From NCBI RefSeq assembly GCF_024171955.1, contig NZ_JAMTCS010000013.1, positions 124,001-188,000 on the forward strand: 64,000 bases of DNA, written 5' to 3'. The stretch is from Promicromonospora thailandica (GTDB taxonomy: Bacteria > Actinomycetota > Actinomycetes > Actinomycetales > Cellulomonadaceae). This document shows positions 1 to 64,000 of this stretch, piece after piece. How positions within the stretch are numbered: the first letter of the stretch is position 1; each line of letters begins with the position of its first letter. The position numbers and the translations under genes are program-made. The notes below the pieces were generated by a model. The model worked only from the letters and a program-made list of their open reading frames with translations, was not told the DNA's origin and searched no databases.

Positions 1-21
1 CCGGCGGAGAAGTTCCGCCGG
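1..21. terminator. Small hairpin at window edge
   Basis: Arms CCGGCGGA and TCCGCCGG (8 bp) enclose a 5-nt loop, 43 nt before the NfeD start codon. It could end an upstream gene outside the window or sit in the NfeD leader. No T-tract follows. Confidence 0.35.
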
Positions 22-63
22 CGACCGGTCGCCAGCCGGAGGGGACGCTCGGAGGGAGCGATC

Positions 64-495
64 ATGGCCTGGTTGTGGTGGGTAGGCGCGGCACTGATCT
101 TCGCGTTGATCGAGCTGCTGTCGCTGGACTTCGTCTTCATCATGTTCGCGGGCGGCGCGCTGGCCGCGTCCGTGGCGAACGCGTCGGGAGCGGAGCTGTG
201 GGTGCAGGCGGTCGTCTTCGTGGTCGCCACGGTCGTCCTGCTCGTGACGCTGCGGCCCACGCTGATCCGTCACCTGCGCAACAACACGCCGAAGGCGCCC
301 ACCAACGCGGAGGCGAACGTGGGTCGCACCGCCTCGGTGGTCCAGGAGGTCAGCACGGCCTCGGGCCTCATCAAGCTCAGCGGCGAGGTGTGGAGCGCGC
401 GGGCCGTGCCCGGGTCGCCTCCGCTCGCCGCCGGCACTAGCGTTCGTGTGGTCCAGATCGACGGCGCGACCGCTGTCGTCGAGCCGGAGGCGTAG
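64..495 (+). CDS. NfeD-like membrane protein
   Basis: 143-aa NfeD-family protein. The N-terminal half has closely spaced hydrophobic segments (about residues 4-22, 25-40 and 47-66). The soluble C-terminal part (about 85-143) looks like the NfeD OB-fold, with the typical GRTASVVQ and SGEVWSARA strands. NfeD proteins pair with SPFH/stomatin proteins in membrane quality control or microdomain organisation, and the next gene here is an SPFH protein, which supports the call. The ATG is preceded by GGAGGGAGCGATC, a good ribosome binding site. This is the short class of NfeD without the ClpP-like protease domain. The two genes are about 130 nt apart and probably co-transcribed. Confidence 0.85.
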   Translation: MAWLWWVGAALIFALIELLSLDFVFIMFAGGALAASVANASGAELWVQAVVFVVATVVLLVTLRPTLIRHLRNNTPKAPTNAEANVGRTASVVQEVSTASGLIKLSGEVWSARAVPGSPPLAAGTSVRVVQIDGATAVVEPEA

Positions 496-526
496 CCGCC
501 CGCCGCCTGGGCGCGGCCACGGTGCA

Positions 527-568
527 GTCCCAGCAAGCACGTCCCAGCAAGCAAGTCCCAGGCAGTCC
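527..568 (+). repeat. 14-bp tandem repeat between nfeD-like and SPFH genes
   Basis: Two adjacent copies of GTCCCAGCAAGCA(C/A), at 527-540 and 541-554, are followed by a decayed third copy starting GTCCCAGGCA. No function is apparent. It lies in the 130-nt spacer between the two genes. Confidence 0.7.
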
Positions 569-624
569 AAGTCAGAAGCTTGAAACCGTCCGTGCGGGCC
601 TAGGTGCCCGCGTGAGGAGACGTC

Positions 625-1791
625 GTGGAGTCATTCGGGCAAGTCCTGCTCTACCTGATCATCGCCCTGGTCGTGATCGTCGGCATCGTCGCGGTGATCC
701 GTGCGGTCCGGATCGTGCCGCAGTCCGTCGCGCTCGTCGTCGAGCGCCTGGGTCGCTACTCGAAGACGCTCGACCCGGGCCTGCACGTCCTGGTGCCGTT
801 CGTCGACCGCGTCCGGGCCGGCGTGGACCTGCGCGAGCAGGTCGTGTCGTTCCCGCCCCAGCCGGTGATCACCAGCGACAACCTGGTGGTCGAGATCGAC
901 ACCGTCATCTACTTCCAGGTGACGGACGCCAAGTCCGCGGTCTACGAGATCGCGAACTACATCACGGCCATCGAGCAGCTCACCGTGACCACGCTGCGTA
1001 ACGTGATCGGCTCGATGGACCTGGAGCAGACGCTCACCAGCCGCGACCAGATCAACGGCCAGCTCCGCGGCGTGCTCGACGAGGCGACGGGACGCTGGGG
1101 CATCCGCGTCAACCGCGTCGAGCTCAAGTCGATCGACCCGCCGCCGTCGGTGCAGGGCTCGATGGAGCAGCAGATGCGCGCCGAACGTGACCGCCGTGCC
1201 GCGATCCTCACGGCCGAGGGTGTCAAGCAGTCCGCGATCCTCACGGCCGAGGGCCAGAAGCAGTCGGAGATCCTCAAGGCCGAGGGTGACGCCCAGGCGC
1301 AGATCCTGCGTGCCGAGGGTGAGTCCCGCGCCATCATGCAGGTCTTCGAGGCCATCCACCGCGGCGACGCCGACCCCAAGCTGCTGGCCTACCAGTACCT
1401 GCAGACGCTGCCGCAGATCGCCAACGGCACCTCCAACACCACCTGGGTCATCCCCACCGAGTTCACCGCGGCGCTGGGCAACATCGCCCAGGGCTTCGGC
1501 GGGGGTGCGGGTCCGGCGGGTCCCGGCGTGCCGCCGGTGCCGCCGAGCACCCCCTCGGGCCCGCGCGAGCCCGCGGACTCCGTGCTCGACGAGCCCCTGC
1601 TGCCGGACCCGGCGGAGGCCCTCGCGGAGGCCCAGCGCCAGGCGGAGGCCGCCACGGCCGACGCGACGAGCGCCGGTACGCGCTCGGGCGACCCGTTCGA
1701 CCCGAGCCACGAGCGCGGGCAGCGCCCGGGCGGTGGCTCGGCGACGCCCCCGCCGGTGCCCCCGGCCCCGCCGGCACCTCCGGCAGGCTGA
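625..1791 (+). CDS. SPFH/band 7 (stomatin-like) membrane protein
   Basis: 388-aa stomatin/prohibitin-family protein. One N-terminal transmembrane segment (about residues 6-28) is followed by the band 7 domain (about 30-200; LVVERLGRYSKTLDPGLHVL and DLREQVVSFPPQPV are typical). A charged helical region follows with four imperfect 11-residue repeats of the form AILTAEGxKQS (about 190-235), as in the oligomerising coiled coil of the family. The last 90 residues are low-complexity Pro/Gly/Ala sequence, probably disordered. The GTG start is chosen because GAGGAGA lies just upstream and the hydrophobic segment begins directly after it. It is expected to form large ring oligomers at the membrane together with the NfeD-like protein upstream. 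Confidence 0.92.
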   Translation: MESFGQVLLYLIIALVVIVGIVAVIRAVRIVPQSVALVVERLGRYSKTLDPGLHVLVPFVDRVRAGVDLREQVVSFPPQPVITSDNLVVEIDTVIYFQVTDAKSAVYEIANYITAIEQLTVTTLRNVIGSMDLEQTLTSRDQINGQLRGVLDEATGRWGIRVNRVELKSIDPPPSVQGSMEQQMRAERDRRAAILTAEGVKQSAILTAEGQKQSEILKAEGDAQAQILRAEGESRAIMQVFEAIHRGDADPKLLAYQYLQTLPQIANGTSNTTWVIPTEFTAALGNIAQGFGGGAGPAGPGVPPVPPSTPSGPREPADSVLDEPLLPDPAEALAEAQRQAEAATADATSAGTRSGDPFDPSHERGQRPGGGSATPPPVPPAPPAPPAG

Positions 1792-1818
1792 CACACGGTC
1801 CCGGTCGCTGACCGGACC

Positions 1819-1850
1819 AGCCCTCCGCGCCTCGTGCCGGAGGGCTTTGT
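1819..1850 (+). terminator. Intrinsic terminator after SPFH gene
   Basis: Stem AGCCCTCCG / CGGAGGGCT (9 bp) with a 10-nt loop, followed by TTGT, starting 27 nt after the SPFH stop codon. Confidence 0.7.
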
Positions 1851-1886
1851 CGTGCCCGGGTCCGGCCCAGGGCGGACCGAGTTGCG

Positions 1887-1911
1887 GAGTGAGTGCTCAC
1901 TCATTTAGTGT
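1887..1911 (+). promoter_or_regulatory. TetR operator and leaderless promoter
   Basis: The palindrome GAGTGAG-TG-CTCACTC (1887-1902) lies directly before a -10-like TAGTGT (1906-1911), which is 6 nt from the TetR ATG. This suggests a leaderless transcript and an operator between the -35 and -10 regions, the usual layout for TetR autorepression of the regulator-exporter operon. Confidence 0.65.
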
Positions 1912-1917
1912 CGGGGC

Positions 1918-2667
1918 ATGCAGAACGCGCGATCCCGGGCCTCCCGCATGTCTCCGGAGGACCGGCAGGCCGCCATCGTCGACGCGGTGCTCCCGCTCGT
2001 CGCCGAACGGGGGCACGAGGTCACCTCCCGCGAGCTGGCGCAGGCCGCCGGCGTCGCCGAGGGCACGCTGTTCCGGGCGTTCGGCGACAAGACGGCGCTC
2101 GTGGGCGCGGTTGCGATGGAAGGCCTGAACCGCGCGGGCCGGCCGGAGGAGACCCTCGCCGAGCTCACCGGCATCGACCCGGCGCTGCCGCTCGAGCGGC
2201 GGCTGGAGCTCGTGATCGAGCTCGGCCGGCACCGGGTGGCCGAGGTCGTGCGGTGGATGACCGTGCTGCGGGCCATGGCGCCGCCGCCCGGCGCCGACCC
2301 CCACGCGCGGCTGCACGCACACCGGGCGGCGCTCCTCGACCAGCGGGCCCGGCAGCGGGCGGCCACGGTCGAGGGGATCACCGCCGTCCTCGCTCCGGAC
2401 GCGCACCGGCTGCGTGTCCCGGCCGAGGTCGCGGTCTCGCTCATCGAGTCCGCCGTCGCGGGCGCGCACCTGCGGATCGACCACCTGGCGCCCGCCGTGC
2501 CGGCCGACGTCCTGGCGGACGCGCTCGTCAACGGGCTCGCCGCTCCCGCGACGCCCGGAGCGAAAAAACCTGGCCCCGGCGCTCCGGGCGAGGCAACCTC
2601 CACCGCGGAGCCCGGCCCGGGCACGCGCCCCGGCTCTCCCACCCCCAGCCCCGAAGGGAACTCTTGA
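1918..2667 (+). CDS. TetR-family transcriptional regulator
   Basis: 249-aa TetR-family repressor. The N-terminal helix-turn-helix domain (about residues 10-60) has the family pattern REL(A)QAAGVAEGTLFRAFGDKTALV. The C-terminal ligand-binding part is Ala/Arg-rich and not diagnostic. The last 40 residues are Pro/Gly-rich and probably unstructured. Its stop codon overlaps the ATG of the first ABC exporter gene (ATGA), so the three genes form one translationally coupled operon. The palindrome just upstream is its likely operator. By analogy with similar loci it would repress the exporter until a substrate drug or metabolite binds; the ligand cannot be deduced. Confidence 0.9.
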   Translation: MQNARSRASRMSPEDRQAAIVDAVLPLVAERGHEVTSRELAQAAGVAEGTLFRAFGDKTALVGAVAMEGLNRAGRPEETLAELTGIDPALPLERRLELVIELGRHRVAEVVRWMTVLRAMAPPPGADPHARLHAHRAALLDQRARQRAATVEGITAVLAPDAHRLRVPAEVAVSLIESAVAGAHLRIDHLAPAVPADVLADALVNGLAAPATPGAKKPGPGAPGEATSTAEPGPGTRPGSPTPSPEGNS

Positions 2668-4427
2668 TGCTCGTCACGCTCGCCCGGAAGTACCTGGGCC
2701 CCTACCGCTGGGCGGTGGTCGCCGTGCTCGTGCTGCAGCTGGTGCAGACGCTCGCGGCGCTGTACCTGCCCAGCCTCAACGCGGACATCATCGACCACGG
2801 CGTCGTCGTCGGCGACATCGGCCGCATCTGGAGCACCGGCGGCTGGATGCTCGTCGTCTCGCTCGGCCAGGTGGTGGCGTCCGTGGTCGCGGTCTACTTC
2901 GGTGCCCAGGTCGCGACGTCGTTCGGCCGGGACCTGCGGCGCGACCTGTTCCACACCGTGCAGACCTACTCGGCCCGCGAGATGGCCCGGTTCGGCGCCC
3001 CCACGCTCATCACGCGCAGCACCAACGACGTGCAGCAGGTGCAGATGACCGTGCTGATGACGTTCACCATCATGGTGATGGCGCCGATCATGCTGGTGGG
3101 CGGCGTGATCCTCGCGCTCGCCGAGGACGTGACGATGTCCGCCCTGCTGCTGGTCGTCGTGCCCGTGCTGGCCGCCACGGCCGGCGTCATCGTGTGGCGC
3201 ATGGTGCCGCACTTCCGCCGCATGCAGAAGCGCATCGACGCGATCAACAGCGTGCTGCGCGAGCAGATCACGGGCCTGCGGGTGGTGCGGGCCTTCGTGC
3301 GCGAGGGCCGCGAGAAGGAGCGGTTCGGCGTCGTGAACGAGGAGCTGTTCGACACCTCGCTGCGCGCCGGGCGGCTGATGGCGCTCACGTTCCCGGTGGT
3401 CATGCTCATCATGAACATGTCGTCGGTGGCGGTGCTGTGGTTCGGCGCGCACGAGATCGAGGCCGGCGGCATGCAGATCGGCTCGCTGACGGCGTTCCTC
3501 AGCTACCTCATGTACATCCTCATGGCCGTGATGATGTCGACGATGATCTTCATGATGATCCCGCGCGCCGCGGTCGCGGCGGAGCGGATCGGGGAGGTGC
3601 TGGAGACCGAGTCGTCCGTCGTGGACCCGCGGTCCCCGGTCGCGCTCGTCCCCGCTCCCGACGACCCGGACGCGCCCGCACCGCGCGGCGAGGTCAGCTT
3701 CGAGGGTGTCGAGTTCCGGTACCCCGGCGCCGAGGCGCCCGTGCTGCACGACCTGTCGTTCACGGCGGAGCCGGGCCGCACGACGGCGATCATCGGCTCG
3801 ACGGGCTCCGGCAAGTCGACGCTGCTCAACCTGGTGCCGCGCCTGTTCGACGCGACGGGCGGCACCGTCCGGGTGGACGGCGTCGACGTGCGCGACGTGA
3901 CCCAGCACGACCTCGGTTCCCTCATGGGCCTGGTGCCCCAGAAGGCCTACCTGTTCAGCGGCACGGTGGCCGACAACCTGCGGTACGGCAAGCCCGACGC
4001 CACCGAGGAGGAGATGTGGGCGGCCCTGGAGGTGGCGCAGGCGCGCGACTTCGTCGAGGCGCTGCCGGACGGTCTGGAGGCGGTCGTGGCGCAGGGCGGC
4101 ACCACGTTCTCGGGCGGTCAGCGCCAGCGGCTGGCGATCGCGCGGGCGGTGATCCGCCGTCCGCGGATCTACCTGTTCGACGACAGCTTCTCCGCCCTCG
4201 ACTACGCGACCGACGCGCGGCTGCGGGCCGCGCTGAAGCCGCAGACCCGCGACGCGACGGTCATCGTCGTCGCGCAGCGCGTGGCGACCATCCGGGACGC
4301 CGAGCAGATCCTGGTGCTCGACCACGGCCGCATCGTCGGCCGCGGCACGCACGCCGAGCTGCTGGCCGACAACCCGACGTACCAGGAGATCGTGACGTCC
4401 CAGATGAGCCTGGAGGAGGCCGCATGA
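2667..4427 (+). CDS. ABC exporter half-transporter, degenerate ATP site subunit
   Basis: 586-aa ABC exporter subunit: six-helix membrane domain (about residues 1-310) then ATP-binding domain (about 335-580). Walker A GSTGSGKST, signature FSGGQRQR and Walker B IYLFDDSFSALD are visible. The Walker B has Asp where the catalytic Glu is expected, the hallmark of the non-catalytic site of heterodimeric exporters such as LmrCD, BmrCD and TM287/288. The ATG at 2667 overlaps the TetR stop codon and is followed directly by the first hydrophobic helix; longer in-frame starts would run through the regulator gene. Together with the protein encoded from 4501 it should form a heterodimeric multidrug or lipid exporter. 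Substrate unknown. Confidence 0.93.
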   Translation: MLVTLARKYLGPYRWAVVAVLVLQLVQTLAALYLPSLNADIIDHGVVVGDIGRIWSTGGWMLVVSLGQVVASVVAVYFGAQVATSFGRDLRRDLFHTVQTYSAREMARFGAPTLITRSTNDVQQVQMTVLMTFTIMVMAPIMLVGGVILALAEDVTMSALLLVVVPVLAATAGVIVWRMVPHFRRMQKRIDAINSVLREQITGLRVVRAFVREGREKERFGVVNEELFDTSLRAGRLMALTFPVVMLIMNMSSVAVLWFGAHEIEAGGMQIGSLTAFLSYLMYILMAVMMSTMIFMMIPRAAVAAERIGEVLETESSVVDPRSPVALVPAPDDPDAPAPRGEVSFEGVEFRYPGAEAPVLHDLSFTAEPGRTTAIIGSTGSGKSTLLNLVPRLFDATGGTVRVDGVDVRDVTQHDLGSLMGLVPQKAYLFSGTVADNLRYGKPDATEEEMWAALEVAQARDFVEALPDGLEAVVAQGGTTFSGGQRQRLAIARAVIRRPRIYLFDDSFSALDYATDARLRAALKPQTRDATVIVVAQRVATIRDAEQILVLDHGRIVGRGTHAELLADNPTYQEIVTSQMSLEEAA

Positions 4428-4504
4428 TCAACGATGGCGAAGCCCTGATCGTGCGGGCCGACCGGGTGCGGGTGTCCCGCAAGACACAGGAGGAGGCCGC
4501 GTGA
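4424..4504 (+). CDS. 26-aa coupled mini-ORF between exporter halves
   Basis: A 26-codon ORF starts inside the stop codon of the first exporter gene (ATGA) and ends inside the start codon of the second (GTGA). Its product is charged, starts MINDGEALIV and ends QEEAA; no domain is recognisable. The junction sequence GGAGGAGGCCGC(A/G)TGA occurs at both of its ends (4412-4427 and 4489-4504, 15/16 identical), so the segment may have arisen by duplication of the coupling module. It may be a real peptide, or only a device that carries ribosomes from one half-transporter to the next. Expression is unproven. Confidence 0.45.
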   Translation: MINDGEALIVRADRVRVSRKTQEEAA

Positions 4505-6513
4505 GCGAGGAGACGAAGGACAAGGCGCCCGCGGCGCCCGGGCGCGGTCCCGGCGGGCGGGGGCCCGGAGGGGGCGGCCCCATGGGGATGGGCATGGGGA
4601 TGCCCGTGCAGAAGCCGCTGGACTTCAAGGGGTCGCTGCGCCGGTTCGCCGGTGCGCTGCGCCCCGAGCGGCTGAACGTCGTGGTGATCATGGTGCTGGG
4701 CATCGGGTCGGTGGCGCTGACCGTGCTGGGGCCCAAGCTGCTGGGCAACGCGACGAACGTGATCTTCGCGGGCGTGGTGGGTGCGCAGCTGCCGTCCGGG
4801 GTCACCGTGGAGCAGGCCGAACAGGGCCTGCGGGCGCAGGGGCAGGACCAGATGGCCGACCTGCTGTCCGGTGTGCCCGGCGTCGTCCCCGGCCAGGGCA
4901 TCGACTTCACGCTGCTCATGCAGACCCTCGGCTGGGTCGTGGCGGCGTACCTCGGGGCGTTCCTGTTCGGCTGGCTCCAGGCGCGGATCACCACCGGCGT
5001 CGTGCAGCGGACCATGCGCACCCTGCGCGACCAGGTCGAGGAGAAGCTGCACCGCATCCCGCTGTCGTACGTGGACGCCCAGCAGCGCGGCGAGATCCTG
5101 TCCCGCGTCACCAACGACATCGACAACGTGGCCCAGACCACCACGCAGACCCTCGCGCAGCTCGTGACCGCCGTGCTGACGGTGATCGGCGTGCTGTTCA
5201 TGATGTTCTGGATCTCGCCGATCCTCGCCCTGGTGGCGCTGGTGACGGTGCCGCTGTCCGTGATCCTCACGGCGCAGATCGCCAAGCGCAGCCAGCCGCA
5301 GTTCGTGGAGCAGTGGGCGGCCACCGGGCGGCTCAACGCGCACATCGAGGAGTCGTTCACGGGCCACGCGCTGGTCAAGGTCTACGGGCACCAGGAGAGC
5401 ACCGCCGAGGCGTTCGCCAAGGAGAACGGCGCGCTGTACTCCTCCAGCTTCAAGGCGCAGTTCATCTCGGGCACCATCCAGCCCGCGATGGGGTTCCTCG
5501 CGAACCTGAACTACGTGATCGTGGCGGTGATCGGCGGGCTCCGGGTCGCCTCGGGCACGCTGTCGCTGGGCGACGTGCAGGCGTTCATCCAGTACTCGCG
5601 CCAGTTCACGCAGCCGCTCACGCAGGTCGCCTCGATGATGAACCTGCTGCAGTCCGGCGTCGCCTCCGCGGAGCGGGTGTTCGACCTCCTGGACGCACCC
5701 GAGCAGACGGCTGACCCGGCCGAGTCGCAGAAGGTGGAGCCGGTGCGCGGCCGGGTCGCGTTCGAGGACGTCCAGTTCTCGTACACGCCCGACCAGCCGC
5801 TCATCACAGGGCTCAACCTGGTCGCGGAGCCGGGGCAGACCATCGCTATCGTGGGCCCCACGGGCGCCGGCAAGACGACGCTGGTCAACCTCCTCATGCG
5901 GTTCTACGAGGTGGATGGCGGCCGCATCGCGCTCGACGGCGTCGACACGCGGGACATGTCGCGCGACGACCTGCGCTCGTCGGTCGGCATGGTGCTCCAG
6001 GACACCTGGCTGTTCAAGGGCACCATCGAGGAGAACCTGCGCTACGGCGTGGCGGACGGCGCGGACGTCGGCGAGGAGGAGTTCCTCGCGGCCACGCGGG
6101 CCACCCACGTGGACCCGTTCGTGCGGACCCTCCCGGACGGCTACGACACCGTCGTGGACGAGGAGGGCTCGTCGGTCTCGGCCGGGGAGAAGCAGCTCCT
6201 CACGCTCGCACGGGCGTTCCTGGCCGACCCGGCGATCCTCGTGCTCGACGAGGCGACGTCCTCGGTGGACACCCGCACCGAGGTGCTGGTGCAGGAGGCG
6301 ATGAACCGGCTGCGCAAGGACCGCACGTCGTTCGTCATCGCGCACCGTCTGTCCACGATCCGCGACGCCGACGTGATCCTCGTGATGGAGCACGGCGACA
6401 TCGTGGAGCAGGGCTCGCACGAGGAGCTGCTCGCGGCGGGCGGCGCGTACGCGCGGCTGTACGCGAGCCAGTTCGCGGCCCCGGTGGCCCAGGAGGAGCC
6501 GGCGGCGACGTGA
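4501..6513 (+). CDS. ABC exporter half-transporter, catalytic Walker B subunit
   Basis: 670-aa ABC exporter subunit. A Gly/Pro/Met-rich cytoplasmic N-terminus (about residues 1-40) precedes the membrane domain (about 55-400) and the ATP-binding domain (about 425-660). Walker A is GPTGAGKTT and Walker B ILVLDEATSSVD has the normal catalytic Glu. The signature reads SVSAGEKQL rather than LSGGQ. That complements the upstream subunit: its defective Walker B plus this altered signature would form the degenerate site, leaving one working ATP site. The GTG start is preceded by AGGAGGAGGCCGC and overlaps the stop of the mini-ORF. A strong hairpin terminator follows. Confidence 0.93.
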   Translation: MSEETKDKAPAAPGRGPGGRGPGGGGPMGMGMGMPVQKPLDFKGSLRRFAGALRPERLNVVVIMVLGIGSVALTVLGPKLLGNATNVIFAGVVGAQLPSGVTVEQAEQGLRAQGQDQMADLLSGVPGVVPGQGIDFTLLMQTLGWVVAAYLGAFLFGWLQARITTGVVQRTMRTLRDQVEEKLHRIPLSYVDAQQRGEILSRVTNDIDNVAQTTTQTLAQLVTAVLTVIGVLFMMFWISPILALVALVTVPLSVILTAQIAKRSQPQFVEQWAATGRLNAHIEESFTGHALVKVYGHQESTAEAFAKENGALYSSSFKAQFISGTIQPAMGFLANLNYVIVAVIGGLRVASGTLSLGDVQAFIQYSRQFTQPLTQVASMMNLLQSGVASAERVFDLLDAPEQTADPAESQKVEPVRGRVAFEDVQFSYTPDQPLITGLNLVAEPGQTIAIVGPTGAGKTTLVNLLMRFYEVDGGRIALDGVDTRDMSRDDLRSSVGMVLQDTWLFKGTIEENLRYGVADGADVGEEEFLAATRATHVDPFVRTLPDGYDTVVDEEGSSVSAGEKQLLTLARAFLADPAILVLDEATSSVDTRTEVLVQEAMNRLRKDRTSFVIAHRLSTIRDADVILVMEHGDIVEQGSHEELLAAGGAYARLYASQFAAPVAQEEPAAT

Positions 6514-6525
6514 CCTGACGGCAGG

Positions 6526-6564
6526 CGAGGGCGGCGGGAGCGGCAGGTGCTCCCGCCGCCCTCG
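6526..6564 (+). terminator. Terminator of exporter operon
   Basis: Perfect 16-bp stem (CGAGGGCGGCGGGAGC and its complement) with a 7-nt loop, beginning 13 nt after the exporter stop codon. There is no clear T-tract, as is common in high-GC actinobacteria. Confidence 0.8.
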
Positions 6565-6569
6565 CGTCG

Positions 6570-6611
6570 TTGACGGGCATATCGTATTTCGATACCATCG
6601 ACAATCGATAT
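6570..6611 (+). promoter_or_regulatory. Promoter with inverted repeats before DUF2975 gene
   Basis: TTGACG (6570-6575), a 17-nt spacer and TACCAT (6593-6598) form a plausible sigma-A promoter. Overlapping it are TATCG-N5-CGATA (6580-6594) and a wider ATATCG/CGATAT pair (6579-6584 and 6606-6611). These are likely binding sites for the HTH protein encoded downstream (inference). The AT-rich composition stands out from the surroundings. Confidence 0.6.
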
Positions 6612-6651
6612 GGAACGCGATGTGGAGCGGGCCGACCGAGAGGTGAGGACG

Positions 6652-7245
6652 ATGACGAGGCGATGGTGGAACGACCCGGGGCCGGACCTCGTGGCGCTGG
6701 CGGTCGTGGGCGGCGCCGCCGTCCTCGCGGGCGGGGTGGCGGTGGTCCGGGAGCTCGTGCGGATCCTGCCCAACCGGGACGTGCCCGTGCGGGTGGACCT
6801 CGCCGGGGTGCCGCACGAGCTGCTCGTGGCGGGAGGCACCGCGGCGGAGGCGACCGAGGCCGTCGTCCGCGTGTCCGGCCTCGGACCCGCCGCGTTCGCG
6901 CTGGTGCTGGCGGCCGCGCTCGTCCCGCCGGTCGCGACCGTCGTGGTGTCCGCCTGCTTCGCGCTGCTGGGCGGGGCGTTCTTCCGCGGCGAGTTCTTCG
7001 GCCGGGTGAACCGGGTGGCGGTGAACGTCGCGGCCGCCACGCTGCTGGTCGCGTCCGTGGCCGTGCCGTCGCTGCGGGACACCGCGGCGAGCAGCGCGCT
7101 CTCGAGCGCCGGGGCCGGCACCGGCCAGGCGGTCGTGCTCGGCCTCGACGGCCTCCTGCTCCTGGCCGGGTTCCTCCTCGCCGGCGTGGGCTACGCCTTC
7201 CAGCGGGGTGCGCGCCTGGTCCGGGACACCGAGGGTCTTGTCTGA
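6652..7245 (+). CDS. DUF2975 membrane protein
   Basis: 197-aa membrane protein with about four hydrophobic segments (near residues 12-33, 80-103, 123-140 and 163-185). This matches the DUF2975 family, which is usually encoded beside a small YozG-like HTH regulator, as here. An ATG at 6610 is in frame, but the ATG at 6652 has a much better ribosome binding site (GAGAGGTGAGG), and 6610 lies at the promoter, so I chose 6652. Its function is unknown. The conserved pairing suggests the membrane protein modulates, or is controlled by, the regulator. Confidence 0.75.
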   Translation: MTRRWWNDPGPDLVALAVVGGAAVLAGGVAVVRELVRILPNRDVPVRVDLAGVPHELLVAGGTAAEATEAVVRVSGLGPAAFALVLAAALVPPVATVVVSACFALLGGAFFRGEFFGRVNRVAVNVAAATLLVASVAVPSLRDTAASSALSSAGAGTGQAVVLGLDGLLLLAGFLLAGVGYAFQRGARLVRDTEGLV

Positions 7246-7294
7246 TGGGCCTCGCTGGGCCTCGTCTGATGGGCCGTCCTCGGGGGCCGCTCTG

Positions 7295-7522
7295 ATGCCC
7301 GTGGACGACGACGGCCGGGTGCACTGCCGTCTCGACGAGCTGCTCGCCGAGCGCGGCATGACCCTGGCCCGGCTCGCCGAGCTCGTGGGCGTGACGGTGG
7401 TGAACCTCTCCGTGCTGAAGAACGACCGCGCCCGGGCGATCCGGTTCTCCACCCTCACCGCGATCTGCGACGTGCTCGACTGCGAGGTGGGCGAGCTCCT
7501 GGTCGTCCGCCCGCGCTCGTGA
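7295..7522 (+). CDS. YozG-like helix-turn-helix regulator
   Basis: 75-aa Cro/C1-type HTH protein. The DNA-binding helices lie around residues 20-50 (MTLARLAELVGVTVVNLSVL) and the C-terminal LTAICDVLDCEVGELL is typical of small YozG/YdaS-like regulators. It follows the DUF2975 gene by 49 nt, and the two are probably co-transcribed. It most likely autoregulates the pair through the inverted repeats at 6579-6611 (inference). The short spacer contains repeated TGATGGGCC-like units with out-of-frame ATGs, so the start was fixed by the reading frame. Confidence 0.85.
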   Translation: MPVDDDGRVHCRLDELLAERGMTLARLAELVGVTVVNLSVLKNDRARAIRFSTLTAICDVLDCEVGELLVVRPRS

Positions 7523-7544
7523 CGGCTGCCGTTAGGGTCGGCGC

Positions 7545-8828
7545 GTGACCTCTCTCTTCACCGCGCCCACCGGCGGGCGCACGCCTGACCCGTCCCTGGC
7601 GCACCGGCGCGCCGACGCCACCGTGACCCTGCGCGGACCGGACGGCGCCCCGCTGGCCGACCAGGACGTCGTCGTGCGGCAGACGCGCCACGCGTTCCTG
7701 TTCGGCTGCATCGGGTTCGACCTCGTGGACCTCGCGGGCGGCACGTCGCAGGACCCGGCGTACGACGGGCGCCTGGCCGACGCCTGGTTCGACGTCTTCA
7801 ACCAGACCACGCTGCCGTTCTACTGGGGCACGTTCGAGCCCGAGCGGGGCGCGCCGCAGACCGACCGCCTGCTGCGTGCCGCCCGCTGGTTCGCCGACCG
7901 CGGCGTGGTCGTCAAGGGCCACCCGCTCGTGTGGCACACGGTGCAGCCGGACTGGCTGCTCGGCCTGCCCGACGCCGAGGTGGAGCGCCTGCAGCGCGAA
8001 CGGGTCCGCCGCGACGTCGCGGCGTTCCGCGGGGTGGTCGACACGTGGGACGCGATCAACGAGGTCGTCATCATGCCGGTGTTCACCGCGCAGGAGAACG
8101 CGATCACGCCCCTGGCGCGGCAGAAGGGGCGCGTGGAGATGATCCGGATGGCGTTCGAGGAGGCCCGCGCCGAGAACCCGGGCGCGACGCTGCTGCTCAA
8201 CGACTTCGACCTGTCCACGGCGTACGAGTGCCTGGTCGAGGCGGTCCTGGGGGCCGGGATCCGCATCGACCGGCTCGGCCTGCAGAGCCACATGCACCAG
8301 GGCTACCTCGGGGAGGAGCGGACCCTGGAGATCCTCGACCGGTTCTCCCGGTACGGCATCCCGATCCACTTCACCGAGACGACACTGCTCTCGGGCGACC
8401 TCATGCCCGGCCACATCGAGGACCTCAACGACTGGCAGGTCGAGTCGTGGCCGTCGACCCCCGAGGGGGAGGAGCGGCAGGCCGACGAGGTCGAGCGGCA
8501 CTACCGCACCCTGCTGTCCCACCCGTCCGTCGAGGCGTCGACGTACTGGGGGCTGTCCGACCGTGGCATGTGGCTCAACGCGCCCGGCGGCCTGCTGCGG
8601 GCCGACGGGTCGCCCAAGCCTGCCTACGACCGGCTGCGCGGCCTGGTCAAGGACGAGTGGTGGCTGGCGCCGACCACCCTGCGCACCGACGCCGAGGGCC
8701 GGGTGCGGTTCGGCGGGTTCCTCGGTGACTACACGATCGAGCGCCTCGACGGCGGCGGTGCGGGGACGGTCACGCTGGACACCCCGGGGGCCGTCACGCT
8801 GGAGGGGAAGCTCCCGCACGCCGCGTGA
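7545..8828 (+). CDS. GH10 endo-1,4-beta-xylanase-like glycoside hydrolase
   Basis: 427-aa glycoside hydrolase family 10 protein. Motifs along the barrel include VKGHPLVWHTVQPDW, WDAINEV with the acid/base Glu at about residue 173, LLLNDFDL, RLGLQSHMHQ, and HFTETT with the nucleophile Glu at about residue 278. A beta-sandwich-like segment precedes the barrel and another follows it. There is no signal peptide, so the enzyme appears cytoplasmic. It would then act on imported xylo-oligosaccharides or other beta-glycosides rather than polymeric xylan. The GTG start has TAGGGT 7 nt upstream (7533-7538) and no ribosome binding site, suggesting a leaderless mRNA. Family is firm; substrate is not. Confidence 0.9.
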   Translation: MTSLFTAPTGGRTPDPSLAHRRADATVTLRGPDGAPLADQDVVVRQTRHAFLFGCIGFDLVDLAGGTSQDPAYDGRLADAWFDVFNQTTLPFYWGTFEPERGAPQTDRLLRAARWFADRGVVVKGHPLVWHTVQPDWLLGLPDAEVERLQRERVRRDVAAFRGVVDTWDAINEVVIMPVFTAQENAITPLARQKGRVEMIRMAFEEARAENPGATLLLNDFDLSTAYECLVEAVLGAGIRIDRLGLQSHMHQGYLGEERTLEILDRFSRYGIPIHFTETTLLSGDLMPGHIEDLNDWQVESWPSTPEGEERQADEVERHYRTLLSHPSVEASTYWGLSDRGMWLNAPGGLLRADGSPKPAYDRLRGLVKDEWWLAPTTLRTDAEGRVRFGGFLGDYTIERLDGGGAGTVTLDTPGAVTLEGKLPHAA

Positions 8829-8851
8829 CGCCGCTGCCGGGGCGCCCGATG

Positions 8852-9613
8852 TCAGGAGGCCGCGTGCGGGTCGGTGGCGTTGAGCGCCGCCACCACCTGG
8901 TCGTAGTCGCCGCGCACCTCGCCGTAGCGGAGGAACTTGACCCGCTCGACCTGGATCTCGTGCGCGTCCGGCTGGGACTCCAGGAGGCTCATCGTCTCCT
9001 CGATGTACTCGTCCAGCGGCACGGCGTGCTCGTTCGACTCCTGCCCGGGCATGAGCTCCGTGCGCACCGACGGCGGCACCAGCTCGAGCACCGACACGCT
9101 CGTGCCCGCGAGCTGCAGCCGCAGCGACTCCGACAGCATGTGGATCGCGGCCTTGGTCGCGTTGTACGTCGGCGTGACCCGCAGCGGCGCGTGCGCCAGG
9201 CCCGAGGACACCGTCACGATCGTCGCGTCGGGCCGCGTCTGCAGGTGCTCCGTGAACGCCGCGACCAGGCGGATCGGGCCCAGCACGTTGGTGACGACGG
9301 TCGCCTCGGCGTCGGCCAGGAAGTCCGGGGTACGCCAGTCCTCGGCGCGCATGATGCCCGCCATGGCGACGAGCACGTTCACCTCGGGGAACCGCTCGAT
9401 CACCTCGGCCGACGCGGCCCGGATCGAGTCGGCGTCGGTGGTGTCGACGCGGACGGTCGCCAGGCCGTGCTCCGCGGCGACCGCATCCAGCGCGGCCGCG
9501 CTGCGCCCGCCCACGACCACGGTGTTGCCCCTGGCCTGCAGCCGCAGGGCGAGCGCGAGACCGATGCCGCGGGTCCCGCCGGGGATGAAGATGGTGTTTC
9601 CGGTGATGTTCAT
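8852..9613 (-). CDS. SDR-family oxidoreductase (DltE-like)
   Basis: 253-aa short-chain dehydrogenase/reductase. The N-terminal cofactor motif GGTRGIG, the MAGIM strand, a catalytic Ser in VSSG and the YNATK motif (Tyr and Lys of the active site) are all present. The sequence is closest in character to the DltE/COG3967 group of unknown substrate. Start chosen at MNITGNTIFIPGG, directly before the Rossmann fold. It is divergent from the MmyB-like regulator gene (start 9715) across a 101-nt intergenic region, the common arrangement in which the regulator controls the SDR gene. Confidence 0.88.
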   Translation of the reverse strand: MNITGNTIFIPGGTRGIGLALALRLQARGNTVVVGGRSAAALDAVAAEHGLATVRVDTTDADSIRAASAEVIERFPEVNVLVAMAGIMRAEDWRTPDFLADAEATVVTNVLGPIRLVAAFTEHLQTRPDATIVTVSSGLAHAPLRVTPTYNATKAAIHMLSESLRLQLAGTSVSVLELVPPSVRTELMPGQESNEHAVPLDEYIEETMSLLESQPDAHEIQVERVKFLRYGEVRGDYDQVVAALNATDPHAAS

Positions 9614-9714
9614 GCCTCCACCGTGCGCCGCGGCCCGGCCGGGCGGGAGAGACCCGGCGAACCAGGGACCGGCGGTCCCTGGTTCCCGCTCCCGGCGCGG
9701 CGCACGATAGGCAC

Positions 9715-10548
9715 ATGAACCGACCTGCCCTCGCCGACTTCCTGCGCCGCCGCCGGGAGGCCCTGCGCCCGTCCGACGTCGGGCTCGTGCCCGGCCCCCG
9801 CCGTCGCGCACCCGGGCTGCGCCGCGAGGAGGTCGCCGCCCTCACCGGCATGTCCGTGGACTACTACGCGCGGCTGGAGCAGCAGCGCGGGCCGCAGCCC
9901 TCCGAGCAGATGCTCGCCGCGCTCACCCGCGCCCTGCGCCTGACCGTCGAGGAGCGCGACTACCTGTTTCGCCTCGCCGGCCACGGCGTCCCCCGGCGCA
10001 CACCCCTGGACACCCACGTCGCCCCCGCCCTCCTGCGCGTGCTCGACCGCCTCGAGGACGCCCCCGCCTTCATCCTGTCCGGCCTGGGCGAGGTGCTCGT
10101 GCAGAACCGGCTCGCCGAGGCCGTCTTCGGCACGCCGCCCGCGACGGGCCTGGCCCGCAGCACCGTCTACCGGTGGTTCACCGACCCGCGCACCCGCGAC
10201 GTCTACCCGCCCGAGGACCACGAGCGGCAGGGCCGCACCCAGGTCGCCAACCTGCGCGCCGCGCTCGCCGCCGCCGGGCCGGGCTCGTTCGCGGACGAGC
10301 TGCTGCAGGCCCTGCTGCGTGAGAGCGAGGAGTTCGTCCGCGTCTGGGAGCTGCACGAGGTCTCCCGCCGGTTCGAGCAGCACAAGACCCTGGTGCACCC
10401 CGAGCTGGGCCGCATCGACGTCGACTGCCAGGCGCTCTTCACCGAGGACCAGTCCCAGGCCCTCGTGGTGCTCACCCCCGCGCCCGGCAGCGAGGCCGAG
10501 GAGAAGATCCGCCTGCTCGCCGTGCTCGGGCACGAGGCGTTCGCGTAG
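9715..10548 (+). CDS. MmyB-like XRE-family transcriptional regulator
   Basis: 277-aa regulator. An N-terminal Cro/C1-type helix-turn-helix (about residues 5-75) carries the hallmark PGLRREEVAALTGMSVDYYARLEQ. The C-terminal domain (about 100-275) matches the MmyB-like ligand-binding fold, a PAS-like domain reported to bind fatty acids. A TAGGCA-like element just before the ATG and the lack of a ribosome binding site suggest a leaderless transcript. It is divergent from, and likely controls, the SDR gene. Confidence 0.9.
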   Translation: MNRPALADFLRRRREALRPSDVGLVPGPRRRAPGLRREEVAALTGMSVDYYARLEQQRGPQPSEQMLAALTRALRLTVEERDYLFRLAGHGVPRRTPLDTHVAPALLRVLDRLEDAPAFILSGLGEVLVQNRLAEAVFGTPPATGLARSTVYRWFTDPRTRDVYPPEDHERQGRTQVANLRAALAAAGPGSFADELLQALLRESEEFVRVWELHEVSRRFEQHKTLVHPELGRIDVDCQALFTEDQSQALVVLTPAPGSEAEEKIRLLAVLGHEAFA

Positions 10549-10576
10549 CGGTACGGCGGTGGCGGTACGGCGGTGG
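10549..10576 (+). repeat. 14-bp perfect tandem duplication
   Basis: CGGTACGGCGGTGG occurs twice head-to-tail, right after the stop codon of the MmyB-like regulator and 12 nt before the YchJ start codon. Confidence 0.8.
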
Positions 10577-10588
10577 CAGGATCGTCCC

Positions 10589-10984
10589 GTGCACGACGAC
10601 GACCGCTGCCCCTGCCTCTCCGGTGACACCTACGGCGCCTGCTGCGGGCGCTACCACTCCGGCGCCGCGACCGCCCCGACCGCCGAGGCGCTGATGCGCT
10701 CGCGGTACTCGGCGTTCGCGGTGGGCGACGAGGCCTACCTGCTGGCCACGTGGGCCCCGCAGACCCGGCCCGACACCGCCGGGGTCGGCGACGAGCAGTG
10801 GCGCCGCCTCGACATCCACCGCACGGAGCGGGGCGGGCCGTTCGACACGTCCGGCGTGGTCGAGTTCACCGCGTTCTACCGCTCCCCGGCGACGGGCACG
10901 CGGGCCAGCCTGCACGAGACCAGCCGGTTCGTGCGCACCGACGGCCGCTGGTACTACGTCGACGGCGACCGCGAGGCCCGCTGA
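10589..10984 (+). CDS. ychJ: YchJ-family protein (SEC-C motif)
   Basis: 131-aa UPF0225/YchJ protein. The N-terminal zinc-binding Cys cluster CPCLSGDTYGACCGRYHSG is the SEC-C-like signature. It is followed by the conserved ALMRSRYSAFAVGDEAYL and ends with the NTF2-like fold (WYYVDG). Function unknown; metal binding is likely. The GTG start follows CAGGATCGTCCC, so the transcript may be leaderless. Length is typical for the short actinobacterial form, which lacks the second C-terminal SEC-C motif. Confidence 0.88.
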   Translation: MHDDDRCPCLSGDTYGACCGRYHSGAATAPTAEALMRSRYSAFAVGDEAYLLATWAPQTRPDTAGVGDEQWRRLDIHRTERGGPFDTSGVVEFTAFYRSPATGTRASLHETSRFVRTDGRWYYVDGDREAR

Positions 10985-11031
10985 CCTCTGCGCCCCCCTG
11001 ACCTCTGTGCCCCGCTGACTTCGGTCCCCTG
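10981..11031 (+). repeat. Three degenerate 17-bp tandem repeats
   Basis: CTGACCTCTGCGCCCCC, CTGACCTCTGTGCCCCG and CTGACTTCGGTCCCCTG follow one another. They begin at the YchJ stop codon and end in the outer arm of the hairpin system that follows. Confidence 0.6.
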
Positions 11032-11142
11032 TCTGGCCCCACCTGGCGAGTTCGGTCCGTTGCTCCGAGATCGGTCCGACGAAGGACCGATCTCGGAGCA
11101 ACGGACCGAACAACCGCGCCAACCGGGTGCAGGGGACCGAAG
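11019..11142. repeat. Family A hairpin copy 1 nested in an outer inverted repeat
   Basis: A perfect 27-bp inverted repeat with loop GACGAA spans 11051-11110. It contains TTCGGTCCGTTG near its outer end and GAGATCGGTCC beside the loop, the sequence shared by family A. It is enclosed by a second perfect 13-bp inverted repeat, CTTCGGTCCCCTG (11019-11031) and its complement (11130-11142). It lies between two genes on the same strand, so it could terminate ychJ, but its length and sequence relatedness exceed a simple terminator. Confidence 0.85.
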
Positions 11143-11247
11143 ACGCACGCCGGATGTGGCTGAGCCTGCGTAGTTTCACCTCTTTCCTGGTGGGACAGCG
11201 CGTGGCGCCGTGCGCCCCACGCGGCGCCGGCCCTACCTTGGGGCGCT

Positions 11248-14217
11248 ATGGACAGCGCCCCACCCGGCACTCCGACCAGCCCGCAGACCAGCCCGCAGAG
11301 CAGCACCCGGCCCCGGGACGTGCCCGCCGCCGGCGTCAACGTCCTCGAGCTGCGCATCCACGGCATCGCGAACACCCTCCCGTACGGGTCGCTCGACCTG
11401 CCGCGCGAGGAGGTGACCCAGTCCGACGGCGACGGCCTGGGCAGCTTCTGGACCCCGCGGCCCGACGTCGCGGCGCGGGACCGGGCGCTGCCGCCGGGCC
11501 ACGTCCACGCCATCCGGCCCGACGTACGCCGCGAGGCCTACTCCTGGGGTGCGATGGCGCGCCTCGGCGGCCTCCCGTTCGGCGGCGTGCTGGGCATGGT
11601 GGGCAGGTTCGCCGTGCGGTTGCTGTGGGCCGCGATGGTGCCGTTCGGCCTCGCCAACGCCGCGTACTGGGCCCGCCGCATCCCGGCTCCCGACCCCACG
11701 GCGCACGGTGACCGTGACGGCGCGCACGGGACGGGCAGCCTGCGGCCCGAGGCCACCGCCGCGCTGACCCGTGTCTTCTCCCTCGGCCTGACGCTCCTGT
11801 TCGTGTCGGCGGTGGCCACCGTCGCGCTGTCGATCGTCGGCACCCGCTGCATGGGGCTGGCCACCGTGGGCCCCGACTCCCTGGTGCCGGTCTGCGCGCG
11901 CGTCCCGAGCTGGCTGTACGGCCTGGCCCGGCTCGACGTCGGCGACCGTCTCGCCCTCCTGTCCGTCGCCCCGGTGCTCGTGGTCGCGGTGCTGGTGGCC
12001 GTCGCGCACAGCGGCCAGGTGCGGTTCGAGTCCACGTTCTCGGTGATGCGCGCGGGCGGCACCGTGTCGCCGTCGGGCCCGCCGCTGCACCGCGCGGGCT
12101 TCTGGTCGCAGCGCACCGGCTCCGGCCTGCTGTGGGCGCACCTCGGGGCGGCCCTGGCCCTGACCGGCCAGTACCTGACCTGGACCCGGTACGCCGACGT
12201 CGGCCTGCCCGTGCCCGGCCTGCCGCTGTTCGCCCTCGTGGTCATCCTGGCCGCCTGCGCGTTCGTGGCCCTGCGCACCGACGACGACGGCGTCCAGGCC
12301 CTCGTGCCCCGCTGGAAGGGCCGCGCGGGCCTGGCCCTGTTCGCCGCCGGACTGCTCGTCTGGCTCGTGGCCTGCTGGGCCGCGTCCACCGGGCCGCAGC
12401 CCGAGCGCATGCCGGCGCTCGTCGGCCTGGACCTGGTGCCCGCGCTGCTCGGCGTCGGTCTGTTCGGGATCGCCGCCACCGGGCTGGCCTGGCGCACCGC
12501 ACGGAGCCTGCGCGGCGTCGCCGCCTGGTCGACGGTGCCCGTCGTGGCCACCGCGTGCGTCGCGGCGGTGCTCGTGACCGAGCCCGGCGCTCCCTGGCGG
12601 CACCTGCTCGTGGCGCTCGCGGTGCTCGCCGTCCTGAGCCCGGCCGTGGTGGTGCTGGGGGCGATGGTGCTGCGGCGCCGGGCGACCGAGGGGTGGAACG
12701 GCGCGGGTCCCGGCGTCTTCCTCCTGGTCTCGGCCGCCGCCGCGGCGGTGTACTCGAGCCTGCTCGTGCTGGGCGTGCAGTGGTTCCTGCGCAACGGCGA
12801 GCGCGTGGCGCCGGTGCCCCTGGGGGACGGCCTCGTGGGCATCGTGCGTGGCCTGCCCGACCCGGAGCTCGTGCGGGTGCCGCCGGTGTACACCGAGTTC
12901 GGCACGGCGTCGGTGGTGATCGCGCTGGTCTTCCTGGCGCTGCTCGTGGTGGCGCTGGCCGGGCCGTACGTCATGGACGTGCTGCGGTCCCGGACGCTGT
13001 GGATCCCCGGGGCGCCCGGCACGCTCGGCCCGCCGTACGGCCCGGCGGCCCCGGCGTGGCGTGCGGTCGCGGAGGCCCCCGACCTCGACGGCGGCCCCAA
13101 CCCGGTGCTCGAGCGCGTGCTGCGGGGGCGGCAGGTGGCGGCGATGTCGCACCGGGCCGAGCTCGCCGTCGGCGCCCTGGCCGCGGCGGCCTACGTGGCG
13201 GCGCTCGTCGCGCACATCCCGCTCGTGGCCCAGCACGACGACACGGGCACCGTCCAGGTGCCGGCCTGGCTGTCGAGCCTCGCGGTGCCCGCCCTCGGCG
13301 TGCTGGCGGCCACGCTGGTGGCGAGCGCGCTGGCGGGCGGCACGGGCGGCGGCCCGTCCCGCCCGTGGGGGCTGCTGTGGGACCTGCTGTGCTTCCTGCC
13401 GCGCAGCGCGCACCCGTTCGGCCCGCCGAGCTACGCGGAGCGGGTGGTGCCGGAGGTGCGCTCGCGCGTCGACGCCTGGCTCACCGCCGCCGACGTGGCC
13501 GACGACGCCGAGCGCGCCCGGGTGGCCCCCGACCGGCGGGTGGTGCTGTCGGCGCACTCGATGGGCGGCGTGCTCGCCGCGGCGGTGGTGCTGATCCGCG
13601 CGGGCAACCCGGTGCCCGGCGCGGCGGACGGCGGCACGCAGCCCGTGGGCACCGCCGACGGCCGCCTCGGCCTGCTCACCTACGGCGTGCAGCTGCGCCC
13701 GTTCTTCGGCCGCTTCTTCCCGGACCTCCTGGGCCCGACGACGACCGGCACGCCACCGAGCACCGGGCCGGCCTGGTCGGCGGACCCGTGGGGCGGTCAG
13801 GTGCGGGCGGCCGGCCTGCGCGAGGCCGGCCTGCGTGAGAGGGGCTCGCGCGCGGGTGGTCCCGGACCCGGGGCCGACCCGGCGGCGCCGTTGACGCCGG
13901 GACGCCCCGAGCCCGGCTCGGGGGAACAGGTCACGCTGATGTCACTGCTGACCTGCGGTGCGAAGCCCGCGTGGGTGAACCTGTGGCGGCGCACCGACTT
14001 CCTGGGCTTCCCGGTGGTGGGGTACGGGGAGAACGACACGGACCGCGGGGCGGAGGAGATGGACCGGTCGGCCTATCTCTTCGCGGTGGCGGCCCACTCG
14101 GGCTACCAGTCGTCGTGGGCGTACCACGTCGCCCTGGACGAGGTCATCTCTCGGCTGACGCCGGCTGGGCCGTCGGGAGCCCAGCCGGCGGTCACGCGGC
14201 GAGCGGGGCGGGGCTGA
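11248..14217 (+). CDS. Large multi-pass membrane protein with lipase-like AHSMGG motif
   Basis: 989-aa protein of unknown function. After a Pro/Ser/Thr-rich start comes RIHGIANTLPYGS (about residue 36), which resembles the first strand of alpha/beta-hydrolases. Next are 12 or 13 hydrophobic helices (about residues 115-700), and then a soluble region with VVLSAHSMGGVLAA (Ser about residue 770), a GxSxG-type nucleophile elbow with Ala in the first position. The membrane part seems inserted in, or placed before, a hydrolase fold. It may be a lipase/esterase acting at the membrane, but no catalytic acid or His is assigned. TACCTT lies 8 nt before the ATG, so the mRNA may be leaderless. The 3' end overlaps the convergent sigma factor gene by 26 nt. 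Confidence 0.75.
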   Translation: MDSAPPGTPTSPQTSPQSSTRPRDVPAAGVNVLELRIHGIANTLPYGSLDLPREEVTQSDGDGLGSFWTPRPDVAARDRALPPGHVHAIRPDVRREAYSWGAMARLGGLPFGGVLGMVGRFAVRLLWAAMVPFGLANAAYWARRIPAPDPTAHGDRDGAHGTGSLRPEATAALTRVFSLGLTLLFVSAVATVALSIVGTRCMGLATVGPDSLVPVCARVPSWLYGLARLDVGDRLALLSVAPVLVVAVLVAVAHSGQVRFESTFSVMRAGGTVSPSGPPLHRAGFWSQRTGSGLLWAHLGAALALTGQYLTWTRYADVGLPVPGLPLFALVVILAACAFVALRTDDDGVQALVPRWKGRAGLALFAAGLLVWLVACWAASTGPQPERMPALVGLDLVPALLGVGLFGIAATGLAWRTARSLRGVAAWSTVPVVATACVAAVLVTEPGAPWRHLLVALAVLAVLSPAVVVLGAMVLRRRATEGWNGAGPGVFLLVSAAAAAVYSSLLVLGVQWFLRNGERVAPVPLGDGLVGIVRGLPDPELVRVPPVYTEFGTASVVIALVFLALLVVALAGPYVMDVLRSRTLWIPGAPGTLGPPYGPAAPAWRAVAEAPDLDGGPNPVLERVLRGRQVAAMSHRAELAVGALAAAAYVAALVAHIPLVAQHDDTGTVQVPAWLSSLAVPALGVLAATLVASALAGGTGGGPSRPWGLLWDLLCFLPRSAHPFGPPSYAERVVPEVRSRVDAWLTAADVADDAERARVAPDRRVVLSAHSMGGVLAAAVVLIRAGNPVPGAADGGTQPVGTADGRLGLLTYGVQLRPFFGRFFPDLLGPTTTGTPPSTGPAWSADPWGGQVRAAGLREAGLRERGSRAGGPGPGADPAAPLTPGRPEPGSGEQVTLMSLLTCGAKPAWVNLWRRTDFLGFPVVGYGENDTDRGAEEMDRSAYLFAVAAHSGYQSSWAYHVALDEVISRLTPAGPSGAQPAVTRRAGRG
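14160..14189. terminator. Hairpin at convergent gene ends
   Basis: An 11-bp perfect stem (GCCGGCTGGGC and complement, 8-nt loop) begins 3 nt beyond the sigma factor stop codon on the minus strand. It lies inside the last codons of the opposite membrane protein gene. It can terminate the sigma factor transcript. Confidence 0.6.
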
Positions 14218-14908
14218 CGACGTCGCGCAGGCGGGCCAGCGCGGACTCGAGGATCTGCGCCACGTGCTCCTTGGCCACGCCGAGCCGGCGGCTGATCTCG
14301 TCGAGCGTGTGCGTGGTGCCGTCCAGGAGGCCGAAGCGCATCTCCAGGACGCGGGCCTCGACGGCGTCGAGCCGGGCCACGGCCTGCCGCACGCGGCGGC
14401 GCATGAGGGTCTGCTCGGGGGTGGGTCCGCTCTGGGCCGCGGAGGCCTGCTCCGCCGCGGCGACCGCGCGGACGATGGAGCGGCGCACCCAGCGGTGGGC
14501 GTAGGCGGCGAACGTGCCGTGCGCGGGGTCGTAGGAGTCGGCGGCGCGGACCAGGCCGACGTTGCCCTCCTGGACGAGGTCCATGAACGGCAGGCGGCCC
14601 GCGTACGAGCTCGCGACGGCGGGGACGAGGCGGAGGTGGGCGAGGACGAGACGCTCCTTTGCGTATTGCCCTTCCTTGACTCGCGCTTCGAGCTGGGTGC
14701 GGAGGCTGGGGGAGACCGCGGTGGACTCGAGGGTGCGTGCGGCGTCGGCGCCTGCGACCGCCCGCTCGAGGAGGGACTCGAGCTGCGCCTCGTCCAGCGA
14801 GGGCGTGCGCTCGATCATCGCTGCGTAGGAAGGGGGTAGAGCGGGATGCGGAACGGAGTCCTTGCTGCGGCGTGCGCGGGACGACCGGGGAGTCCGGGCA
14901 GTTCTCAT
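14192..14908 (-). CDS. Sigma-70 family RNA polymerase sigma factor (short)
   Basis: 238-aa sigma-70-like protein. An N-terminal basic stretch and helical region is followed by region 2 (about residues 90-160; LPFMDLVQEGNVGLVRA, the core-binding signature, and FAAYAHRWVRRSIVRAV). A short linker follows, then region 4 (about 180-228; RVLEMRFGLLDG and LDEISRRLGVAKEHVAQI, the -35-binding HTH). Region 1.1 and most of region 3 are missing, so it is an alternative factor. An upstream in-frame ATG exists at 14923, but the one at 14908 has AGGAGAGTTGCG before it. No anti-sigma gene is adjacent. It overlaps the convergent membrane protein gene. Confidence 0.87.
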   Translation of the reverse strand: MRTARTPRSSRARRSKDSVPHPALPPSYAAMIERTPSLDEAQLESLLERAVAGADAARTLESTAVSPSLRTQLEARVKEGQYAKERLVLAHLRLVPAVASSYAGRLPFMDLVQEGNVGLVRAADSYDPAHGTFAAYAHRWVRRSIVRAVAAAEQASAAQSGPTPEQTLMRRRVRQAVARLDAVEARVLEMRFGLLDGTTHTLDEISRRLGVAKEHVAQILESALARLRDVVSPAPLAA

Positions 14909-15088
14909 CGCAACTCTCCTCATCAGTGAGACGAACTTTCCTTGCCCCGGAGCATATGGAATCTTGGGCCGCTGGGGAAGCCGAGACGATTTCGCTGTGA
15001 GAGATAACGGGAGGATAACGGCGTCCCGGCCCGGCGTGCCCTGAAACCCGAGTTCCGGTGCACGCGCCCGGGCAGGGAGAATGGGCCG

Positions 15089-15910
15089 GTGACCCTCCCC
15101 GACGTCGTCCACGTCGACGACCCCGCCGACGACCGGCTCGCCGACTTCAACCGCCTCACGGACGTGGTCCTGCGCTCCCGGCACGAGCCGGCCAAGGGCC
15201 TCTACATCGCCGAGAGCTCCACGGTCATCCGGCGCGCGGTGGCCGCGGGCCACCGGCCCCGGTCGTTCCTCATGGCCCCGAAGTGGCTGGACTCGATGGC
15301 GGACGTCATCCCGCCCGGCGTGCCCGTCTACGTGGCCGAGGAGCCCGTGCTGAAGGAGATCACGGGCTTCCACCTGCATCGCGGGGCGCTGGCCGCGATG
15401 CACCGGCCGCCCCTGCGCGAGGTGAGCGAGCTGCTCGAGGGCGCGCGGCGGGTCGTCGTCCTGGAGGACATCGTGGACCACACCAACGTCGGTGCCGCCA
15501 TGCGCGCGTGCGCGGCGCTCGGGGTGGACACGGTGCTGTTCACCCCGAGCTGCGCGGACCCCCTCTACCGCCGGGCGGTGCGCGTCTCGATGGGCACCGT
15601 GTTCCAGGTGCCGTGGACGCGCATCGACCCGTGGCCGGCCGGCATCGAGACCCTGCGTGCGCACGGCTTCACGGTCGCGGCCCTGGCTCTCGAGGACGAC
15701 TCGGTCTCGCTGGACGACCTCGTGGCCGACCCGCCCGAGAAGCTCGCGCTCGTGCTCGGCACCGAGGGTGACGGGCTCAAGGCGAGCACCGTCGCGGGGT
15801 GCGACCTGACGGTCCGCATCCCGATGTCCGGCGGTGTCGACTCGCTCAACGTGGCGTCCGCCGTCGCGGTGGCCGCCTGGGCCACCCGCGTGCCGGCGGA
15901 CGGCGCCTGA
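15089..15910 (+). CDS. SpoU/TrmH-family RNA 2'-O-methyltransferase
   Basis: 273-aa SPOUT methyltransferase. The N-terminal substrate-binding part (about residues 1-110) includes GLYIAESSTVIRRAV. The C-terminal knotted catalytic domain has the three SpoU motifs: VDHTNVGAAMRACAALG (motif 1), LALVLGTEGDGL (motif 2) and IPMSGGVDSLNVASAVAVA (motif 3). It methylates a ribose 2'-OH in rRNA or tRNA using S-adenosylmethionine; the target is not deducible. The GTG start has GAGAAT 6 nt upstream and no ribosome binding site. It converges with the siderophore-interacting protein gene, with 4 nt between the stops. Confidence 0.9.
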   Translation: MTLPDVVHVDDPADDRLADFNRLTDVVLRSRHEPAKGLYIAESSTVIRRAVAAGHRPRSFLMAPKWLDSMADVIPPGVPVYVAEEPVLKEITGFHLHRGALAAMHRPPLREVSELLEGARRVVVLEDIVDHTNVGAAMRACAALGVDTVLFTPSCADPLYRRAVRVSMGTVFQVPWTRIDPWPAGIETLRAHGFTVAALALEDDSVSLDDLVADPPEKLALVLGTEGDGLKASTVAGCDLTVRIPMSGGVDSLNVASAVAVAAWATRVPADGA

Positions 15911-15914
15911 GTGC

Positions 15915-16895
15915 TCAGCTCTCGGCGCGGCCCTTGCGCCAGTAACCCATGAACGCGACCGACTTGCGGTCCACCTGGCACTCGTTCACCAGGTAGCGGC
16001 GCAGCGTCTTGATGACGCTGGCCTCGCCCGCGAGCCACGCGTACAGCACGGTCTCCTGCACGAGGGGCTGCCCGGCCTGGTCGACCGGCACCTCCCAGAG
16101 GATGCCCGCGTCGATGTCGACGTCGTCGGCCTCGCCCGAGAGGTCCAGGCCCGCCGCGGTGAGGGCGGGCGTCGTCTCGGACGACGACGGCCGCACGCCC
16201 ATCGCGAGCAGCCGGTCCGCGGCGTCCTGCACCGCGGGGACCAGCACGTCGCCGTGCTCGCGCCCGTCGCGGGCCAGCCAGTGCACGCGCACGCCCTCGG
16301 GTGCCCCGACGTCCCAGCCGTCCTCGGGGTGCGGCACCTCGAGGAAGACCTCGCCGACGGCGTCGCGCGGCAGCGACTCGCAGATCGCGGCGATCGCGGG
16401 CGCGGCCGTCTCGTCACCGGCCAGCAGCAGCGCGTGGCTGGTCGACGGCGGGGCGAACTCGACGCCGCCGTGCACGCCGTCGTACTCGGCGTTGGGGCCC
16501 ATGATGACCATCGGGTCGCCCGCCGCCGCGGTCAGCGCCCAGCGCGAGGCCGGCCCGGTGTCGCCGTGCATGACGACGTCGACGTCGACCTCACGGAGGT
16601 TCTGCCGCACGGTGCGGACGGTGTAGGTGCGCATGGGGTTGCGCTCCTCGTCGGGCGTCGTGCGCCAGGCGGCGTACCAGTCGGGGTCGTCGCGGCGCAG
16701 CCCGTCCCAGCCGCCGCGCGGCGAGGGGAGCAGCAGCTTGATGCGCTGGTCGCGGCCGTTGTCCGCGAACTTGTCGAGGTCCGGGCCCCGGAAGGTGAAC
16801 CGTACGAAGGAGGGGCACAGGCGCGTCACGCGCGCGACCTCGACGTCGAACATGCGCGAGGGCCGGACATCGAGCCCGCCGGTCTGGGTGGTCAC
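15915..16895 (-). CDS. Siderophore-interacting protein (FAD-dependent ferric reductase)
   Basis: 326-aa ViuB/SIP-family flavoprotein that reduces ferric siderophores in the cytoplasm to release iron. The FAD-binding domain (about residues 15-150) has [15 protein letters not shown] and NPMRTYTVR, the flavin-binding RxYT pattern. The NAD(P)H-binding-like SIP domain follows (about 160-320; [13 protein letters not shown] and [18 protein letters not shown] are family signatures). An iron box directly abuts the GTG start, so expression is probably repressed by IdeR/DtxR when iron is plentiful. The box placement implies a leaderless transcript or a slightly later start (Met at 16853). No siderophore synthesis genes are in view. 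Confidence 0.92.
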
Positions 16896-16914
16896 GGTGG
16901 TGAGCCTAACCTAA
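16896..16914 (-). promoter_or_regulatory. IdeR/DtxR iron box
   Basis: On the minus strand the 19-mer TTAGGTTAGGCTCACCACC matches 15 of 19 positions of the DtxR/IdeR consensus TTAGGTTAGGCTAACCTAA. It sits directly before the start codon of the siderophore-interacting protein gene. Confidence 0.8.
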
Positions 16915-17173
16915 GTTCGCCACCCCTTCGCAACGGTTCGAGGGTGCGACCCAGGTCACACCGGCGGCCGCGTCCGGGTGTGGTAGAAGCGCGCGGGCGA
17001 CGGTCAAAGATCACCCCACCCCGGGGCAAGTTCACCCCGTGCAAACGGTGCATCTCGCCATATCCGGGCTATTTACTTTGCATGGACTCCGCCCGGGCGA
17101 CCCCCTGGTAGCGATCCCACGCCCCTCCGACCGTCCGGCGCCCACGCCGTCCCCGCTTGCTGGAGAGCTCCCC

Positions 17174-17995
17174 ATGATCGACCACTTCGCGCTGGGCTGG
17201 GTCACACCAGTCCTCTCGTTCCTGCTGTCGTGCGCCGGGTGCGCCGTCGGCCTGACCTGCACGGCCCGGGCCCGGGTCTCCCGCGGTGCGGCCAGCACGG
17301 GCTGGCTGGCGCTCGGCGCCGTGGCCATCGGCGGCACCGGCATCTGGGTCATGCACTTCGTCGCGATGCTCGGGTTCCACGTCCGCGGCACCGAGACGCG
17401 GTACGACGTCGCCCTGACGGTCGCCAGCGGCCTGCTGGCCATCGCGGTGGTGGGGCTGGGCCTGTTCATCGTCCGCGCGGCGGGCGTCGGCCTCGGCGCG
17501 CTGATCGGCGGCGGCGTCGTCACCGGCCTGGGCATCGCCGCCATGCACTACCTGGGTATGCGCGCCGTGGACGTCGGCGTCCAGGTCACCTACGACCTGC
17601 CCACCGTGGCGGTGTCGGTGCTGGTCGGCATCGTCGCGGCCACGGCGGGGCTCTGGCTGTCCGCCAAGGTGCGCACCCTGGCCGGAGGCATCGGCGCCAC
17701 GCTCGTCATGGGCGTCGCCGTCTCGGGCATGCACTACACCGGCATGGCGGCCATGCGCGCCGAGGTGGTCCGGGGCGGCCTGGTCGTGCCCGACGGCGGC
17801 GTGACCGCCTCCGCGCTGCTCGGCCCGCTCATCATCGGCGTGACCCTCAGCACCATCCTGCTGCTCGTCGTGGTCGGCGTCGCGCCCAGCGCCAAGGAGC
17901 TGGAGGCGCAGGAGAAGTTCAAGGACTGGCAGGAGCGCCAGGAGCGGATCCGGCAGGAGGCGGCCGACCCGCGGCGCCGCTCGGTGCTGCGCTGA
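17174..17995 (+). CDS. MHYT-domain integral membrane sensor
   Basis: 273-aa membrane protein with about seven hydrophobic helices and three MHYT-type motifs: MHFVAM (about residue 61), MHYLGM (about 125) and MHYTGM (about 187). MHYT domains are predicted to bind copper through conserved Met/His residues and to sense oxygen, CO or NO. Here the domain stands alone, without GGDEF, EAL or kinase output, and ends in a charged helix (about 245-270) that may contact a partner. The ATG is preceded by GGAGAGCTCCCC. No partner gene is obvious; the next gene begins 135 nt on. Confidence 0.88.
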   Translation: MIDHFALGWVTPVLSFLLSCAGCAVGLTCTARARVSRGAASTGWLALGAVAIGGTGIWVMHFVAMLGFHVRGTETRYDVALTVASGLLAIAVVGLGLFIVRAAGVGLGALIGGGVVTGLGIAAMHYLGMRAVDVGVQVTYDLPTVAVSVLVGIVAATAGLWLSAKVRTLAGGIGATLVMGVAVSGMHYTGMAAMRAEVVRGGLVVPDGGVTASALLGPLIIGVTLSTILLLVVVGVAPSAKELEAQEKFKDWQERQERIRQEAADPRRRSVLR

Positions 17996-18129
17996 CCCCC
18001 ACCCGCCCGCTCACCCACCCCGCCGAGGTGGCCGCGCAGCCCGCTCCCTGACACGGAAATCACCCTTATCAGGGCGATATCCCGGGGCAATGTGGTAAAT
18101 ATCGGACCCAGACGTTCGGGGAGGAACGG

Positions 18130-20112
18130 ATGGGTGCGACGGGGCAGCCGGACAGTTCCGGGCGCCGGGGGCGTGGTGGGCCCCGGCCCTGGTGGGAGGA
18201 CTACCGCACCACCGTCCTGACGGTGCTCGTCGCCGTCGCCGGCCTCTGCACCACCGCGATGGGGGTCGTGGGCCGCGAGGCGCAGATCGTGCTGCTGGTG
18301 GTCTCGGTGGCTCTGGTGCTGCTGGGCCTGGCGGCGCTCGTGCGGGTGCCGACCTACGCGCGCTGGTTCGCGGCGGCGGGCCGGTGGGCGGTGCGTCGCT
18401 GGACCGTCGTGCTGCCGGTCGTCCTCGTGGTGACGACGGGCGCCGGCCTCGGGCTCCTGTGGCTGCAGCGGGAACGGTCGTGCGACGACGCGGCCGAGAT
18501 CGCGGTGGTGGTGCCCGAGGACGGCGCAGCCGACTTCTCGGCGGTGGCCGACGCGTTCGAGCGCGACTCGGTCAACACGTTCTCCTGTCCGAGCTACCAC
18601 GTCACCACCTTCGGCATGGGCTGGCCCGCCCTGCGCGCCGCGCTGGTCTCGGGCTGGGACGAGGGCTCGAGCGAGGAGCCCGGCGCCTCGCTCGCGCTCG
18701 GCCCGCGGCCGGACGTGTGGATCGCGGAGTCGACGGCGCAGGCAGCCCTCGTCACCCAGGAGGCCGGGTCGGCCGTCACGGCCGCGGAGCCCGTTCCGGT
18801 GGCGGGGTCGCCCCTCGTCCTGGCCGTCCCCGCGCCGTACGCGCAGGGCCTGCGGGCGACGACGACGTCCGACGACCCGGTCCGGGTGCTCGTGGACGCC
18901 GCGGAGGCCGTGGGCCTCGACGTCGTGCGGGCCAACCCCGACACGTCCTTCGCCGCGGCCCTGCACAGCGTGAGCCTGTACGACGGCACGGTCGCCGACG
19001 CCGAGGCGCTGGAGCTCTCCCTGGGGCACGCGCTGGAGCGGGCCGGCCTGCCGTTCGGCAGCGACGGCGCGCTGCTGTGCCGCCTCGCGGAGCTGTCCGC
19101 CGCGACGGCGGAGCCGCCCCGCGTGGCGGTGCTGACCACCGAGCGCGCCGCGGTGACGGGCGGTGCCGACTGCCCGGCGGTGCCGGGGGCGGGCACCGGC
19201 GCGGAGCTGGTGCCGTTCTACCCCGAGGGAGGTCCCGGGCTGGAGTACGCCGCGGTGCGGCTCGACTGGGCGCCGGCGCCCGGCGGGCGCGGGGAGCAGG
19301 GTGCCGAGGCCTTCGTCCGGTGGCTGACGACGCCCCGCGGGCAGGCCGTCCTGGAGAGCCGGGCGCGGGTGCGCGACCTGAACGGGCAGCCGCTGTCCGG
19401 CCTGGACGGCCTGCTCGCGGGGGAGCCCGTCGTGGCGGTGCCGAGCAGCGGCCGCGTGGGGGACACCCGCGTCCGGGGCGCCGAGAACCTGTACCGCGCG
19501 GCCCGGCGCCCGGCGCGCGTCCTGGTGCTCGTGGACTCCTCGGCCTCCATGGGGCGGCCCGCCGACGGCGAGCGCAACCGCATGGACGTGGCCCGGCGCG
19601 GCGTGCTCACGGCGCTCGGCCACCTGGGCGGGGCCGACGAGGTGGGCATCTGGTCGTTCTCCGGCGCGGCCGGCGACAGCCCGCGGCCGCTGCTCGACCT
19701 GACCCGGAGCACGCAGGCGCGGCAGGCGGCACCGGAGGCCCTCCGCCCGGTGCTGCCGGGTGGCGTCACGCCGCTGTACGACGCGCTCGACGCGGGCACG
19801 TCCTACCTGGCCGGGCTGGACCCCGGCGGCGCCTCGCGGCAGCACCTGACCGCGCTCGTCGTCCTGACCGACGGCGAGGACCACCCGGGCGGGCCGGCGG
19901 GTGCGGCGTCCGCGGCGGGCCTGGTGCGTGCGGCGCAGGAGCCCTCCGCCGCCGGGGTCCGGGTCTACGCGGTCGCGGTCGGTGAGGCGTCGTGCCAGGT
20001 GAGCGAGCTGCAGGAGGTCACGACGGCCTGGGGCGGCGAGTGCTGGGACAGCGGTTTCGGCGAGCTGGAGGACACGCTCGACGGCCTGTTCGCGCAGCTG
20101 GGAGGGCGGTGA
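18130..20112 (+). CDS. Solute-binding/VWA fusion protein, membrane-anchored
   Basis: 660-aa protein. Three hydrophobic segments near the N-terminus (about residues 28-48, 53-73 and 95-117) are followed by an extracytoplasmic region (about 120-430) resembling type 2 periplasmic substrate-binding domains (SBP_bac_11-like). A von Willebrand factor A domain (about 460-655) follows with a complete MIDAS: VLVLVDSSASM (DxSxS), GGVTPLYDAL (Thr) and VVLTDGEDH (Asp). The family, substrate-binding and VWA domain-containing protein, is known in actinobacteria but poorly understood. GGGGAGGAACGG is a good ribosome binding site. It is 1 nt from the Tat-exported binding protein gene downstream, so the two are almost certainly coupled. 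Confidence 0.85.
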   Translation: MGATGQPDSSGRRGRGGPRPWWEDYRTTVLTVLVAVAGLCTTAMGVVGREAQIVLLVVSVALVLLGLAALVRVPTYARWFAAAGRWAVRRWTVVLPVVLVVTTGAGLGLLWLQRERSCDDAAEIAVVVPEDGAADFSAVADAFERDSVNTFSCPSYHVTTFGMGWPALRAALVSGWDEGSSEEPGASLALGPRPDVWIAESTAQAALVTQEAGSAVTAAEPVPVAGSPLVLAVPAPYAQGLRATTTSDDPVRVLVDAAEAVGLDVVRANPDTSFAAALHSVSLYDGTVADAEALELSLGHALERAGLPFGSDGALLCRLAELSAATAEPPRVAVLTTERAAVTGGADCPAVPGAGTGAELVPFYPEGGPGLEYAAVRLDWAPAPGGRGEQGAEAFVRWLTTPRGQAVLESRARVRDLNGQPLSGLDGLLAGEPVVAVPSSGRVGDTRVRGAENLYRAARRPARVLVLVDSSASMGRPADGERNRMDVARRGVLTALGHLGGADEVGIWSFSGAAGDSPRPLLDLTRSTQARQAAPEALRPVLPGGVTPLYDALDAGTSYLAGLDPGGASRQHLTALVVLTDGEDHPGGPAGAASAAGLVRAAQEPSAAGVRVYAVAVGEASCQVSELQEVTTAWGGECWDSGFGELEDTLDGLFAQLGGR

Positions 20113-20113
20113 C

Positions 20114-21613
20114 ATGACTGGTGACACGACTGGTGACACGACCGGTGCCGGTGCGGGCGACGGCTCGCACGGGATCACGCGCCGTGGCTTCCTCGTGGGC
20201 GGTGCGGCGGGACTGGTCGCGGGCGCGGCGCTGCCGCTCGGCGTCGAGCGGCTGCTGGGCGGCGCGGCGGACCTGGAGACCTTCGCCGCGGGCGACCAGC
20301 TCACGATCCTCAGCGGGCGGGACGAGACCGACGGCGGGCAGCGGCGGCTGCTCGTGGACCTGTGGAACCGGGTGCACGAGGCGCACCCCGCCCGGATCGT
20401 CGAGGTGTCGAGCAACGCGGACCGTGCCTACAGCACGGTCCTGTCCGCGGCGCAGGCGGGCGACCCGGCGTTCGACGTCTACAACCTGGACATCCCGTGG
20501 GTGCCGCAGCTCGCGCGCGGCGGCTACCTGCGGGCGCTCGACGGCGCGTCGGGGGACGGCTTCCTCGACGGGCCGTGGCAGGCGGGCACCTGGGACGGCA
20601 CGGTGTACGCGCTGCCGTTCAACTCCGACGTCGGCCTGCTGTACTGCAACCTGGACCTGGTGGCCGAGTACTACGGGGGTGACGTGCCGGCCGCCGACCC
20701 GATCCCGCTGGACGGCGGCTGGGCCGGGCTGGACGCGTTCGCGCACGAGGTGCTCGCGGCGGTGGGCGGCGAGCGGCGCGGGCTGGACCGCCCGCCGGCG
20801 GACCTCGCGATCGCCCTGCAGCTCGCCGACTACGAGGGCTGCACCGTCAACCTCTGGGAGATCCTGCTCGGCGCGGACGCGCTGACGCTCGACGAGACCG
20901 GGCGGCCCACCTTCGACCGGGTCGACGCGATCCGTGACACGGTCGACGCGCTCGCCGGCCGGCTGCGGCCGGACGGGGCGGGCGGCGGCGCGTCCCTCTC
21001 GTTCGACGAGCAGGGGGCGCTCGCGGCGTTCGCGGCCGGGCGTGCGGTGTTCCTGCGGCACTGGCCGCGGGCGCTGCGGGTGCTGCGCGGCGCGGACTCG
21101 GTGCCGTTCCGGGTGGGGTTCATGCCGATGCCCGGCGGGGGCGTGCTCGGCGGGCAGAGCCTCGCCGTCGCGGCGGCGTCCCGCTACCCGGTCGCGGCGC
21201 GCCGGCTGGTCGAGTTCCTCACGGACGAGCGCAGCCACCAGATGATCTTCGAGCGCGGCGGGTTCGCGGCCAGCCGGGAGGCGCCCTACCGCGACCCGGC
21301 GGCGCCGTGGGCGCGCGAGGCCGACACCGAGGGGCTGGCCGCGTCGCTCGTGGACTATGCGACCGGGAAGGGCGCCCAGGGCACCAACGACCCGCTGCGC
21401 AAGGCGAACGACGCGTTGCGGCTGGCGCTGGACGGGGCGGCGCCCCGCCCGCGCCTGCAGCACTACGTGGGGCTCAGCGAGGAGTTCCGGCGGTACGTCC
21501 GGGCCGCGCTGGCACCCGGCGGCACCGACCGCCCCGGCACCCGGGGGTTCGACGCCGCCGGGCTCGCCGAGCGGATGGCCGCGGCCCTGGACGGCCGGGT
21601 CCCGCCCGGGTGA
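20114..21613 (+). CDS. Tat-exported family 1 extracellular solute-binding protein
   Basis: 499-aa ABC-type solute-binding protein. The N-terminus is Thr/Gly-rich from a 12-bp DNA repeat (MTGDTTGDTTG). The twin-arginine signal TRRGFLVGGAAGLVAGAAL follows (about residues 22-40). The rest has the two-lobed family 1 pattern (FDVYNLDIPWVPQLARGGYL, LPFNSDVGLLYCN, GQSLAVAAASRYPVAARRLVEFL). No lipobox Cys is present, so it is probably released or held by the neighbouring VWA protein. No permease or ATPase gene adjoins it. Tandem coupling to the VWA/binding fusion suggests a two-protein surface complex rather than an importer (inference). Confidence 0.87.
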   Translation: MTGDTTGDTTGAGAGDGSHGITRRGFLVGGAAGLVAGAALPLGVERLLGGAADLETFAAGDQLTILSGRDETDGGQRRLLVDLWNRVHEAHPARIVEVSSNADRAYSTVLSAAQAGDPAFDVYNLDIPWVPQLARGGYLRALDGASGDGFLDGPWQAGTWDGTVYALPFNSDVGLLYCNLDLVAEYYGGDVPAADPIPLDGGWAGLDAFAHEVLAAVGGERRGLDRPPADLAIALQLADYEGCTVNLWEILLGADALTLDETGRPTFDRVDAIRDTVDALAGRLRPDGAGGGASLSFDEQGALAAFAAGRAVFLRHWPRALRVLRGADSVPFRVGFMPMPGGGVLGGQSLAVAAASRYPVAARRLVEFLTDERSHQMIFERGGFAASREAPYRDPAAPWAREADTEGLAASLVDYATGKGAQGTNDPLRKANDALRLALDGAAPRPRLQHYVGLSEEFRRYVRAALAPGGTDRPGTRGFDAAGLAERMAAALDGRVPPG

Positions 21614-21622
21614 GCGCGGTGC

Positions 21623-22201
21623 TCAGCGCAGCACGCCCAGGTCCTCCGTGACCTCCGCGCCCGGCATGGCGCACAGCAGCGGCCCGGGCATGAGCAGCTT
21701 GGAGCGGCGCACGCCGGAGCCCATCAGCGCCACGGTGCCGTCCTGCGCGAACCGCGCGTCGACCAGCACCCGGTAGGCCGCGGGCAGGCCGACGGGCGTG
21801 ATGCCGCCGTACTCCATGCCGGAGTCGGCCACCGCGCGGTCGGTGGGCAGGAACGACGCCTTGCGCACGTCCAGCAGCTTGCGCACGCGCTTGTTGACGT
21901 CGGCGAACGTGGTGGCGGGCACGACGCACGCCGCGATCCGCTCCTCCTCGCCGCGCCGCCCGGCCACCAGCACGCAGTTGGCGGACGCCTCCGGGGGCAG
22001 GCCGTGCAGCTCGTTGAGCGTCGCGGTGTCGGCGTGGTCGGGGTCGATCTCGGTGACGGCGACCAGGCCCGCGACCCGCGGTTCGGCCGCGGCCCAGGCG
22101 GTCAGCGCCGCGCGGACCGGCTCGGCGAGCAGCTCGGGGTGGTCGAGGGCCGGGGCCCAGACCAGGTCGCCCAGCGTGGGCAGGGTGGCGTTCTCGTTCA
22201 T
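21623..22201 (-). CDS. YbaK/EbsC-family aminoacyl-tRNA deacylase-like protein
   Basis: 192-aa YbaK-domain protein (about residues 35-185). It carries family features such as NCVLVAGRRGEEERIAACVV, the VNKRVRKLLDVRKASF segment with the conserved Lys, and GMEYGGITPVGLP near the active site. YbaK-type enzymes hydrolyse mischarged Cys-tRNA(Pro); the exact substrate here is uncertain because several subfamilies exist. Its ATG overlaps the stop codon of the PEBP gene by 4 nt, so both are translated from one mRNA. Confidence 0.88.
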   Translation of the reverse strand: MNENATLPTLGDLVWAPALDHPELLAEPVRAALTAWAAAEPRVAGLVAVTEIDPDHADTATLNELHGLPPEASANCVLVAGRRGEEERIAACVVPATTFADVNKRVRKLLDVRKASFLPTDRAVADSGMEYGGITPVGLPAAYRVLVDARFAQDGTVALMGSGVRRSKLLMPGPLLCAMPGAEVTEDLGVLR

Positions 22202-22734
22202 CGGCTGTACGTCGCCGTCAGCGTGGCGCGCCCCAGCAGGTGGAAGTACACGTTGAACGCCACCTGCGCGTTGGTGCTGTCCGGGCCGAGCCCCAGCTCG
22301 CCGGGGGCGGCGTCGAGCGCGTGCACCGCGAAGATGTACCGGTGCGGGTGGTCGCCGGGCGGCGGCGCGGCGCCCTCGTACCCGGGGGTGTGCCCGTCGC
22401 TGTCCGTGTGGAACGCCCCGGCGGGCAGGCCCGCGCCGCCGGGCGCGCCGGCACCCGTGGGCAGCGACGTCACGTCCGCCGGCAGGTCGGCGACGGTCCA
22501 GTGGTGGTAGCCCATCGGGGTCGGGGCGTCCGGGTCGTAGCACGTGACCACGAACGAGCGCGTTCCCTCGGGGAAGCCGTTCCACTCCAGCGCCGGCGAG
22601 ACGTCCTGGTCGTGCGCCGCGTGGGCGTCCGGCATGCGCTCGCCGTCGGTCAGGTCCGCGCTCGTGAGCGTGAAGGTGGCCGGTGCGGGCAGCAGGGTGT
22701 ACGGGTCCGGGGGATAGGGGCGCGTGAAGTCCAT
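22198..22734 (-). CDS. YbhB/YbcL-family PEBP (Raf kinase inhibitor-like) protein
   Basis: 178-aa phosphatidylethanolamine-binding-protein fold. Diagnostic segments are SPALEWNGFPEGTRSFVVTCYDPDAP with the ligand-site DPDAP, and HHWTVADLPADVTSLP. A Tyr-rich N-terminus precedes the fold. Bacterial members are cytoplasmic or secreted proteins of unclear role. It is the first gene of a two-gene unit with the YbaK-like gene. CAGAGT about 6 nt before the ATG suggests a leaderless promoter. Confidence 0.9.
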   Translation of the reverse strand: MDFTRPYPPDPYTLLPAPATFTLTSADLTDGERMPDAHAAHDQDVSPALEWNGFPEGTRSFVVTCYDPDAPTPMGYHHWTVADLPADVTSLPTGAGAPGGAGLPAGAFHTDSDGHTPGYEGAAPPPGDHPHRYIFAVHALDAAPGELGLGPDSTNAQVAFNVYFHLLGRATLTATYSR

Positions 22735-22776
22735 GCGCTCACTCTGCCGAATCCGCCCGCGCGTTGCCAGCGGCTG

Positions 22777-23403
22777 TCAGTCCACGCGCAGGAGGTGCCG
22801 GAACGCCGTGCGGGCACGGGCGGGGCTCGGCTCGTCGCCGGTGACGAGGTCGGCGTAGGTGAGCGACTCCGACACGCGTACCAGCAGGTAGGCGAGCTCG
22901 CCGGGGGTGATGGTGCCGCCGAACGGCTCGGGTCCCAGGTCGCGCACCACGAGCCACTCGACGGTGGCGACGAAGCGCCGCTGGATCGGGCTGTCGGCGG
23001 TGGTGAGCAGGCGCAGGGACCGGGCGGGCTCGCGGCGCAGGAAGGCGCGGAAGTAGTCGGCCACGATGAGGTCCCGCGTGAAGGTGGTCAGCAGGTCGGC
23101 GAGGCGTTCCGCGCCGGCCTGGTGCTCGGTCGCGCGGTCGGCCTGCACCAGGGTCGGTACCGCGAGCGACCACAGCACCTCGCTGAGCAGCGCGTCCCGG
23201 TTGCCGACCCAGCGGAACACCGACGTGCGGTCCACGCCGAGCCGGGCGGCCAGCGGCGCCATGTCGATGCGGTAGCCCTCGATGAACGTGTCGCGCGCGA
23301 GGTCGAGCACGCGCTGTGCCTCGGGACGTGTGGCGAGCCGGGTCGAGAGGCGGCTCGGGGCGGCGTCCAGCCCGATGGTGGCGACGCTCGGCGTCGTTGT
23401 CAT
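22777..23403 (-). CDS. QsdR-like TetR-family regulator
   Basis: 208-aa TetR-like regulator. The HTH region (about residues 30-75) reads FIEGYRIDMAPLAARLGVDRTSVFRWVGNRDALLSEVLW, where VFRWVGNRDALL is typical of the QsdR group. The C-terminal domain (about 90-205) includes GELAYLLVRVSESLTYADLV, also a QsdR feature. QsdR of Rhodococcus represses a gamma-butyrolactone catabolic operon including the lactonase QsdA; here no lactonase is adjacent. It is divergent from an alpha/beta-hydrolase gene, with nested inverted repeats between them. Confidence 0.87.
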   Translation of the reverse strand: MTTTPSVATIGLDAAPSRLSTRLATRPEAQRVLDLARDTFIEGYRIDMAPLAARLGVDRTSVFRWVGNRDALLSEVLWSLAVPTLVQADRATEHQAGAERLADLLTTFTRDLIVADYFRAFLRREPARSLRLLTTADSPIQRRFVATVEWLVVRDLGPEPFGGTITPGELAYLLVRVSESLTYADLVTGDEPSPARARTAFRHLLRVD

Positions 23404-23424
23404 GGCGGCTATCAAACCGGTTGG

Positions 23425-23470
23425 CGATGTCCGGAGCAACACTATGCAGAACGATGTATAGGGGACATCG
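23425..23470. promoter_or_regulatory. Nested inverted repeats in divergent regulator/hydrolase spacer
   Basis: CGATGTCC (23425-23432) and its complement GGACATCG (23463-23470) enclose a second inverted repeat, CTATGCA-N6-TGTATAG (23442-23461, 6 of 7 positions paired). It lies 22 nt upstream of the regulator start and 66 nt before the hydrolase start. It is a likely operator for the QsdR-like regulator. Confidence 0.55.
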
Positions 23471-23535
23471 GCCCGGTCGCGCTCGGCTCCGGTGCCGCCC
23501 TGGCGAGTCACCCCGGCCCGGCCCACGATGAGCCG

Positions 23536-24423
23536 ATGTTCGAGGACTTCACGGAAGAGCTGATCGACGTCGGCCCCGCCCGGATCCTGACGCGCCACCA
23601 CACCGGGGACGGGCCGCCGGTCCTGCTGCTGCACGGCCACCCGCGCACGTCGGCGACCTGGCACCGGGTGGCGCCCCTGCTCGTGGACGCCGGGCTGCCG
23701 GTGGTGTGTGCCGACCTGCGCGGCTACGGCCGGTCCGCGGGCCCGCCGCCCCGTCCCGACCACGGCGCCCACTCCAAGCGTGCCGTCGCGGGTGACATGC
23801 TCGCCGTCATGCGTGCGCTGGGGTACGTGCGCTTCGCCGTGGCGGGCCACGACCGGGGCAGCTATGTGGCGCTCCGGCTCGCGCTCGACCACCCGGAGGC
23901 GGTGGCGCGCGTGAGCTTCCTGGACGGCGTCCCGATCAGCGAGCACCTCGACCGCCTCGACGAGCGGTTCGCGACGCAGTGGTGGCACTGGTTCTTCTTC
24001 GCCCAGCCGGAGACGCCGGAGCGCGTCATCACCGCGGACCCCGACGCCTGGTACCGCGGCGACCCCGCCGCCATGGGGGAGGAGAACCACGCCGAGTGGC
24101 GTGCGGCCGTGCGGCGGCCCGAGGTGGTGCGGGCGATGCTCGAGGACTACCGCGCCGGGCTCACGGTCGACGCCGCCGACGAGCGCGCGGACCGGGCGGC
24201 CGGCCGGCGGCTGCGCATGCCGGTCCAGGTGCTGTGGTCGCTGCGCGACGACCTCGAGCAGCTGTACGGCGACCCGCTGGTCGTCTGGCGGCCGTGGGCA
24301 CCCGACCTGCGCGGCCACGGCATCGACTCGGGCCACCACATGGCCGAGGAGGCGCCGGACGAGCTGGCCGCCGCCCTGCTCGCGTTCGCGGGGGAGGTTC
24401 GCGGCGGGGGCGGTACGGTCTGA
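23536..24423 (+). CDS. Alpha/beta-hydrolase, haloacid dehalogenase/epoxide hydrolase type
   Basis: 295-aa alpha/beta-hydrolase. HGHPRTSATW carries the oxyanion-hole region. The nucleophile elbow is GHDRGS with Asp106, which points to the fluoroacetate-dehalogenase/epoxide-hydrolase branch rather than a serine esterase. The acid is probably Asp238 in SLRDDLE, and the His lies in SGHHMAEE (267/268). A cap domain rich in Trp (WWHWFFF) follows the nucleophile. FAcD-type enzymes have DRGxR after the nucleophile, whereas this one has DRGSY, so haloacetate as substrate is uncertain. It is divergent from, and probably controlled by, the QsdR-like regulator. Confidence 0.85.
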   Translation: MFEDFTEELIDVGPARILTRHHTGDGPPVLLLHGHPRTSATWHRVAPLLVDAGLPVVCADLRGYGRSAGPPPRPDHGAHSKRAVAGDMLAVMRALGYVRFAVAGHDRGSYVALRLALDHPEAVARVSFLDGVPISEHLDRLDERFATQWWHWFFFAQPETPERVITADPDAWYRGDPAAMGEENHAEWRAAVRRPEVVRAMLEDYRAGLTVDAADERADRAAGRRLRMPVQVLWSLRDDLEQLYGDPLVVWRPWAPDLRGHGIDSGHHMAEEAPDELAAALLAFAGEVRGGGGTV

Positions 24424-24477
24424 GGCGGGGCGCCCACGAGGCGCGCCCGGTACTCAGCGACGAGAGGACTACCCCTG

Positions 24478-25227
24478 ATGACTCGTACCGCCATCGTCAC
24501 CGGCGGGGCCCGCGGCATCGGAGCCGCGACGGCCCGGCGGCTCGCCCAGGACGGCTTCGCCGTCGCCGTCCTGGACCTCCAGGAGGACCACGCGGCCCGG
24601 ACGGCGCAGGCGATCGTGGCCGACGGCGGCCGCGCGCTCGCCGTGGGCGTCGACGTCGCCTCCGAGGAGTCGGTCGCCGCGGCGGTCGCGCGGGTCGCCG
24701 AGGAGCTCGGCGCGCCCACCGTGCTGGTGAACAACGCCGGGATCCTGCGCGACAACCTGCTGTTCCGCATGTCCGTGGACGAGTGGGACGCCGTGCTGGG
24801 CGTGCACCTGCGGGGCGCGTTCCTCATGACCCGCGCCGTGCAGGCGCACATGGTCGAGGCGGGGTACGGCCGCATCGTGAACCTGTCCTCGACGTCGGCC
24901 CTCGGCAACCGCGGCCAGGTCAACTACTCCGCGGCCAAGGCCGGCATGCAGGGCTTCACCAAGACGCTGGCCATCGAGCTCGGCAAGTTCGGGGTCACCG
25001 CGAACGCCGTCGCGCCCGGCGTGATCGAGACCGACATGATCCGCGAGACCGCGGAGCGCATCGGGGTGTCGCTGTCCGACTACCTGAGCGTGGCCGCCAA
25101 GGACGTGCCCGCCGGGCGCGTGGGGCAGCCGGAGGACATCGCGAACGCCGTGTCGTTCTTCTGCTCGGAGCAGTCCGGGTACGTGTCGGGACAGGTGCTG
25201 TACGTGGCGGGCGGCCCCAAGGCGTGA
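24478..25227 (+). CDS. SDR-family oxidoreductase, FabG-like
   Basis: 249-aa classical short-chain dehydrogenase. GGARGIGAATARRL is the cofactor site, NNAGIL the NAG motif, LSSTSALGNRGQVNYSAAKAG holds the catalytic Ser, Tyr and Lys, and the family's VAPGVIETDM segment follows. It ends with SGQVLYVAGGPKA, as in 3-oxoacyl-ACP reductases. It is 54 nt downstream of the hydrolase gene and may share its transcript. Because it lies away from fatty-acid synthesis genes, it may reduce another 3-ketoacyl substrate. A small CCGGCC/GGCCGG hairpin and a long family A hairpin follow. Confidence 0.9.
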   Translation: MTRTAIVTGGARGIGAATARRLAQDGFAVAVLDLQEDHAARTAQAIVADGGRALAVGVDVASEESVAAAVARVAEELGAPTVLVNNAGILRDNLLFRMSVDEWDAVLGVHLRGAFLMTRAVQAHMVEAGYGRIVNLSSTSALGNRGQVNYSAAKAGMQGFTKTLAIELGKFGVTANAVAPGVIETDMIRETAERIGVSLSDYLSVAAKDVPAGRVGQPEDIANAVSFFCSEQSGYVSGQVLYVAGGPKA

Positions 25228-25260
25228 GCTCCTGACCGGCCTCTGGCCGGCCCCTGATCG

Positions 25261-25328
25261 CGAGTTCGGTCCCTTGTCTCGAGATCGGTCCATCGATGGA
25301 CCGATCTCGAGGCAAGGGACCGAACTCG
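25261..25328. repeat. Family A hairpin copy 2
   Basis: Inverted repeat with 33-nt arms, one G-T wobble and centre CCATCGATGG. It shares CGAGTTCGGTCC, a following TTG, and GAGATCGGTCC with copy 1. It lies between the SDR gene and the SOS promoter of imuA. Confidence 0.85.
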
Positions 25329-25356
25329 TATCGGACCGCAGTGTGGGGGAGGGGAT

Positions 25357-25383
25357 GGTTTGACAGGGCGCAGCCCAGCGGGT
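25357..25383 (+). repeat. Possible remnant of a family B hairpin arm
   Basis: The stretch GGTTTGACAGGGCGCAGCCC, followed by AGC, resembles the 3' half of the family B element inside imuA (GGTTCGACAGGGCGGATGCC, followed by CAGC). It lacks a matching left arm. Similarity is short, so this is tentative. Confidence 0.3.
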
Positions 25384-25397
25384 GTACTGGTGTTCTA

Positions 25398-25418
25398 TCG
25401 AACACGTGTTCGTAGAAT
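25398..25418 (+). promoter_or_regulatory. LexA/SOS box and -10 of the imuA-imuB-dnaE2 operon
   Basis: TCGAACACGTGTTCGT matches the actinobacterial SOS box TCGAAC-N4-GTTCGA except for one base. It overlaps the -10-like TAGAAT (25413-25418). LexA binding here would block the promoter until DNA damage. Confidence 0.88.
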
Positions 25419-25465
25419 GCTCCGCTCACCCGGTCTCCGCCGGCAGGCACCATCGCTGGAGGGAC

Positions 25466-26437
25466 ATGACCGCTGCAACCGTCTCCGTCCAGGCCGATGC
25501 CGAACCTGACCCGCAGCCCGACACCCGCACCCGGCACGCGCGGGCGCTCGCGGCCCTGCGGTCGGCCGAGGCGCGCACCGGCGTGCGCGAGCAGACCACC
25601 CCGCAGACCGTGCAGCCGCGGGTCCGGGCGCTGCGGGGCGGGCTCGCGGACGACGCGCCCGGGGCCGCCGCACGCACCCGGGCCGACGACGGGCGCGCCG
25701 CCCGGGCGGGTCTCGCCGCCGACCAGGACGGGCGCGTCCTGCCCGTGCACCCGCACCTCACGCACCTGCTGCCCGACGGCGGCCTGCGGGCCGGCACCAC
25801 CGTGGTGGTCCGCGGGTCGGCGTCGCTGCTGCTGGCACTGCTCGCCGAGGCCTCTTGCGACGGGGCGTGGACCGTGCTGGTCGGGTACCCGTCCGCGGGG
25901 ATCGCCGCGGCGGCCGACGCCGGGTGCGACCTGGAGCGCACGCTCGTGGTGCCGCTGCCCGCCGGGTCGGCGGTGGACGCCCCCGCCGTGCTCGCCGCGC
26001 TGATCGACGGCATGGACGTCGTGGTGATCGGCCCCGAGGTCACCCTGCTGGACCACGACCGCCGCCGGCTGGCGGCCCGCGCCCGCGACCGGGGCACCGT
26101 CCTGCTCCCCTCCGCCCCCCGGGCACTCCCGCTGAGTGCGGGGCATCCGCCTTCTCGGAACGGTTCGACAGGGCGGATGCCCAGCACTCAGCGGGACGCG
26201 GGGTGGGGTGGGGCACAGGTGGTGCTGGAGGCCGTGGGCGGCGGGTGGGACGGGATCGACCACGGGGCGGGCTGGCTGCGGCGCCGGACCCTGCGGGTGC
26301 GGCGCACCGGGCGGGGGAGCGCGGCCCGGCCGCTGGACCTCGACGTCGAGGTGCCCGTGTACCGTGCGGCAGCGCCCACCGAGACGTCCACGCAGCAGAC
26401 GCCCGCCGGGCGCCGTCCGCTGGAGCTGGTGGGATGA
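25466..26437 (+). CDS. imuA: ImuA-like mutasome accessory protein with hairpin-encoded insert
   Basis: 323-aa protein in the position of ImuA (imuA' of mycobacteria), a RecA-fold-like accessory factor of SOS translesion synthesis. Identification rests on context (LexA box upstream, imuB and dnaE2 downstream, ATGA overlap with imuB) and on the RecA-like layout: HPHLTHLLPDGGLRAGTTVVV, where a P-loop would be, then a MDVVVIGPEV strand. The first 90 residues are a charged Ala/Arg-rich region. Residues about 221-243 are encoded by a family B hairpin (26128-26195) that looks inserted in frame between VLLP and WGGAQVVLEAV. Whether the protein tolerates this insert is unknown. Confidence 0.78.
   Translation: MTAATVSVQADAEPDPQPDTRTRHARALAALRSAEARTGVREQTTPQTVQPRVRALRGGLADDAPGAAARTRADDGRAARAGLAADQDGRVLPVHPHLTHLLPDGGLRAGTTVVVRGSASLLLALLAEASCDGAWTVLVGYPSAGIAAAADAGCDLERTLVVPLPAGSAVDAPAVLAALIDGMDVVVIGPEVTLLDHDRRRLAARARDRGTVLLPSAPRALPLSAGHPPSRNGSTGRMPSTQRDAGWGGAQVVLEAVGGGWDGIDHGAGWLRRRTLRVRRTGRGSAARPLDLDVEVPVYRAAAPTETSTQQTPAGRRPLELVG
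26128..26195. repeat. Family B hairpin copy 1, inside imuA
   Basis: 24-bp arms with one mismatch; the left arm begins CCCGCTGAGTGCGGGGCATC. The 20-nt loop runs 26152-26171. It lies wholly within the imuA reading frame and shares the CCCGCTGAGTGCGGG core with the copy at 57.5 kb. Confidence 0.88.
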
Positions 26438-28095
26438 GGGCCGCCGCGTCGGGCGGCACGACCCGCACCGCCTGCCTCTGGGTGCCGGACTGGCCGGTGG
26501 TCGCGGCGCTGGTGGTCGCCGGGCTGGGTCCCGAGACGCCCGCGGCCGTGACCGGCGGCCCCGGCGGGCGGATCGTCGCGGTGTCCGCGCCCGCCCGCAG
26601 CGCCGGGGTGCGCCGCGGCATGCGCCGCCGCGAGGCCCAGGCACGCTGCCCCGACCTGCAGCTCTGGGCTGCCGACGACGCGCGCGACGCCCGCGAGTTC
26701 GAGCCCGTGGCCGTGGCGGCGGAGGCGGTGGTCCCCGGCCTGGAGATCGCCCGCCCGGGCCTGCTCCTGCTGCCGTCGGACGGCGCGGCCCGCTACCACG
26801 GCTCCGAGCACGAGCTGGCGCGCGAGCTGACCGAGCAGGTCGCCGTCCGCACGGGGCACGAGTGCCAGGTGGGGGTGGCCGACGGCTTCCTGGCCGCGGT
26901 GCTGGCCGCCCGGGACGACGCCGTCGTGCCGCCGGGTGCGTCGGCCGGCTACCTCGCGCCCCGCCCCGCCGCCGTGCTCGTGCACGCCCGGCCCGCCGAC
27001 CGCGCCCTGACGGAGCTGGTCGACCTGTGGCGCCGCCTCGGCATCCGCACGCTCGCGGACCTCGCGGCGCTGCCCGACGCCGCCGTCGCCGCCCGGTTCG
27101 GCGACCTCGGCGTCTGGGCGCAGCGCCTCGCGCGCGGGCAGGACGTGCGGCCCCCGGCCCGGCGCCGCCTCGTCGAGGACCTGGCCGTCACCGAGGAGCT
27201 GGACCCGCCGGCGCACCGGGTCGACGTCGCCACGTTCGCCGCCCGGCGCCTGGCCGAACGGCTGCACGAGGACCTCGCCCGCCACGGCCTGGCGTGCGGG
27301 CGGCTGCGGATCACGGCCCGCGCCGTCGACCCGGTCACGGGCGAGGCCCGCACCCTGGAGCGGCTGTGGCGCACGGACGACACGCTGGGCGGGCTGTCGG
27401 CCGCCCGGATCACCGACCGGGTGCGCTGGCAGCTGGAGGGCTGGCTCACGGAGTCGTCCCTCGGCCGGGGCGAGGCGCCCGCACCGATCGCGGGCCTGAC
27501 CCTGTCCGCCGAGGAGGTGGCCCCCGCCGGAGCCCTGCAGCCGCGCCTGTGGGGTCCCGGCGCGGGCGAGGACCTGCGGGCCCGCCGCGCGGTCGAGCGC
27601 GTGCAGGCGCTGCTCGGTGGCGACTCCGTGCTCACCGTGCGGCTCCAGGGCGGGCGCGACCCCCGCGACCGGGTCCAGCTCGTGCCCTACGGCGAGCAGG
27701 TGCCGCCCGAGCGCGCGCCGGACCGGCCCTGGCCCGGCGCGCTGCCGCCCCCGGCGCCGTCGGTGGTGCTGCCCGAACCCGTGCCCGCGCACGTGCTCGA
27801 CGCGGCAGGGCGCCCGGTGGTCGTCGACGTGCGGCTCGCGGTCAGCGGCCCGCCGGCCCGCGTGGTGGTGCCCGACGGCGTCGCGGGGGCCGACGGCGGC
27901 ACGGGCCTCGACGCCGCCGTCGTGGACTGGGCCGGCCCGTGGCCCGTCGCCGAACGCTGGTGGACGGCCCGCAGCAGGCGCCGCGTGTTCCTCCAGGCCA
28001 CGGTGGAGCAGCCCGGCGGCCCCGTGGGGCTCACGCTGGGCCTGCTGCTGTCGGCGTCGGGGGGCGCGTGGGTGCTGGAGGCTGTCTATGACTGA
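26434..28095 (+). CDS. imuB: ImuB, catalytically inactive Y-family polymerase-like protein
   Basis: 553-aa Y-family DNA polymerase homologue that bridges ImuA, DnaE2 and the sliding clamp during SOS mutagenesis. The N-terminal palm-like region begins CLWVPDWPVVAAL and includes GMRRREAQARCP. The thumb-like HhH follows (IRTLADLAALPDAAVAARFG), then the little-finger part and a long C-terminal tail. The acidic catalytic motifs of active Y polymerases (DxDxFFA and SxDE) are not present, as expected for ImuB. The ATG overlaps the imuA stop codon (ATGA). The stop overlaps the dnaE2 start by 8 nt. Confidence 0.92.
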   Translation: MRAAASGGTTRTACLWVPDWPVVAALVVAGLGPETPAAVTGGPGGRIVAVSAPARSAGVRRGMRRREAQARCPDLQLWAADDARDAREFEPVAVAAEAVVPGLEIARPGLLLLPSDGAARYHGSEHELARELTEQVAVRTGHECQVGVADGFLAAVLAARDDAVVPPGASAGYLAPRPAAVLVHARPADRALTELVDLWRRLGIRTLADLAALPDAAVAARFGDLGVWAQRLARGQDVRPPARRRLVEDLAVTEELDPPAHRVDVATFAARRLAERLHEDLARHGLACGRLRITARAVDPVTGEARTLERLWRTDDTLGGLSAARITDRVRWQLEGWLTESSLGRGEAPAPIAGLTLSAEEVAPAGALQPRLWGPGAGEDLRARRAVERVQALLGGDSVLTVRLQGGRDPRDRVQLVPYGEQVPPERAPDRPWPGALPPPAPSVVLPEPVPAHVLDAAGRPVVVDVRLAVSGPPARVVVPDGVAGADGGTGLDAAVVDWAGPWPVAERWWTARSRRRVFLQATVEQPGGPVGLTLGLLLSASGGAWVLEAVYD

Positions 28096-31000
28096 CGCAC
28101 GGATGACTGACGCACGCGCCGCCGTCCCCTACGCCGAGCTGCACACCCACTCCGCGTTCAGCTTCCTCGACGGTGCGTCGCACCCCGAGGAGCTCGTCGC
28201 CGAGGCCGAGCGCCTGGGGCTGGAGACGATCGCCCTCACCGACCACGACGGCCTGTACGGGGTGGTGCGGTTCGCCGAGGCCGCCAAGCGCCTGCGGGAG
28301 GCCGGGGCCACGCTGCGGACGGCGTTCGGGGCCGAGCTGCACCTGCCCGCCCAGGCGCAGGGCGCACCCGTGCTCGACCCGCCCACCGGCGTGCCCGACC
28401 CGCGCGCCACCCACCTGCTCGTGCTGGCCCGCAGTGCGCAGGGGTACCGGAACCTGTCGAGCGCCATCGCGACGGCGCACCTGGAGGCGGGGGTCAAGGG
28501 CGCCGCGCGGTACACGACCGACGGGCTCGGCGAGGCGGCGTCGGGCGAGTGGCTCGTGCTCACCGGGTGCCGCAAGGGCGCCGTGCGCGGTGCGCTGGCC
28601 GCGGAGACGAACCGCACCGACCGGCTCGCCGCCGCCCGGCACGAGCTCGACGTACTGACGAGCACGTTCGGCCGGGACAACGTGGCCGTCGAGATCACCG
28701 CCACCGGCGACCCGCGCGACGCCGACCTGCACGACGCGCTCGCCCTGCTGGCCGGCCAGGCGCACCTGCCCCTGGTCGCCACGACCGCCGCGCACTACGC
28801 CCGCCCCCGCGACGCCGACCTGGCGGGGGCGCTGGCCGCCGTCCGCGCCCGGTCCAGCCTCGACGACCTCGACGGCTGGCTGCCCGGCGCCCCGACCGCC
28901 CACCTGCGCAGCGGCGCCGAGATGGCGCGCCTGCACCACCGCCACCCGCAGGCCGTGCCGACGGCGGCGGCGCTCGGTGCCGAGTGCGCGTTCGACCTCG
29001 GTCTCATCGCGCCCGAGCTGCCGCCCTACCCCGTGCCCGACGGCCACGACGAGGCGTCCTGGCTGCGCGAGCTCACCTACCGGGGCGCCGAACGGCGCTA
29101 CGGCCCGCGCGGCGGCAACCGCGCGGCGTGGGAGCAGATCGAGCGCGAGCTGAAGGTCATCACCGACCTCGAGTTCCCCGGGTACTTCCTCGTGGTCTAC
29201 GACATCGTCGAGTTCTGCCGCACCCACGGCATCCTCGCGCAGGGCCGGGGCAGCGCCGCCAACTCCGCCGTCTGCTACGCGCTCGGCATCACCGCGGTGG
29301 ACGCCGTCGCGCACGGCCTGCTGTTCGAGCGGTTCCTCGCGCCCGAGCGCGACGGGCCGCCCGACATCGACGTCGACATCGAGTCCGTGCGCCGCGAGGA
29401 GGTCATCCAGCACGTCTACGAGACGTTCGGCCGCACGCACGCCGCGCAGGTCGCCAACGTCATCTCCTACCGCCCCCGGTCCGCGGTGCGCGACGCCGCC
29501 CGCGCGCTCGGCTACGACGTCGGGCAGCAGGACGCCTGGTCGCGCAGCATCGAGCGGTGGGGGTCGCTCAAGCCACGCGCGGCCGCGCCGTCGTCCCCGC
29601 CCTCGCCCCCGCCCGTCGTCGACGTGCTCGCCGAGGACCAGCGCATCCCCGGGCAGCCGCGCACCCGCGCCGACGACACCCACGACGTCGTGCCGTTCCG
29701 CACGCCGCCGTCCGCCGCCGAGGAGGGCGAGATCCCCGACGACGTGCTCGACCTCGCCGACCGCATGCTGCGCCTGCCCCGCCACCTCGGCATCCACTCC
29801 GGCGGCATGGTCATGTGCGACCGCCCCGTCATCGAGGTGGTCCCCGTCGAGTGGGCCCGCATGGAGGGCCGCACCGTGCTGCAGTGGGACAAGGAGGACT
29901 GCGCCGACGCCGGCCTGGTCAAGTTCGACCTGCTCGGCCTCGGCATGCTCACCGCCCTGCGCTACGCCTTCGAGCACGTCCAGGAGCACACCGGCGACGA
30001 GCTCACCCTGCACGGCCTGCCGCAGGAGGACCCCGCCGTGTACGAGCTGCTGTGCGCCGCCGACACCGTCGGCGTCTTCCAGGTCGAGTCCCGCGCCCAG
30101 ATGGCCACCCTGCCGCGCCTGCGACCCCAGCGCTTCTACGACATCGTCGTCGAGGTCGCGCTCATCCGCCCCGGACCCATCCAGGGCGGGTCCGTGCACC
30201 CCTACGTCGAACGGGCCCGCGGCCGGCAGCCGGTCGAGTACCTCCACCCCCTGCTCGAGAAGTCCCTCGGCCGCACCCTCGGCGTGCCGCTGTTCCAGGA
30301 ACAGCTCATGCAGATGGCCATCGACGTCGCCGACTTCACCGGCAAGGAGGCCGACCAGCTCCGCCGCGCCATGGGCTCCAAGCGGTCGATGGAACGCATG
30401 GAGGAGCTGCGCGAACGCCTCTACGCCGGGATGACCCGCAACGGCATCCCGCCCGACGTCCAGCGCGAGATCTTCGACAAGCTCAAGGCCTTCGCCGACT
30501 TCGGCTTCCCCGAGTCGCACGCCTACTCCTTCGCCTACCTCGTCTACGCCAGCACGTGGCTCAAGGTGCACCACCCCGCCGCCTTCTACGCCGGGCTGCT
30601 CGGCGCCCAGCCCATGGGCTTCTACTCGCCCCAGTCCCTGGCCGCCGACGCCCGCCGCCACGGCGTCCACGTGCTGCGCCCCTCGGTCGCCTCCTCCCGC
30701 GAGCTGGCGGCCGTGGAACGCCTGCCCGACGACGCCGGCCCGCCCGACGGCACCGTCCCCGCCACGGCCCGCCTCGTCCGCGCCGACCCGGCGCTCGCGG
30801 TCCGGCTCGGGCTGGAGAGCGTGCGGGGCATCGGCAAGGACAAGGCCGCCGAGATCGTCGCGGCCCGCGCCGAACGTCCCTTCGTCTCGCTGCAGGACCT
30901 CGTGCGACGGGTCGAGCTGTCGACGGCACAGCTCGAGGCGCTCGCCACGGCCGGTGCGCTGGAACCGCTCGGCGTCGAGCGCCGGGAGGGCCTGTGGGCC

Positions 31001-31492
31001 GCGGGCGCGCTCGGTCAGGAGGGGCCGACGACGCTGCCCGGCGTCAGCGTCGGCGTCGACGCCCCGACGCTGCCCGGGATGAGCGACGTCGAGCTGACGC
31101 AGGCCGACGCGTGGGCGACCGGCGTGACGCCCGGCGCGTACCCGACGCAGCACGTGCGGCCCGGGCTGACGGCGGCGGGCGTGCTCACCGTGGCGCAGGC
31201 GATGACCACCGAGGCGGGACGGCGGGTCGCCGTCGGCGGCGTGGTGACCCACCGGCAGCGGCCGGGCACGGCGGGTGGTGTGACCTTCCTGTCCCTGGAG
31301 GACGAGACGGGGCTGCTCAACGTCATCTGCACCGTCGGGCTCTGGCAGCGGTTCCGGAAGGTGGCGCGCACCGCCCAGGCGATGGTGGTCCGGGGCCGCA
31401 TCGAGTCGGCCGATGGCGCGGTCAACCTCCTGGCGGAGCACCTCGCCCCGCTGTCGCTGTCGGCCGTGGGGCGGTCGCGGGACTTCCGGTGA
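28088..31492 (+). CDS. dnaE2: DnaE2, error-prone DNA polymerase III alpha-like
   Basis: 1134-aa C-family polymerase of the SOS mutasome. The N-terminal PHP domain (YAELHTHSAFSFLDGA, LTDHDGLYGVVRF) is followed by the palm with AQGRGSAANS, PDIDVDIE and VKFDLLGLGML, which carry the three catalytic Asp residues (about 425, 427 and 614). Next come HhH (VRGIGKDKAAEIVA) and a C-terminal OB fold (GGVTFLSLEDETGLLNVIC). The start region has a 15-bp tandem duplication (ATGACTGACGCACG twice), so translation may begin at 28088 or 28103. It overlaps imuB and is LexA-controlled. It lengthens mismatched or lesion-blocked primers at the cost of mutation. Confidence 0.95.
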   Translation: MTDARMTDARAAVPYAELHTHSAFSFLDGASHPEELVAEAERLGLETIALTDHDGLYGVVRFAEAAKRLREAGATLRTAFGAELHLPAQAQGAPVLDPPTGVPDPRATHLLVLARSAQGYRNLSSAIATAHLEAGVKGAARYTTDGLGEAASGEWLVLTGCRKGAVRGALAAETNRTDRLAAARHELDVLTSTFGRDNVAVEITATGDPRDADLHDALALLAGQAHLPLVATTAAHYARPRDADLAGALAAVRARSSLDDLDGWLPGAPTAHLRSGAEMARLHHRHPQAVPTAAALGAECAFDLGLIAPELPPYPVPDGHDEASWLRELTYRGAERRYGPRGGNRAAWEQIERELKVITDLEFPGYFLVVYDIVEFCRTHGILAQGRGSAANSAVCYALGITAVDAVAHGLLFERFLAPERDGPPDIDVDIESVRREEVIQHVYETFGRTHAAQVANVISYRPRSAVRDAARALGYDVGQQDAWSRSIERWGSLKPRAAAPSSPPSPPPVVDVLAEDQRIPGQPRTRADDTHDVVPFRTPPSAAEEGEIPDDVLDLADRMLRLPRHLGIHSGGMVMCDRPVIEVVPVEWARMEGRTVLQWDKEDCADAGLVKFDLLGLGMLTALRYAFEHVQEHTGDELTLHGLPQEDPAVYELLCAADTVGVFQVESRAQMATLPRLRPQRFYDIVVEVALIRPGPIQGGSVHPYVERARGRQPVEYLHPLLEKSLGRTLGVPLFQEQLMQMAIDVADFTGKEADQLRRAMGSKRSMERMEELRERLYAGMTRNGIPPDVQREIFDKLKAFADFGFPESHAYSFAYLVYASTWLKVHHPAAFYAGLLGAQPMGFYSPQSLAADARRHGVHVLRPSVASSRELAAVERLPDDAGPPDGTVPATARLVRADPALAVRLGLESVRGIGKDKAAEIVAARAERPFVSLQDLVRRVELSTAQLEALATAGALEPLGVERREGLWAAGALGQEGPTTLPGVSVGVDAPTLPGMSDVELTQADAWATGVTPGAYPTQHVRPGLTAAGVLTVAQAMTTEAGRRVAVGGVVTHRQRPGTAGGVTFLSLEDETGLLNVICTVGLWQRFRKVARTAQAMVVRGRIESADGAVNLLAEHLAPLSLSAVGRSRDFR

Positions 31493-31510
31493 CGCGGTGG
31501 CGGGGCGAGG

Positions 31511-34045
31511 TCAGGCGATCGTCCAGCCCGGGGGCAGCAGGCCGGTGCTGCCCGCCCACAACGCCGCCGAGACCACGCCCACCAGGAGCGCCGCGACCAC
31601 GTAGAACCAGACCCGCATGCGGTGCCCCGCGGCGCGCAGCAGGGCCGCGACGCCGAACGCCGCGACGGCCAGCCCCGGAGCGGACAGGTACGGCGTGGCC
31701 GTGGTGGTCTGCGTGAGCAGCACGTACACCGACCCCAGGAGCAGCAGCCGCGGCACCCAGCGCAGCAGGGCACCCAGCAGGCGCAGCGGCCACGGCCTGC
31801 GCCGGGGGTCGGCGGGGGCCTGCGGCTGCGCGCCCTGTGGTCGAGCCTGTGCGCGGCCGCCTGGCGCACCGGCCTGCTTCCCGGCGGTCCGGCGGTCCGC
31901 CGTCCGGCCCGCGGGTGCCGGGCCGGCCGCGGGGCGCCCCCCGGCGCCGGGCCGCTGCCCCACGGTCGGGGCCCGCCCCGCCAGCGGCCGGTCGGCGCCG
32001 GGCCGGACCGTCGTGGGCTGGACCGTGCCCGGCCGCACGGCGGCGGGCTGCCCACCGGGCTGCCGGACGACCGGCATGGGCCGGGTGGCGCGCACCGCCG
32101 CCCGGCCGCCGGGCGGCTGCGGGGCCGGGCCGAGGTGCTTGACCGGGCTCTTGCGCGGCTCGAACGACTGCGGCCGCGGCCCCTGCGCGGCCACCACCTG
32201 CGTGGCCCCCGCGGCGGGCTGGCTGCGGACCGGGGCGCGCCGGCTCGCCGGGGCGGGCTCGGGGTTGCGGAACGCGCGCCAGCCGCGCAGCGTGTCGGGG
32301 TGGCCGCCCGCGGGGGAGGTGACCTCCCAGCGCATCGCCTGCCAGATCCAGTCCTTGATCTCGGCCGGCGTGCGCCCGGCGGCGACCTCCGCGCCGATCT
32401 CCGCGATGTGGTCGGCGACCAGCTGCTCCGCGGCGCCGTCGAAACCGTCCGCGTGCACCTCGGTCAGCACGCTCATCAGCGCGCGGTCGTACACGAGGGC
32501 GTGCCACGGCTCGGGCGTGCGGGCGGCGGGTGCGCCCGGCTGGAACACCTTGGTGTGCCCCTTGCCGCGCAGCACGTCGGTCGCAGGGAGGGCCGCCACC
32601 TCGGCGGCCGTCACGCCGTCGCTCACGAGCTGGGAGGTGAGCAGCAGCGTCGGGTCGGGCGTGGTCTGCTCGAGGCGCGCGCGGACCACGCGCGCGATGT
32701 TCTCCAGCGGCGGGCGGTGGTTCGGCTGGTACCGGGTCATCGCCAGCACCAGCGACTGCAGGTGCTTGTCGATGACGGGCGGCTCGGCGCCGTCCCCGTC
32801 GCCGTCCAGCGGCTCCTCGACGAGGTCCGTGGCCTCCAGGTCCCGCCCCATGAAGTTCAGGTCGAGCGGCAGCGCGCCCGTGCTCGCGTACACGAGCAGC
32901 AGGCCCAGGCTGTACACGTCCGACCGCGGGTGCACCCGGCGGCCGAACAGCTCCGGCGCCATGTAGGCCATCGTGCCGGCGGGCTGCGTGGAGGTCGCCG
33001 CGTCGAAGACCTTGGCGATGCCCAGGTCGATGAGCACCGCGCGGTCGCCGTCGACCATGATGTTCGCCGGCTTCAGGTCGCGGTGCAGGCAGCGCTGCTC
33101 CTGCAGCACGAGCAGCGCGTCGACCACCTGCCGCGCCAGGTGGAGCGCCTCCGGGCCGGACAGCGGACCGTCCTCGCGCACCCGGTCCCGCAGCGTGGTG
33201 CCGGGCACCAGCTCCATGGCGAACCACGGCTGCGTCGCGTCCAGCCCCGCCTCGACGAAGCGCGGGAAGCCCCGGCCGTCCAGGCGCTCCAGCAGGTCCG
33301 CCTCCTGCACGAAGCGCTCGCGGGCGTCCTCGTGCAGACCGGTGAGGACCTTGAGGGCGACCTCCGTGCCGTCGTCCGCCTCCGCGCGGTACACGTGCGC
33401 GAACCCGCCGTGCCCCAGCGCCTCGCCGAGCGTGAACCGGCCCAGCCGCTCCCCGCTCGCGGGGATGCGCCGCACCGGGCGCACGGGCAGGGCCGGGATC
33501 CGCGGCGCCGGGGCGGGCGCGGGCGTGGCGGGGACGGAGCCGACGGCGAGGGGCGCGTCGGCGACAGGCAGGGGCGCGTCCGCGACAGACGCGTCCGGGG
33601 CGGGCACGGGCGGGTCCGGCACGGGTGCCGGGTCCGGCAGGACGGCGACCGGCTCGCCCTGGGCGGCGGGTGCGGCCTCGGTGTCCTCGGCGGGGCCGGG
33701 CTCGGATTCGGGCTCTGACTCGGGCTCGGGCGTCGCGTCCCCGTCTGTCGCGTCCCCGCCCGTCGCGGTCCCTGGCTCGGGCGCCGGGGGTACGGGCGGC
33801 AGCGGTGGCACCGACTCGGGTGGCGCGGGCACGACGGCCGTGCGCTCCGCGGGGGAGGCGCCGGTCCGCCCGGATCCGGCCGGCCCCGTCTCCGGGGGCG
33901 GCGGGGGGACCGGGGCGGGCTCGTGCCCTGCCTCGTCGACGGGGGCGGTGGCCAGCAGGGTCGCTGCCGGCTCGGGATCGGCTGACGGGACCGGGCCGAT
34001 GGCCGCAGGCGTGACCTCGCCGACGTCGGGCGCTGGTGACGTCAT
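31511..34045 (-). CDS. PknB-type Ser/Thr protein kinase with C-terminal membrane domain
   Basis: 844-aa kinase. A 200-residue Pro/Ala/Glu-rich N-terminus precedes the kinase domain (about 203-460): GHGGFAHVY glycine loop, EVALKVL lysine, CLHRDLKPANIMVDG catalytic loop, IDLGIAKVF (DLG in place of DFG) and MAPELF. A second soluble domain (about 480-590) and a Pro/Arg-rich linker lead to three or four C-terminal hydrophobic helices (about 765-840). The order kinase, linker, terminal membrane domain is shared with the kinase at 42-44.6 kb. Start chosen at MTSPAPDVG, 7 nt downstream of TAGGTT (leaderless). Confidence 0.9.
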   Translation of the reverse strand: MTSPAPDVGEVTPAAIGPVPSADPEPAATLLATAPVDEAGHEPAPVPPPPPETGPAGSGRTGASPAERTAVVPAPPESVPPLPPVPPAPEPGTATGGDATDGDATPEPESEPESEPGPAEDTEAAPAAQGEPVAVLPDPAPVPDPPVPAPDASVADAPLPVADAPLAVGSVPATPAPAPAPRIPALPVRPVRRIPASGERLGRFTLGEALGHGGFAHVYRAEADDGTEVALKVLTGLHEDARERFVQEADLLERLDGRGFPRFVEAGLDATQPWFAMELVPGTTLRDRVREDGPLSGPEALHLARQVVDALLVLQEQRCLHRDLKPANIMVDGDRAVLIDLGIAKVFDAATSTQPAGTMAYMAPELFGRRVHPRSDVYSLGLLLVYASTGALPLDLNFMGRDLEATDLVEEPLDGDGDGAEPPVIDKHLQSLVLAMTRYQPNHRPPLENIARVVRARLEQTTPDPTLLLTSQLVSDGVTAAEVAALPATDVLRGKGHTKVFQPGAPAARTPEPWHALVYDRALMSVLTEVHADGFDGAAEQLVADHIAEIGAEVAAGRTPAEIKDWIWQAMRWEVTSPAGGHPDTLRGWRAFRNPEPAPASRRAPVRSQPAAGATQVVAAQGPRPQSFEPRKSPVKHLGPAPQPPGGRAAVRATRPMPVVRQPGGQPAAVRPGTVQPTTVRPGADRPLAGRAPTVGQRPGAGGRPAAGPAPAGRTADRRTAGKQAGAPGGRAQARPQGAQPQAPADPRRRPWPLRLLGALLRWVPRLLLLGSVYVLLTQTTTATPYLSAPGLAVAAFGVAALLRAAGHRMRVWFYVVAALLVGVVSAALWAGSTGLLPPGWTIA

Positions 34046-34052
34046 GACGGGA

Positions 34053-34061
34053 AACCTACCA
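34053..34061 (-). promoter_or_regulatory. Extended -10 TGGTAGGTT of kinase gene
   Basis: Minus-strand TGGTAGGTT ends 7 nt before the ATG. Near-identical TGRTAGGTTYTC elements precede the second kinase gene and its kinase-less paralogue. Confidence 0.5.
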
Positions 34062-34150
34062 GCGCGGACGCCGTCGGACCGAGGAAAGTCCACGCCCCGG
34101 TCCGGACGTCCGCGTGCTGGTCACGGCCCCGGGCAACGACTCAGCGGGCG

Positions 34151-34609
34151 TCAGGACAGGTCGATCGTGATCGGCTCGAACCGCGTGCCCACCGGGTAGT
34201 TGCCGCCCCAGAGCTTGGCGCCGTCCTCCGTGAGGTCGACGTGCTGCCACGTGAGCCGGTCGCCGTCCCGCTCGGGCGCACCCGCCAGGCGGAACGCGGC
34301 CGTGCGCACGTCCGACTCGCGGTCCCGGATCGACATGGCCCAGTCGGCACCGCCGTCGGCCGGCGCGACCACCTCGATGTCGGCCACCTCGCCGACGAAC
34401 GAGCCGAAGTGCCCGATGAAGACGACCGACCCCGTGAACGCGAACGACGACGAGGCCGCCGACGCGTCCGGGGTGCGCTCCGGGTCGAGCGGGAAGTGGA
34501 ACGAGGCGCCGCTGCCGCCCACGGCGTCGTCCTGCACGATGCGGCCGCCCGGCGCCCCCATCACGTACATCAGCAGGCTTGCCTTGATCTCCCAGTCCAG
34601 ATGAGCCAC
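34151..34609 (-). CDS. HtaA-domain-like protein
   Basis: 152-aa protein starting VAHLDWEIKASLLMYVMG, close to the opening of HtaA domains (LDWGxKxSxxxYV), with GRIVQDDAV, FPLD and SVVFIGHFG in the expected order. HtaA domains bind heme in Corynebacterium surface proteins. This copy has no signal peptide or anchor, so it may be cytoplasmic and bind something else. GTG at 34609 is chosen because the domain starts there; no in-frame ATG precedes it nearby. No iron box is visible. It stands alone between a kinase and a GDPD gene. Confidence 0.62.
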   Translation of the reverse strand: MAHLDWEIKASLLMYVMGAPGGRIVQDDAVGGSGASFHFPLDPERTPDASAASSSFAFTGSVVFIGHFGSFVGEVADIEVVAPADGGADWAMSIRDRESDVRTAAFRLAGAPERDGDRLTWQHVDLTEDGAKLWGGNYPVGTRFEPITIDLS

Positions 34610-34711
34610 CCGAGAACCGTACTCCCACCTGCTGGTTCGTACGGCTTCCGTTCGCCGGGACGACGGCGGCACGCCTTGCCCCGGCAACCCGGCCCCGCCA
34701 GGCTCGGGCGC

Positions 34712-35857
34712 ATGAGGACCTACCGACGTCGTACCAGCACAGCCCTCGCGCTGAGCACTGCCGTGACCCTCGCGAGCGGCCTGGCCCTGGGTGCCGCCCC
34801 CGCGTCCGCGCTGCCGCCCGGGCCCGCGCACACCGGGCCCGTGCACCCTGGGCCTGCGCACCCTGGGCCTGCGCACCCTGGACAGCACCGCACCTTCGAC
34901 CTGCAGGCCCACCGCGGCGGCGTCGCGCTCACCGTGGAGAACACGCTCCCCGCGTTCGACAAGGCCCTCGCCCTCGGCGTCAGCACGCTCGAGCTCGACG
35001 TGCAGATCACGCGCGACGGCTACGCCGTGGTCACCCACGACCGCGACCCGAACCCCGCCAAGTGCGTCGACACCACCCCCGCGTACCCCGGCGACCCGCA
35101 GTTCCCCTACGTGCCCGGCACCACCTACATCAAGGACCTGACGCTCGCGCAGGTGCGCACCATCGACTGCGGCTCCCTGCGCCAGCCGCAGTTCCCCGGC
35201 CAGGAGCTGCACCCGGGCGAGCGCATGCCGCTCCTGACCGAGGTGCTCGACCTGGTCAACCGCCACCGGGCCCGCCAGGTGACGCTCAACATCGAGACCA
35301 AGGTCGAGGCGGGCGCCCCCGAGCAGACCGCGCCCCGCGAGCAGTTCGTGCAGGTCGTCGCCCGCGAGGTGCGCCGCGCCCGGCTCGTGGACCAGGTCAC
35401 GATCCAGAGCTTCGACTGGGGCGCGCTGATGCGCATGCGCGAGGTCGAGCCCCGGCTGCCGCTCGTGGCCCTCACCAACGGGCAGCAGTTCCTCCAGGTC
35501 GGCGTCGAGGGCGCCTCGCCGTGGCTCGGCGGCCTCGACATCGACGACTTCCCGGGCTCGACCCAGCACAAGCTCGTCGCGGCCGTCGCCTCCTTCGGCG
35601 CCGACGCCGTCTCGCCGGTGCACGGCGACCCGCAGGGCGGCACCGTCGGCGACCCGGGCTACGTGCCCTTCACGACGCCGGAGCTCGTCCGCGCCGCGCA
35701 CCGCCGCGGCCTGGAGGTGATCCCGTGGACCGTCGACGACCGCGCCACCATGGAGACCCTCATGGACCTCGGCGTGGACGGCCTCATCACCGACCGCCCC
35801 GACCTGCTGCGCACCGTCATGGCCGAGCGGCACCTGCGCCTGCCGAAGCGGTACTGA
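34712..35857 (+). CDS. Secreted glycerophosphodiester phosphodiesterase
   Basis: 381-aa GDPD-family enzyme that hydrolyses glycerophosphodiesters to glycerol-3-phosphate and an alcohol outside the cell. A Sec signal peptide with AxA-type cleavage near residue 33 (LGAAPASA) is followed by a short His-Pro-Gly repeat stretch encoded by repeated GCACCCTGGGCCT. The TIM barrel starts with QAHRGGVALTVENTLPAF (catalytic HRG and ENT). It continues with LELDVQITRDGYAVVTHD (ExD metal ligands and second catalytic His) and ends with VIPWTVDDRATMETLMDLGVDGLITDRPD. All key residues are intact. Confidence 0.93.
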   Translation: MRTYRRRTSTALALSTAVTLASGLALGAAPASALPPGPAHTGPVHPGPAHPGPAHPGQHRTFDLQAHRGGVALTVENTLPAFDKALALGVSTLELDVQITRDGYAVVTHDRDPNPAKCVDTTPAYPGDPQFPYVPGTTYIKDLTLAQVRTIDCGSLRQPQFPGQELHPGERMPLLTEVLDLVNRHRARQVTLNIETKVEAGAPEQTAPREQFVQVVAREVRRARLVDQVTIQSFDWGALMRMREVEPRLPLVALTNGQQFLQVGVEGASPWLGGLDIDDFPGSTQHKLVAAVASFGADAVSPVHGDPQGGTVGDPGYVPFTTPELVRAAHRRGLEVIPWTVDDRATMETLMDLGVDGLITDRPDLLRTVMAERHLRLPKRY

Positions 35858-35903
35858 GACAGCGCCCGGCCGGCGCGTCCGGGGCGCCGGCCGGGGCCGC
35901 GCC

Positions 35904-36329
35904 TCAGCCCGCGGCCTCGCCCGTGCCGGGGCGTCCCGGTCCCGCGGCCCGACGGCGCTCGCGGCGTCCGCGGGCCAGCTCCGTCGCCAGGGCGTCGAGT
36001 GGCTGGGCGAACGTGTCCTCGAACCGGGCGAGCCACGCGCGGGCGGCGGCGGTGCCGGTGTCGTCCACGGCGTACAGCCGGCGGGTGCCCTCGGCGCGGA
36101 CCCGTACCAGGCCCGCCTCGCGCAGCACCCGCAGGTGCTGCGAGACGGCGGGCTGCGAGATGCGCACCCGGGCCTGCAGGGCCGTCACCAGGGCGCCGGC
36201 GGGCTGCTCGCCGGGCACCAGCAGCTCCAGCAGGCGGCGGCGCACCGGGTCGCCGAGGGCCTCGAAGACGCCGTGGGGCGCGGTGTCGGGGCCGGCGCCC
36301 AGGCCGCTACCGAGGCCGGGGTCGGGCAC
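35904..36329 (-). CDS. ArsR-family transcriptional regulator
   Basis: 141-aa winged-helix repressor. FEALGDPVRRRLLELL starts the fold, and RISQPAVSQHLRVLREAGLVRV is the recognition helix with the family's typical QPAVSQHL. The wing contains GTRRLYAVD. No metal-binding ELxCVC motif is present, so it belongs to the non-metal group usually paired with SRPBCC/AHSA1 proteins. The GTG start directly follows the stop of the SRPBCC gene (no spacing). The operator upstream of that gene probably makes this an autoregulated two-gene unit. Confidence 0.9.
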   Translation of the reverse strand: MPDPGLGSGLGAGPDTAPHGVFEALGDPVRRRLLELLVPGEQPAGALVTALQARVRISQPAVSQHLRVLREAGLVRVRAEGTRRLYAVDDTGTAAARAWLARFEDTFAQPLDALATELARGRRERRRAAGPGRPGTGEAAG

Positions 36330-36986
36330 TCAGGACTCCGGCTCGGCCGTGGGCGGCACGGTGTAGAAGGCCAGGGTGCGTTCGCCGGCCGCGCGAGCCT
36401 GCTCGGCGTCGTCGCCCGAGGCGGTCGCGGCGTCGGCCCAGCCGGTGCTCGCCAGCCGCACGAACTCGACGCCCGTGGGGGACAGGGTCCACTGCTCGAA
36501 CTCGCGCGCGTCGTTGTCGGAGCCCGTGGCGAGGTGCAGCCCCAGGCCGAGCAGCGCCAGGTCCCACCCGACGCCGACGGCGCCCGGGCCGTACTGCGTC
36601 CAGAAGTCGGGGTCCACCGGCGCCTCGTGGACCAGCTCGAGCGTGGTGCCGTCGTCGGCCGGGCTGAGCCCCACCCGCACCCAGGAGACCTGGCCGCCGA
36701 ACTCCCACGTGACGGCGAACTCCTCAGGGGCCGCGCAGCGTTCCACGGTGCCGCCCGCGTTGCCCACGAGCTGGTAGCGGCCGCCGACGGAGAGGTCGCC
36801 GTCGATCGGCAGGAACCAGCGGGGGAGCCGTTCGGCGGAGGTGAGGGCGTCCCACAGGTCGTCCCGGTCGGTCGCGTAGGTGCGGCGGGCGACGGCGATC
36901 TTGGTCGGGGCGCCGTCCCGGTTCCCGTCGCGGACCTCACGGGTCACGAGGCCGGCCGTGGTGACGGGGTCGATGGTGGTGGTCAT
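36330..36986 (-). CDS. SRPBCC/AHSA1-family protein
   Basis: 218-aa protein with one START-like SRPBCC domain (about residues 25-165): TYATDRDDLWDALTSAERLPRWFLP and GGRYQLV are typical, with VTWEF and WDLALLGLGLHL further on. These proteins bind hydrophobic ligands or act as Hsp90 activator-like proteins. It is the first gene of an operon with an ArsR regulator, with a palindromic operator 14 nt upstream of its ATG. Ligand unknown. Confidence 0.88.
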   Translation of the reverse strand: MTTTIDPVTTAGLVTREVRDGNRDGAPTKIAVARRTYATDRDDLWDALTSAERLPRWFLPIDGDLSVGGRYQLVGNAGGTVERCAAPEEFAVTWEFGGQVSWVRVGLSPADDGTTLELVHEAPVDPDFWTQYGPGAVGVGWDLALLGLGLHLATGSDNDAREFEQWTLSPTGVEFVRLASTGWADAATASGDDAEQARAAGERTLAFYTVPPTAEPES

Positions 36987-36999
36987 GGCGACTCCTTCT

Positions 37000-37015
37000 A
37001 TAAGTAGACACTTAT
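37000..37015. promoter_or_regulatory. Likely ArsR operator
   Basis: ATAAGTAGACACTTAT: 6-bp perfect arms ATAAGT/ACTTAT around AGAC, in an AT-rich island 14 nt upstream of the SRPBCC start codon. Size and composition fit ArsR-family sites. Confidence 0.7.
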
Positions 37016-37128
37016 GTTATGCCACAGTCGCGCCCGCGGGGCAAGTGGCAGGCGCTGTCATCCCCTAAAAAAGTGTGCCAAGCGCGCCGCGCCCAGCCGG
37101 TGTCGGTGAGGCGGAGTAGGTTCCGGAC

Positions 37129-37728
37129 ATGGCCCCGACCACCGTGGTCCCGGCGACAACCGACCGGTTCGGCGACATCGCACGGGTCCTGAACCCGACC
37201 GGGCGCGAGCAGGCGTGCTGGTGCCTGCACTGGCGTGCGCCGGCCAAGGAGGACGTCACGACGCGCGAGGCCCGCCTGCGTGAGCTCACGGCGCGCGAGC
37301 CCGCGCCCGGCATGCTCGCCTACCTCGGTACGGAGGAGGACGGCGAGGTCGCCGGCTGGCTCGGCTTCTCCCGCCGGTCGGACGCCGCGTCGCTGCAGCG
37401 GTCCCGGGTGCTGCCCGTGGGGGAGCCCGCCTCCTGGCCGACCACGTGGGTCTTCATGTGCGTCACCGTGCGCGCGGGCTTCCGCAGGCAGGGGATCGCC
37501 CAGGCGCTGCTCGACGCCGGGGTCGGCTACGCCGCGGCGCACGGGGCGGCGACGCTCGAGGCGTTCCCGGTCGAGCCCGAGCCAGGGCGGCGCGTCCCGG
37601 TGAGCGCGGCGTTCGTCGGCACGGTCGGCATGTTCGAGCGGGCCGGGTTCGACCGCCTGGCGCCCACGGACGCCACGAGCGGGCGGCTGCCACGGTGGCA
37701 CATGCGCCGCGAGCTCACGCCGTCCTGA
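37129..37728 (+). CDS. GNAT-family N-acetyltransferase
   Basis: 199-aa GNAT protein. The acetyl-CoA-binding stretch is MCVTVRAGFRRQGIAQALLDAGV (RRQGIA being motif A) and the C-terminal GTVGMFERAGFDRL is motif B. The N-terminal CWCLHWRAP is seen in a small actinobacterial subgroup. Substrate unknown. TAGGTT (37117-37122) lies 6 nt before the ATG with no ribosome binding site, pointing to a leaderless mRNA. It converges with the NTF2-like gene, 6 nt apart. Confidence 0.85.
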   Translation: MAPTTVVPATTDRFGDIARVLNPTGREQACWCLHWRAPAKEDVTTREARLRELTAREPAPGMLAYLGTEEDGEVAGWLGFSRRSDAASLQRSRVLPVGEPASWPTTWVFMCVTVRAGFRRQGIAQALLDAGVGYAAAHGAATLEAFPVEPEPGRRVPVSAAFVGTVGMFERAGFDRLAPTDATSGRLPRWHMRRELTPS

Positions 37729-37734
37729 GGGGCG

Positions 37735-38136
37735 TCAGTCGGGGACCGGCACGACCACGCACAGCTCGAACGTGTCCCGGCCGCGGCGGAGCAGGTAGCG
37801 CACCCGGTCCGCCGCGGCCTCCGACGCGTTCTCGTCCCTGTAGCTCCAGCGCACGTCGACCCACAGCAGCGCGTCGCCGACCTGTTCCACGGCGCGCACC
37901 TCGGGCACCGCCGCGACCAGCCCCTGCTCCCGGTAGGCGGTGAGCATGCCGGCCAGGCTCTCGCGCGCGGACCCGGCGTCGGGCACCACGAGCGAACGGT
38001 CGGCCTCGACCACCACCGACGGGTAGGCGAGGCTGTCGGTCACGACCTCGAGGTCGCCCGACCCGAGCGCGACGCCGTAGCCGACGAGGAAGTCGAGCAG
38101 GTCGTCGGAGTCGTACCCGGGGTGTCGGCTGGTCAT
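37735..38136 (-). CDS. NTF2/SnoaL-like small protein
   Basis: 133-aa protein with the alpha/beta cone layout of NTF2-like folds: DLLDFLVGYGVALGSGDLEVVTDSLAYPSVVV, then ESLAGMLTAYREQGL, then strands ending LLWVDVRWSYRDENAS and RYLLRRGRDTFELCVVV. No catalytic residues can be assigned. It may be an enzyme, a binding protein or an immunity-like protein. It lies 9 nt downstream of the PLP-enzyme gene on the same strand and may be co-transcribed with it. Confidence 0.68.
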   Translation of the reverse strand: MTSRHPGYDSDDLLDFLVGYGVALGSGDLEVVTDSLAYPSVVVEADRSLVVPDAGSARESLAGMLTAYREQGLVAAVPEVRAVEQVGDALLWVDVRWSYRDENASEAAADRVRYLLRRGRDTFELCVVVPVPD

Positions 38137-38145
38137 CCGTCCACG

Positions 38146-39273
38146 CTAGCGGCCCGCCCCGTCGAGCGCTCGGGTGAGGTCGGCCCAGAGGTCGTCGACG
38201 TCCTCCAGGCCCACCGACAGGCGCACCAGGTCGGGGGAGATGCCCGCGTCCTTGCGGGAGACCTCGTCCATGATCCGGTGGGTCAGCGAGGCCGGGTGCT
38301 GGATCAGGCTGTCCACGCTGCCCAGGCTCACCGCCGGGGTGATCAGCCGCACGGCGGCGACCAGCGCCACCGGGTCGGCCGACGTCTCGAACGACACCAT
38401 GGCGCCACCGACGCGGGGGTAGTGCACGCGGGTCACCCGGGGGTGGTCGGCCAGCCGCCGGGCCAGCTCCGCCGCCGTCGCCGACGCCGCACGGACCCGC
38501 ACCGGAAGCGTCGCCAGGCCGCGCAGCAGCTCGTAGCCCGCGATCGGGTGCAGCATGCCGCCCGTCATGAACCGCACCTGGCGCAGCGCCCGCGCGGTCG
38601 GCTCGTCGCACGCGACCACGCCGCCCATGACGTCGCCGTGCCCGCCCAGGTACTTGGTGGCGCTGTGCAGCACCATGCCCGCCCCGAGGGTGATCGGGCG
38701 CTGCAGCACCGGGGTGGCGAACGTGTTGTCCGCCAGGAGGGGCACGGGCCCGCAGGCCTCGGCCAGGGCCCGCAGGTCCACCTCACCGAGCGTGGGGTTC
38801 GCCGGGCTCTCGACGACGACCAGCCCGGTCCGGTCCGTGATCGCGGAGGCGACCTCGTCGGGCTCCGCCCACGTGACGCTCGTGCCGAGCAGGCCCGAGG
38901 ACAGCAGGTGGTCGGTGGTGCCGTACAGCGGCCGCACGCCGACGACGTGCGGCCGCCCCGCCGCGACCTGCGCCAGCAGGCAGGCCGAGAGCGCCGCCAT
39001 GCCGCTGGCGAAGGCGACGGCGGCGTCGGCCCCCTCCAGCTCGGCCAGCGCGGTCTCGAACCGGCGCACCGTCGGGTTGGCGACGCGGCCGTACACCGGC
39101 GGACCGCCGTCGTCGTGCCCCTCGGCGAACGCGTCGAGGCGCTCCGCCTCGGCGACCACGTCGTGCGACGGGTAGGTGGTGGACAGGTCGATCGGCGGGG
39201 CGTGCAGGCCCAGGGCGGCCAGGTCGTCCTTGCCGGCGTGGACGGCGCGCGTGGTCCAGGTGTGCATGCTCAT
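38146..39273 (-). CDS. Cys/Met-metabolism PLP-dependent enzyme
   Basis: 375-aa trans-sulfuration family enzyme (cystathionine gamma-synthase/gamma-lyase/methionine gamma-lyase group). Residues include YGRVANPT, FASGMAALSA, PLYGTTDHLL, the aldimine-supporting ADNTFATPVLQRP, the PLP lysine in HSATKYLGGHGDVMGG, and SLGSVDSLIQHPASLTH. The methionine gamma-lyase Cys, which lies just after PLYG, is Thr here; this argues against a classical methionine gamma-lyase. The divergent Lrp-family gene resembles the mdeR-mdeA arrangement of Pseudomonas and suggests amino-acid-responsive control. Best described as a cystathionine or methionine lyase of uncertain specificity. Confidence 0.88.
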   Translation of the reverse strand: MSMHTWTTRAVHAGKDDLAALGLHAPPIDLSTTYPSHDVVAEAERLDAFAEGHDDGGPPVYGRVANPTVRRFETALAELEGADAAVAFASGMAALSACLLAQVAAGRPHVVGVRPLYGTTDHLLSSGLLGTSVTWAEPDEVASAITDRTGLVVVESPANPTLGEVDLRALAEACGPVPLLADNTFATPVLQRPITLGAGMVLHSATKYLGGHGDVMGGVVACDEPTARALRQVRFMTGGMLHPIAGYELLRGLATLPVRVRAASATAAELARRLADHPRVTRVHYPRVGGAMVSFETSADPVALVAAVRLITPAVSLGSVDSLIQHPASLTHRIMDEVSRKDAGISPDLVRLSVGLEDVDDLWADLTRALDGAGR

Positions 39274-39332
39274 GCCCGGACTATCGAAGCCTGGACGCCC
39301 GGCGGTGCCGGGACGTGCTAGAAATTCGGGCC

Positions 39333-39803
39333 ATGACCCAGAACGTGATCCTCGATTCGGTGGACCGGGCGCTGCTGGCCGAGCTGCAGAACGACGGGCG
39401 GCTGTCCAACAAGACGCTGGCGCAGCGGGTCGGCGTCGCGCCGTCGACCTGCCTGGCCCGCGTCCAGCGGCTGCAGACCGCGGGGGTCATCCGGGGGTAC
39501 CGGGCCGAGATCGACCCGGGCGCCGTCGGGCGCGGGCTGCAGGCCATGCTCATGGTGCGGCTCGCCACGCACTCCCGGCCGCTGCTCGGGCCGTTCGTGG
39601 ACTGGGTGCGCGCACTGCCGCAGACCCGGGCCGTGCACCACGTGTCCGGGCCGGACGACTTCCTGGTGCACGTGGCCTGCACGGGTACCGACGAGCTGCA
39701 GCGCCTGGTGCTGGACCTGACCGCGCGCGGCGAGGTGGGCCGGGTGCAGACCGACCTGGTGTTCTCCTCCTGGACCTGCGGCCCGGTGACCCCCGCGGAC
39801 TGA
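39333..39803 (+). CDS. Lrp/AsnC-family transcriptional regulator
   Basis: 156-aa Lrp/AsnC regulator. The N-terminal HTH LDSVDRALLAELQNDGRLSN and LAQRVGVAPSTCLARVQRLQTAGVIRGY is followed by the ligand-binding RAM domain, with VHHVSGPDDFLVHVACTGTDEL carrying the Gly/Asp of the effector pocket. It is divergent from the PLP-enzyme gene (60 nt between starts) and very likely regulates it in response to an amino acid. TAGAAA lies 8 nt before the ATG, so it may be leaderless. Confidence 0.92.
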   Translation: MTQNVILDSVDRALLAELQNDGRLSNKTLAQRVGVAPSTCLARVQRLQTAGVIRGYRAEIDPGAVGRGLQAMLMVRLATHSRPLLGPFVDWVRALPQTRAVHHVSGPDDFLVHVACTGTDELQRLVLDLTARGEVGRVQTDLVFSSWTCGPVTPAD

Positions 39804-39811
39804 CACGGGGG

Positions 39812-40819
39812 TCAGAGGGCCTGCGCCAGGAGGTCGGCGAACAGGGCGTCCGGGTCGACGTCCAGGCCCCGCGCGGTGAACCAGGCGCAGACCGTGCGGC
39901 AGTCGCGCAGCAGCACCTCGCTCGCGAACGGGTTCGCCACCAGGTCCACGACCTGCGGCAGGTCGATGACGACCAGCCGCTCGCCGTGCGCCAGGATGTT
40001 GTACGGCGACAGGTCGCCGTGCGCGAAGCCGAGCCGCGCCAGCACGGACATGCCGTGCGTGAGCTGCTCCCAGTACGACTCCAGCAGGTCGTCCGACGGG
40101 CGCTCGCGGGTCAGGCGGGGCGCTGCGACGACCTGCGTGCGGCCGTCGTCGTCCACCTCCTCGGTGCCCACGAACTCCATGAGCACCTCGGTGCCGTCGA
40201 TCTGGACCGGGTACGGCACCGGGGCACCCGCCGACCACGCGTCGCGCAGGGCGACGAACTCGGCGTCGGCCCACTGCGTGGCGGACACGGCGCGGCCCCA
40301 CGCCGACTTCCGGTCCTCCATGGCGCGCTGGTCGCGTGTGCGACGCACGCGCCGGCCCTCGGTGTACTCGGTGCCGCGGTGGAACTGACCGTGGTCCAGG
40401 CTGCGGTACCGCTTGGCCACCAGCAGGCAGCGCGCGGGCTCCCCGGCCGGACCCGGGGCGGCGTCCGGGGAGAGGGCACGCTCCACGAGGAACGCGTCCG
40501 CCTCCTTGCCGGTCTTGAGGATGCCGAGCTCGGTGTCGAACGCGGCGTCCCGCGTCACGAGCCAGTCCGGGACCGGCTCGGGACCGCGCTGACCCTTGGC
40601 GACGGAACGCCAGGTGGACCACCGCTGGCCGGGTCCGGGCTCGGTGGGTGCGTCGTCCGCGGAGGTGCCGCGCGCGTCGGGCTCGTCGTGCGCGTCCGGG
40701 GCGAACGTGCTCGGGTGCGGACCCTCCAGGTCCGCACGACTGACGGTGGTGCCGGCGCGGCCCTTCCTGCTCGCGGACTGGATCAGGAGGGACTTCGGTG
40801 CTTCGGGAAAACGGGGCAA
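39812..40819 (-). CDS. RIO1-type serine/threonine kinase
   Basis: 335-aa RIO kinase. After about 95 basic/disordered residues come LGILKTGKEADAFLVE (RIO phosphate-binding loop), CLLVAKRYR (lysine), FAHGDLSPYNILAHG (catalytic loop) and LVVIDLPQVVD (metal site). RIO kinases act in ribosome biogenesis in archaea and eukaryotes; their bacterial role is unclear. The start is TTG at 40819, preceded by AAGGAGCACCGTC, a clear ribosome binding site. It converges with the Lrp gene. A 23-codon ORF with a very strong ribosome binding site lies 33 nt upstream. Confidence 0.9.
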   Translation of the reverse strand: MPRFPEAPKSLLIQSASRKGRAGTTVSRADLEGPHPSTFAPDAHDEPDARGTSADDAPTEPGPGQRWSTWRSVAKGQRGPEPVPDWLVTRDAAFDTELGILKTGKEADAFLVERALSPDAAPGPAGEPARCLLVAKRYRSLDHGQFHRGTEYTEGRRVRRTRDQRAMEDRKSAWGRAVSATQWADAEFVALRDAWSAGAPVPYPVQIDGTEVLMEFVGTEEVDDDGRTQVVAAPRLTRERPSDDLLESYWEQLTHGMSVLARLGFAHGDLSPYNILAHGERLVVIDLPQVVDLVANPFASEVLLRDCRTVCAWFTARGLDVDPDALFADLLAQAL

Positions 40820-40852
40820 GACGGTGCTCCTTGATGCCGGAGCACGACCGGA

Positions 40853-40924
40853 TCAGCGCCGGGTGCTCCTGGTGACAGTGGCGTCTGCTGCCGAGAGGGC
40901 AGCCGCGCGAACGACGTCGTCCAT
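40853..40924 (-). CDS. 23-aa putative small protein upstream of RIO kinase
   Basis: ATG preceded by AGGAAGGAGGCAGTC, one of the best ribosome binding sites in the window, opens a 23-codon frame beginning MDDVVRAAALSAADATV and ending in basic residues. It ends 33 nt before the RIO kinase TTG start. It could be a leader peptide coupling translation to the kinase gene, or a free small protein. A longer in-frame reading from 41176 runs through the hairpin region and is less likely. The remaining upstream 170 nt show nothing recognisable. Confidence 0.45.
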   Translation of the reverse strand: MDDVVRAAALSAADATVTRSTRR

Positions 40925-41092
40925 GACTGCCTCCTTCCTGTCCGCGCTCACCGAGCGCACCGTGCGGGGCGAGGCCCCGAGAGCTGGCCGGTCAGCGAGC
41001 GCCGCCTGCAGGGCTGTCTCGATGACCGTGCGCCGAGCATGACATGCCCGCCCGGCGGCCCGCACATGTTTTTCCGCCTGGTCTGTCGTGAC

Positions 41093-41170
41093 GCCGTCGA
41101 GGTCGGCTCGTTGTGGCGAGATCGGTCCAGGCCTGTGCCGACCTCGCCACAACAGGCCGACCTCGACGGC
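41093..41170. repeat. Family A hairpin copy 3
   Basis: Long inverted repeat: left arm from GCCGTCGAGGTCGGCTCGTT through GAGATCGGTCC, right arm complementary with three mismatches. From GCCGTCGAGG through the right-arm ACAAC it is identical to copy 4 (about 61 nt, same orientation), 1.16 kb away on the other side of the DUF559-like gene. Confidence 0.88.
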
Positions 41171-41186
41171 GGGCAAGGGGGAGGGG

Positions 41187-42158
41187 TCAGACCAGGGGTG
41201 GGAGGAGGGGGTCAGGGCTCGTGCGGGCCTCCGGGGGGAGGTGGCGTCCGAGGCGGGCCACGAGGGCCTGGGCGTCGCGTCGGTCCTTCGCGCTGACGTG
41301 CTCGAGCGTCACGCCCGCCCGGCGGATCGCGGCGTCGCGCGCCTTCTCGCGCATGTACTCCTGGGCGGGGTCGTGACCCGGCCGCACGCCGTCGGGCCGG
41401 TACTTCACCTGGCCGTCGAACTCGATCCCGAGCGCCCACCGGGGGTATCCGAGGTCGGTGTGGAAGATGCCGTGGTCGGTCCGGACCGCCATCTGTGTCA
41501 CGGGCCGGGGCAGACCGGCCCGCAGCATCTCGTACCGGACCCACGTCTCCCAGGCGGACTGGGCGCCGGCGTCGCCCAGCGTGACGACCCGCACCGCTCG
41601 CCGGACGCCCCGCCGGCCGGTGCGGGCCTGGAGCATCGCGAGCAGGTCGTCACGGTCGGCACCGAGCCGCAGCGCCGAGTCGACGACGACGAGCGCCTCG
41701 AGCGGGTGCAGGGTGAGCGCGCAGTCGACGACCGTGCGGAGCAGCGACGTCACCGGCAGCCCGGCGGCGGTGGTGCGATCCGTGGGGGGCAGATCACCGC
41801 GGTGCCGGACGACGTCGTCCGCCGCGCGGGCGGAGGCCCGGTAGCCCTGGTAGAGGTGTGTGCGGTCCGGCACCGTCCAGACGCGGCAGCCCAGGAGCAG
41901 GGCTGCGGTCGCATGGCTGAACACATGGTCGGCACGCAGCTGCGCGTGCAGGGCGCGGGCGCACGCCAGCGCCCGGTTCCGTCGCTCGCGTGGACCTGCG
42001 GCGGGACCGTCGGTCCGGATGCTCCCGACCGCGCAGTAGGCACCCCGGCGCACCCGGACGATGTCGCCGCTGCGGCGGTCCCTGACGAGCTGGTTCCGGT
42101 CACGCTCGGCGGAGAGCACGACGGAGGGGATGACGACGGGCGGAAGCTCTGGGCTCAT
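41187..42158 (-). CDS. AbiEi/DUF559-like protein (Vsr-fold nuclease candidate)
   Basis: 323-aa protein. The N-terminal part (about residues 15-75) resembles the winged-helix AbiEi antitoxin-type domain (LVRDRRSGDIVRVRRGAYCA). A middle region (FSHATAALLLG, TTAAGLPVTSLLRTVVDCA) is typical of this actinobacterial family. The C-terminal part (about 225-310) fits the DUF559/Vsr endonuclease fold, with TDLGYPRWALGIEFDGQVKY and a later KARDAAIRRAGV. Asp-x-Gly-Tyr-Pro followed by Glu-Phe-Asp-Gly is the expected PD-(D/E)xK-like core. The gene is flanked by direct copies of a family A hairpin. No partner toxin is beside it. Function unknown. Confidence 0.72.
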   Translation of the reverse strand: MSPELPPVVIPSVVLSAERDRNQLVRDRRSGDIVRVRRGAYCAVGSIRTDGPAAGPRERRNRALACARALHAQLRADHVFSHATAALLLGCRVWTVPDRTHLYQGYRASARAADDVVRHRGDLPPTDRTTAAGLPVTSLLRTVVDCALTLHPLEALVVVDSALRLGADRDDLLAMLQARTGRRGVRRAVRVVTLGDAGAQSAWETWVRYEMLRAGLPRPVTQMAVRTDHGIFHTDLGYPRWALGIEFDGQVKYRPDGVRPGHDPAQEYMREKARDAAIRRAGVTLEHVSAKDRRDAQALVARLGRHLPPEARTSPDPLLPPLV

Positions 42159-42254
42159 CCCCTGAGTGCATCAGCACCGGCCCCGCGCGGGGGTCGTCAG
42201 GCGAACCCTGTGGACAGGCATCACCCTGTGGTTCCTCTCCGGCCCAGCCGTGGC

Positions 42255-42330
42255 GCCGTCGAGGTCGGCTCGTTGTGGCGAGATCGGTCCAGGCCTGTGC
42301 CGACCTCGCCACAACGAGCCGACCTCGGCG
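42255..42330. repeat. Family A hairpin copy 4
   Basis: Core arms GAGGTCGGCTCGTTGTGGCG and complement (42261-42326). Same left arm, GAGATCGGTCC element and loop as copy 3. It lies 20 nt beyond the stop codon of the kinase gene on the minus strand and so could also end that transcript. Confidence 0.88.
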
Positions 42331-42349
42331 CAGCAACCAGCCCAGAGGC

Positions 42350-44656
42350 TCAGTTGTTCCAGGGGAGGGCGTCCTCCAGGGACTTCCACAGGGAGTCGCG
42401 CACGTCGTCGGTGGTGTCCTGGACGCCCTGCTCGAAGTCCTCCTGGAGCTGCTCGCGCTGCTCCTGCAGGGAGTCGCGCGCGTCCTGCGTGACCTGCTGG
42501 GCGTAGCCCACCACGCCCTGCACGGCGATCACGATCACCCAGACCACCACGACCAGCCAGAACGGCCAGGTCCGGCCGCCGCGCCGGGTCCGCACCGCAC
42601 GGAACAGGTTGACGATCGCCGAGGTCACGATGCCCAGCAGCGGGATCGACAGCTCCGCCAGGCGCGGCGCCCACACCGGGTCGAGGTTCAGCAGCACCAC
42701 TCCGAGGTCGCCGAGCGCGGCGAACAGCGGCAGCGCGGCGGCGTTCGGCATCACGTCGAACCCCGGCAGCAGGCGCACGAGCTGGTAGACGGCCAGCGCG
42801 AGCAGGATGCGCGGGATCCAGCCGGCCAGTGTCGCCACCACACCGAACCCGCCGCCGGTGTCGCGGCGCTGGTCGTCGCGGGAGCGCGCGGGGTCGCGCG
42901 CGCCGCGGGAGTCCTCGCGCAGGTCGTCGTCGCGACGGGTGGGTGCCGGGGCGGGTGGCTGGGGTCGTGCGGCGGGCTGCGGTGCGGTCGCGGGGCCGGG
43001 CATCGGGCCGGGCGCCGTGGCGGACGCCGGGACCGGCCGGGTCCCGGACGTCTGGCCCTGCATCATCCGACCCGGCGGCGGCCCCGGCCGGAACGCCGGC
43101 GCCACCTGCGTGGCCTGCTGGTGGGTGACCGGGGCCGTGCGCCGGGTCGGGTCGGCCGCCGGGCGCGGGGGAGCGGGCGTCGTCGGCACGCCGGGCAGCG
43201 GCAGGCCGTGGCGCTGCCGGTAGGCGACCCAGCCGTCGTAGGTGTCGGCGTAGCCCTCGGGCGTGAACGCCGGGGCCCAGCGCATCGCGGCCCAGAGGTA
43301 GTCCTTGATCTCGGCGGGGGCGCGCCCGCCGGCCCGCTGCGGCCCGACGGCGGACAGGTACACCGAGATGACCTCCGTCGCGGCGCCGTCGAACCCGTCG
43401 CCGTGCACCTGGTGCAGCCGGCCCATGAGCTGCTGGTCGTAGACCAGGTTGGTCATGGGCTCGCCCTGCTGCACCGGGTTGCTCGCGAGGGGGCTGGTGG
43501 GCGCGACGGCGCCCGTGGGCGCACCGCTGCCGGTCAGCACCTCGGTGACCAGCCCGCGCTCGACGGTCGTGGCGTCGGCGGCGGCCAGCAGCGACGGGTC
43601 GAGGCCCGCTCCGCCGGCGGAGAGCTCCGCGACCGTCCGCGACAGGTTGTGCAGCGGTGGCCGGTCCTCGGGCCGGTGCCGCGTCATGGCCAGCACGAGC
43701 GGCAGCAGCCGCTGGTCGAGCGGTCCGACGTCGGCCGGCGTGAGGTCGCGCCCCGCGAAGTTGAGGTCGTTCGGCAGCTGTCCCGTGGCGAGGAAGATCA
43801 GCAGCAGACCCAGGCTGAACACGTCCGAGCGGGCGTGGGGCTTGCGCACGAACAGCTCGGGCGCCATGTAGGAGATGGTGCCGGCCGCGTGCGTCGACGT
43901 GCTGGTGCCGTGCCCCTTGGCGATGCCGAGGTCGATCAGCACGTACCGGTCGGGCGCCGCGATGATGTTCGCCGGCTTCACGTCGCGGTGCAGGAAGTGC
44001 TCCTCCTGGAGCACGGCGAGGGCGTCGAGCACGTCGTCGGCGACGCGCAGCACCTCGTGCGGCGGCAGGGGACCCTCGGCGGACACCCGCTGGGCGAGCG
44101 TCGGCCCGGGCACCAGCTCCATGGCGAACCAGGGCGTCGCCGAGCGCAGGTCGGCGGACACCAGCCGCGGGAAGCCCCGCCCGGCCAGCCGGTCCAGCAG
44201 CGCGGCCTCACCCACGAACCGGTCCAGCGAGCCGTGCTCGGCGTTCGTCAGCACCTTGAGCGCCACCTCGCCGCCCTGTCCGAGGGCGCGGTACACGTGC
44301 GCGAACCCGCCGTGCCCGAGCGACCCCACGAGCTGGTACGGGCCGAGCACCTCGCCCGTGGCGGGGATGCGCGGCGGGGCCGGCGTCGTCGGCGCGGCGG
44401 ACGACGGCGCCCCGGGAACCCCCGGCCCGACCGGACCCGACGGCACGGCGCCGGTCCGCGGGACACCCGCCTGGGCCGAGCCCGTCCGTCCGGCGGGCGT
44501 CTGCGGTCCCGACGGCGCCACGACCCGGGTCGGCGACGTCTGCGGCGGCATCACCCGGGCGGTGCCGGGCGGGGGCACGACGGCGGTCCGGTCGACGCCC
44601 CGGGCCGGCGGTCCGGCGGGGCCTACGGCCGGCGTACGGGTGGTCTCGTCGGACAA
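42350..44656 (-). CDS. PknB-type Ser/Thr kinase with C-terminal membrane domain
   Basis: 768-aa kinase. A Pro/Thr-rich N-terminus (1-95) precedes the kinase domain (about 100-370): GHGGFAHVYRAL, EVALKVLTN, FLHRDVKPANIIAAP, IDLGIAKGH and ISYMAPELF. A middle domain (about 425-490) and a disordered Pro/Arg linker follow. The terminal membrane domain (about 610-725; IPRILLALAVYQLVRLLPGF) ends in an acidic amphipathic tail rich in Gln/Asp/Glu. The membrane domain and tail are closely matched by the next gene upstream, which has no kinase. Leader about 40 nt with GAGGAGCC. Confidence 0.92.
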   Translation of the reverse strand: MSDETTRTPAVGPAGPPARGVDRTAVVPPPGTARVMPPQTSPTRVVAPSGPQTPAGRTGSAQAGVPRTGAVPSGPVGPGVPGAPSSAAPTTPAPPRIPATGEVLGPYQLVGSLGHGGFAHVYRALGQGGEVALKVLTNAEHGSLDRFVGEAALLDRLAGRGFPRLVSADLRSATPWFAMELVPGPTLAQRVSAEGPLPPHEVLRVADDVLDALAVLQEEHFLHRDVKPANIIAAPDRYVLIDLGIAKGHGTSTSTHAAGTISYMAPELFVRKPHARSDVFSLGLLLIFLATGQLPNDLNFAGRDLTPADVGPLDQRLLPLVLAMTRHRPEDRPPLHNLSRTVAELSAGGAGLDPSLLAAADATTVERGLVTEVLTGSGAPTGAVAPTSPLASNPVQQGEPMTNLVYDQQLMGRLHQVHGDGFDGAATEVISVYLSAVGPQRAGGRAPAEIKDYLWAAMRWAPAFTPEGYADTYDGWVAYRQRHGLPLPGVPTTPAPPRPAADPTRRTAPVTHQQATQVAPAFRPGPPPGRMMQGQTSGTRPVPASATAPGPMPGPATAPQPAARPQPPAPAPTRRDDDLREDSRGARDPARSRDDQRRDTGGGFGVVATLAGWIPRILLALAVYQLVRLLPGFDVMPNAAALPLFAALGDLGVVLLNLDPVWAPRLAELSIPLLGIVTSAIVNLFRAVRTRRGGRTWPFWLVVVVWVIVIAVQGVVGYAQQVTQDARDSLQEQREQLQEDFEQGVQDTTDDVRDSLWKSLEDALPWNN

Positions 44657-44702
44657 GCAGGGCTCCTCAGCAGTGCACCGAAACCGGTGGCGGACCTGAG
44701 AA

Positions 44703-44711
44703 AACCTATCA
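44703..44711 (-). promoter_or_regulatory. Extended -10 TGATAGGTT of second kinase gene
   Basis: Minus-strand TGATAGGTT followed by TTCTC, about 46 nt before the ATG. Matches the elements at 34053 and 46106. Confidence 0.5.
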
Positions 44712-44806
44712 GCGTCCCGTCGTTGCGCCTGGTCGTGCGCGTGGCAGGTGTGGTGCCGGTTTCGTGCCGACGTCGCCCGGCGGAACCGCCCGCTGAGGCC
44801 GTCCGG

Positions 44807-46057
44807 TCAGCCGTTCCCGCCGGGCAGGGCGTCCTCGAGCTGCTCCGTGACGTTCTCCTGGAGGTTCTCGGTGGCGTTCTCCTGCGCGTCCTCGACGCTG
44901 CGCTCCAGCTCCTCGCGGGCCGCGTCCTCGGCGTCCTGCTTCGCGTCGTCGATGCCCTGGTCCACCGACTGCCGGACGTCCTGCTGCACGTTCTCGGCGG
45001 CGTCCTGCGCGTAGCCGACGATGCCCCCGACCGCGAACACCACGATCCACGCGAACACGACCAGACCGTACGGCCAGACCGTGAGCGACGTGCCCAGCGA
45101 GCGGATCGTGTTGAGCACCGCGGCCAGCGCCATGCCGAGCACGGGGATGGTCAGGTTGGCCGCCTGGTCCGACCACTCCGGGTTCAGGTTGAGCATGTTG
45201 AGCACGCCGTCGCCGATCCCGCGGAACAGGGGGAACTGCGCCACGTCGGGCATGACGTCGAAACCGGGGATCAGCCGGACGAGCTGGTAGACGCTCAGCA
45301 CCAGCAGCAGGCGCGGGATCCACGCGAGCCCGGCACCCGCGACGGCGCCGTCGGGGCCACGGTCGCGGTCGTCGTCGCGGTCCCGGCGCGGGGCGGGCGG
45401 CGTCGGCTGGGGCGGGTAGCCCTGGCGGTCGCCGAAGGGCTGGCCCGGTGCCTGGCCCTGCCCCTGGCCGGGCTGGGCGTAGGCGGCGGGCTGCCCGTAC
45501 CCCTGCTGCCCGTACCCCTGCTGTCCGTACCCCTGCTGTTCGTACCCCTGGTTCGGCTGCCCGTAGCCCTGCCGGCCCGGTGCGCCCGGCTGGGGGTAGC
45601 CGGGCTGCTGGTACCCCTGCTGCTGTCCCTGGACCGGCTGGTAGGCCTGGGTAGCGTCGCCCTGGACCGGCCGGTACACCTGGGTCGCGTCGCCCTGCCC
45701 GGCGCCCGCGTCCCCGCCGTACCCGCCCTGCGCCGACTCGTACGGCCGGTAGGGACGCGCGGGCGGCGGCGTCGCGGCCCGGAAGTCGCGTCCGGTGCCC
45801 GACGGCGGCAGCACCTGCGTGGGGTCGGCGTACGAGCCGCCCTGCGCCTGGTCGGTGTACCCGCCGCCCTGAGTGGGCGGCATCGCCTGGGTCCGGTCGG
45901 CCGCCTGCTCCGCCTGGACCGCGTCCATCCGCTCCGTCGCGGCATACGATGACGGAGCACCGGGATGCGCGCCCGGGCGCCCCGGACGAGCCGGAGGTCG
46001 CTGGATCTGCGTGGGGTCGTCCGCCGGAGGAATACGGCGGGTGGGCTCGTCGGACAC
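44807..46057 (-). CDS. Kinase-less paralogue of the kinase membrane domain
   Basis: 416-aa membrane protein of unknown function. It opens MSDEPTRR, like the neighbouring kinase's MSDETTR. A Gln/Gly/Tyr-rich low-complexity stretch (about 140-195, with repeated QQGYG units) follows. The C-terminal domain (about 245-355) begins [20 protein letters not shown] and continues [12 protein letters not shown], matching the kinase's IPRILLALAVYQLVRLLPGF and VGYAQQVTQDAR. It ends in a 60-residue acidic amphipathic helix (about 355-416) ending LEDALPGGN (kinase: LEDALPWNN). It appears to be a duplicate that lost, or never had, the kinase domain. Leader contains GAGGAGCC. Confidence 0.78.
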
Positions 46058-46105
46058 GCGGAGGCTCCTCGGTTGTGGTCCGGTTTCGACACCTGTTTGC
46101 GCGAG

Positions 46106-46114
46106 AACCTACCA
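46106..46114 (-). promoter_or_regulatory. Extended -10 TGGTAGGTT of membrane paralogue gene
   Basis: Minus-strand TGGTAGGTT followed by CTCGC, about 49 nt before the ATG. Shared with both kinase genes. Confidence 0.5.
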
Positions 46115-46224
46115 GGTGGGGTGAATGCCCCGTTGGGGTGGCCAGCCGGGCGAAGATGGCCGACCCTTGCATCGGGGGCGGGCCACGCAATGCCGCCGCT
46201 CCCAAGGAACTTCGGAGGAAACGC

Positions 46225-47955
46225 ATGAGCTCTGACACCGTGCCCCGCTGGCCCCGGATCGACGCGATCGTCCGCGAGGACGGCTCCGGAGAGGTGACGA
46301 TCGACGGCACCTTCCACGCCATCAGCGCCGGCAGCCTCGAGGAGGCGCGCGTGGAGGTGCTGCGCCGGGTCACGGAGAACGCGGCGCGCGTGGGCCGGCC
46401 GGTCCGTGCCTCGGCGACCGGGCCCGAGGGGCTCTGGAACCTGATCGTGCACCCGGACGGCACCGTGGTCCCCGAGGAGGACGAGCTCGCCCCGTCGTCG
46501 CCGGTGTCGTCCCCGACCCCGCAGGCTCCGCCCGCCGCGGCCCCGGGGTCCGTGTTCGAGCCGCCCGCCCAGCAGCAACAGCCTCAGCAGCAACAGCCCC
46601 AGCAGAGCGAGCCGCGGGACGAGCCGGGACCGGCCGGCCCCGGACCGGGCGACCTCGACGCGGAGGACACGGTGCGCCGCCTCCCCACCCGGCCGGACGC
46701 CGGAACCCCCGGCCCGGCCGGCCCGCCCGGCCCGGGCGGCGCGCCCGGTACCTTCACCCCCGAGCCGGCCGTCGGCACCGGCCCCGGCATCGAACCCGGT
46801 CCAGCGGCAGCGGACGGCCCGCGGGCCGCAGGGCAGCAGCCCTTGCCGGACTTCACGCCGGACCCCGTGCCGGACGCCGGGCCCGGCCCCGCCCCCTCGT
46901 CTGCGGCGGCAGCACCCCTCGACCCAGCTCCTCTCGACTCCGTGCCCGGCCCCGCAGGACCCGTGGACACCGTCCCGGGGAGCACCGGCGCTCCGTCGTC
47001 GGACACGCGGAGCGGCGAGGGGCCGCGCTCGCGGCGCGAGGTGCGCGAGTCCTTCCTCACCCACCAGCAGGACGAGGAGCCGGCCACGCGCGGCTTCCGC
47101 GGCGTGCTGACGCGCATCGGCATCCGCGTGGGGCCGAGCGAGGACGAGCGGGCCGAGCGGGCCGACGAGCGCGCCGTGAGCCAGCACTGGCCCGGCCCGC
47201 GCACCATCTCGATGGTCAACGGCAAGGGCGGCGCCGGCAAGACGCCGTCGACGGTGCTGCTCGCGGCGGTCTTCGCGCAGTTCGGCGGCGCGGGCGTGGT
47301 CACGTGGGACAACAACCAGACGCGCGGCACGCTGGGCTGGCGCACCGAGCAGGGGCCCCACGAGTCGACGCTGCTGGACCTGCTGCCGCAGACCGACCGG
47401 CTCCTGGGCCCGTCGGCGCAGGCCGCCGACCTCGCCCGGTACGTGCACCACCAGACCCGCGACCGGTACGACGTGCTGCGCTCCAAGCCCATCGCGATGG
47501 CGAACGAGCAGCGCATCGAGCCGCAGGACGTCGACGCGATCCACGCGGTGCTCTCGAAGTACTACCGGATGATCCTCATCGACTCCGGCAACGACGAGTC
47601 CGACCCGATGTGGCAGCGGATGATCGACCTGACCGACCAGCTCGTGGTCGCCACCACCACCCGCGACGACCACGCCGAGGCCGGGGCCCTGCTCCTGGAG
47701 GCGCTGGCCACCCGGGACGGTCGCTCGGCGTACCTGGCGCAGCAGGCGGTCGTCGTGGTGAGCCAGGCCGACCAGAAGGAACCGCCGAGCGAGCTCGAGC
47801 GCGTGGCGGACGGCTACCGGTCGCTGGCCCGCGCCGTGGTGACGATCCCGTTCGACCCGGCGATGGTCGACGGGCACCTGCGGTACGGCGCCCTGCGCCC
47901 CGACACACGCCGCGCCTGGCTCGCGGCCGGCGCCGCGGTGGCCGGCGGCCTGTGA
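46225..47955 (+). CDS. ParA/MinD-like ATPase with Pro/Gln-rich linker (EspI-like layout)
   Basis: 576-aa protein. A small folded N-terminal domain (about residues 1-90) is followed by a Pro/Gln/Gly-rich linker (about 92-270). The C-terminal ParA/MinD-type ATPase (about 325-576) has NGKGGAGKTPSTV at the deviant Walker A, YYRMILIDSGND as the Walker B strand and VVVVSQADQKEP as the base-binding strand. The Walker A has Pro after GKT where Thr/Ser is usual. Similar domain order occurs in EspI-type ATPases near type VII secretion genes, but no ESX genes are here. Strong ribosome binding site CGGAGGAAACGC. It is divergent from the kinase-less paralogue. Confidence 0.83.
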   Translation: MSSDTVPRWPRIDAIVREDGSGEVTIDGTFHAISAGSLEEARVEVLRRVTENAARVGRPVRASATGPEGLWNLIVHPDGTVVPEEDELAPSSPVSSPTPQAPPAAAPGSVFEPPAQQQQPQQQQPQQSEPRDEPGPAGPGPGDLDAEDTVRRLPTRPDAGTPGPAGPPGPGGAPGTFTPEPAVGTGPGIEPGPAAADGPRAAGQQPLPDFTPDPVPDAGPGPAPSSAAAAPLDPAPLDSVPGPAGPVDTVPGSTGAPSSDTRSGEGPRSRREVRESFLTHQQDEEPATRGFRGVLTRIGIRVGPSEDERAERADERAVSQHWPGPRTISMVNGKGGAGKTPSTVLLAAVFAQFGGAGVVTWDNNQTRGTLGWRTEQGPHESTLLDLLPQTDRLLGPSAQAADLARYVHHQTRDRYDVLRSKPIAMANEQRIEPQDVDAIHAVLSKYYRMILIDSGNDESDPMWQRMIDLTDQLVVATTTRDDHAEAGALLLEALATRDGRSAYLAQQAVVVVSQADQKEPPSELERVADGYRSLARAVVTIPFDPAMVDGHLRYGALRPDTRRAWLAAGAAVAGGL

Positions 47956-47960
47956 CCCCG

Positions 47961-47992
47961 GCCCGGCCGGCCCGGTGCCGGGCCGGCCGGGC
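47961..47992. terminator. Bidirectional terminator between convergent genes
   Basis: Perfect 15-bp stem GCCCGGCCGGCCCGG and complement with a 2-nt loop, between the ParA-like gene and the convergent DUF457-like gene. Confidence 0.75.
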
Positions 47993-48019
47993 GCTCACGC
48001 GCCGCGCCGCGCGGGGCGG

Positions 48020-48844
48020 TCAGCCCCCGAAGAAGCCCACGACCTGGTACCAGACCGCCATGGTGTCGTAGCCCATCTGGTCCAGGAACGCCCAGACGAT
48101 CCCGACGATCGCGTACAGCGACACGGGGATCAGGAAGATCCACTCCCGCACCGACCCGGCGTCGCCCAGGATCGGGATCGAGAGGTTGCCGCCCGAGCGC
48201 CAGATCATGTCGAGCTCGAGACCGCGGCCGTCCCGCATCCACCGCGGCGAACGGAACTTCAGGGGCCACAGCAGGGGCACGCCGTTGGTCGTGATCATGT
48301 CGCCGAGGATGTGCACGGTGCAGCCCAGCGCCACGCTGAACGGCATCCAGTACCACTCCTCGGGCGCGAACACCGCGATGAGCACCGCCAGCGTGATCGA
48401 CGTGGTCCACGGCAGCAGCTTGGTGTCCCGGGTGATCTTGAGCGCCTTGAGGGCGTAGGAGACCAGCAGCACGCACATGATGCCCGGGCCGATCAGGATC
48501 GCCCCGAACAGCCCGTCGCCGGTGTCCAGGGTGAGGAGGCTCAGCGCCCACGCGATGGCCGTGAACACGGCGATGCCGAGGATCGAGTGCGTCCCCTTGC
48601 GGTGACCGCCGGAGAGCTTCCCCACGGTCCTCGCCACGGCGTTCGACACCGGCTTGAGCGAGTTGGCGATGGTGCCGGAGTGATGGTCGGCGTCGGGCAG
48701 CAGGGCCGCGCCCGCGCAGACGAGCGAACCCACGATCACTCCCGCGTTCGAGACCCCCGGGTACCAGCCGAAGGCGATCGGCGTGGACGCGGTGACCGCT
48801 ACCCAGGCCGCGGCTCCCGTCGCGGCGTGGTTGCCTCCCATCAT
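48020..48844 (-). CDS. YdjM/DUF457-like membrane-bound metal-dependent hydrolase
   Basis: 274-aa inner-membrane protein of the YdjM/DUF457 family. It has the conserved metal-binding pattern: GGNHAATGAAAW, LLPDADHHSG, GGHRKGTHSILG and CTVHILGDMITTNGVPLLWP, plus four or five hydrophobic helices between them. In E. coli YdjM is SOS-induced; no LexA box is seen here. The first of two consecutive Met codons (48844) is chosen. The natural substrate of this family is unknown. Confidence 0.87.
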   Translation of the reverse strand: MMGGNHAATGAAAWVAVTASTPIAFGWYPGVSNAGVIVGSLVCAGAALLPDADHHSGTIANSLKPVSNAVARTVGKLSGGHRKGTHSILGIAVFTAIAWALSLLTLDTGDGLFGAILIGPGIMCVLLVSYALKALKITRDTKLLPWTTSITLAVLIAVFAPEEWYWMPFSVALGCTVHILGDMITTNGVPLLWPLKFRSPRWMRDGRGLELDMIWRSGGNLSIPILGDAGSVREWIFLIPVSLYAIVGIVWAFLDQMGYDTMAVWYQVVGFFGG

Positions 48845-48963
48845 GGTGGTGTGCGCTCCAGTTCCCGGGGTGTCCCGATTGAGTTGTTTCGTCCAGACTT
48901 GATGTGTCCCCGGGCACCCTAACGCGCGCCACCCACACGGTGGCGCAGGCACGACGACAGGGC

Positions 48964-49428
48964 TCAGGCGCCCGTCACGTACATGTAGTGGTGGAAGTGC
49001 TGGTCGCGCACGAAGCCCTCGGACTCGTACAGGCCCTGCGCGGCCACGTTGTCCCACGCCGTGGCCAGCGACACGCGGATGGCACCGTCCTCCTTGGCCC
49101 GCCGGCAGGTGTCCTGCACCAGCGCCCGCGCCGCACCCGTGCCGCGCGCGGCCGGCGTCACGAACAGGTCGTTGAGCACCCACGACCGGCTCAGGCTCAC
49201 CGACGACCACGTCGGATAGCTCTGGGCGAAGCCCACCAGCCCGCCGTCGGCCTCCGCGACCAGGAGCACGCTGTCACCCGCGTCCCGGCGGGCGGTGAGG
49301 TAGGCGCGCGCCTCGGCGTCGGGAACCTCCTGGTCGTAGAACCTCAGGTACTGGCGGAACAGGTCGACCACGGCATCGACGTCGTCGTCGGTCGCGGGGC
49401 GCACATCAGCAGACACGCCCGTGATCAT
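48964..49428 (-). CDS. GNAT-family N-acetyltransferase
   Basis: 154-aa GNAT enzyme of common layout. RPATDDDVDAVVDLFRQYL opens the fold, VLNDLFVTPAARGTGAARALV is the acetyl-CoA loop (RGTGAA), and WDNVAAQGLYESEGF is the C-terminal motif. Substrate unknown. The Met at 49428 is chosen as the nearest plausible start; Val codons a few residues later are possible. It is divergent from the LLM oxidoreductase gene. Confidence 0.88.
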   Translation of the reverse strand: MITGVSADVRPATDDDVDAVVDLFRQYLRFYDQEVPDAEARAYLTARRDAGDSVLLVAEADGGLVGFAQSYPTWSSVSLSRSWVLNDLFVTPAARGTGAARALVQDTCRRAKEDGAIRVSLATAWDNVAAQGLYESEGFVRDQHFHHYMYVTGA

Positions 49429-49540
49429 GTCAGGCCGACGGGGGTGGGCGCCACGGCCTCCCGCGATAACGCGCCGACCCGGGAGGTGATAAGACCCGTG
49501 ACACGGAACACGCGCGCCCCCGGAACGGTTGACACAGGCG

Positions 49541-50599
49541 ATGAACACCCCACGTCTGTCCGTCCTTGACCTCGTGCCCGTCCGCTCGGGCCAGACCAGC
49601 GCCCAGGCCCTGGCGGCCTCGCTCGATCTGGTCGCGCTCGCCGACCGTCTCGGCTTCGAGCGCTACTGGTTCGCCGAGCACCACAACATGGCGGCGGTCG
49701 CCGCGTCGTCGCCGCCCGTGATGATCGCGGCGGCCGCCGCGCGCACGTCCCGCATCCGCGTCGGGTCGGGTGGCGTCATGCTGCCGAACCACGCCCCGCT
49801 CGTCGTCGCGGAGCAGTTCGCGGCGCTGGAGGCGATGGCGCCCGGGCGCATCGACCTCGGCATCGGCCGCGCCCCCGGCAGCGACCCCGTGGTCACCTCG
49901 CTCCTGCGGGCCACGGGCCCGACGGCGGACGTGGACCGGTTCCCGCAGCACGTCACCGACATCCTGAGCCTCATGCGGCCCGACGGCGCCCGCCTGCGCC
50001 TGGTGTCGGGCGACGTCTACGACGTGCGGGCCACGCCCGCGGCCGACGGGACGCCCACGCTGTGGCTGCTGGGGTCCAGCGACTACTCCGCGCGCCTGGC
50101 GGCCGAGCTCGGCCTCCCGTACGTGTTCGCCAACCACTTCTCGGGCCAGGGCATGGACCAGATCCTGGCGCTCTACCGGGACGGCTACCGGCCCTCGGAG
50201 GACCACCCGGAGCCGCGGACGTTCGTCACGGCCAACGCGGTGGTGGCGCCGACGTCCGACGAGGCGCACGACCGCGCCCTGCCGCAGCTGCGCCAGATGG
50301 CGCGCCTGCGCTCCGGCCGGCCGCTGGGTCCGCTGGAGACCGTCGAGGAGGCGCTGGCCGCCGGCGCCGCCGAGCCCGCCGACGGCGTCATGGCCCAGTC
50401 GATCGAGGCGATGCGCACGCGCTGGCTCATCGGCGACGGCGACCAGGTGGCCGCCCAGGTGCGCGACCTGTCCGAGCGGTACGGCGTCGAGGAGGTCATG
50501 CTGGTGCCGGTCGCGGGATCCCGCGCCGGCGAGCCTCTGACTGCCACGCCGGGGCGCACCCAGACCCTGGAGCTCCTGGCGAAGGCGCTGGCCGGCTGA
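49541..50599 (+). CDS. LLM-class flavin-dependent oxidoreductase (luciferase-like)
   Basis: 352-aa luciferase-like monooxygenase family protein (TIM barrel binding FMN or F420). Diagnostic parts: LDLVPVRSGQTSAQAL, FERYWFAEHHNMAAVAASSPPVMIAA, RIRVGSGGVMLPNHAPLVVAEQFAAL, RIDLGIGRAPGSDP and LWLLGSSDYSARLAAELGLPYVFANHF. This is the MsnO8/YhbW-like subgroup of unknown substrate. ATG at 49541 is chosen; a TTG four codons upstream is in frame. It converges with the HNH gene across a 24-bp perfect hairpin. Confidence 0.92.
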   Translation: MNTPRLSVLDLVPVRSGQTSAQALAASLDLVALADRLGFERYWFAEHHNMAAVAASSPPVMIAAAAARTSRIRVGSGGVMLPNHAPLVVAEQFAALEAMAPGRIDLGIGRAPGSDPVVTSLLRATGPTADVDRFPQHVTDILSLMRPDGARLRLVSGDVYDVRATPAADGTPTLWLLGSSDYSARLAAELGLPYVFANHFSGQGMDQILALYRDGYRPSEDHPEPRTFVTANAVVAPTSDEAHDRALPQLRQMARLRSGRPLGPLETVEEALAAGAAEPADGVMAQSIEAMRTRWLIGDGDQVAAQVRDLSERYGVEEVMLVPVAGSRAGEPLTATPGRTQTLELLAKALAG

Positions 50600-50617
50600 C
50601 GCGGGAGAGTCCGCTGG

Positions 50618-50671
50618 GAGAACGACCTGGGGTACCGGATCCGACGTGATCCGGTACCCCAGGTCGTTCTC
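50618..50671. terminator. 24-bp perfect hairpin between convergent genes
   Basis: Arms GAGAACGACCTGGGGTACCG(GATC) and exact complement, loop CGACGT. It sits between the convergent LLM and HNH gene ends and would serve both as terminator. Long and perfect like families A and B but with unrelated sequence. Confidence 0.8.
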
Positions 50672-50685
50672 GAGGCCCACCCGCG

Positions 50686-51156
50686 TCAGGCCGCGCGGGC
50701 TGCTCTGTGGCGGATGGCGCGTGCGTAGTCGGCGCGTGGCACGTGCGGCGTCAGGTGGAGCACCATGCCGGCCTCGGCCGGGGTGCGGTCCGCCTTGTGC
50801 GAGTTGCACTCGTAGCACGCGGCCACGAGGTTCATCCACGTCGAGGGGCCGCCGCGCGACCGGGGCAGGATGTGGTCCACGGTCTCGGCGGGACCGCCGC
50901 AGTACGCGCACATGCCGTCGCGGCGCTTGACGCCCAGCTTGGTGCACGCGGGCGCGCCGCCCGACTTGTAGAGCCACCGCATCGTCACGTACCGGACCAG
51001 CCGCAGCACGCGCGGTAAGGGGAAGGGTCCGAAGGAGCGGCCGTCGACCGCCTCCTCCACGACCGCGACCTCGCGCACGAGCATGTGGATGGCGTGCCGG
51101 ACCGATACCCGGTGCAGCGGCTCGTAGCCGGCATTGAGGACAAGGACGTCGGCCAC
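50686..51156 (-). CDS. HNH endonuclease
   Basis: 156-aa HNH nuclease common in actinobacteria. The N-terminal region VLVLNAGYEPLHRVSVRHAIHMLV is typical. The HNH core reads CAYCGGPAETVDHILPRSRGGPSTWMNLVAACYECN, which combines two Cys pairs binding zinc with the catalytic DH and the N of the motif. Members of this family are widespread single-copy genes of unknown role. The ATG is preceded by GGAAGGAGCAGGCCCGTGGCC on the minus strand, a usable site. Confidence 0.9.
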   Translation of the reverse strand: MADVLVLNAGYEPLHRVSVRHAIHMLVREVAVVEEAVDGRSFGPFPLPRVLRLVRYVTMRWLYKSGGAPACTKLGVKRRDGMCAYCGGPAETVDHILPRSRGGPSTWMNLVAACYECNSHKADRTPAEAGMVLHLTPHVPRADYARAIRHRAARAA

Positions 51157-51246
51157 GGGCCTGCTCCTTCCGGTGAGCTTGTCGTTCCTGCTGATGTCTC
51201 GGGTGGTGCTGTACGGCGCAGGCCGGTTCGCGCCCGGGACGACAAG

Positions 51247-51278
51247 AGCCGCCCGGGAACAGGCATCCCGAGGCGGCT
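51247..51278 (-). terminator. Terminator of the 33-aa small ORF
   Basis: Hairpin AGCCGCC(C)GGGA / TCCCGAGGCGGCT with one unpaired base and a 7-nt loop. It begins 29 nt beyond the small ORF's stop codon on the minus strand and about 90 nt before the HNH start. Confidence 0.6.
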
Positions 51279-51306
51279 CACGTTCACTGGTCCGGCGTCT
51301 GCCGGA

Positions 51307-51408
51307 TCAGGAGCGTATGGCGCCCCGGATGGCCTCGCGGCCGTCCCACAGGTGCGTGGCGGTGGTCGGGTAGGACGATGCGGTGGCGTCGCTGATCGTG
51401 CGGACCAT
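51307..51408 (-). CDS. 33-aa putative small protein
   Basis: A 33-codon frame beginning MVRTISDATASSYP and ending GAIRS, with GGGAAGGAAGCG upstream of the ATG and its own hairpin terminator after the stop. It therefore looks like a separate monocistronic small gene, not part of the HNH gene. No transmembrane segment; moderately polar. Its codons follow the high-GC third-position rule. I do not recognise it. Confidence 0.5.
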   Translation of the reverse strand: MVRTISDATASSYPTTATHLWDGREAIRGAIRS

Positions 51409-51565
51409 CGTGGATCGCTTCCTTCCCGTCTCGTGCGGATGAGTCTGTCTGGTGCGGTGCGGACACACGTCCGTACCTCCACGGCGCGAGTCCGTGTGTG
51501 AAGAAAGGTACAACGAGGACTTGGCCTCGTCTATGGCTTTTCCGGAACTGAAACCCAAGAGTTCC

Positions 51566-52384
51566 TCAAATCTCCGACGTCGCCCGGGACCGCGCGAGCT
51601 CCTCCTGCACCGCGGAGAGCTGCGCCCGGATCGCCCGCAGCTCGTCCATGACCTCCGCGTCGGACCTCTCCTCGTGCTCGGCCAGGTCGTCGATGCTCTC
51701 CATGCCGCTGACGACCACGGCGATGAAGAGGTTCAGCACGGCGAACGAGACCACGAGGATGAACACGACGAAGAAGATCCAGGCCATGGGCTCGTGCACC
51801 ATCACCTCGTCGGCGATGTCCGGCCAGGCCTCGCCGGTCATGACCTGGAACAGGGTGAACGCCGTCGTCCCGAGGTCGCCGAAGTGGTCCGGCGCGATCG
51901 CGCCGTAGAGGTTGGTCGCGATCACCACGGACACGTACATGACCAGGACCAGCAGCGCGCCGACCGACCCCATGCCGGGCACGGCCGCGACCAGCCCGTT
52001 CACCACCCGCTTCATCGCGGGCACGGAGTCGGCCAGGCGCAGCACGCGCAGCACCCGCAGGGCGCGCAGCACCGCCAGCGGGCCGGTCGCGGGGATCAGG
52101 GCGATCCCCACCACGAGCAGGTCGAAAACGCTCCACGGGTCCCGGAAGAACCGGAACCCGTGGGCGAGCAGCCGCAGCGCGATCTCGGTGACGAAGAACC
52201 AGAGCATCGCGTCGTCGACGACCTGCAGCACCTGGTCCACGGGGCCGTCGACGATCGACGTCTCCAGACCCAGCACGACGGCGTTGGCGATGATCACGCC
52301 CAGCACCGCCCGCTGGAACCCGGGGTGCTCCACCAACCCCCGCAGGCGCGCTCGAATCGATACGTCACCGCCGCCGACCGACAT
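51566..52384 (-). CDS. Voltage-gated sodium channel, NaChBac-like
   Basis: 272-aa one-domain six-helix ion channel. S1-S3 include VVLGLETSIV and FDLLVVGIALIP. S4 carries regularly spaced arginines (LRALRVLRVLRLAD). The pore loop TLFQVMTGEAWPDI aligns with the NaChBac filter TLFQVVTLESWASG, keeping the selectivity Glu but with Gly and Ala beside it. S6 is FILVVSFAVLNLFIAVVVSGM, followed by a C-terminal coiled coil (about 235-265) that tetramerises such channels. Likely conducts Na+; the changed filter could alter selectivity. ATG preceded by AAAGGAG. Confidence 0.92.
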   Translation of the reverse strand: MSVGGGDVSIRARLRGLVEHPGFQRAVLGVIIANAVVLGLETSIVDGPVDQVLQVVDDAMLWFFVTEIALRLLAHGFRFFRDPWSVFDLLVVGIALIPATGPLAVLRALRVLRVLRLADSVPAMKRVVNGLVAAVPGMGSVGALLVLVMYVSVVIATNLYGAIAPDHFGDLGTTAFTLFQVMTGEAWPDIADEVMVHEPMAWIFFVVFILVVSFAVLNLFIAVVVSGMESIDDLAEHEERSDAEVMDELRAIRAQLSAVQEELARSRATSEI

Positions 52385-52430
52385 CCGGACTCCTTTCAGG
52401 GTGATTGTCCGGAATGCAGAGTAACGGCCG

Positions 52431-53708
52431 TTACCAGGACACGGGCTCGCGGATGATCGGGCACGTCATGCAGTGGCCGCCGCCCCGGCCGCGGCCCAGC
52501 TCGCCGCCGGCGATCTCGATCACCTCGACGCCCGCCTTGCGCAGCAGGTCGTTCGTGGTCGTGTTCCGGTCGTAGGTGAACACGACGCCTGGCTCGACCG
52601 CCACCGAGTTGTTGCCGCTGTCCCACTGCTGCCGCTCGGACTCGTACACGTCGCCGCCGGTCTCGATGACCCGCAGCTCGCCCAGCCCGGACACCTGGCC
52701 CACGACGTCGAGGAAGGAGGACCCGCCGGCGTCGGTCACCGACACGCCCAGCGGGCCGCCGTCGGGCCGCAGGACGAACGGGTGGATGCGGTCCACGATG
52801 CGCGGGTACACGGTCACGGTGTCGACGTCGACGAACGTCATGACCGTGTCGAGGTGCATGGCCGCGCGCAGGCGCGGCATGCCCGCCACGACCACCTGCT
52901 CGGCCGCGCCCGCCTGGAACAGCGAGGCGGCCACCTCGGTGATCGCCTGCCGCGAGGTGCGCTCGCTCATGCCCATGAGCACCGTGCCGTTGCCGATCGG
53001 CATGATGTCGCCGCCCTCGAACGTGGCCTCGCCGTGGCTCGTCTCCGGGTCGCCCCACCACACGCGGCTGCCCACGTACTCGGGGTGGAACGTGTAGACC
53101 GCCTTCATCAGCAGCGTCTCGTCACGGCGCGCCCGCCAGTACAGCGGGTTCAGCGTGAGGCCGCCGTAGATCCAGCACGTGGTGTCGCGCGTGAACAGCG
53201 TGTTGGGCAGCGGCGGCATGAGGTACTCGCGCGTGTCCGGGCTGAGGTCGGCCAGCGCGCGGAAGCCCGGCGGCAGCTCGGGCACGTCCGCGACCGCGAG
53301 GCCGCCGATGAGGTAGCGCGCCAGCTCGTGCTCGGGCAGCGACTCCAGGTACTCGCGGGTCGCCTCCACGAGGCCGTTGCCGACGATCTCGGGCACGATC
53401 TTGCGGTCGAGCAGCCAGTCGCGGGCGCCGGGCACGCGGAGCGTCTCGGCGAGCAGCGCGTGCAGCTCGACCACGTCGACGTCCCGGCTGCGCAGCTCGG
53501 CGACGAAGTCGGCGTGGTCCTGCTCGGCGCGCTCGACCCAGAGCACGTCGTCGAACAGCAGGTCGGCGGAGTTGGACGGGGTGAGCCGCTGGTGGGCCAG
53601 GCCCGGCGCGCAGACCAGGACCTTGCGCAGGCGGCCGACCTCCGAGTGGACGCCGTACGCCGACGAGGGTGTGCCGGCCGGGGGCGGTGTGATGTCGATG
53701 GTGTTCAT
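52431..53708 (-). CDS. arcA: Arginine deiminase
   Basis: 425-aa arginine deiminase converting L-arginine to citrulline and ammonia. Family landmarks: [31 protein letters not shown] (substrate Asp/Arg), [23 protein letters not shown] (catalytic Glu and Asp), [11 protein letters not shown] (catalytic His) and [10 protein letters not shown] near the C-terminus with nucleophile Cys413. All catalytic residues are present. The usual partners arcB, arcC and arcD are not adjacent, so citrulline must be handled by genes elsewhere or used in acid/nitrogen physiology. The VIT1-like gene is 16 nt upstream on the same strand, but it ends rather than starts the unit. Confidence 0.95.
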
Positions 53709-53724
53709 CGGGCGCTAACGGTAC

Positions 53725-54462
53725 TCACCCCATCGCCGTCGTGCCGAGCAGCGAGCCGACGGCGAACGTGGCCCCCAGCGCCAGCGCCCCGCCGACGACG
53801 ACGCGTGCCGTCGCGCGCGCTCGCGGCGCCCCGCCGATCCACGCGCCGAGCCAGCCGGTGCCGGCGAGCGCCGCGAGCACGACGACGAACGTGAGCCCGA
53901 CCCGCCAGGGTTCGGGGATCAGGACGACGGCGGCCAGCGGCAGGACGGCACCGAGCGTGAAGGCGACCGCGGAGGCGAGCGCGGCGTTCCAGGGGCTGAC
54001 GACCTCGTCCTCGTCGATGCCGAGCTCGGCCTCCAGGTGCGCGGACAGGGCGTCGTGCTCGGTGAGCTCGAGGGCGACCTGGCGGGCCGTGGCGGGGGAC
54101 AGGCCCTTGGCCTGGTACAGCTCGGTCAGCTCCGCGAGCTCCTCCTCGGGCATCTCAGCGAGCTCGGCGCGCTCCTTGGCGATGAGGGCCCGCTGGGTGT
54201 CGGACTGGCTGGAGACCGACACGTACTCGCCGAGCGCCATGGAGATCGCCCCGCCCACGAGGGCGGCGAGGCCGGCGGTGAGGATCGGGCCGGTCCGCGA
54301 CGTGGCGGCGGCGACGCCGACGGCGACGGCCGCGACGGACACGATGCCGTCGTTCGCGCCGAGCACGCCCGCGCGGAGCCAGTTCAGGCGTTCGGCAAGG
54401 CCGCCGGTGTGGGGTTCGTCCGGGTGCCCGACGGCGGCGGCGCCCGAGGGTTCTGTCGTCAT
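53725..54462 (-). CDS. VIT1/CCC1-family transporter
   Basis: 245-aa VIT1/CCC1-type membrane protein, a family of Fe2+/Mn2+ transporters. The N-terminal RLNWLRAGVLGANDGIVSVAA is the family signature. The first two helices end with GGAISMALGEYVSVSSQSD. A cytoplasmic Glu-rich stretch (about 95-150; ELAEMPEEELAELTELYQ) forms the metal-binding domain of the fold. Three more C-terminal helices follow. Exports or stores divalent iron or manganese. Start chosen at MTTEPSG; the arginine deiminase gene follows downstream by 16 nt. Confidence 0.9.
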   Translation of the reverse strand: MTTEPSGAAAVGHPDEPHTGGLAERLNWLRAGVLGANDGIVSVAAVAVGVAAATSRTGPILTAGLAALVGGAISMALGEYVSVSSQSDTQRALIAKERAELAEMPEEELAELTELYQAKGLSPATARQVALELTEHDALSAHLEAELGIDEDEVVSPWNAALASAVAFTLGAVLPLAAVVLIPEPWRVGLTFVVVLAALAGTGWLGAWIGGAPRARATARVVVGGALALGATFAVGSLLGTTAMG

Positions 54463-54539
54463 GGGCTCAGGCAACCAGGCCGCGCCGCGCGGGGCCACTT
54501 CCGGCGGGTGGGTTGGACAGCCTGTCCTTGCCCGCGCCC

Positions 54540-54613
54540 GCTCCTCTTCGAGACCGAGGTTGCTTCTCTTTGAACGGGCGCAAAGAGAAGCAACCTCGGT
54601 CTCGAAGAGGAGC
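54540..54613. repeat. 33-bp perfect hairpin
   Basis: Arms begin GCTCCTCTTCGAGACCGAGG and are perfectly complementary over 33 bp, with an 8-nt loop AACGGGCG. It lies 11 nt beyond the DUF1684 stop codon. The longest perfect hairpin in the window. It is AT-richer than its surroundings and only loosely similar to family A. Confidence 0.88.
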
Positions 54614-54624
54614 GGCGGCCGGGG

Positions 54625-55314
54625 TCAGAGGGCCGACGTGGCGGGGGTGCGCTCGCCGACCGGGACCTCCTGGTCCAGCGTGTTGCCGGGCTGGGCCAGC
54701 GGGCAGACCCAGGCCGGGTCGTAGGCGCACGACGGGTTGTAGGCGAAGTTGAGGTCCAGGACGAGGTCGCCCACGCCGTCGTCGTAGCCGGCCTCGCCCG
54801 TGTGGCCGAGCCAGGAGCCCTTGATGGTGTCCAGGAGGTAGCGTCCGCCGCCGTAGGTGCCGCCGGGCACGCCCGCGAGCGTGTCCTTGATCGGCACGAA
54901 CAGGCCGCCGCCGTAGGAGGCGAGGCGCCAGACGTCGAGCGTGCCCAGCCCGGACAGCTCGACGGTGCCGAGCAGCTCGAACGGGATGACGCCGTCGGTC
55001 GCGGTGGGCACGTCGAGGCGGCGCGGGGCGCCGTCGGGTCCGGGCTCCGCGGGCACGACGGGCGCGGTGAAGCGCCAGGCCGGGTCGTAGGGGGTGACGG
55101 TGAGCCCGGTGAAGCCGGGCTTGTCCTCGGGCAGGATCGGCGAGGCCGGGTGGTTCGCGAAGAGGTCGTCGCGGGCGGCGACCCAGAAGGCGTGCGCGTC
55201 GGCCGGGTCCTGCGCGCCGCGGCGGCGCACCTCGGCGTAGATCGCGAACACGCGGCGGCGCCAGTCCGCGGTCTGGAGGGCTGTGGTGACCGGGGAGGTG
55301 GTGGCCTGCGTCAT
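54625..55314 (-). CDS. DUF1684 protein
   Basis: 229-aa DUF1684-family protein. The C-terminal signature DLNFAYNPSCAYDPAWVCPL followed by QEVPVGER is diagnostic. Earlier PASPILPEDKPGFTGL and RLASYGGGLFVPIKDT also fit. Function unknown; no signal peptide. The minus-strand TAGTGT 7 nt before the ATG suggests a leaderless transcript. The next gene on the same strand upstream is the Ddn-like gene, 27 nt away. Confidence 0.88.
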   Translation of the reverse strand: MTQATTSPVTTALQTADWRRRVFAIYAEVRRRGAQDPADAHAFWVAARDDLFANHPASPILPEDKPGFTGLTVTPYDPAWRFTAPVVPAEPGPDGAPRRLDVPTATDGVIPFELLGTVELSGLGTLDVWRLASYGGGLFVPIKDTLAGVPGGTYGGGRYLLDTIKGSWLGHTGEAGYDDGVGDLVLDLNFAYNPSCAYDPAWVCPLAQPGNTLDQEVPVGERTPATSAL

Positions 55315-55341
55315 GCGGACGACACTACCCACGGGCGGCCG

Positions 55342-55794
55342 TCAGCGGGGTGTGAGGTCGATGACGGGGATCTCGCGGTCGGTGCCCTGCTCGTACCGCC
55401 GGAAGTTCGCGGCCCGGGCGGTGATCTGCCGCCAGGCCTCGGCCCGCTCGGCGCCGTGCAGCTCGCGGGCGCGTACCGGGACGGTGCGCCCGCCGGTCTC
55501 GACGGTGAGCCGGTCCGGGTGGGCCGCCACGTTGAGGTACCAGGCGGGGTTCGTGGCGGCGCCCCAGTTGGACGCGACCACGCGCCAGGTACCGTCGGGC
55601 CCCGGGAACCAGGCCAGCGGCGTGGCGCGGGGCTCGCCGGTGCGGCGGCCCACGGTCGTCAGCACCAGGACGCGGGTGCCGAGCAGGGAGCGCCGGCTGC
55701 GTCGCGCGAACCACGCCAGGACCCGGTTGACGCGGCGGAACATCGGACCGGGAGGCCGGGCCCCGCGGGTGCCGGTCGGGTGCGAGAAGCTCAT
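55342..55794 (-). CDS. Deazaflavin (F420)-dependent nitroreductase-like protein
   Basis: 150-aa Ddn/FDOR-A type split-barrel protein. LLGTRVLVLTTVGRRTGEPRATPLAWF is the F420-binding signature and VVASNWGAATNPAWYLNVAAHP the second landmark. The family includes the nitroimidazole-reducing Ddn of Mycobacterium and depends on coenzyme F420. No F420 biosynthesis gene is in view. Leaderless start likely: TACGAT lies 7 nt before the ATG and overlaps the promoter of the divergent VOC gene. Confidence 0.9.
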   Translation of the reverse strand: MSFSHPTGTRGARPPGPMFRRVNRVLAWFARRSRRSLLGTRVLVLTTVGRRTGEPRATPLAWFPGPDGTWRVVASNWGAATNPAWYLNVAAHPDRLTVETGGRTVPVRARELHGAERAEAWRQITARAANFRRYEQGTDREIPVIDLTPR

Positions 55795-55801
55795 GGGGTT
55801 G

Positions 55802-55811
55802 ATCGTAGGAT
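55802..55811. promoter_or_regulatory. Overlapping divergent leaderless promoters
   Basis: Plus-strand TAGGAT (55806-55811, 6 nt before the VOC ATG) and minus-strand TACGAT (55807-55802, 7 nt before the Ddn-like ATG) overlap by 2 bp. The start codons are only 23 nt apart, so the two genes cannot be bound by polymerase simultaneously. Confidence 0.6.
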
Positions 55812-55817
55812 CACCGG

Positions 55818-56186
55818 ATGCTCAGGATCTCCGACATGACCTACCTCGTCCGCGACCAGGACGAGGCGCTCGCGTTCTTCGTGGACGCCCTCGGCTTCGT
55901 CGTGCGGCAGGACGAGGCGAACGCGTCCGGCGGGCGCCGCGTCGTCGTCGGCCCGGCGGACGGTGGCACCGGGCTGGTCCTGGCCGTGTCGGACGCCGCG
56001 GGCGACCAGGCGTCGGGCAAGGTCGCCTTCTTCCTGGAGACCGACGACTTCGCCGCCCAGCACGCCCGGATGGCGGCGGCGGGCGTGCGGTTCCGCGAGG
56101 AGCCGCGCCACGAGGAGTACGGCACGGTGGCGGTCTTCGAGGACCTGTACGGCATGCCGTGGGACCTGATCGAGCCGCCGCGCTGA
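55818..56186 (+). CDS. VOC-family (glyoxalase/bleomycin-resistance-like) protein
   Basis: 122-aa vicinal-oxygen-chelate fold: MTYLVRDQDEALAFFVDALGF opens the first module. FLETDDFAAQHARMAAAGVRF and YGTVAVFEDLYGMPWDLIEP form the second, with the metal-ligand Glu at the end (LIEPP). Single-domain VOC proteins act as dimers; enzyme activity or ligand unknown. Probably leaderless. Confidence 0.88.
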   Translation: MLRISDMTYLVRDQDEALAFFVDALGFVVRQDEANASGGRRVVVGPADGGTGLVLAVSDAAGDQASGKVAFFLETDDFAAQHARMAAAGVRFREEPRHEEYGTVAVFEDLYGMPWDLIEPPR

Positions 56187-56197
56187 GGGTACGGGTA

Positions 56198-56230
56198 CCG
56201 GCGGCCCGGGACGCGTTCCCGGGCCGCCGG
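56198..56230. terminator. Bidirectional terminator
   Basis: Perfect 14-bp stem CCGGCGGCCCGGGA and complement with loop CGCGT, between the convergent VOC and M23 peptidase genes. Confidence 0.8.
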
Positions 56231-56242
56231 CGCCTGAGGGTG

Positions 56243-57196
56243 TCAGCCGCAGTGCTCGAACGGGCTGGTGTAGGCGGTGCCGCCCACCGAGCCGCCCCAC
56301 TTGACGCAGGTGCCGGGTGCGGAGCGCTTGACCGGCCCGGCGTAGTAGGAGAAGTTCCCCGAGTCCGTGGTGCGGCTCGCGCCCTGGGGTTCGAGGAACG
56401 CCGACACCGCGGTCGGGGTGCCGAGGTTGGTGGACTTCAGCGTCACCACGCAGTTGTTGCCGTTGCTCGCGTTGTAGAGCAGGTAGGTGCGGCCCACCGA
56501 GCCGAGCGCCGCGGAGTCGATCACGGAGAAGGCGCTGCCGCAGACCTCCTGCGGGGTGTACGGGTTGCTCGAGCCGCCGCAGCCGTTGGTGCTGGTGACC
56601 GCCTTCTTCTGGCCGAGGGAGACGGTCACGCCGTCGACGGTCGGGGAGGTGTCGACCACCCCGGAGGAGCTGCGCTGCTCGTAGTGCAGGTGCGGGGCCG
56701 AAGATCCGCCCGTGGAGCCGACCGTGCCGATCACGGTGCCCCGGCTGACCGACATGGTCTGGCCGGGTGCCCGCACCATGGTGGCCAGGTGGGCGTAGCG
56801 CGTGCGGGTGCCGTCGCTGTGCACGATCTGCACCCACTTGCCGTAGCTGGTGCTGCCCTCGTCGTCGAAGGTGGCGGTGCCGGCCGCCGTGGCCCGGACG
56901 TTCTCGCCGCCGACGGCGTCACCGTCGTAGCTCTGCCAGTCGATGGACCCGGACGGGTTGTGCCCGCCGGACCAGTTGTTGGCGTAGAAGGTCTTGCCGC
57001 AGCTGAACGGCGAGCGGTGGGCCGTCGCGAGCGGGACGACGGCGTCGGGCGCGACGACCGACGCCGTCGCGGTCGCCGCCGGCGTGGCGGCCAGGGTGAA
57101 CGCGGCCAGTGCCGCGAGCGCCCAGTGCCGTGCCATCAACCGGCGTGCCGTCCGGCGGCGGGTCGGGGAGCTGTGGATCGGGGAGATGCCTGACAT
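56243..57196 (-). CDS. Secreted M23 peptidase with C-terminal SapA-like domain
   Basis: 317-aa secreted protein. A long basic signal peptide with the hydrophobic core WALAALAAFTLAATPAATATA is followed by a lysostaphin-type M23 zinc peptidase domain (about residues 65-195): GGHNPSGSIDWQ (zinc His/Asp), GTRTRYAHLATM and SSAPHLHYEQ (HxH). The C-terminal part (about 225-317) resembles spore-associated protein A: NPYTPQEVCGSAFSVIDS, YLLYNASNGNNCVVTLKS and CVKWGGSVGG. It probably cleaves peptidoglycan cross-bridges. Start at 57196 chosen because GGAGGGCACC precedes it. Confidence 0.88.
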   Translation of the reverse strand: MSGISPIHSSPTRRRTARRLMARHWALAALAAFTLAATPAATATASVVAPDAVVPLATAHRSPFSCGKTFYANNWSGGHNPSGSIDWQSYDGDAVGGENVRATAAGTATFDDEGSTSYGKWVQIVHSDGTRTRYAHLATMVRAPGQTMSVSRGTVIGTVGSTGGSSAPHLHYEQRSSSGVVDTSPTVDGVTVSLGQKKAVTSTNGCGGSSNPYTPQEVCGSAFSVIDSAALGSVGRTYLLYNASNGNNCVVTLKSTNLGTPTAVSAFLEPQGASRTTDSGNFSYYAGPVKRSAPGTCVKWGGSVGGTAYTSPFEHCG

Positions 57197-57316
57197 GGTG
57201 CCCTCCATCCTCGGTCTGACTCTTGGTCTGACGCGCGAAGGCTGGCACGTCGCGGCGGTCCGCGCCCATGGGGAGTCCTGCCCCTGGACGGCGGGGGCGG
57301 CAGGTGCGTGGCCGGG

Positions 57317-57507
57317 TCAGGGCAGCAGGCCGGCCCAGCGGAGCGCGACGTCGACCAGGGTGACGCGGTCCAGCGCGGCGACCTCGGCCGGGGTGTGCCA
57401 GGCGACGCCGTCGGTGGAGCCGTCCTCCTCGACGCGCAGCTCGCCCCCGGTGATCCGCGCGCGGTAGACGATGCGCAGCGCGTGGCCCGGGCGCAAGGCG
57501 CCCCACC
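57317..57507 (-). pseudogene. C-terminal remnant of a Nudix hydrolase gene
   Basis: About 62 codons that look like the end of a Nudix hydrolase: RPGHALRIVYRARITGGELR and DGSTDGVAWHTPAEVAALDR. The Nudix box and the N-terminal half are absent. The recognisable frame stops exactly where a family B hairpin begins (57508). Beyond the hairpin is the end of an unrelated ABC permease gene. It therefore looks like a gene truncated at the hairpin. An in-frame Met within the hairpin could still start a short protein, but it would lack catalytic residues. Confidence 0.72.
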
Positions 57508-57572
57508 CCGCTGAGTGCGGGATCTTCGCCCTTTTTCGTGTGCCAGGAGGGCAAGTATCCCGCACTCAGCGG
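57508..57572. repeat. Family B hairpin copy 2
   Basis: Core arms CCGCTGAGTGCGGGAT and exact complement (57508-57523 and 57557-57572), extended with mismatches towards the loop. Shares CCCGCTGAGTGCGGG with the copy inside imuA, followed by TC and CGCCC in both. Located 4 nt from the ABC permease stop codon. Confidence 0.88.
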
Positions 57573-57576
57573 TGGG

Positions 57577-58377
57577 TCAGTCGGTCGAGCGGAGCATGGA
57601 GCGGACGCCGACCGCCAGGCCGAGGGCCGCCGTCGCGAGGGCGGCCAGCCAGCCCCAGGCGACCGCCGTCGAGGCGAGGTCGCCCGCGAAGGCGGCGCGG
57701 CCGGAGTCGACGACGTAGCGCAGCGGGTTCACCGCCGAGGCGGCCCGCATCCACGCCGGCCCGGTCTCCAGGGGCAGGAGCATGCCGGACAGCAGCATCA
57801 CGGGGAACAGCACCGTCTGCTGCACCATCCAGAACATCCACTCCTGCTTGCGCACCGCCAGGGCGAGCGCGTACGACAGCGACCCGATGCCGACGCCGAG
57901 CACGGCGAGCTGGGCCAGCGTGAGCAGGGCGCCGAGCGGGTCGGGCCGCAGCCCGAACGGCAGCATCACCAGCAGCACCACGAGGGACTGGGCCACGATC
58001 GGCACCATCTCCTTCAGGGCCCGCCCCACGAGCTGTGCCGGCCGGGACAGCGGCGTGACCAGCATGCGCTCGTGCACGCCGGAGGTCAGGTCGAGCTGCA
58101 GGTTGGAGCCCGTGACCGACGTGCCGAACAGGGTGGTCATGGCCAGCACGGCGGGGACGAACCAGAGCCACACGTCCCCGCCGAGCGCCTCGCCCGCCGA
58201 CCCGGCCAGCAGCGGACCGAACAGGCCGAGGAAGACGAGCGGCTGCACGAGGCCGAACAGCACCGAGAACGGGTCGCGGGCCACGGGCGCGAGCTCGCGC
58301 AGCAGGACGATCCGGGTGTCGCGCAGAAAGCTGCGCCGGGACAGCGGGCGGGCGGGGGACAGGGTCGCGGCGCTCAT
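57577..58377 (-). CDS. ABC-2 type permease (DrrB-like)
   Basis: 266-aa membrane subunit of an ABC-2 exporter, with six hydrophobic helices. The segment SNLQLDLTSGVHERMLVTPLSRPAQLVGRALKEMVPI is the family's hallmark, and ILLREL-type sequence lies near the N-terminus (VLLRELAPVARDPFSVLFGL). DrrB-type permeases export hydrophobic drugs or lipids. Its ATG overlaps the stop codon of the ATPase gene (ATGA), so the pair is translationally coupled. Confidence 0.92.
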   Translation of the reverse strand: MSAATLSPARPLSRRSFLRDTRIVLLRELAPVARDPFSVLFGLVQPLVFLGLFGPLLAGSAGEALGGDVWLWFVPAVLAMTTLFGTSVTGSNLQLDLTSGVHERMLVTPLSRPAQLVGRALKEMVPIVAQSLVVLLVMLPFGLRPDPLGALLTLAQLAVLGVGIGSLSYALALAVRKQEWMFWMVQQTVLFPVMLLSGMLLPLETGPAWMRAASAVNPLRYVVDSGRAAFAGDLASTAVAWGWLAALATAALGLAVGVRSMLRSTD

Positions 58378-59426
58378 GCCAGGACCTCCTTCGTGGTCGT
58401 GCCGGACAGGTCGGTGGTGGGCTCGCCGGGCGGCTCGTCGCCGCCCTGTACCCCGGTCTCCCGCAGGCTGCGCCCGGTCAGGCCGAGGAAGACGTCGTCG
58501 AGCGTCGGCCGGGCGACGTCCACGCGGGTCACGGCCAGGCCCGCGGCGTCGGCCGCGCGCAGCAGGCCGGGCGTGGCGCCCGGGCCGTCCGCGGTGCGGA
58601 TCTCGACCGGCCGGCCGCCGTCCGCCTCCGGCGCGCCGACCCGGACCGAGCGGGTCCCGGGGGCCCGCTCGGCGAGGGCGGCCAGGGCCGCCGCGTCGCC
58701 GGCCGCCACGCGCAGCGTGACCAGGTCGCCCGCGAGGTCGGCCTTGAGCGCGTCGGCGGTGTCGTCGGCGATGACCTGACCGTGGTCGACGACGATCACC
58801 CGCTCCGCGAACGTGTCCGCCTCGTCGAGGTAGTGGGTGGTGAGCACGATCGTCATGGGGTCGGCCGCCGCCGTGCGCATCCGCAGCACGTGCTCCCAGA
58901 GGTTGGCGCGGTTGTGCGGGTCCAGACCCGTGGACGGCTCGTCGAGGAACAGCAGCGACGGCTCGTGGACCAGCCCCACGGCGACGTCGAGGCGGCGCCG
59001 CTGCCCGCCCGAGAGGCTGTCGACCTTGCGGTCGGCCTGCTCGGTCAGGTCGAGCGCCTCCAGCAGCTCGTCGGCGCGGCGCCGCGCGGTGCGCCGGTCG
59101 AGACCGTAGATCTCGCCCTGCGTGCGCAGCTCGTCGCGCACCACCTGGGACGCGCCGCCCGCGCCGCCCTGGCCGACGTAGCCGATGGCGGCGCGGACGC
59201 GGTCGGGGTGGGTGACGACGTCGTACCCGGCGACGGTCGCGCTGCCCGAGGTGGGCCGGGTGAGCGTGGTCAGCATGCGCAGCGTGGTGGTCTTGCCCGC
59301 GCCGTTGGGGCCGAGCACGGCCACCAGCTCGCCGGGCGCCACGTCGAGCGAGATGCCGCGCACGGCGTGGACGGTACGGGTGCGGCTCACCACGAAGTCC
59401 TTGGTGAGCGCGTCTGTGCGGATCAC
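58374..59426 (-). CDS. DrrA-like ABC exporter ATPase
   Basis: 350-aa ABC ATPase of the daunorubicin-resistance DrrA group. GPNGAGKTTTLRML (Walker A), VDSLSGGQRRRLDVAVGL (signature), LLFLDEPSTGLDP (Walker B), TTHYLDEAD (H-loop) and a C-terminal regulatory extension (about 230-350) with PTLDDVFLGLTG typical of DrrA. GTG at 59426 has GAAGGAGACACC before it. With the following permease it forms an exporter; the divergent WYL-domain gene is the likely regulator. Confidence 0.94.
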   Translation of the reverse strand: MIRTDALTKDFVVSRTRTVHAVRGISLDVAPGELVAVLGPNGAGKTTTLRMLTTLTRPTSGSATVAGYDVVTHPDRVRAAIGYVGQGGAGGASQVVRDELRTQGEIYGLDRRTARRRADELLEALDLTEQADRKVDSLSGGQRRRLDVAVGLVHEPSLLFLDEPSTGLDPHNRANLWEHVLRMRTAAADPMTIVLTTHYLDEADTFAERVIVVDHGQVIADDTADALKADLAGDLVTLRVAAGDAAALAALAERAPGTRSVRVGAPEADGGRPVEIRTADGPGATPGLLRAADAAGLAVTRVDVARPTLDDVFLGLTGRSLRETGVQGGDEPPGEPTTDLSGTTTKEVLA

Positions 59427-59439
59427 GGTGTCTCCTTCG

Positions 59440-59496
59440 GTTCCTGTTCTTCCGACGAGAGACAGCCTTCCGGGTGTAGCGGTCAGTTCCTGTCCT
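59440..59496. promoter_or_regulatory. Direct repeats in exporter/WYL regulator spacer
   Basis: GTTCCTGTTCT (59440-59450) and GTTCCTGTCCT (59486-59496), 46 bp apart, in the 93-bp region between divergent starts. The second is part of GACAGGAACTGACCGC on the other strand, similar to imperfect palindromes seen before WYL-regulated genes. Likely regulator binding sites. Confidence 0.5.
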
Positions 59497-59519
59497 CTAC
59501 CGCGTGCCATGCTGGATCC

Positions 59520-60518
59520 GTGCTCGAGACCTCCGGACGACTCCTCACCCTGCTGTCCCTGCTCCAGGCCCGCCGGGACTGGCCGGGCGCGCTCCTGGCC
59601 GACCGGCTCGGCGTCAGCCCGCGCACCGTGCGGCGCGACGTCGACCGCCTGCGCGAGCTCGGCTACCCCGTGAACGCGACCAAGGGCCCCGACGGCGGCT
59701 ACCGGCTCGCCGCGGGCACCGACCTGCCGCCGCTCCTGTTCGACGACGAGCAGGCGGTCGCCGTCGCCGTGGCCCTGCGCACGGGAGCGATCCCCGGTGC
59801 GGAGGAGGGGGCGCTGCGCGCGCTGGCCACGATCCGCCAGGTGATGCCGGCCCGCCTGCGGTCCCGGCTGGACGCGCTCGAGGTGACCACGGTGCGGCGC
59901 CGGCCCGAGCGCTCGGGGGAGACGGTGGACCCGGAGACGCTGCTGACGATGGGCTCCGCGTGCCGGGCGGGCGAGGTCGTGCGGTTCGACTACGCGGGCG
60001 GCACCATGGCCGCCGTCGGCGAGGGTGAGCACGCGTTCCACCCGCCGCGGCGCGTGGAGCCGCACCACCTCGTGACGTCCGAGGGGCGCTGGTACCTCGT
60101 GGCCTTCGACCTCGACCGCGCCGACTGGCGGCTGTTCCGGGTGGACCGGATGACGCTCAGGTCCGGCACCGGGCCCCGGTTCACGCCCCGGCAGGTGCCG
60201 GGCGGTGACGTGGCGGCGTTCGTGGCCGAGCGGATCAGCGGGTCCTGGCCGTCGCCGGTGCGGGGCGAGATGGTGCTGCACGCGCGCGCCGTCGACGTGG
60301 CGCGGTGGATCGGGGCGGACGGGCTGTGCGAGCCGCTGCCCGACGTCGACGGCGCGCCCCGGTGCCGCGTGGTGCTCGGCTCGTGGTCCTGGGGCGGCCT
60401 GGCCGGGCGGCTCGGCGGCTTCGACGCGCCGTTCGAGGTGGTGGGCCCGCCCGAGCTCGTCGCGGCCACGCGCGAGCTGGCCGGCCGGTACGCGGCGGCG
60501 GTGCCGCACGGCGGCTGA
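59520..60518 (+). CDS. WYL-domain HTH transcriptional regulator (YafY-type)
   Basis: 332-aa regulator. The N-terminal DeoR/HTH_11 motif LLADRLGVSPRTVRRDVDRLRELGYPV is followed by the WYL domain (about 130-215; FHPPRRVEPHHLVTSEGRWYLVAFD, with WYL itself) and the C-terminal WCX extension. WYL domains bind nucleic acid or small ligands. Divergent from the DrrAB-like genes, which it probably controls. GTG start with no ribosome binding site, likely leaderless. Confidence 0.92.
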   Translation: MLETSGRLLTLLSLLQARRDWPGALLADRLGVSPRTVRRDVDRLRELGYPVNATKGPDGGYRLAAGTDLPPLLFDDEQAVAVAVALRTGAIPGAEEGALRALATIRQVMPARLRSRLDALEVTTVRRRPERSGETVDPETLLTMGSACRAGEVVRFDYAGGTMAAVGEGEHAFHPPRRVEPHHLVTSEGRWYLVAFDLDRADWRLFRVDRMTLRSGTGPRFTPRQVPGGDVAAFVAERISGSWPSPVRGEMVLHARAVDVARWIGADGLCEPLPDVDGAPRCRVVLGSWSWGGLAGRLGGFDAPFEVVGPPELVAATRELAGRYAAAVPHGG

Positions 60519-60576
60519 CCTGGGAACCGGTAGGTTGAGGGCCGTCCCGGCCCGACGTCCCCCGAAGAGAGCGCGC

Positions 60577-61137
60577 ATGACGAACCTGACCGGCTTCAGC
60601 GAGACCGAGCTCGACCAGATCCTCGACGCCCCCGGCGCGGTGCTCAAGGCCGCCACGCTGGCCGACGGTCAGCCCGGTGGGCTGCGGTTCCTGCTGGAGA
60701 CCGCGGCCGGCGCCCGGGTGTTCCGCGAGGCGCAGGAGCACGAGAACGACTTCGTCCGCGCCGTGTCGGTCGCGCTGCGCGACCGCGTGCGGGCGAAGGA
60801 GGCGGCGGCTGCCGAGGTGCGCGCGGACCCCGCGGCGGCGGTCGGGGTGGCGGCCGCCGCGGCCGCCACCGAGGAGGCGGCGCGCGTGGGCGCGCAGCCC
60901 GACCCGGAGGGCGCGGCGGACCAGGCGGTCGAGCTGACCGCGGCCGCCGTCACGCTGCTGCGCGGTCGCGTGCCTGACGCGGACCTGGCCGCGTACGGCG
61001 AGTGGCTCCTGCGGATCGCCGGCCGGGTGGCCGGGGCGACCCGCTCGCGCACGGGCGGCCTGTTCAGCAAGCGGGTCAAGCTCTCCGTGGACGAGCAGGC
61101 CTACCTGGACCGGCTGGCGGCCGCGGTCGCGGGCTGA
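60577..61137 (+). CDS. Hypothetical Ala-rich soluble protein
   Basis: 186-aa protein starting MTNLTGFSETELDQILDAP, mostly helical and Ala/Arg/Glu-rich. A central hinge (VADPAAAVGVAAAAAATEEAARVG-like, about 85-105) and an ordered C-terminus (ADLAAYGEWLLRIAGRVAGA, LSVDEQAYLDRLAAAVAG) are visible. I do not recognise a family. TAGGTT (60531-60536) in the spacer suggests its own promoter and a leader with GAAGAGAG. It follows the WYL regulator by 58 nt. Confidence 0.7.
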   Translation: MTNLTGFSETELDQILDAPGAVLKAATLADGQPGGLRFLLETAAGARVFREAQEHENDFVRAVSVALRDRVRAKEAAAAEVRADPAAAVGVAAAAAATEEAARVGAQPDPEGAADQAVELTAAAVTLLRGRVPDADLAAYGEWLLRIAGRVAGATRSRTGGLFSKRVKLSVDEQAYLDRLAAAVAG

Positions 61138-61141
61138 GTCG

Positions 61142-61173
61142 TCCGGACGCCGCCCGGACGCCGCCCGGACGCC
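61142..61173 (+). repeat. 11-bp tandem repeat
   Basis: CCGGACGCC occurs three times at 11-bp spacing (61143, 61154, 61165), between the convergent hypothetical gene and response regulator gene. Confidence 0.7.
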
Positions 61174-61180
61174 GGCTCCG

Positions 61181-61873
61181 TCAGGCGCGGTCGCGGGCGT
61201 ACTCCAGCTCCGGGCGGCCGCGCGTGCCGTAGCGCGGCGCCCGGGTGGCGATGCCCTGGTCGGCCAGGAACTCCAGGTAGCGGCGGGCGGTGATGCGGGC
61301 CAGGTGCAGCGCGTCGGCCACCTCGCTCGCCGAGAGCGCCCCCGGCTGCCGCGCGAGCAGGTCCGAGACGGCGTCCAGCGTGTCCTGGGACAGCCCCTTG
61401 GGCAGGCCCGCGGCGTTGGAGGTCCGCAGCGCCGCGAACGCGGTGTCCACCTCGCGCTGGCTGAGCGTCGAGACGGGTGAGCGCATCTGCTCGAAGTAGG
61501 TGCGGTACGCGCCGAGCTTCTCCGCGAACAGCCCGAACACGAACGGCTTGATGAGGTACTGCACCACGCCGACCGCCACCGCCTCGCGCACCACCTCCAG
61601 CTCGCGGGCGGCGGTCACGGCGATCACGTCGACCACCAGCCCCGCGGCGCGCAGCTGACGGCACAGCACCAGGCCGTGCCGGTCGGGCAGGTTCATGTCC
61701 AGCAGGAGGAGGTGCACCTCCTGGCCCGCGGCCCGGGCGTCGCGCAGGGCGCGGACCGTGTCGCTCGCGGTGTGCACCACCCCGGCCAGCTCGAACCCGG
61801 CCACCCGGCGCACGTACTCGCCGTGGGCCGCGGCGGTGCGGTGGTCGTCCTCGACGACCAGGACCCGGATCAC
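61181..61873 (-). CDS. CitB/DctR-type response regulator
   Basis: 230-aa response regulator. The receiver domain (about 1-120) has VLVVEDDH (acidic pocket), LLLLDMNLPD (phospho-acceptor Asp) and YLIKPF (Lys). The C-terminal HTH (about 165-225) reads SASEVADALHLARITARRYLEFLADQG, as in CitB/DpiA/DctR regulators of C4-dicarboxylate and citrate uptake. Its ATG overlaps the stop codon of the sensor kinase gene (ATGA). Likely activates the divergent dicarboxylate transporter gene. Confidence 0.93.
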   Translation of the reverse strand: MIRVLVVEDDHRTAAAHGEYVRRVAGFELAGVVHTASDTVRALRDARAAGQEVHLLLLDMNLPDRHGLVLCRQLRAAGLVVDVIAVTAARELEVVREAVAVGVVQYLIKPFVFGLFAEKLGAYRTYFEQMRSPVSTLSQREVDTAFAALRTSNAAGLPKGLSQDTLDAVSDLLARQPGALSASEVADALHLARITARRYLEFLADQGIATRAPRYGTRGRPELEYARDRA

Positions 61874-63585
61874 GCGCGGCCCCCGGCGTCAGGGGCGAGC
61901 GCGGCGGTCGGGGACGACGAGGGGGACGACGACGGCGCCGCGGCGGGCCGGGGGAGCGTGACCGTGAAGACGGCGCCGGCGTGCGCGCCGTCCGACACCT
62001 CGACGTCCCCGCCGAGGCTCTCGACCACCTGCCGCACGAGCGCCAGCCCGTAGCCGCGCCCGCCGGCCGCGGCGTCCTTGGTGCTCCAGCCCTGCTCGAA
62101 GATGCGCTCGGCGTGCGCGGCGTCGATGCCGTGCCCGCTGTCGGAGACCTGGAACACGAGCGCCCCGTCGTCGCCCGTGGCGAGGTACACCTCGACCCAG
62201 GCGTCCCCCGGGCCCGCGTCGCCGTCCCCGGCCTCCAGGGCTCGCGCGGCCGCCGCGTCGATGCCGTTGTCGATCAGGTTGCCCAGGATCGTGACCACGT
62301 CGACGGGCTCCAGCCAGTGGGTGCCCGGCGCCAGGTGCGTCTCGAAGTGCATCTCGACGGCCCGCTCGTGGGCCTGCGCGGCCTTGCCCAGCACCAGCGC
62401 GGCGATCACGGGCTCCTCGATGGCCTGCACCACACGGTCGGTCAGCCGCTGGCCCAGGTCGCGCTCCCCGGCCACGAAGCGCAGGGCCTCGTCGCTGCGG
62501 CCCAGCTCGATGAGGGTGGCGATGGTGTGCAGGCGGTTGCTGAAGTCGTGCGTCTGGGCGCGCAGCGCCTCGGAGATGGTCCGCACCGAGGACAGCTCGC
62601 CGGTGACCCGCTGCAGCTCGGTGCGGTCGCGCAGCGAGACCACCTCGCCCACGCCCCGGCCACGCGTCGCGGCCGCCTCCCGCCCCACGAGCAGCACGCG
62701 GTCGCCCACGCGGACCGGGCCCTCGGGGGCCGTACCGGCCAGCAGGTCGCGCACCGCGGGGGACAGGCGCGGGTCGGCGACGGCGAACGGCGCCGCGAGG
62801 TCGGTCGCGCCCAGCAGCCGCAGCGCCTCGTCGTTGGCCAGCACCACGGTGCCGCCCTCGATGAGCAGCATGCCCTCCTCCACGGAGTGCAGCACCGCCT
62901 CGTGCGCGGCGAACAGGTGCGCCAGCTCGTCCGGCCCCCTGGAGTCCGTGATCCGGTCCAGGCGGCGGGCGAGCAGCGTCGCGGCGACGGCGCCCGCCCC
63001 GAACGCGAGCAGCGTGGCGACGCCGACCACGACCAGGCGCGGCACGATGCTGTCCCACAGCCGGTCGAGCGTCACGCCGGCCGACACCAGGCCCACGACC
63101 TCGCCGTCGTCCGTCACCACGGGCACCACGGCGCGCACCGAGGGGCCGAGCGTGCCGTCGTAGACCTCGGTGAACGACTCGCCGCGCAGCGCGGGCGCCG
63201 TCGTGCCCACGAACGGGCGGCCGATCTGCCACGCGTTGCGGTGCGTGTACCGGGTGCGGTCGGTGTCCATGACGGTCAGGTAGTCGATCTCCGTGGTGCC
63301 CATGACGCGTTCCGCGTACGGCTGCAGCAGCGCCGAGGCCGCCTCGACCGAGCCGTCCCGGTCGCGGGCGGCGTCGGCGTGCGCGCGGGCCACCGTGTCG
63401 ATGACCAGCGACTCCGCGGCCACCGTCGCGGCCAGGTCGGTGCTCTCGGTGGCGGCATGGGTCTCGGCCGACGACCGGGCGTCCAGCGCCAGCAGACCGA
63501 ACACGACCACCGCGCCCGCGAACAGCAGCGCCGTGTGCACGGCGAGGAACCACCTCGCGATACTCGCACCCCGACGCTGCGCCAC
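61870..63585 (-). CDS. CitA/DcuS-type sensor histidine kinase
   Basis: 571-aa sensor kinase. An N-terminal transmembrane helix (about 12-34) is followed by an extracytoplasmic PAS/CACHE-like citrate-type sensor domain (about 40-175; YLTVMDTDRTRYTHRNAWQIGRPF is the ligand-binding signature). A second helix (about 180-205) leads to a cytoplasmic PAS domain (about 220-310), then SEALRAQTHDFSNRLHTIATL (phospho-acceptor His) and HATPase_c (NLIDNGIDAA, VSDSGHGID, GRGYGLALV). The C-terminus is a Ser/Pro/Ala tail. GTG at 63585 is chosen. Senses a C4-dicarboxylate or citrate and signals to the coupled response regulator. Confidence 0.93.
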   Translation of the reverse strand: MAQRRGASIARWFLAVHTALLFAGAVVVFGLLALDARSSAETHAATESTDLAATVAAESLVIDTVARAHADAARDRDGSVEAASALLQPYAERVMGTTEIDYLTVMDTDRTRYTHRNAWQIGRPFVGTTAPALRGESFTEVYDGTLGPSVRAVVPVVTDDGEVVGLVSAGVTLDRLWDSIVPRLVVVGVATLLAFGAGAVAATLLARRLDRITDSRGPDELAHLFAAHEAVLHSVEEGMLLIEGGTVVLANDEALRLLGATDLAAPFAVADPRLSPAVRDLLAGTAPEGPVRVGDRVLLVGREAAATRGRGVGEVVSLRDRTELQRVTGELSSVRTISEALRAQTHDFSNRLHTIATLIELGRSDEALRFVAGERDLGQRLTDRVVQAIEEPVIAALVLGKAAQAHERAVEMHFETHLAPGTHWLEPVDVVTILGNLIDNGIDAAAARALEAGDGDAGPGDAWVEVYLATGDDGALVFQVSDSGHGIDAAHAERIFEQGWSTKDAAAGGRGYGLALVRQVVESLGGDVEVSDGAHAGAVFTVTLPRPAAAPSSSPSSSPTAALAPDAGGRA

Positions 63586-63614
63586 CGACCCATTGTGGCC
63601 CCCCGCGCCGAGCG

Positions 63615-63649
63615 GTCGAGAACGGCCGAGAGCACGAGCCGTCGAGAAC
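63615..63649 (+). promoter_or_regulatory. Direct repeats upstream of dicarboxylate transporter gene
   Basis: GTCGAGAAC occurs at 63615-63623 and 63641-63649 (26 bp apart), followed by the AT-rich CTATGTACGCAATAG before the transporter gene. Candidate response-regulator sites. Confidence 0.4.
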
Positions 63650-63730
63650 ACTATGTACGCAATAGGGGGTTGCCGGCGGCGGCCCAGCACCCTGGTGCCT
63701 GACCACACAGCGTTGTGAGAGGAAACCATC

Positions 63731-64000
63731 ATGGCTGTCACGCAGCCCGCCGCCGGGACCACCCCGCGCCGCCGGCTCGACAAGAGTCACTACCTGTACA
63801 TCGCGGTGATCGTGGCCGTGGTGGCCGGCGTCGTCGTGGGCCTGGCGTCGCCCGAGACCGGGGTGGCGCTCAAGCCGCTGGGCACCGGCTTCGTCGCCCT
63901 CATCAAGATGATGATCTCCCCGGTCATCTTCTGCACCATCGTGCTCGGCATCGGTTCCATCGCCAAGGCGGCCACCGTGGGCCGTGTCGGCGGCCTCGCG
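63731..64000 (+). CDS. dctA: DctA-type C4-dicarboxylate:cation symporter (partial)
   Basis: The first 90 codons of a DAACS-family (dicarboxylate/amino acid:cation symporter) protein; the window ends inside it. A short cytoplasmic N-terminus (MAVTQPAAGTTPRRRLDKSH) is followed by the first helix YLYIAVIVAVVAGVVVGLA and the family's conserved LGTGFVALIKMMISPVIFCT and VLGIGSIAKA. GAGAGGAAACCATC precedes the ATG. Being divergent from a CitA/CitB-type two-component system supports a C4-dicarboxylate such as succinate, fumarate or malate as substrate. Confidence 0.9.
   Translation, partial: MAVTQPAAGTTPRRRLDKSHYLYIAVIVAVVAGVVVGLASPETGVALKPLGTGFVALIKMMISPVIFCTIVLGIGSIAKAATVGRVGGLA

Follow-up and report, generated by a model that had tools for sequence, protein, structure and literature searches.

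The locus discussed here raises the question of why a gene for an AbiEi-like protein with a fused nuclease domain lies between two direct copies of one long hairpin, and which of the two, the gene or the hairpin, has spread. The window, i.e. the whole stretch of DNA that was analysed, comprises 64,000 nucleotides of the Promicromonospora thailandica genome (positions 124,001 to 188,000 of contig NZ_JAMTCS010000013.1); its features are collected in Table 1. The original prediction, made from the letters alone, described about 61 identical nucleotides on both sides of the gene, and this figure is exact: 61 nt at 41093-41153 are repeated in the same orientation at 42255-42315, and the direct repeat extends to 82 nt at 95% identity (41087-41168 versus 42249-42330, with a spacing of 1162).

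Table 1. Features of the hairpin-associated gene and of related hairpins (positions within the window).
Feature	Position	Strand	Remarks
Hairpin 1	41093..41170	.	20 bp 3' of gene; core element 41098-41165, CGAGGTCGG...CCGACCTCG, borders set from 18 dispersed copies
Hairpin-associated gene, 323 aa	41187..42158	-	ORF; AbiEi-like N-terminal part fused to PD-(D/E)XK (Vsr/DUF559-like) nuclease domain
Nuclease core, about residues 202-290	41289..41555	-	from homolog alignment and fold
AbiEi-like region, residues 20-191, with winged-helix DNA-binding domain	41586..42101	-	PADLOC PDLC02231
Hairpin 2	42260..42327	.	about 100 bp 5' of gene start; family of hairpin 1, direct orientation
Interval absent at empty sites of seven Promicromonospora genomes	41077..42357	.	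hairpin-gene-hairpin with short flanks
Solo hairpin, family of the G000:C6 paralog	11048..11113	.	unit GAGTTCGGTCCGTTGC
Second solo hairpin, C6-paralog family	25262..25327	.	

The hairpins and the protein

Both repeat copies are near-perfect palindromes that form hairpins of about 68 bp, and as single-stranded DNA they fold at −41.5 kcal/mol with z values of −8.4 and −10.4, no shuffled sequence equalling them. Their Rfam matches, to microRNA models and one other, all lie far under the gathering scores, so the hairpins match simply as generic hairpins.

The original prediction gave the protein a Vsr/DUF559-like fold and an AbiEi-like N-terminus, of which the N-terminus and the fold stand, while the name DUF559 is right for the fold and weak for the family. 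The N-terminal part of about 190 aa matches the AbiEi models of PADLOC in all 31 aligned homologs (1.4e-13 for the window protein). In Pfam, AbiEi_4 was recorded for 17 of these homologs, AbiEi_1 for seven, REase_MTES_1575 for four and DUF559 for two; in the window protein the AbiEi_4 match (residues 20-43) stays under the Pfam threshold, and DUF559 gives no match. A Foldseek search with the AF2 model (pLDDT 94.6) recovered AbiEi (6y8q, E 9.5e-5) and the AbiEi-like Rv2827c, together with weak matches to Vsr (1vsr) and to the homing endonuclease I-Bth0305I (3r3p) at a probability of 0.85. The residues E204, D235, E246, D248 and K252 are invariant in the alignment of the 31 homologs. A sequence-profile search of solved structures returned spurious S20 matches only.

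With the AbiEi protein of type IV AbiE toxin-antitoxin systems the window protein shares its N-terminal part, in sequence and in fold, but it carries in addition a fused C-terminal nuclease domain, hairpins that match one another occur on both sides of the gene and genome-wide, and no AbiEii toxin was detected among the four nearby window genes tested (Pkinase, RIO1, Cys/Met PLP enzyme and AsnC regulator). The likeness to the Vsr, DUF559 and MTES_1575 nucleases and to EDxHD homing endonucleases such as I-Bth0305I lies in a PD-(D/E)XK-like C-terminal domain of weak fold similarity, whereas the gene is not inserted in a target and has repeated palindromes on both sides; its active-site pattern, E...D...ExD...K, differs from that of the Vsr/EDxHD set as well. 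Rpn proteins (PDDEXK_2, formerly transposase_31) are also PD-(D/E)XK nucleases linked to DNA mobility, but they are not known to have an AbiEi domain or dispersed hairpins of their own.

Hairpin families matched to their genes

Long hairpins are concentrated beside homologs of the gene. In a first set of forty 19.5-kb loci around homologs from related genera, 63 hairpins lie at most 700 bp from the gene, against 35 in all the remaining sequence of the 40 loci, and in another set, comprising 80 named loci from genomes that are partly those of the first, the density is 0.92 hairpins per kb beside the gene versus 0.056. At least one hairpin was found in 58 of these 80 loci and hairpins on both sides in 36, with no strict hairpin near the gene in 22; the flanking of other genes of the family by hairpins, which the original prediction had proposed as a check for the window hairpins, is seen in these proportions, with hairpins that are each gene's own. 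Typically, one hairpin is placed about 230 bp upstream and one about 50 bp downstream of the gene. Matched hairpin pairs 0.3-3 kb apart straddle the gene in 33 cases and do not in six, all six being close to the gene. Two hairpins of the window family also occur 1 kb apart around a GNAT-like ORF, which is not the nuclease gene (G000:C9:51185-51259 and 52223-52291, L006; G000 is the host genome), so being bracketed does not by itself set the cassette apart.

Many of these hairpins are built in one way, each arm carrying a short motif, about 11 nt and the motif again, followed by a loop and the inverted copy. In 36 of the 63 flanking hairpins the motif is repeated exactly 19 nt further on, every other lag being found at most twice, and the same lag was recovered in 68 of 100 hairpins of the second set. 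Lineages differ in the letters of the motif (GAGGTCGG, GAGATCTGG, GGTCGGCA, TCGGTAC and others), and the stems covary, with eight pairs altered on both sides (30 cells; none of 500 shuffles). Single motif units (singlets) occur near solo hairpins. In G012:C32 (L272, around 1500-1850), a tandem array of half-units (GACTTCGGTCGGTTGCAC...) with a 31-nt period runs into a complete hairpin, and perhaps it shows how palindromes arise or are amplified locally.

The hairpins change together with the protein. The two hairpins of one locus have a mean identity of 0.89 versus 0.67 between loci, and hairpin similarity tracks protein similarity with a Mantel r of 0.77 (0 of 2000 permutations), a correlation into which species relatedness also feeds. 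Within the host genome the paralogs C13, C6 and C14 are each accompanied by different hairpins, and no hairpin was found at the distant paralog C1. The association of gene and hairpin is specific, the flanks are matched, and the hairpin changes with the protein.

This pairing extends beyond the related genera. In a wider survey, which covered 198 genomes of the phylum, homologs were located at 29 loci outside the family, in other orders and classes, and 12 of these loci have a matched pair of upstream and downstream hairpins at 0.72 or above, the between-locus maximum being 0.68, and the 19-nt grammar is absent from most loci at this distance. In G197, which belongs to another class of the same phylum, a hairpin chosen solely for its position beside the homolog gave 78 matches listed, representing about 40 sites, and five other genomes yielded no match. 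Every lineage that was tested possesses scattered extragenic hairpins of its own.

Presence of the gene and abundance of its hairpins are correlated. Some twenty relatives of the window hairpin, or more, are found at other places in the host genome, and the hairpin family of a gene generally comprises roughly 5-40 intergenic copies per genome. Four families were measured over 13 congeneric genomes, copy number being expressed as BLAST matches that include both strands of each palindrome, with at most 40 candidates scored per genome; the median matches listed with versus without the cognate gene were 28 and 2, 48 and 26.5, 62 and 0, and 68 and 11.5 (one-sided p of 0.002-0.007 per family, relatedness ignored). 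The compared genomes are related, so the Mantel and copy-number tests are not fully independent. Clustering, matched pairs, the Mantel correlation and copy number together uphold the earlier idea that the gene is tied to its hairpin family.

Hairpin presence needs no gene now, since four genomes (G009, G005, G002 and G010) contain many C6-type hairpins without a gene at the C6 site. G009 has 49 matches listed of C6-type hairpins, with up to 99% identity, and a search there recovered no gene closely homologous to that of C6, which may reflect either recent loss of the gene or upkeep of the hairpins by another enzyme. In G004 the gene of the fourth site (G004:C23:305356-306266, L259) is seemingly split in two frames and 63 matches listed of its hairpin remain; possibly, this gene was recently broken with its hairpin population intact.

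Persistence of the gene and apparent spread of the hairpin

The original prediction suggested a mobile cassette of about 1.2 kb, and current mobility of this unit is not supported. The gene occupies one syntenic site in six of the 13 congeneric genomes, with the neighbourhood in common, while in the other seven the site is cleanly empty, the neighbours being joined by 6-68 bp (the state of G010 rests on its assembly, since the gene is on one contig and the neighbours are partly on another). An empty site that retains one hairpin, which had been proposed as a trace of movement, was not seen: six of the seven empty sites have no long hairpin, and the seventh, in G006, has a hairpin of another family. 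This also led us to reject a homing endonuclease gene inserted in its own target. The G006 hairpin (G006:C1:1580220-1580289, L167), TGTCAGACGTACAGGTCACC, belongs to a family that is also present in L044, L055 and L062.

In the protein tree the orthologs from the C6 site group as a clade, as do those from the C14 site, those from the fourth site and five of the six at the window site, the gene of the host genome itself being placed just outside the window-site clade with modest support; the tree of the flanks is poorly resolved. No near-identical copy of the gene exists in the host genome, where the best paralog has 65% identity, and none was found on plasmids or phages. Since the site is shared and the presence is patchy, these data suggest that the patchy distribution of the cassette reflects losses.

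The solo hairpins show a different kind of history. Aligned copies have sharp borders within unrelated flanks (CGAGGTCGG...CCGACCTCG in the host genome and ATCTTCGCTCC...GGAGCGAAGAT in G197), and only five of 67 solos lie in predicted coding DNA, against a background that is 81% coding. Neither target-site duplication, nor any other scar of insertion, nor insertion into existing inverted repeats was detected in 19, 17 and 39 solo copies, the first two sets being clean and the third (C6) set containing many mis-set borders. When two strains of P. iranensis were compared over eighteen solos (the last four largely left out, and at least one without a flank match), most solos with alignable flanks were common to both strains and no recent insertion was detected. 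When species are compared, some solos prove to be present or absent at orthologous gaps, the flanks being too diverged for exact junctions to be available. Any movement of the solo hairpins is slow, and it appears that the hairpin, not the gene, has spread. The 1-kb insertions that relatives have opposite some other hairpins proved to be ordinary genes.

Explanations of the gene-hairpin association

REP-associated transposases have been described as single-copy, vertically inherited, plasmid-free genes residing beside palindromes, in systems (REPtrons, REP/REPIN-RAYT) where repeats are commoner in the presence of the gene and gene and repeat form co-evolved pairs (PMC8266576, PMC8049555, PMC3733652). 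The gene of the window is likewise single-copy, vertically inherited and flanked by its repeats, its palindromes are dispersed extragenically and commoner with the gene (apart from the C6-family exceptions named above), and single-unit singlets occur in both systems. The likeness to REP-associated transposases that the original prediction had drawn is borne out much more strongly than the one locus allowed, by the dispersed families, their copy number and the matched pairs. The enzymes and the repeats themselves are unlike, as an AbiEi part with a PD-(D/E)XK domain stands here in place of the HuH/Y1 fold (TnpA_REP), and the arms of many families carry the motif twice at 19-nt spacing. No consistent GTAG (or CGTC) tag was found beside the stem in the copies listed, the borders being CGAGGTCGG / CCGACCTCG and ATCTTCGCTCC / GGAGCGAAGAT. 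Y1_Tnp (PF01797) is absent from all 13 genomes, the control being positive in five known genomes, and a RAYT or other HuH protein was therefore rejected as the mover of the hairpins. The hairpin-gene system is REPtron-like in its logic and is not a member of the REP/RAYT group.

We consider it probable that the association represents a partnership of repeat and nuclease, in which the role that RAYT plays for REPINs is taken by an unrelated enzyme that would bind and cleave the hairpin. The AbiEi-like winged helix would read the short motif pair; the PD-(D/E)XK domain would cut the hairpin, either extruded as a cruciform or folded as a single strand, or else its borders; and repair or rejoining could, on rare occasions, copy the hairpin to a new intergenic site, the gene staying put. 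A farther-reaching proposal, to which we incline only slightly, is that this is an independent second machinery of the REPIN kind, with an AbiEi-PD-(D/E)XK protein that reads a 19-nt-spaced motif, acts by hydrolytic cleavage rather than HuH chemistry, and has long maintained lineage-specific hairpins in Actinobacteria.

The main rival, which we regard as unlikely, is that the protein is a binder of the repressor or nucleoid type, for which the flanking hairpins serve as operators and the solos as a regulon, the nuclease acting elsewhere or being vestigial and the hairpins spreading by some other means. AbiEi proteins are generally known to repress their own operon by binding inverted repeats, a fixed motif spacing of 19 nt is what paired protein sites would be expected to have, and the hairpins are intergenic. 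However, operators require neither near-perfect 68-bp palindromes with covarying stems nor a copy downstream of the gene, the nuclease residues are invariant, and the sharp-bordered copies in unrelated flanks imply that the element itself was copied. Somewhat less probable still is a selfish or defensive nuclease, toxic or directed against phages, for which the hairpins would be decoys that titrate or guide it, so that hairpin loss or foreign DNA would free its activity. The place of AbiEi in abortive-infection toxin-antitoxin systems and the PADLOC matches agree with such a role, as does a Vsr/DUF559-like protein that has been linked to DNA damage in Caulobacter without a cytosine methylase (PMC12907096); against it, none of the four neighbours tested is an AbiEii toxin, the seven empty sites show the cassette lost or absent with no trace of addiction, and hairpin families persist without the gene in some genomes.

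An ordinary insertion sequence, with the hairpins as terminal repeats, the protein as transposase and the solos as relics, would account for the bracketing of the gene and for the clean empty sites, but we give it very little credence: near-identical genomic copies and copies on plasmids or phages are missing, synteny is conserved and the orthologs of each site form clades apart from one gene, the flanking repeats are direct in 12 cases and inverted in six (seven being undecidable), and target-site duplication is absent at the solos, to which that test applied. Least credible of all is an incidental two-sided match between hairpins that serve as transcription terminators or belong to structured untranslated regions. 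Their intergenic position and G+C-rich composition would suit it, and termination may be a side effect, yet terminators neither repeat 61 identical nucleotides on the two flanks of a gene nor track the protein phylogeny, and they do not form lineage-specific dispersed families.

In open-access PubMed Central, no paper was found in which dispersed palindromes are tied to proteins of the DUF559, AbiEi or Vsr-like kind. If a second machinery of the REPIN kind exists here, it would provide a function for proteins annotated only as DUF559 or AbiEi-domain proteins, and cleavage of the cognate hairpin becomes a concrete prediction for proteins of this type whose present annotation is antitoxin or unknown. 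Among domesticated nucleases linked to populations of genomic palindromes, REP/RAYT is the best known. With a convergent system that occurs in several orders and several classes of Actinomycetota, the question of what the host gains from REP/RAYT could be approached by a comparison that separates what the upkeep of palindromes needs from the traits of HuH chemistry. The partnership would also account for one class of the long hairpins that are dispersed through these genomes, and the paralogs that share a cell but differ in their hairpins represent built-in specificity controls.

Other long hairpin families occur in the window as well. The GTTGAGTGCTGGATATTCGCCC... type, which is without the 19-nt repeat, lies at 26130-26193 and 57508-57572 (also in L045, L046 and L055); its hairpins recur across Promicromonospora genomes, and in one case the hairpin directly follows a stop codon and is missing in relatives. 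Two further families, of the GAACGACCTGGGGTACC and TTCGAGACCGAGGTTGCTTCTC types, are located at 50614-50675 and 54545-54608 (L048, L053), and hairpins of the TTCGAGACCGAGGTTGCTTCTC type seem to have relatives in other species.
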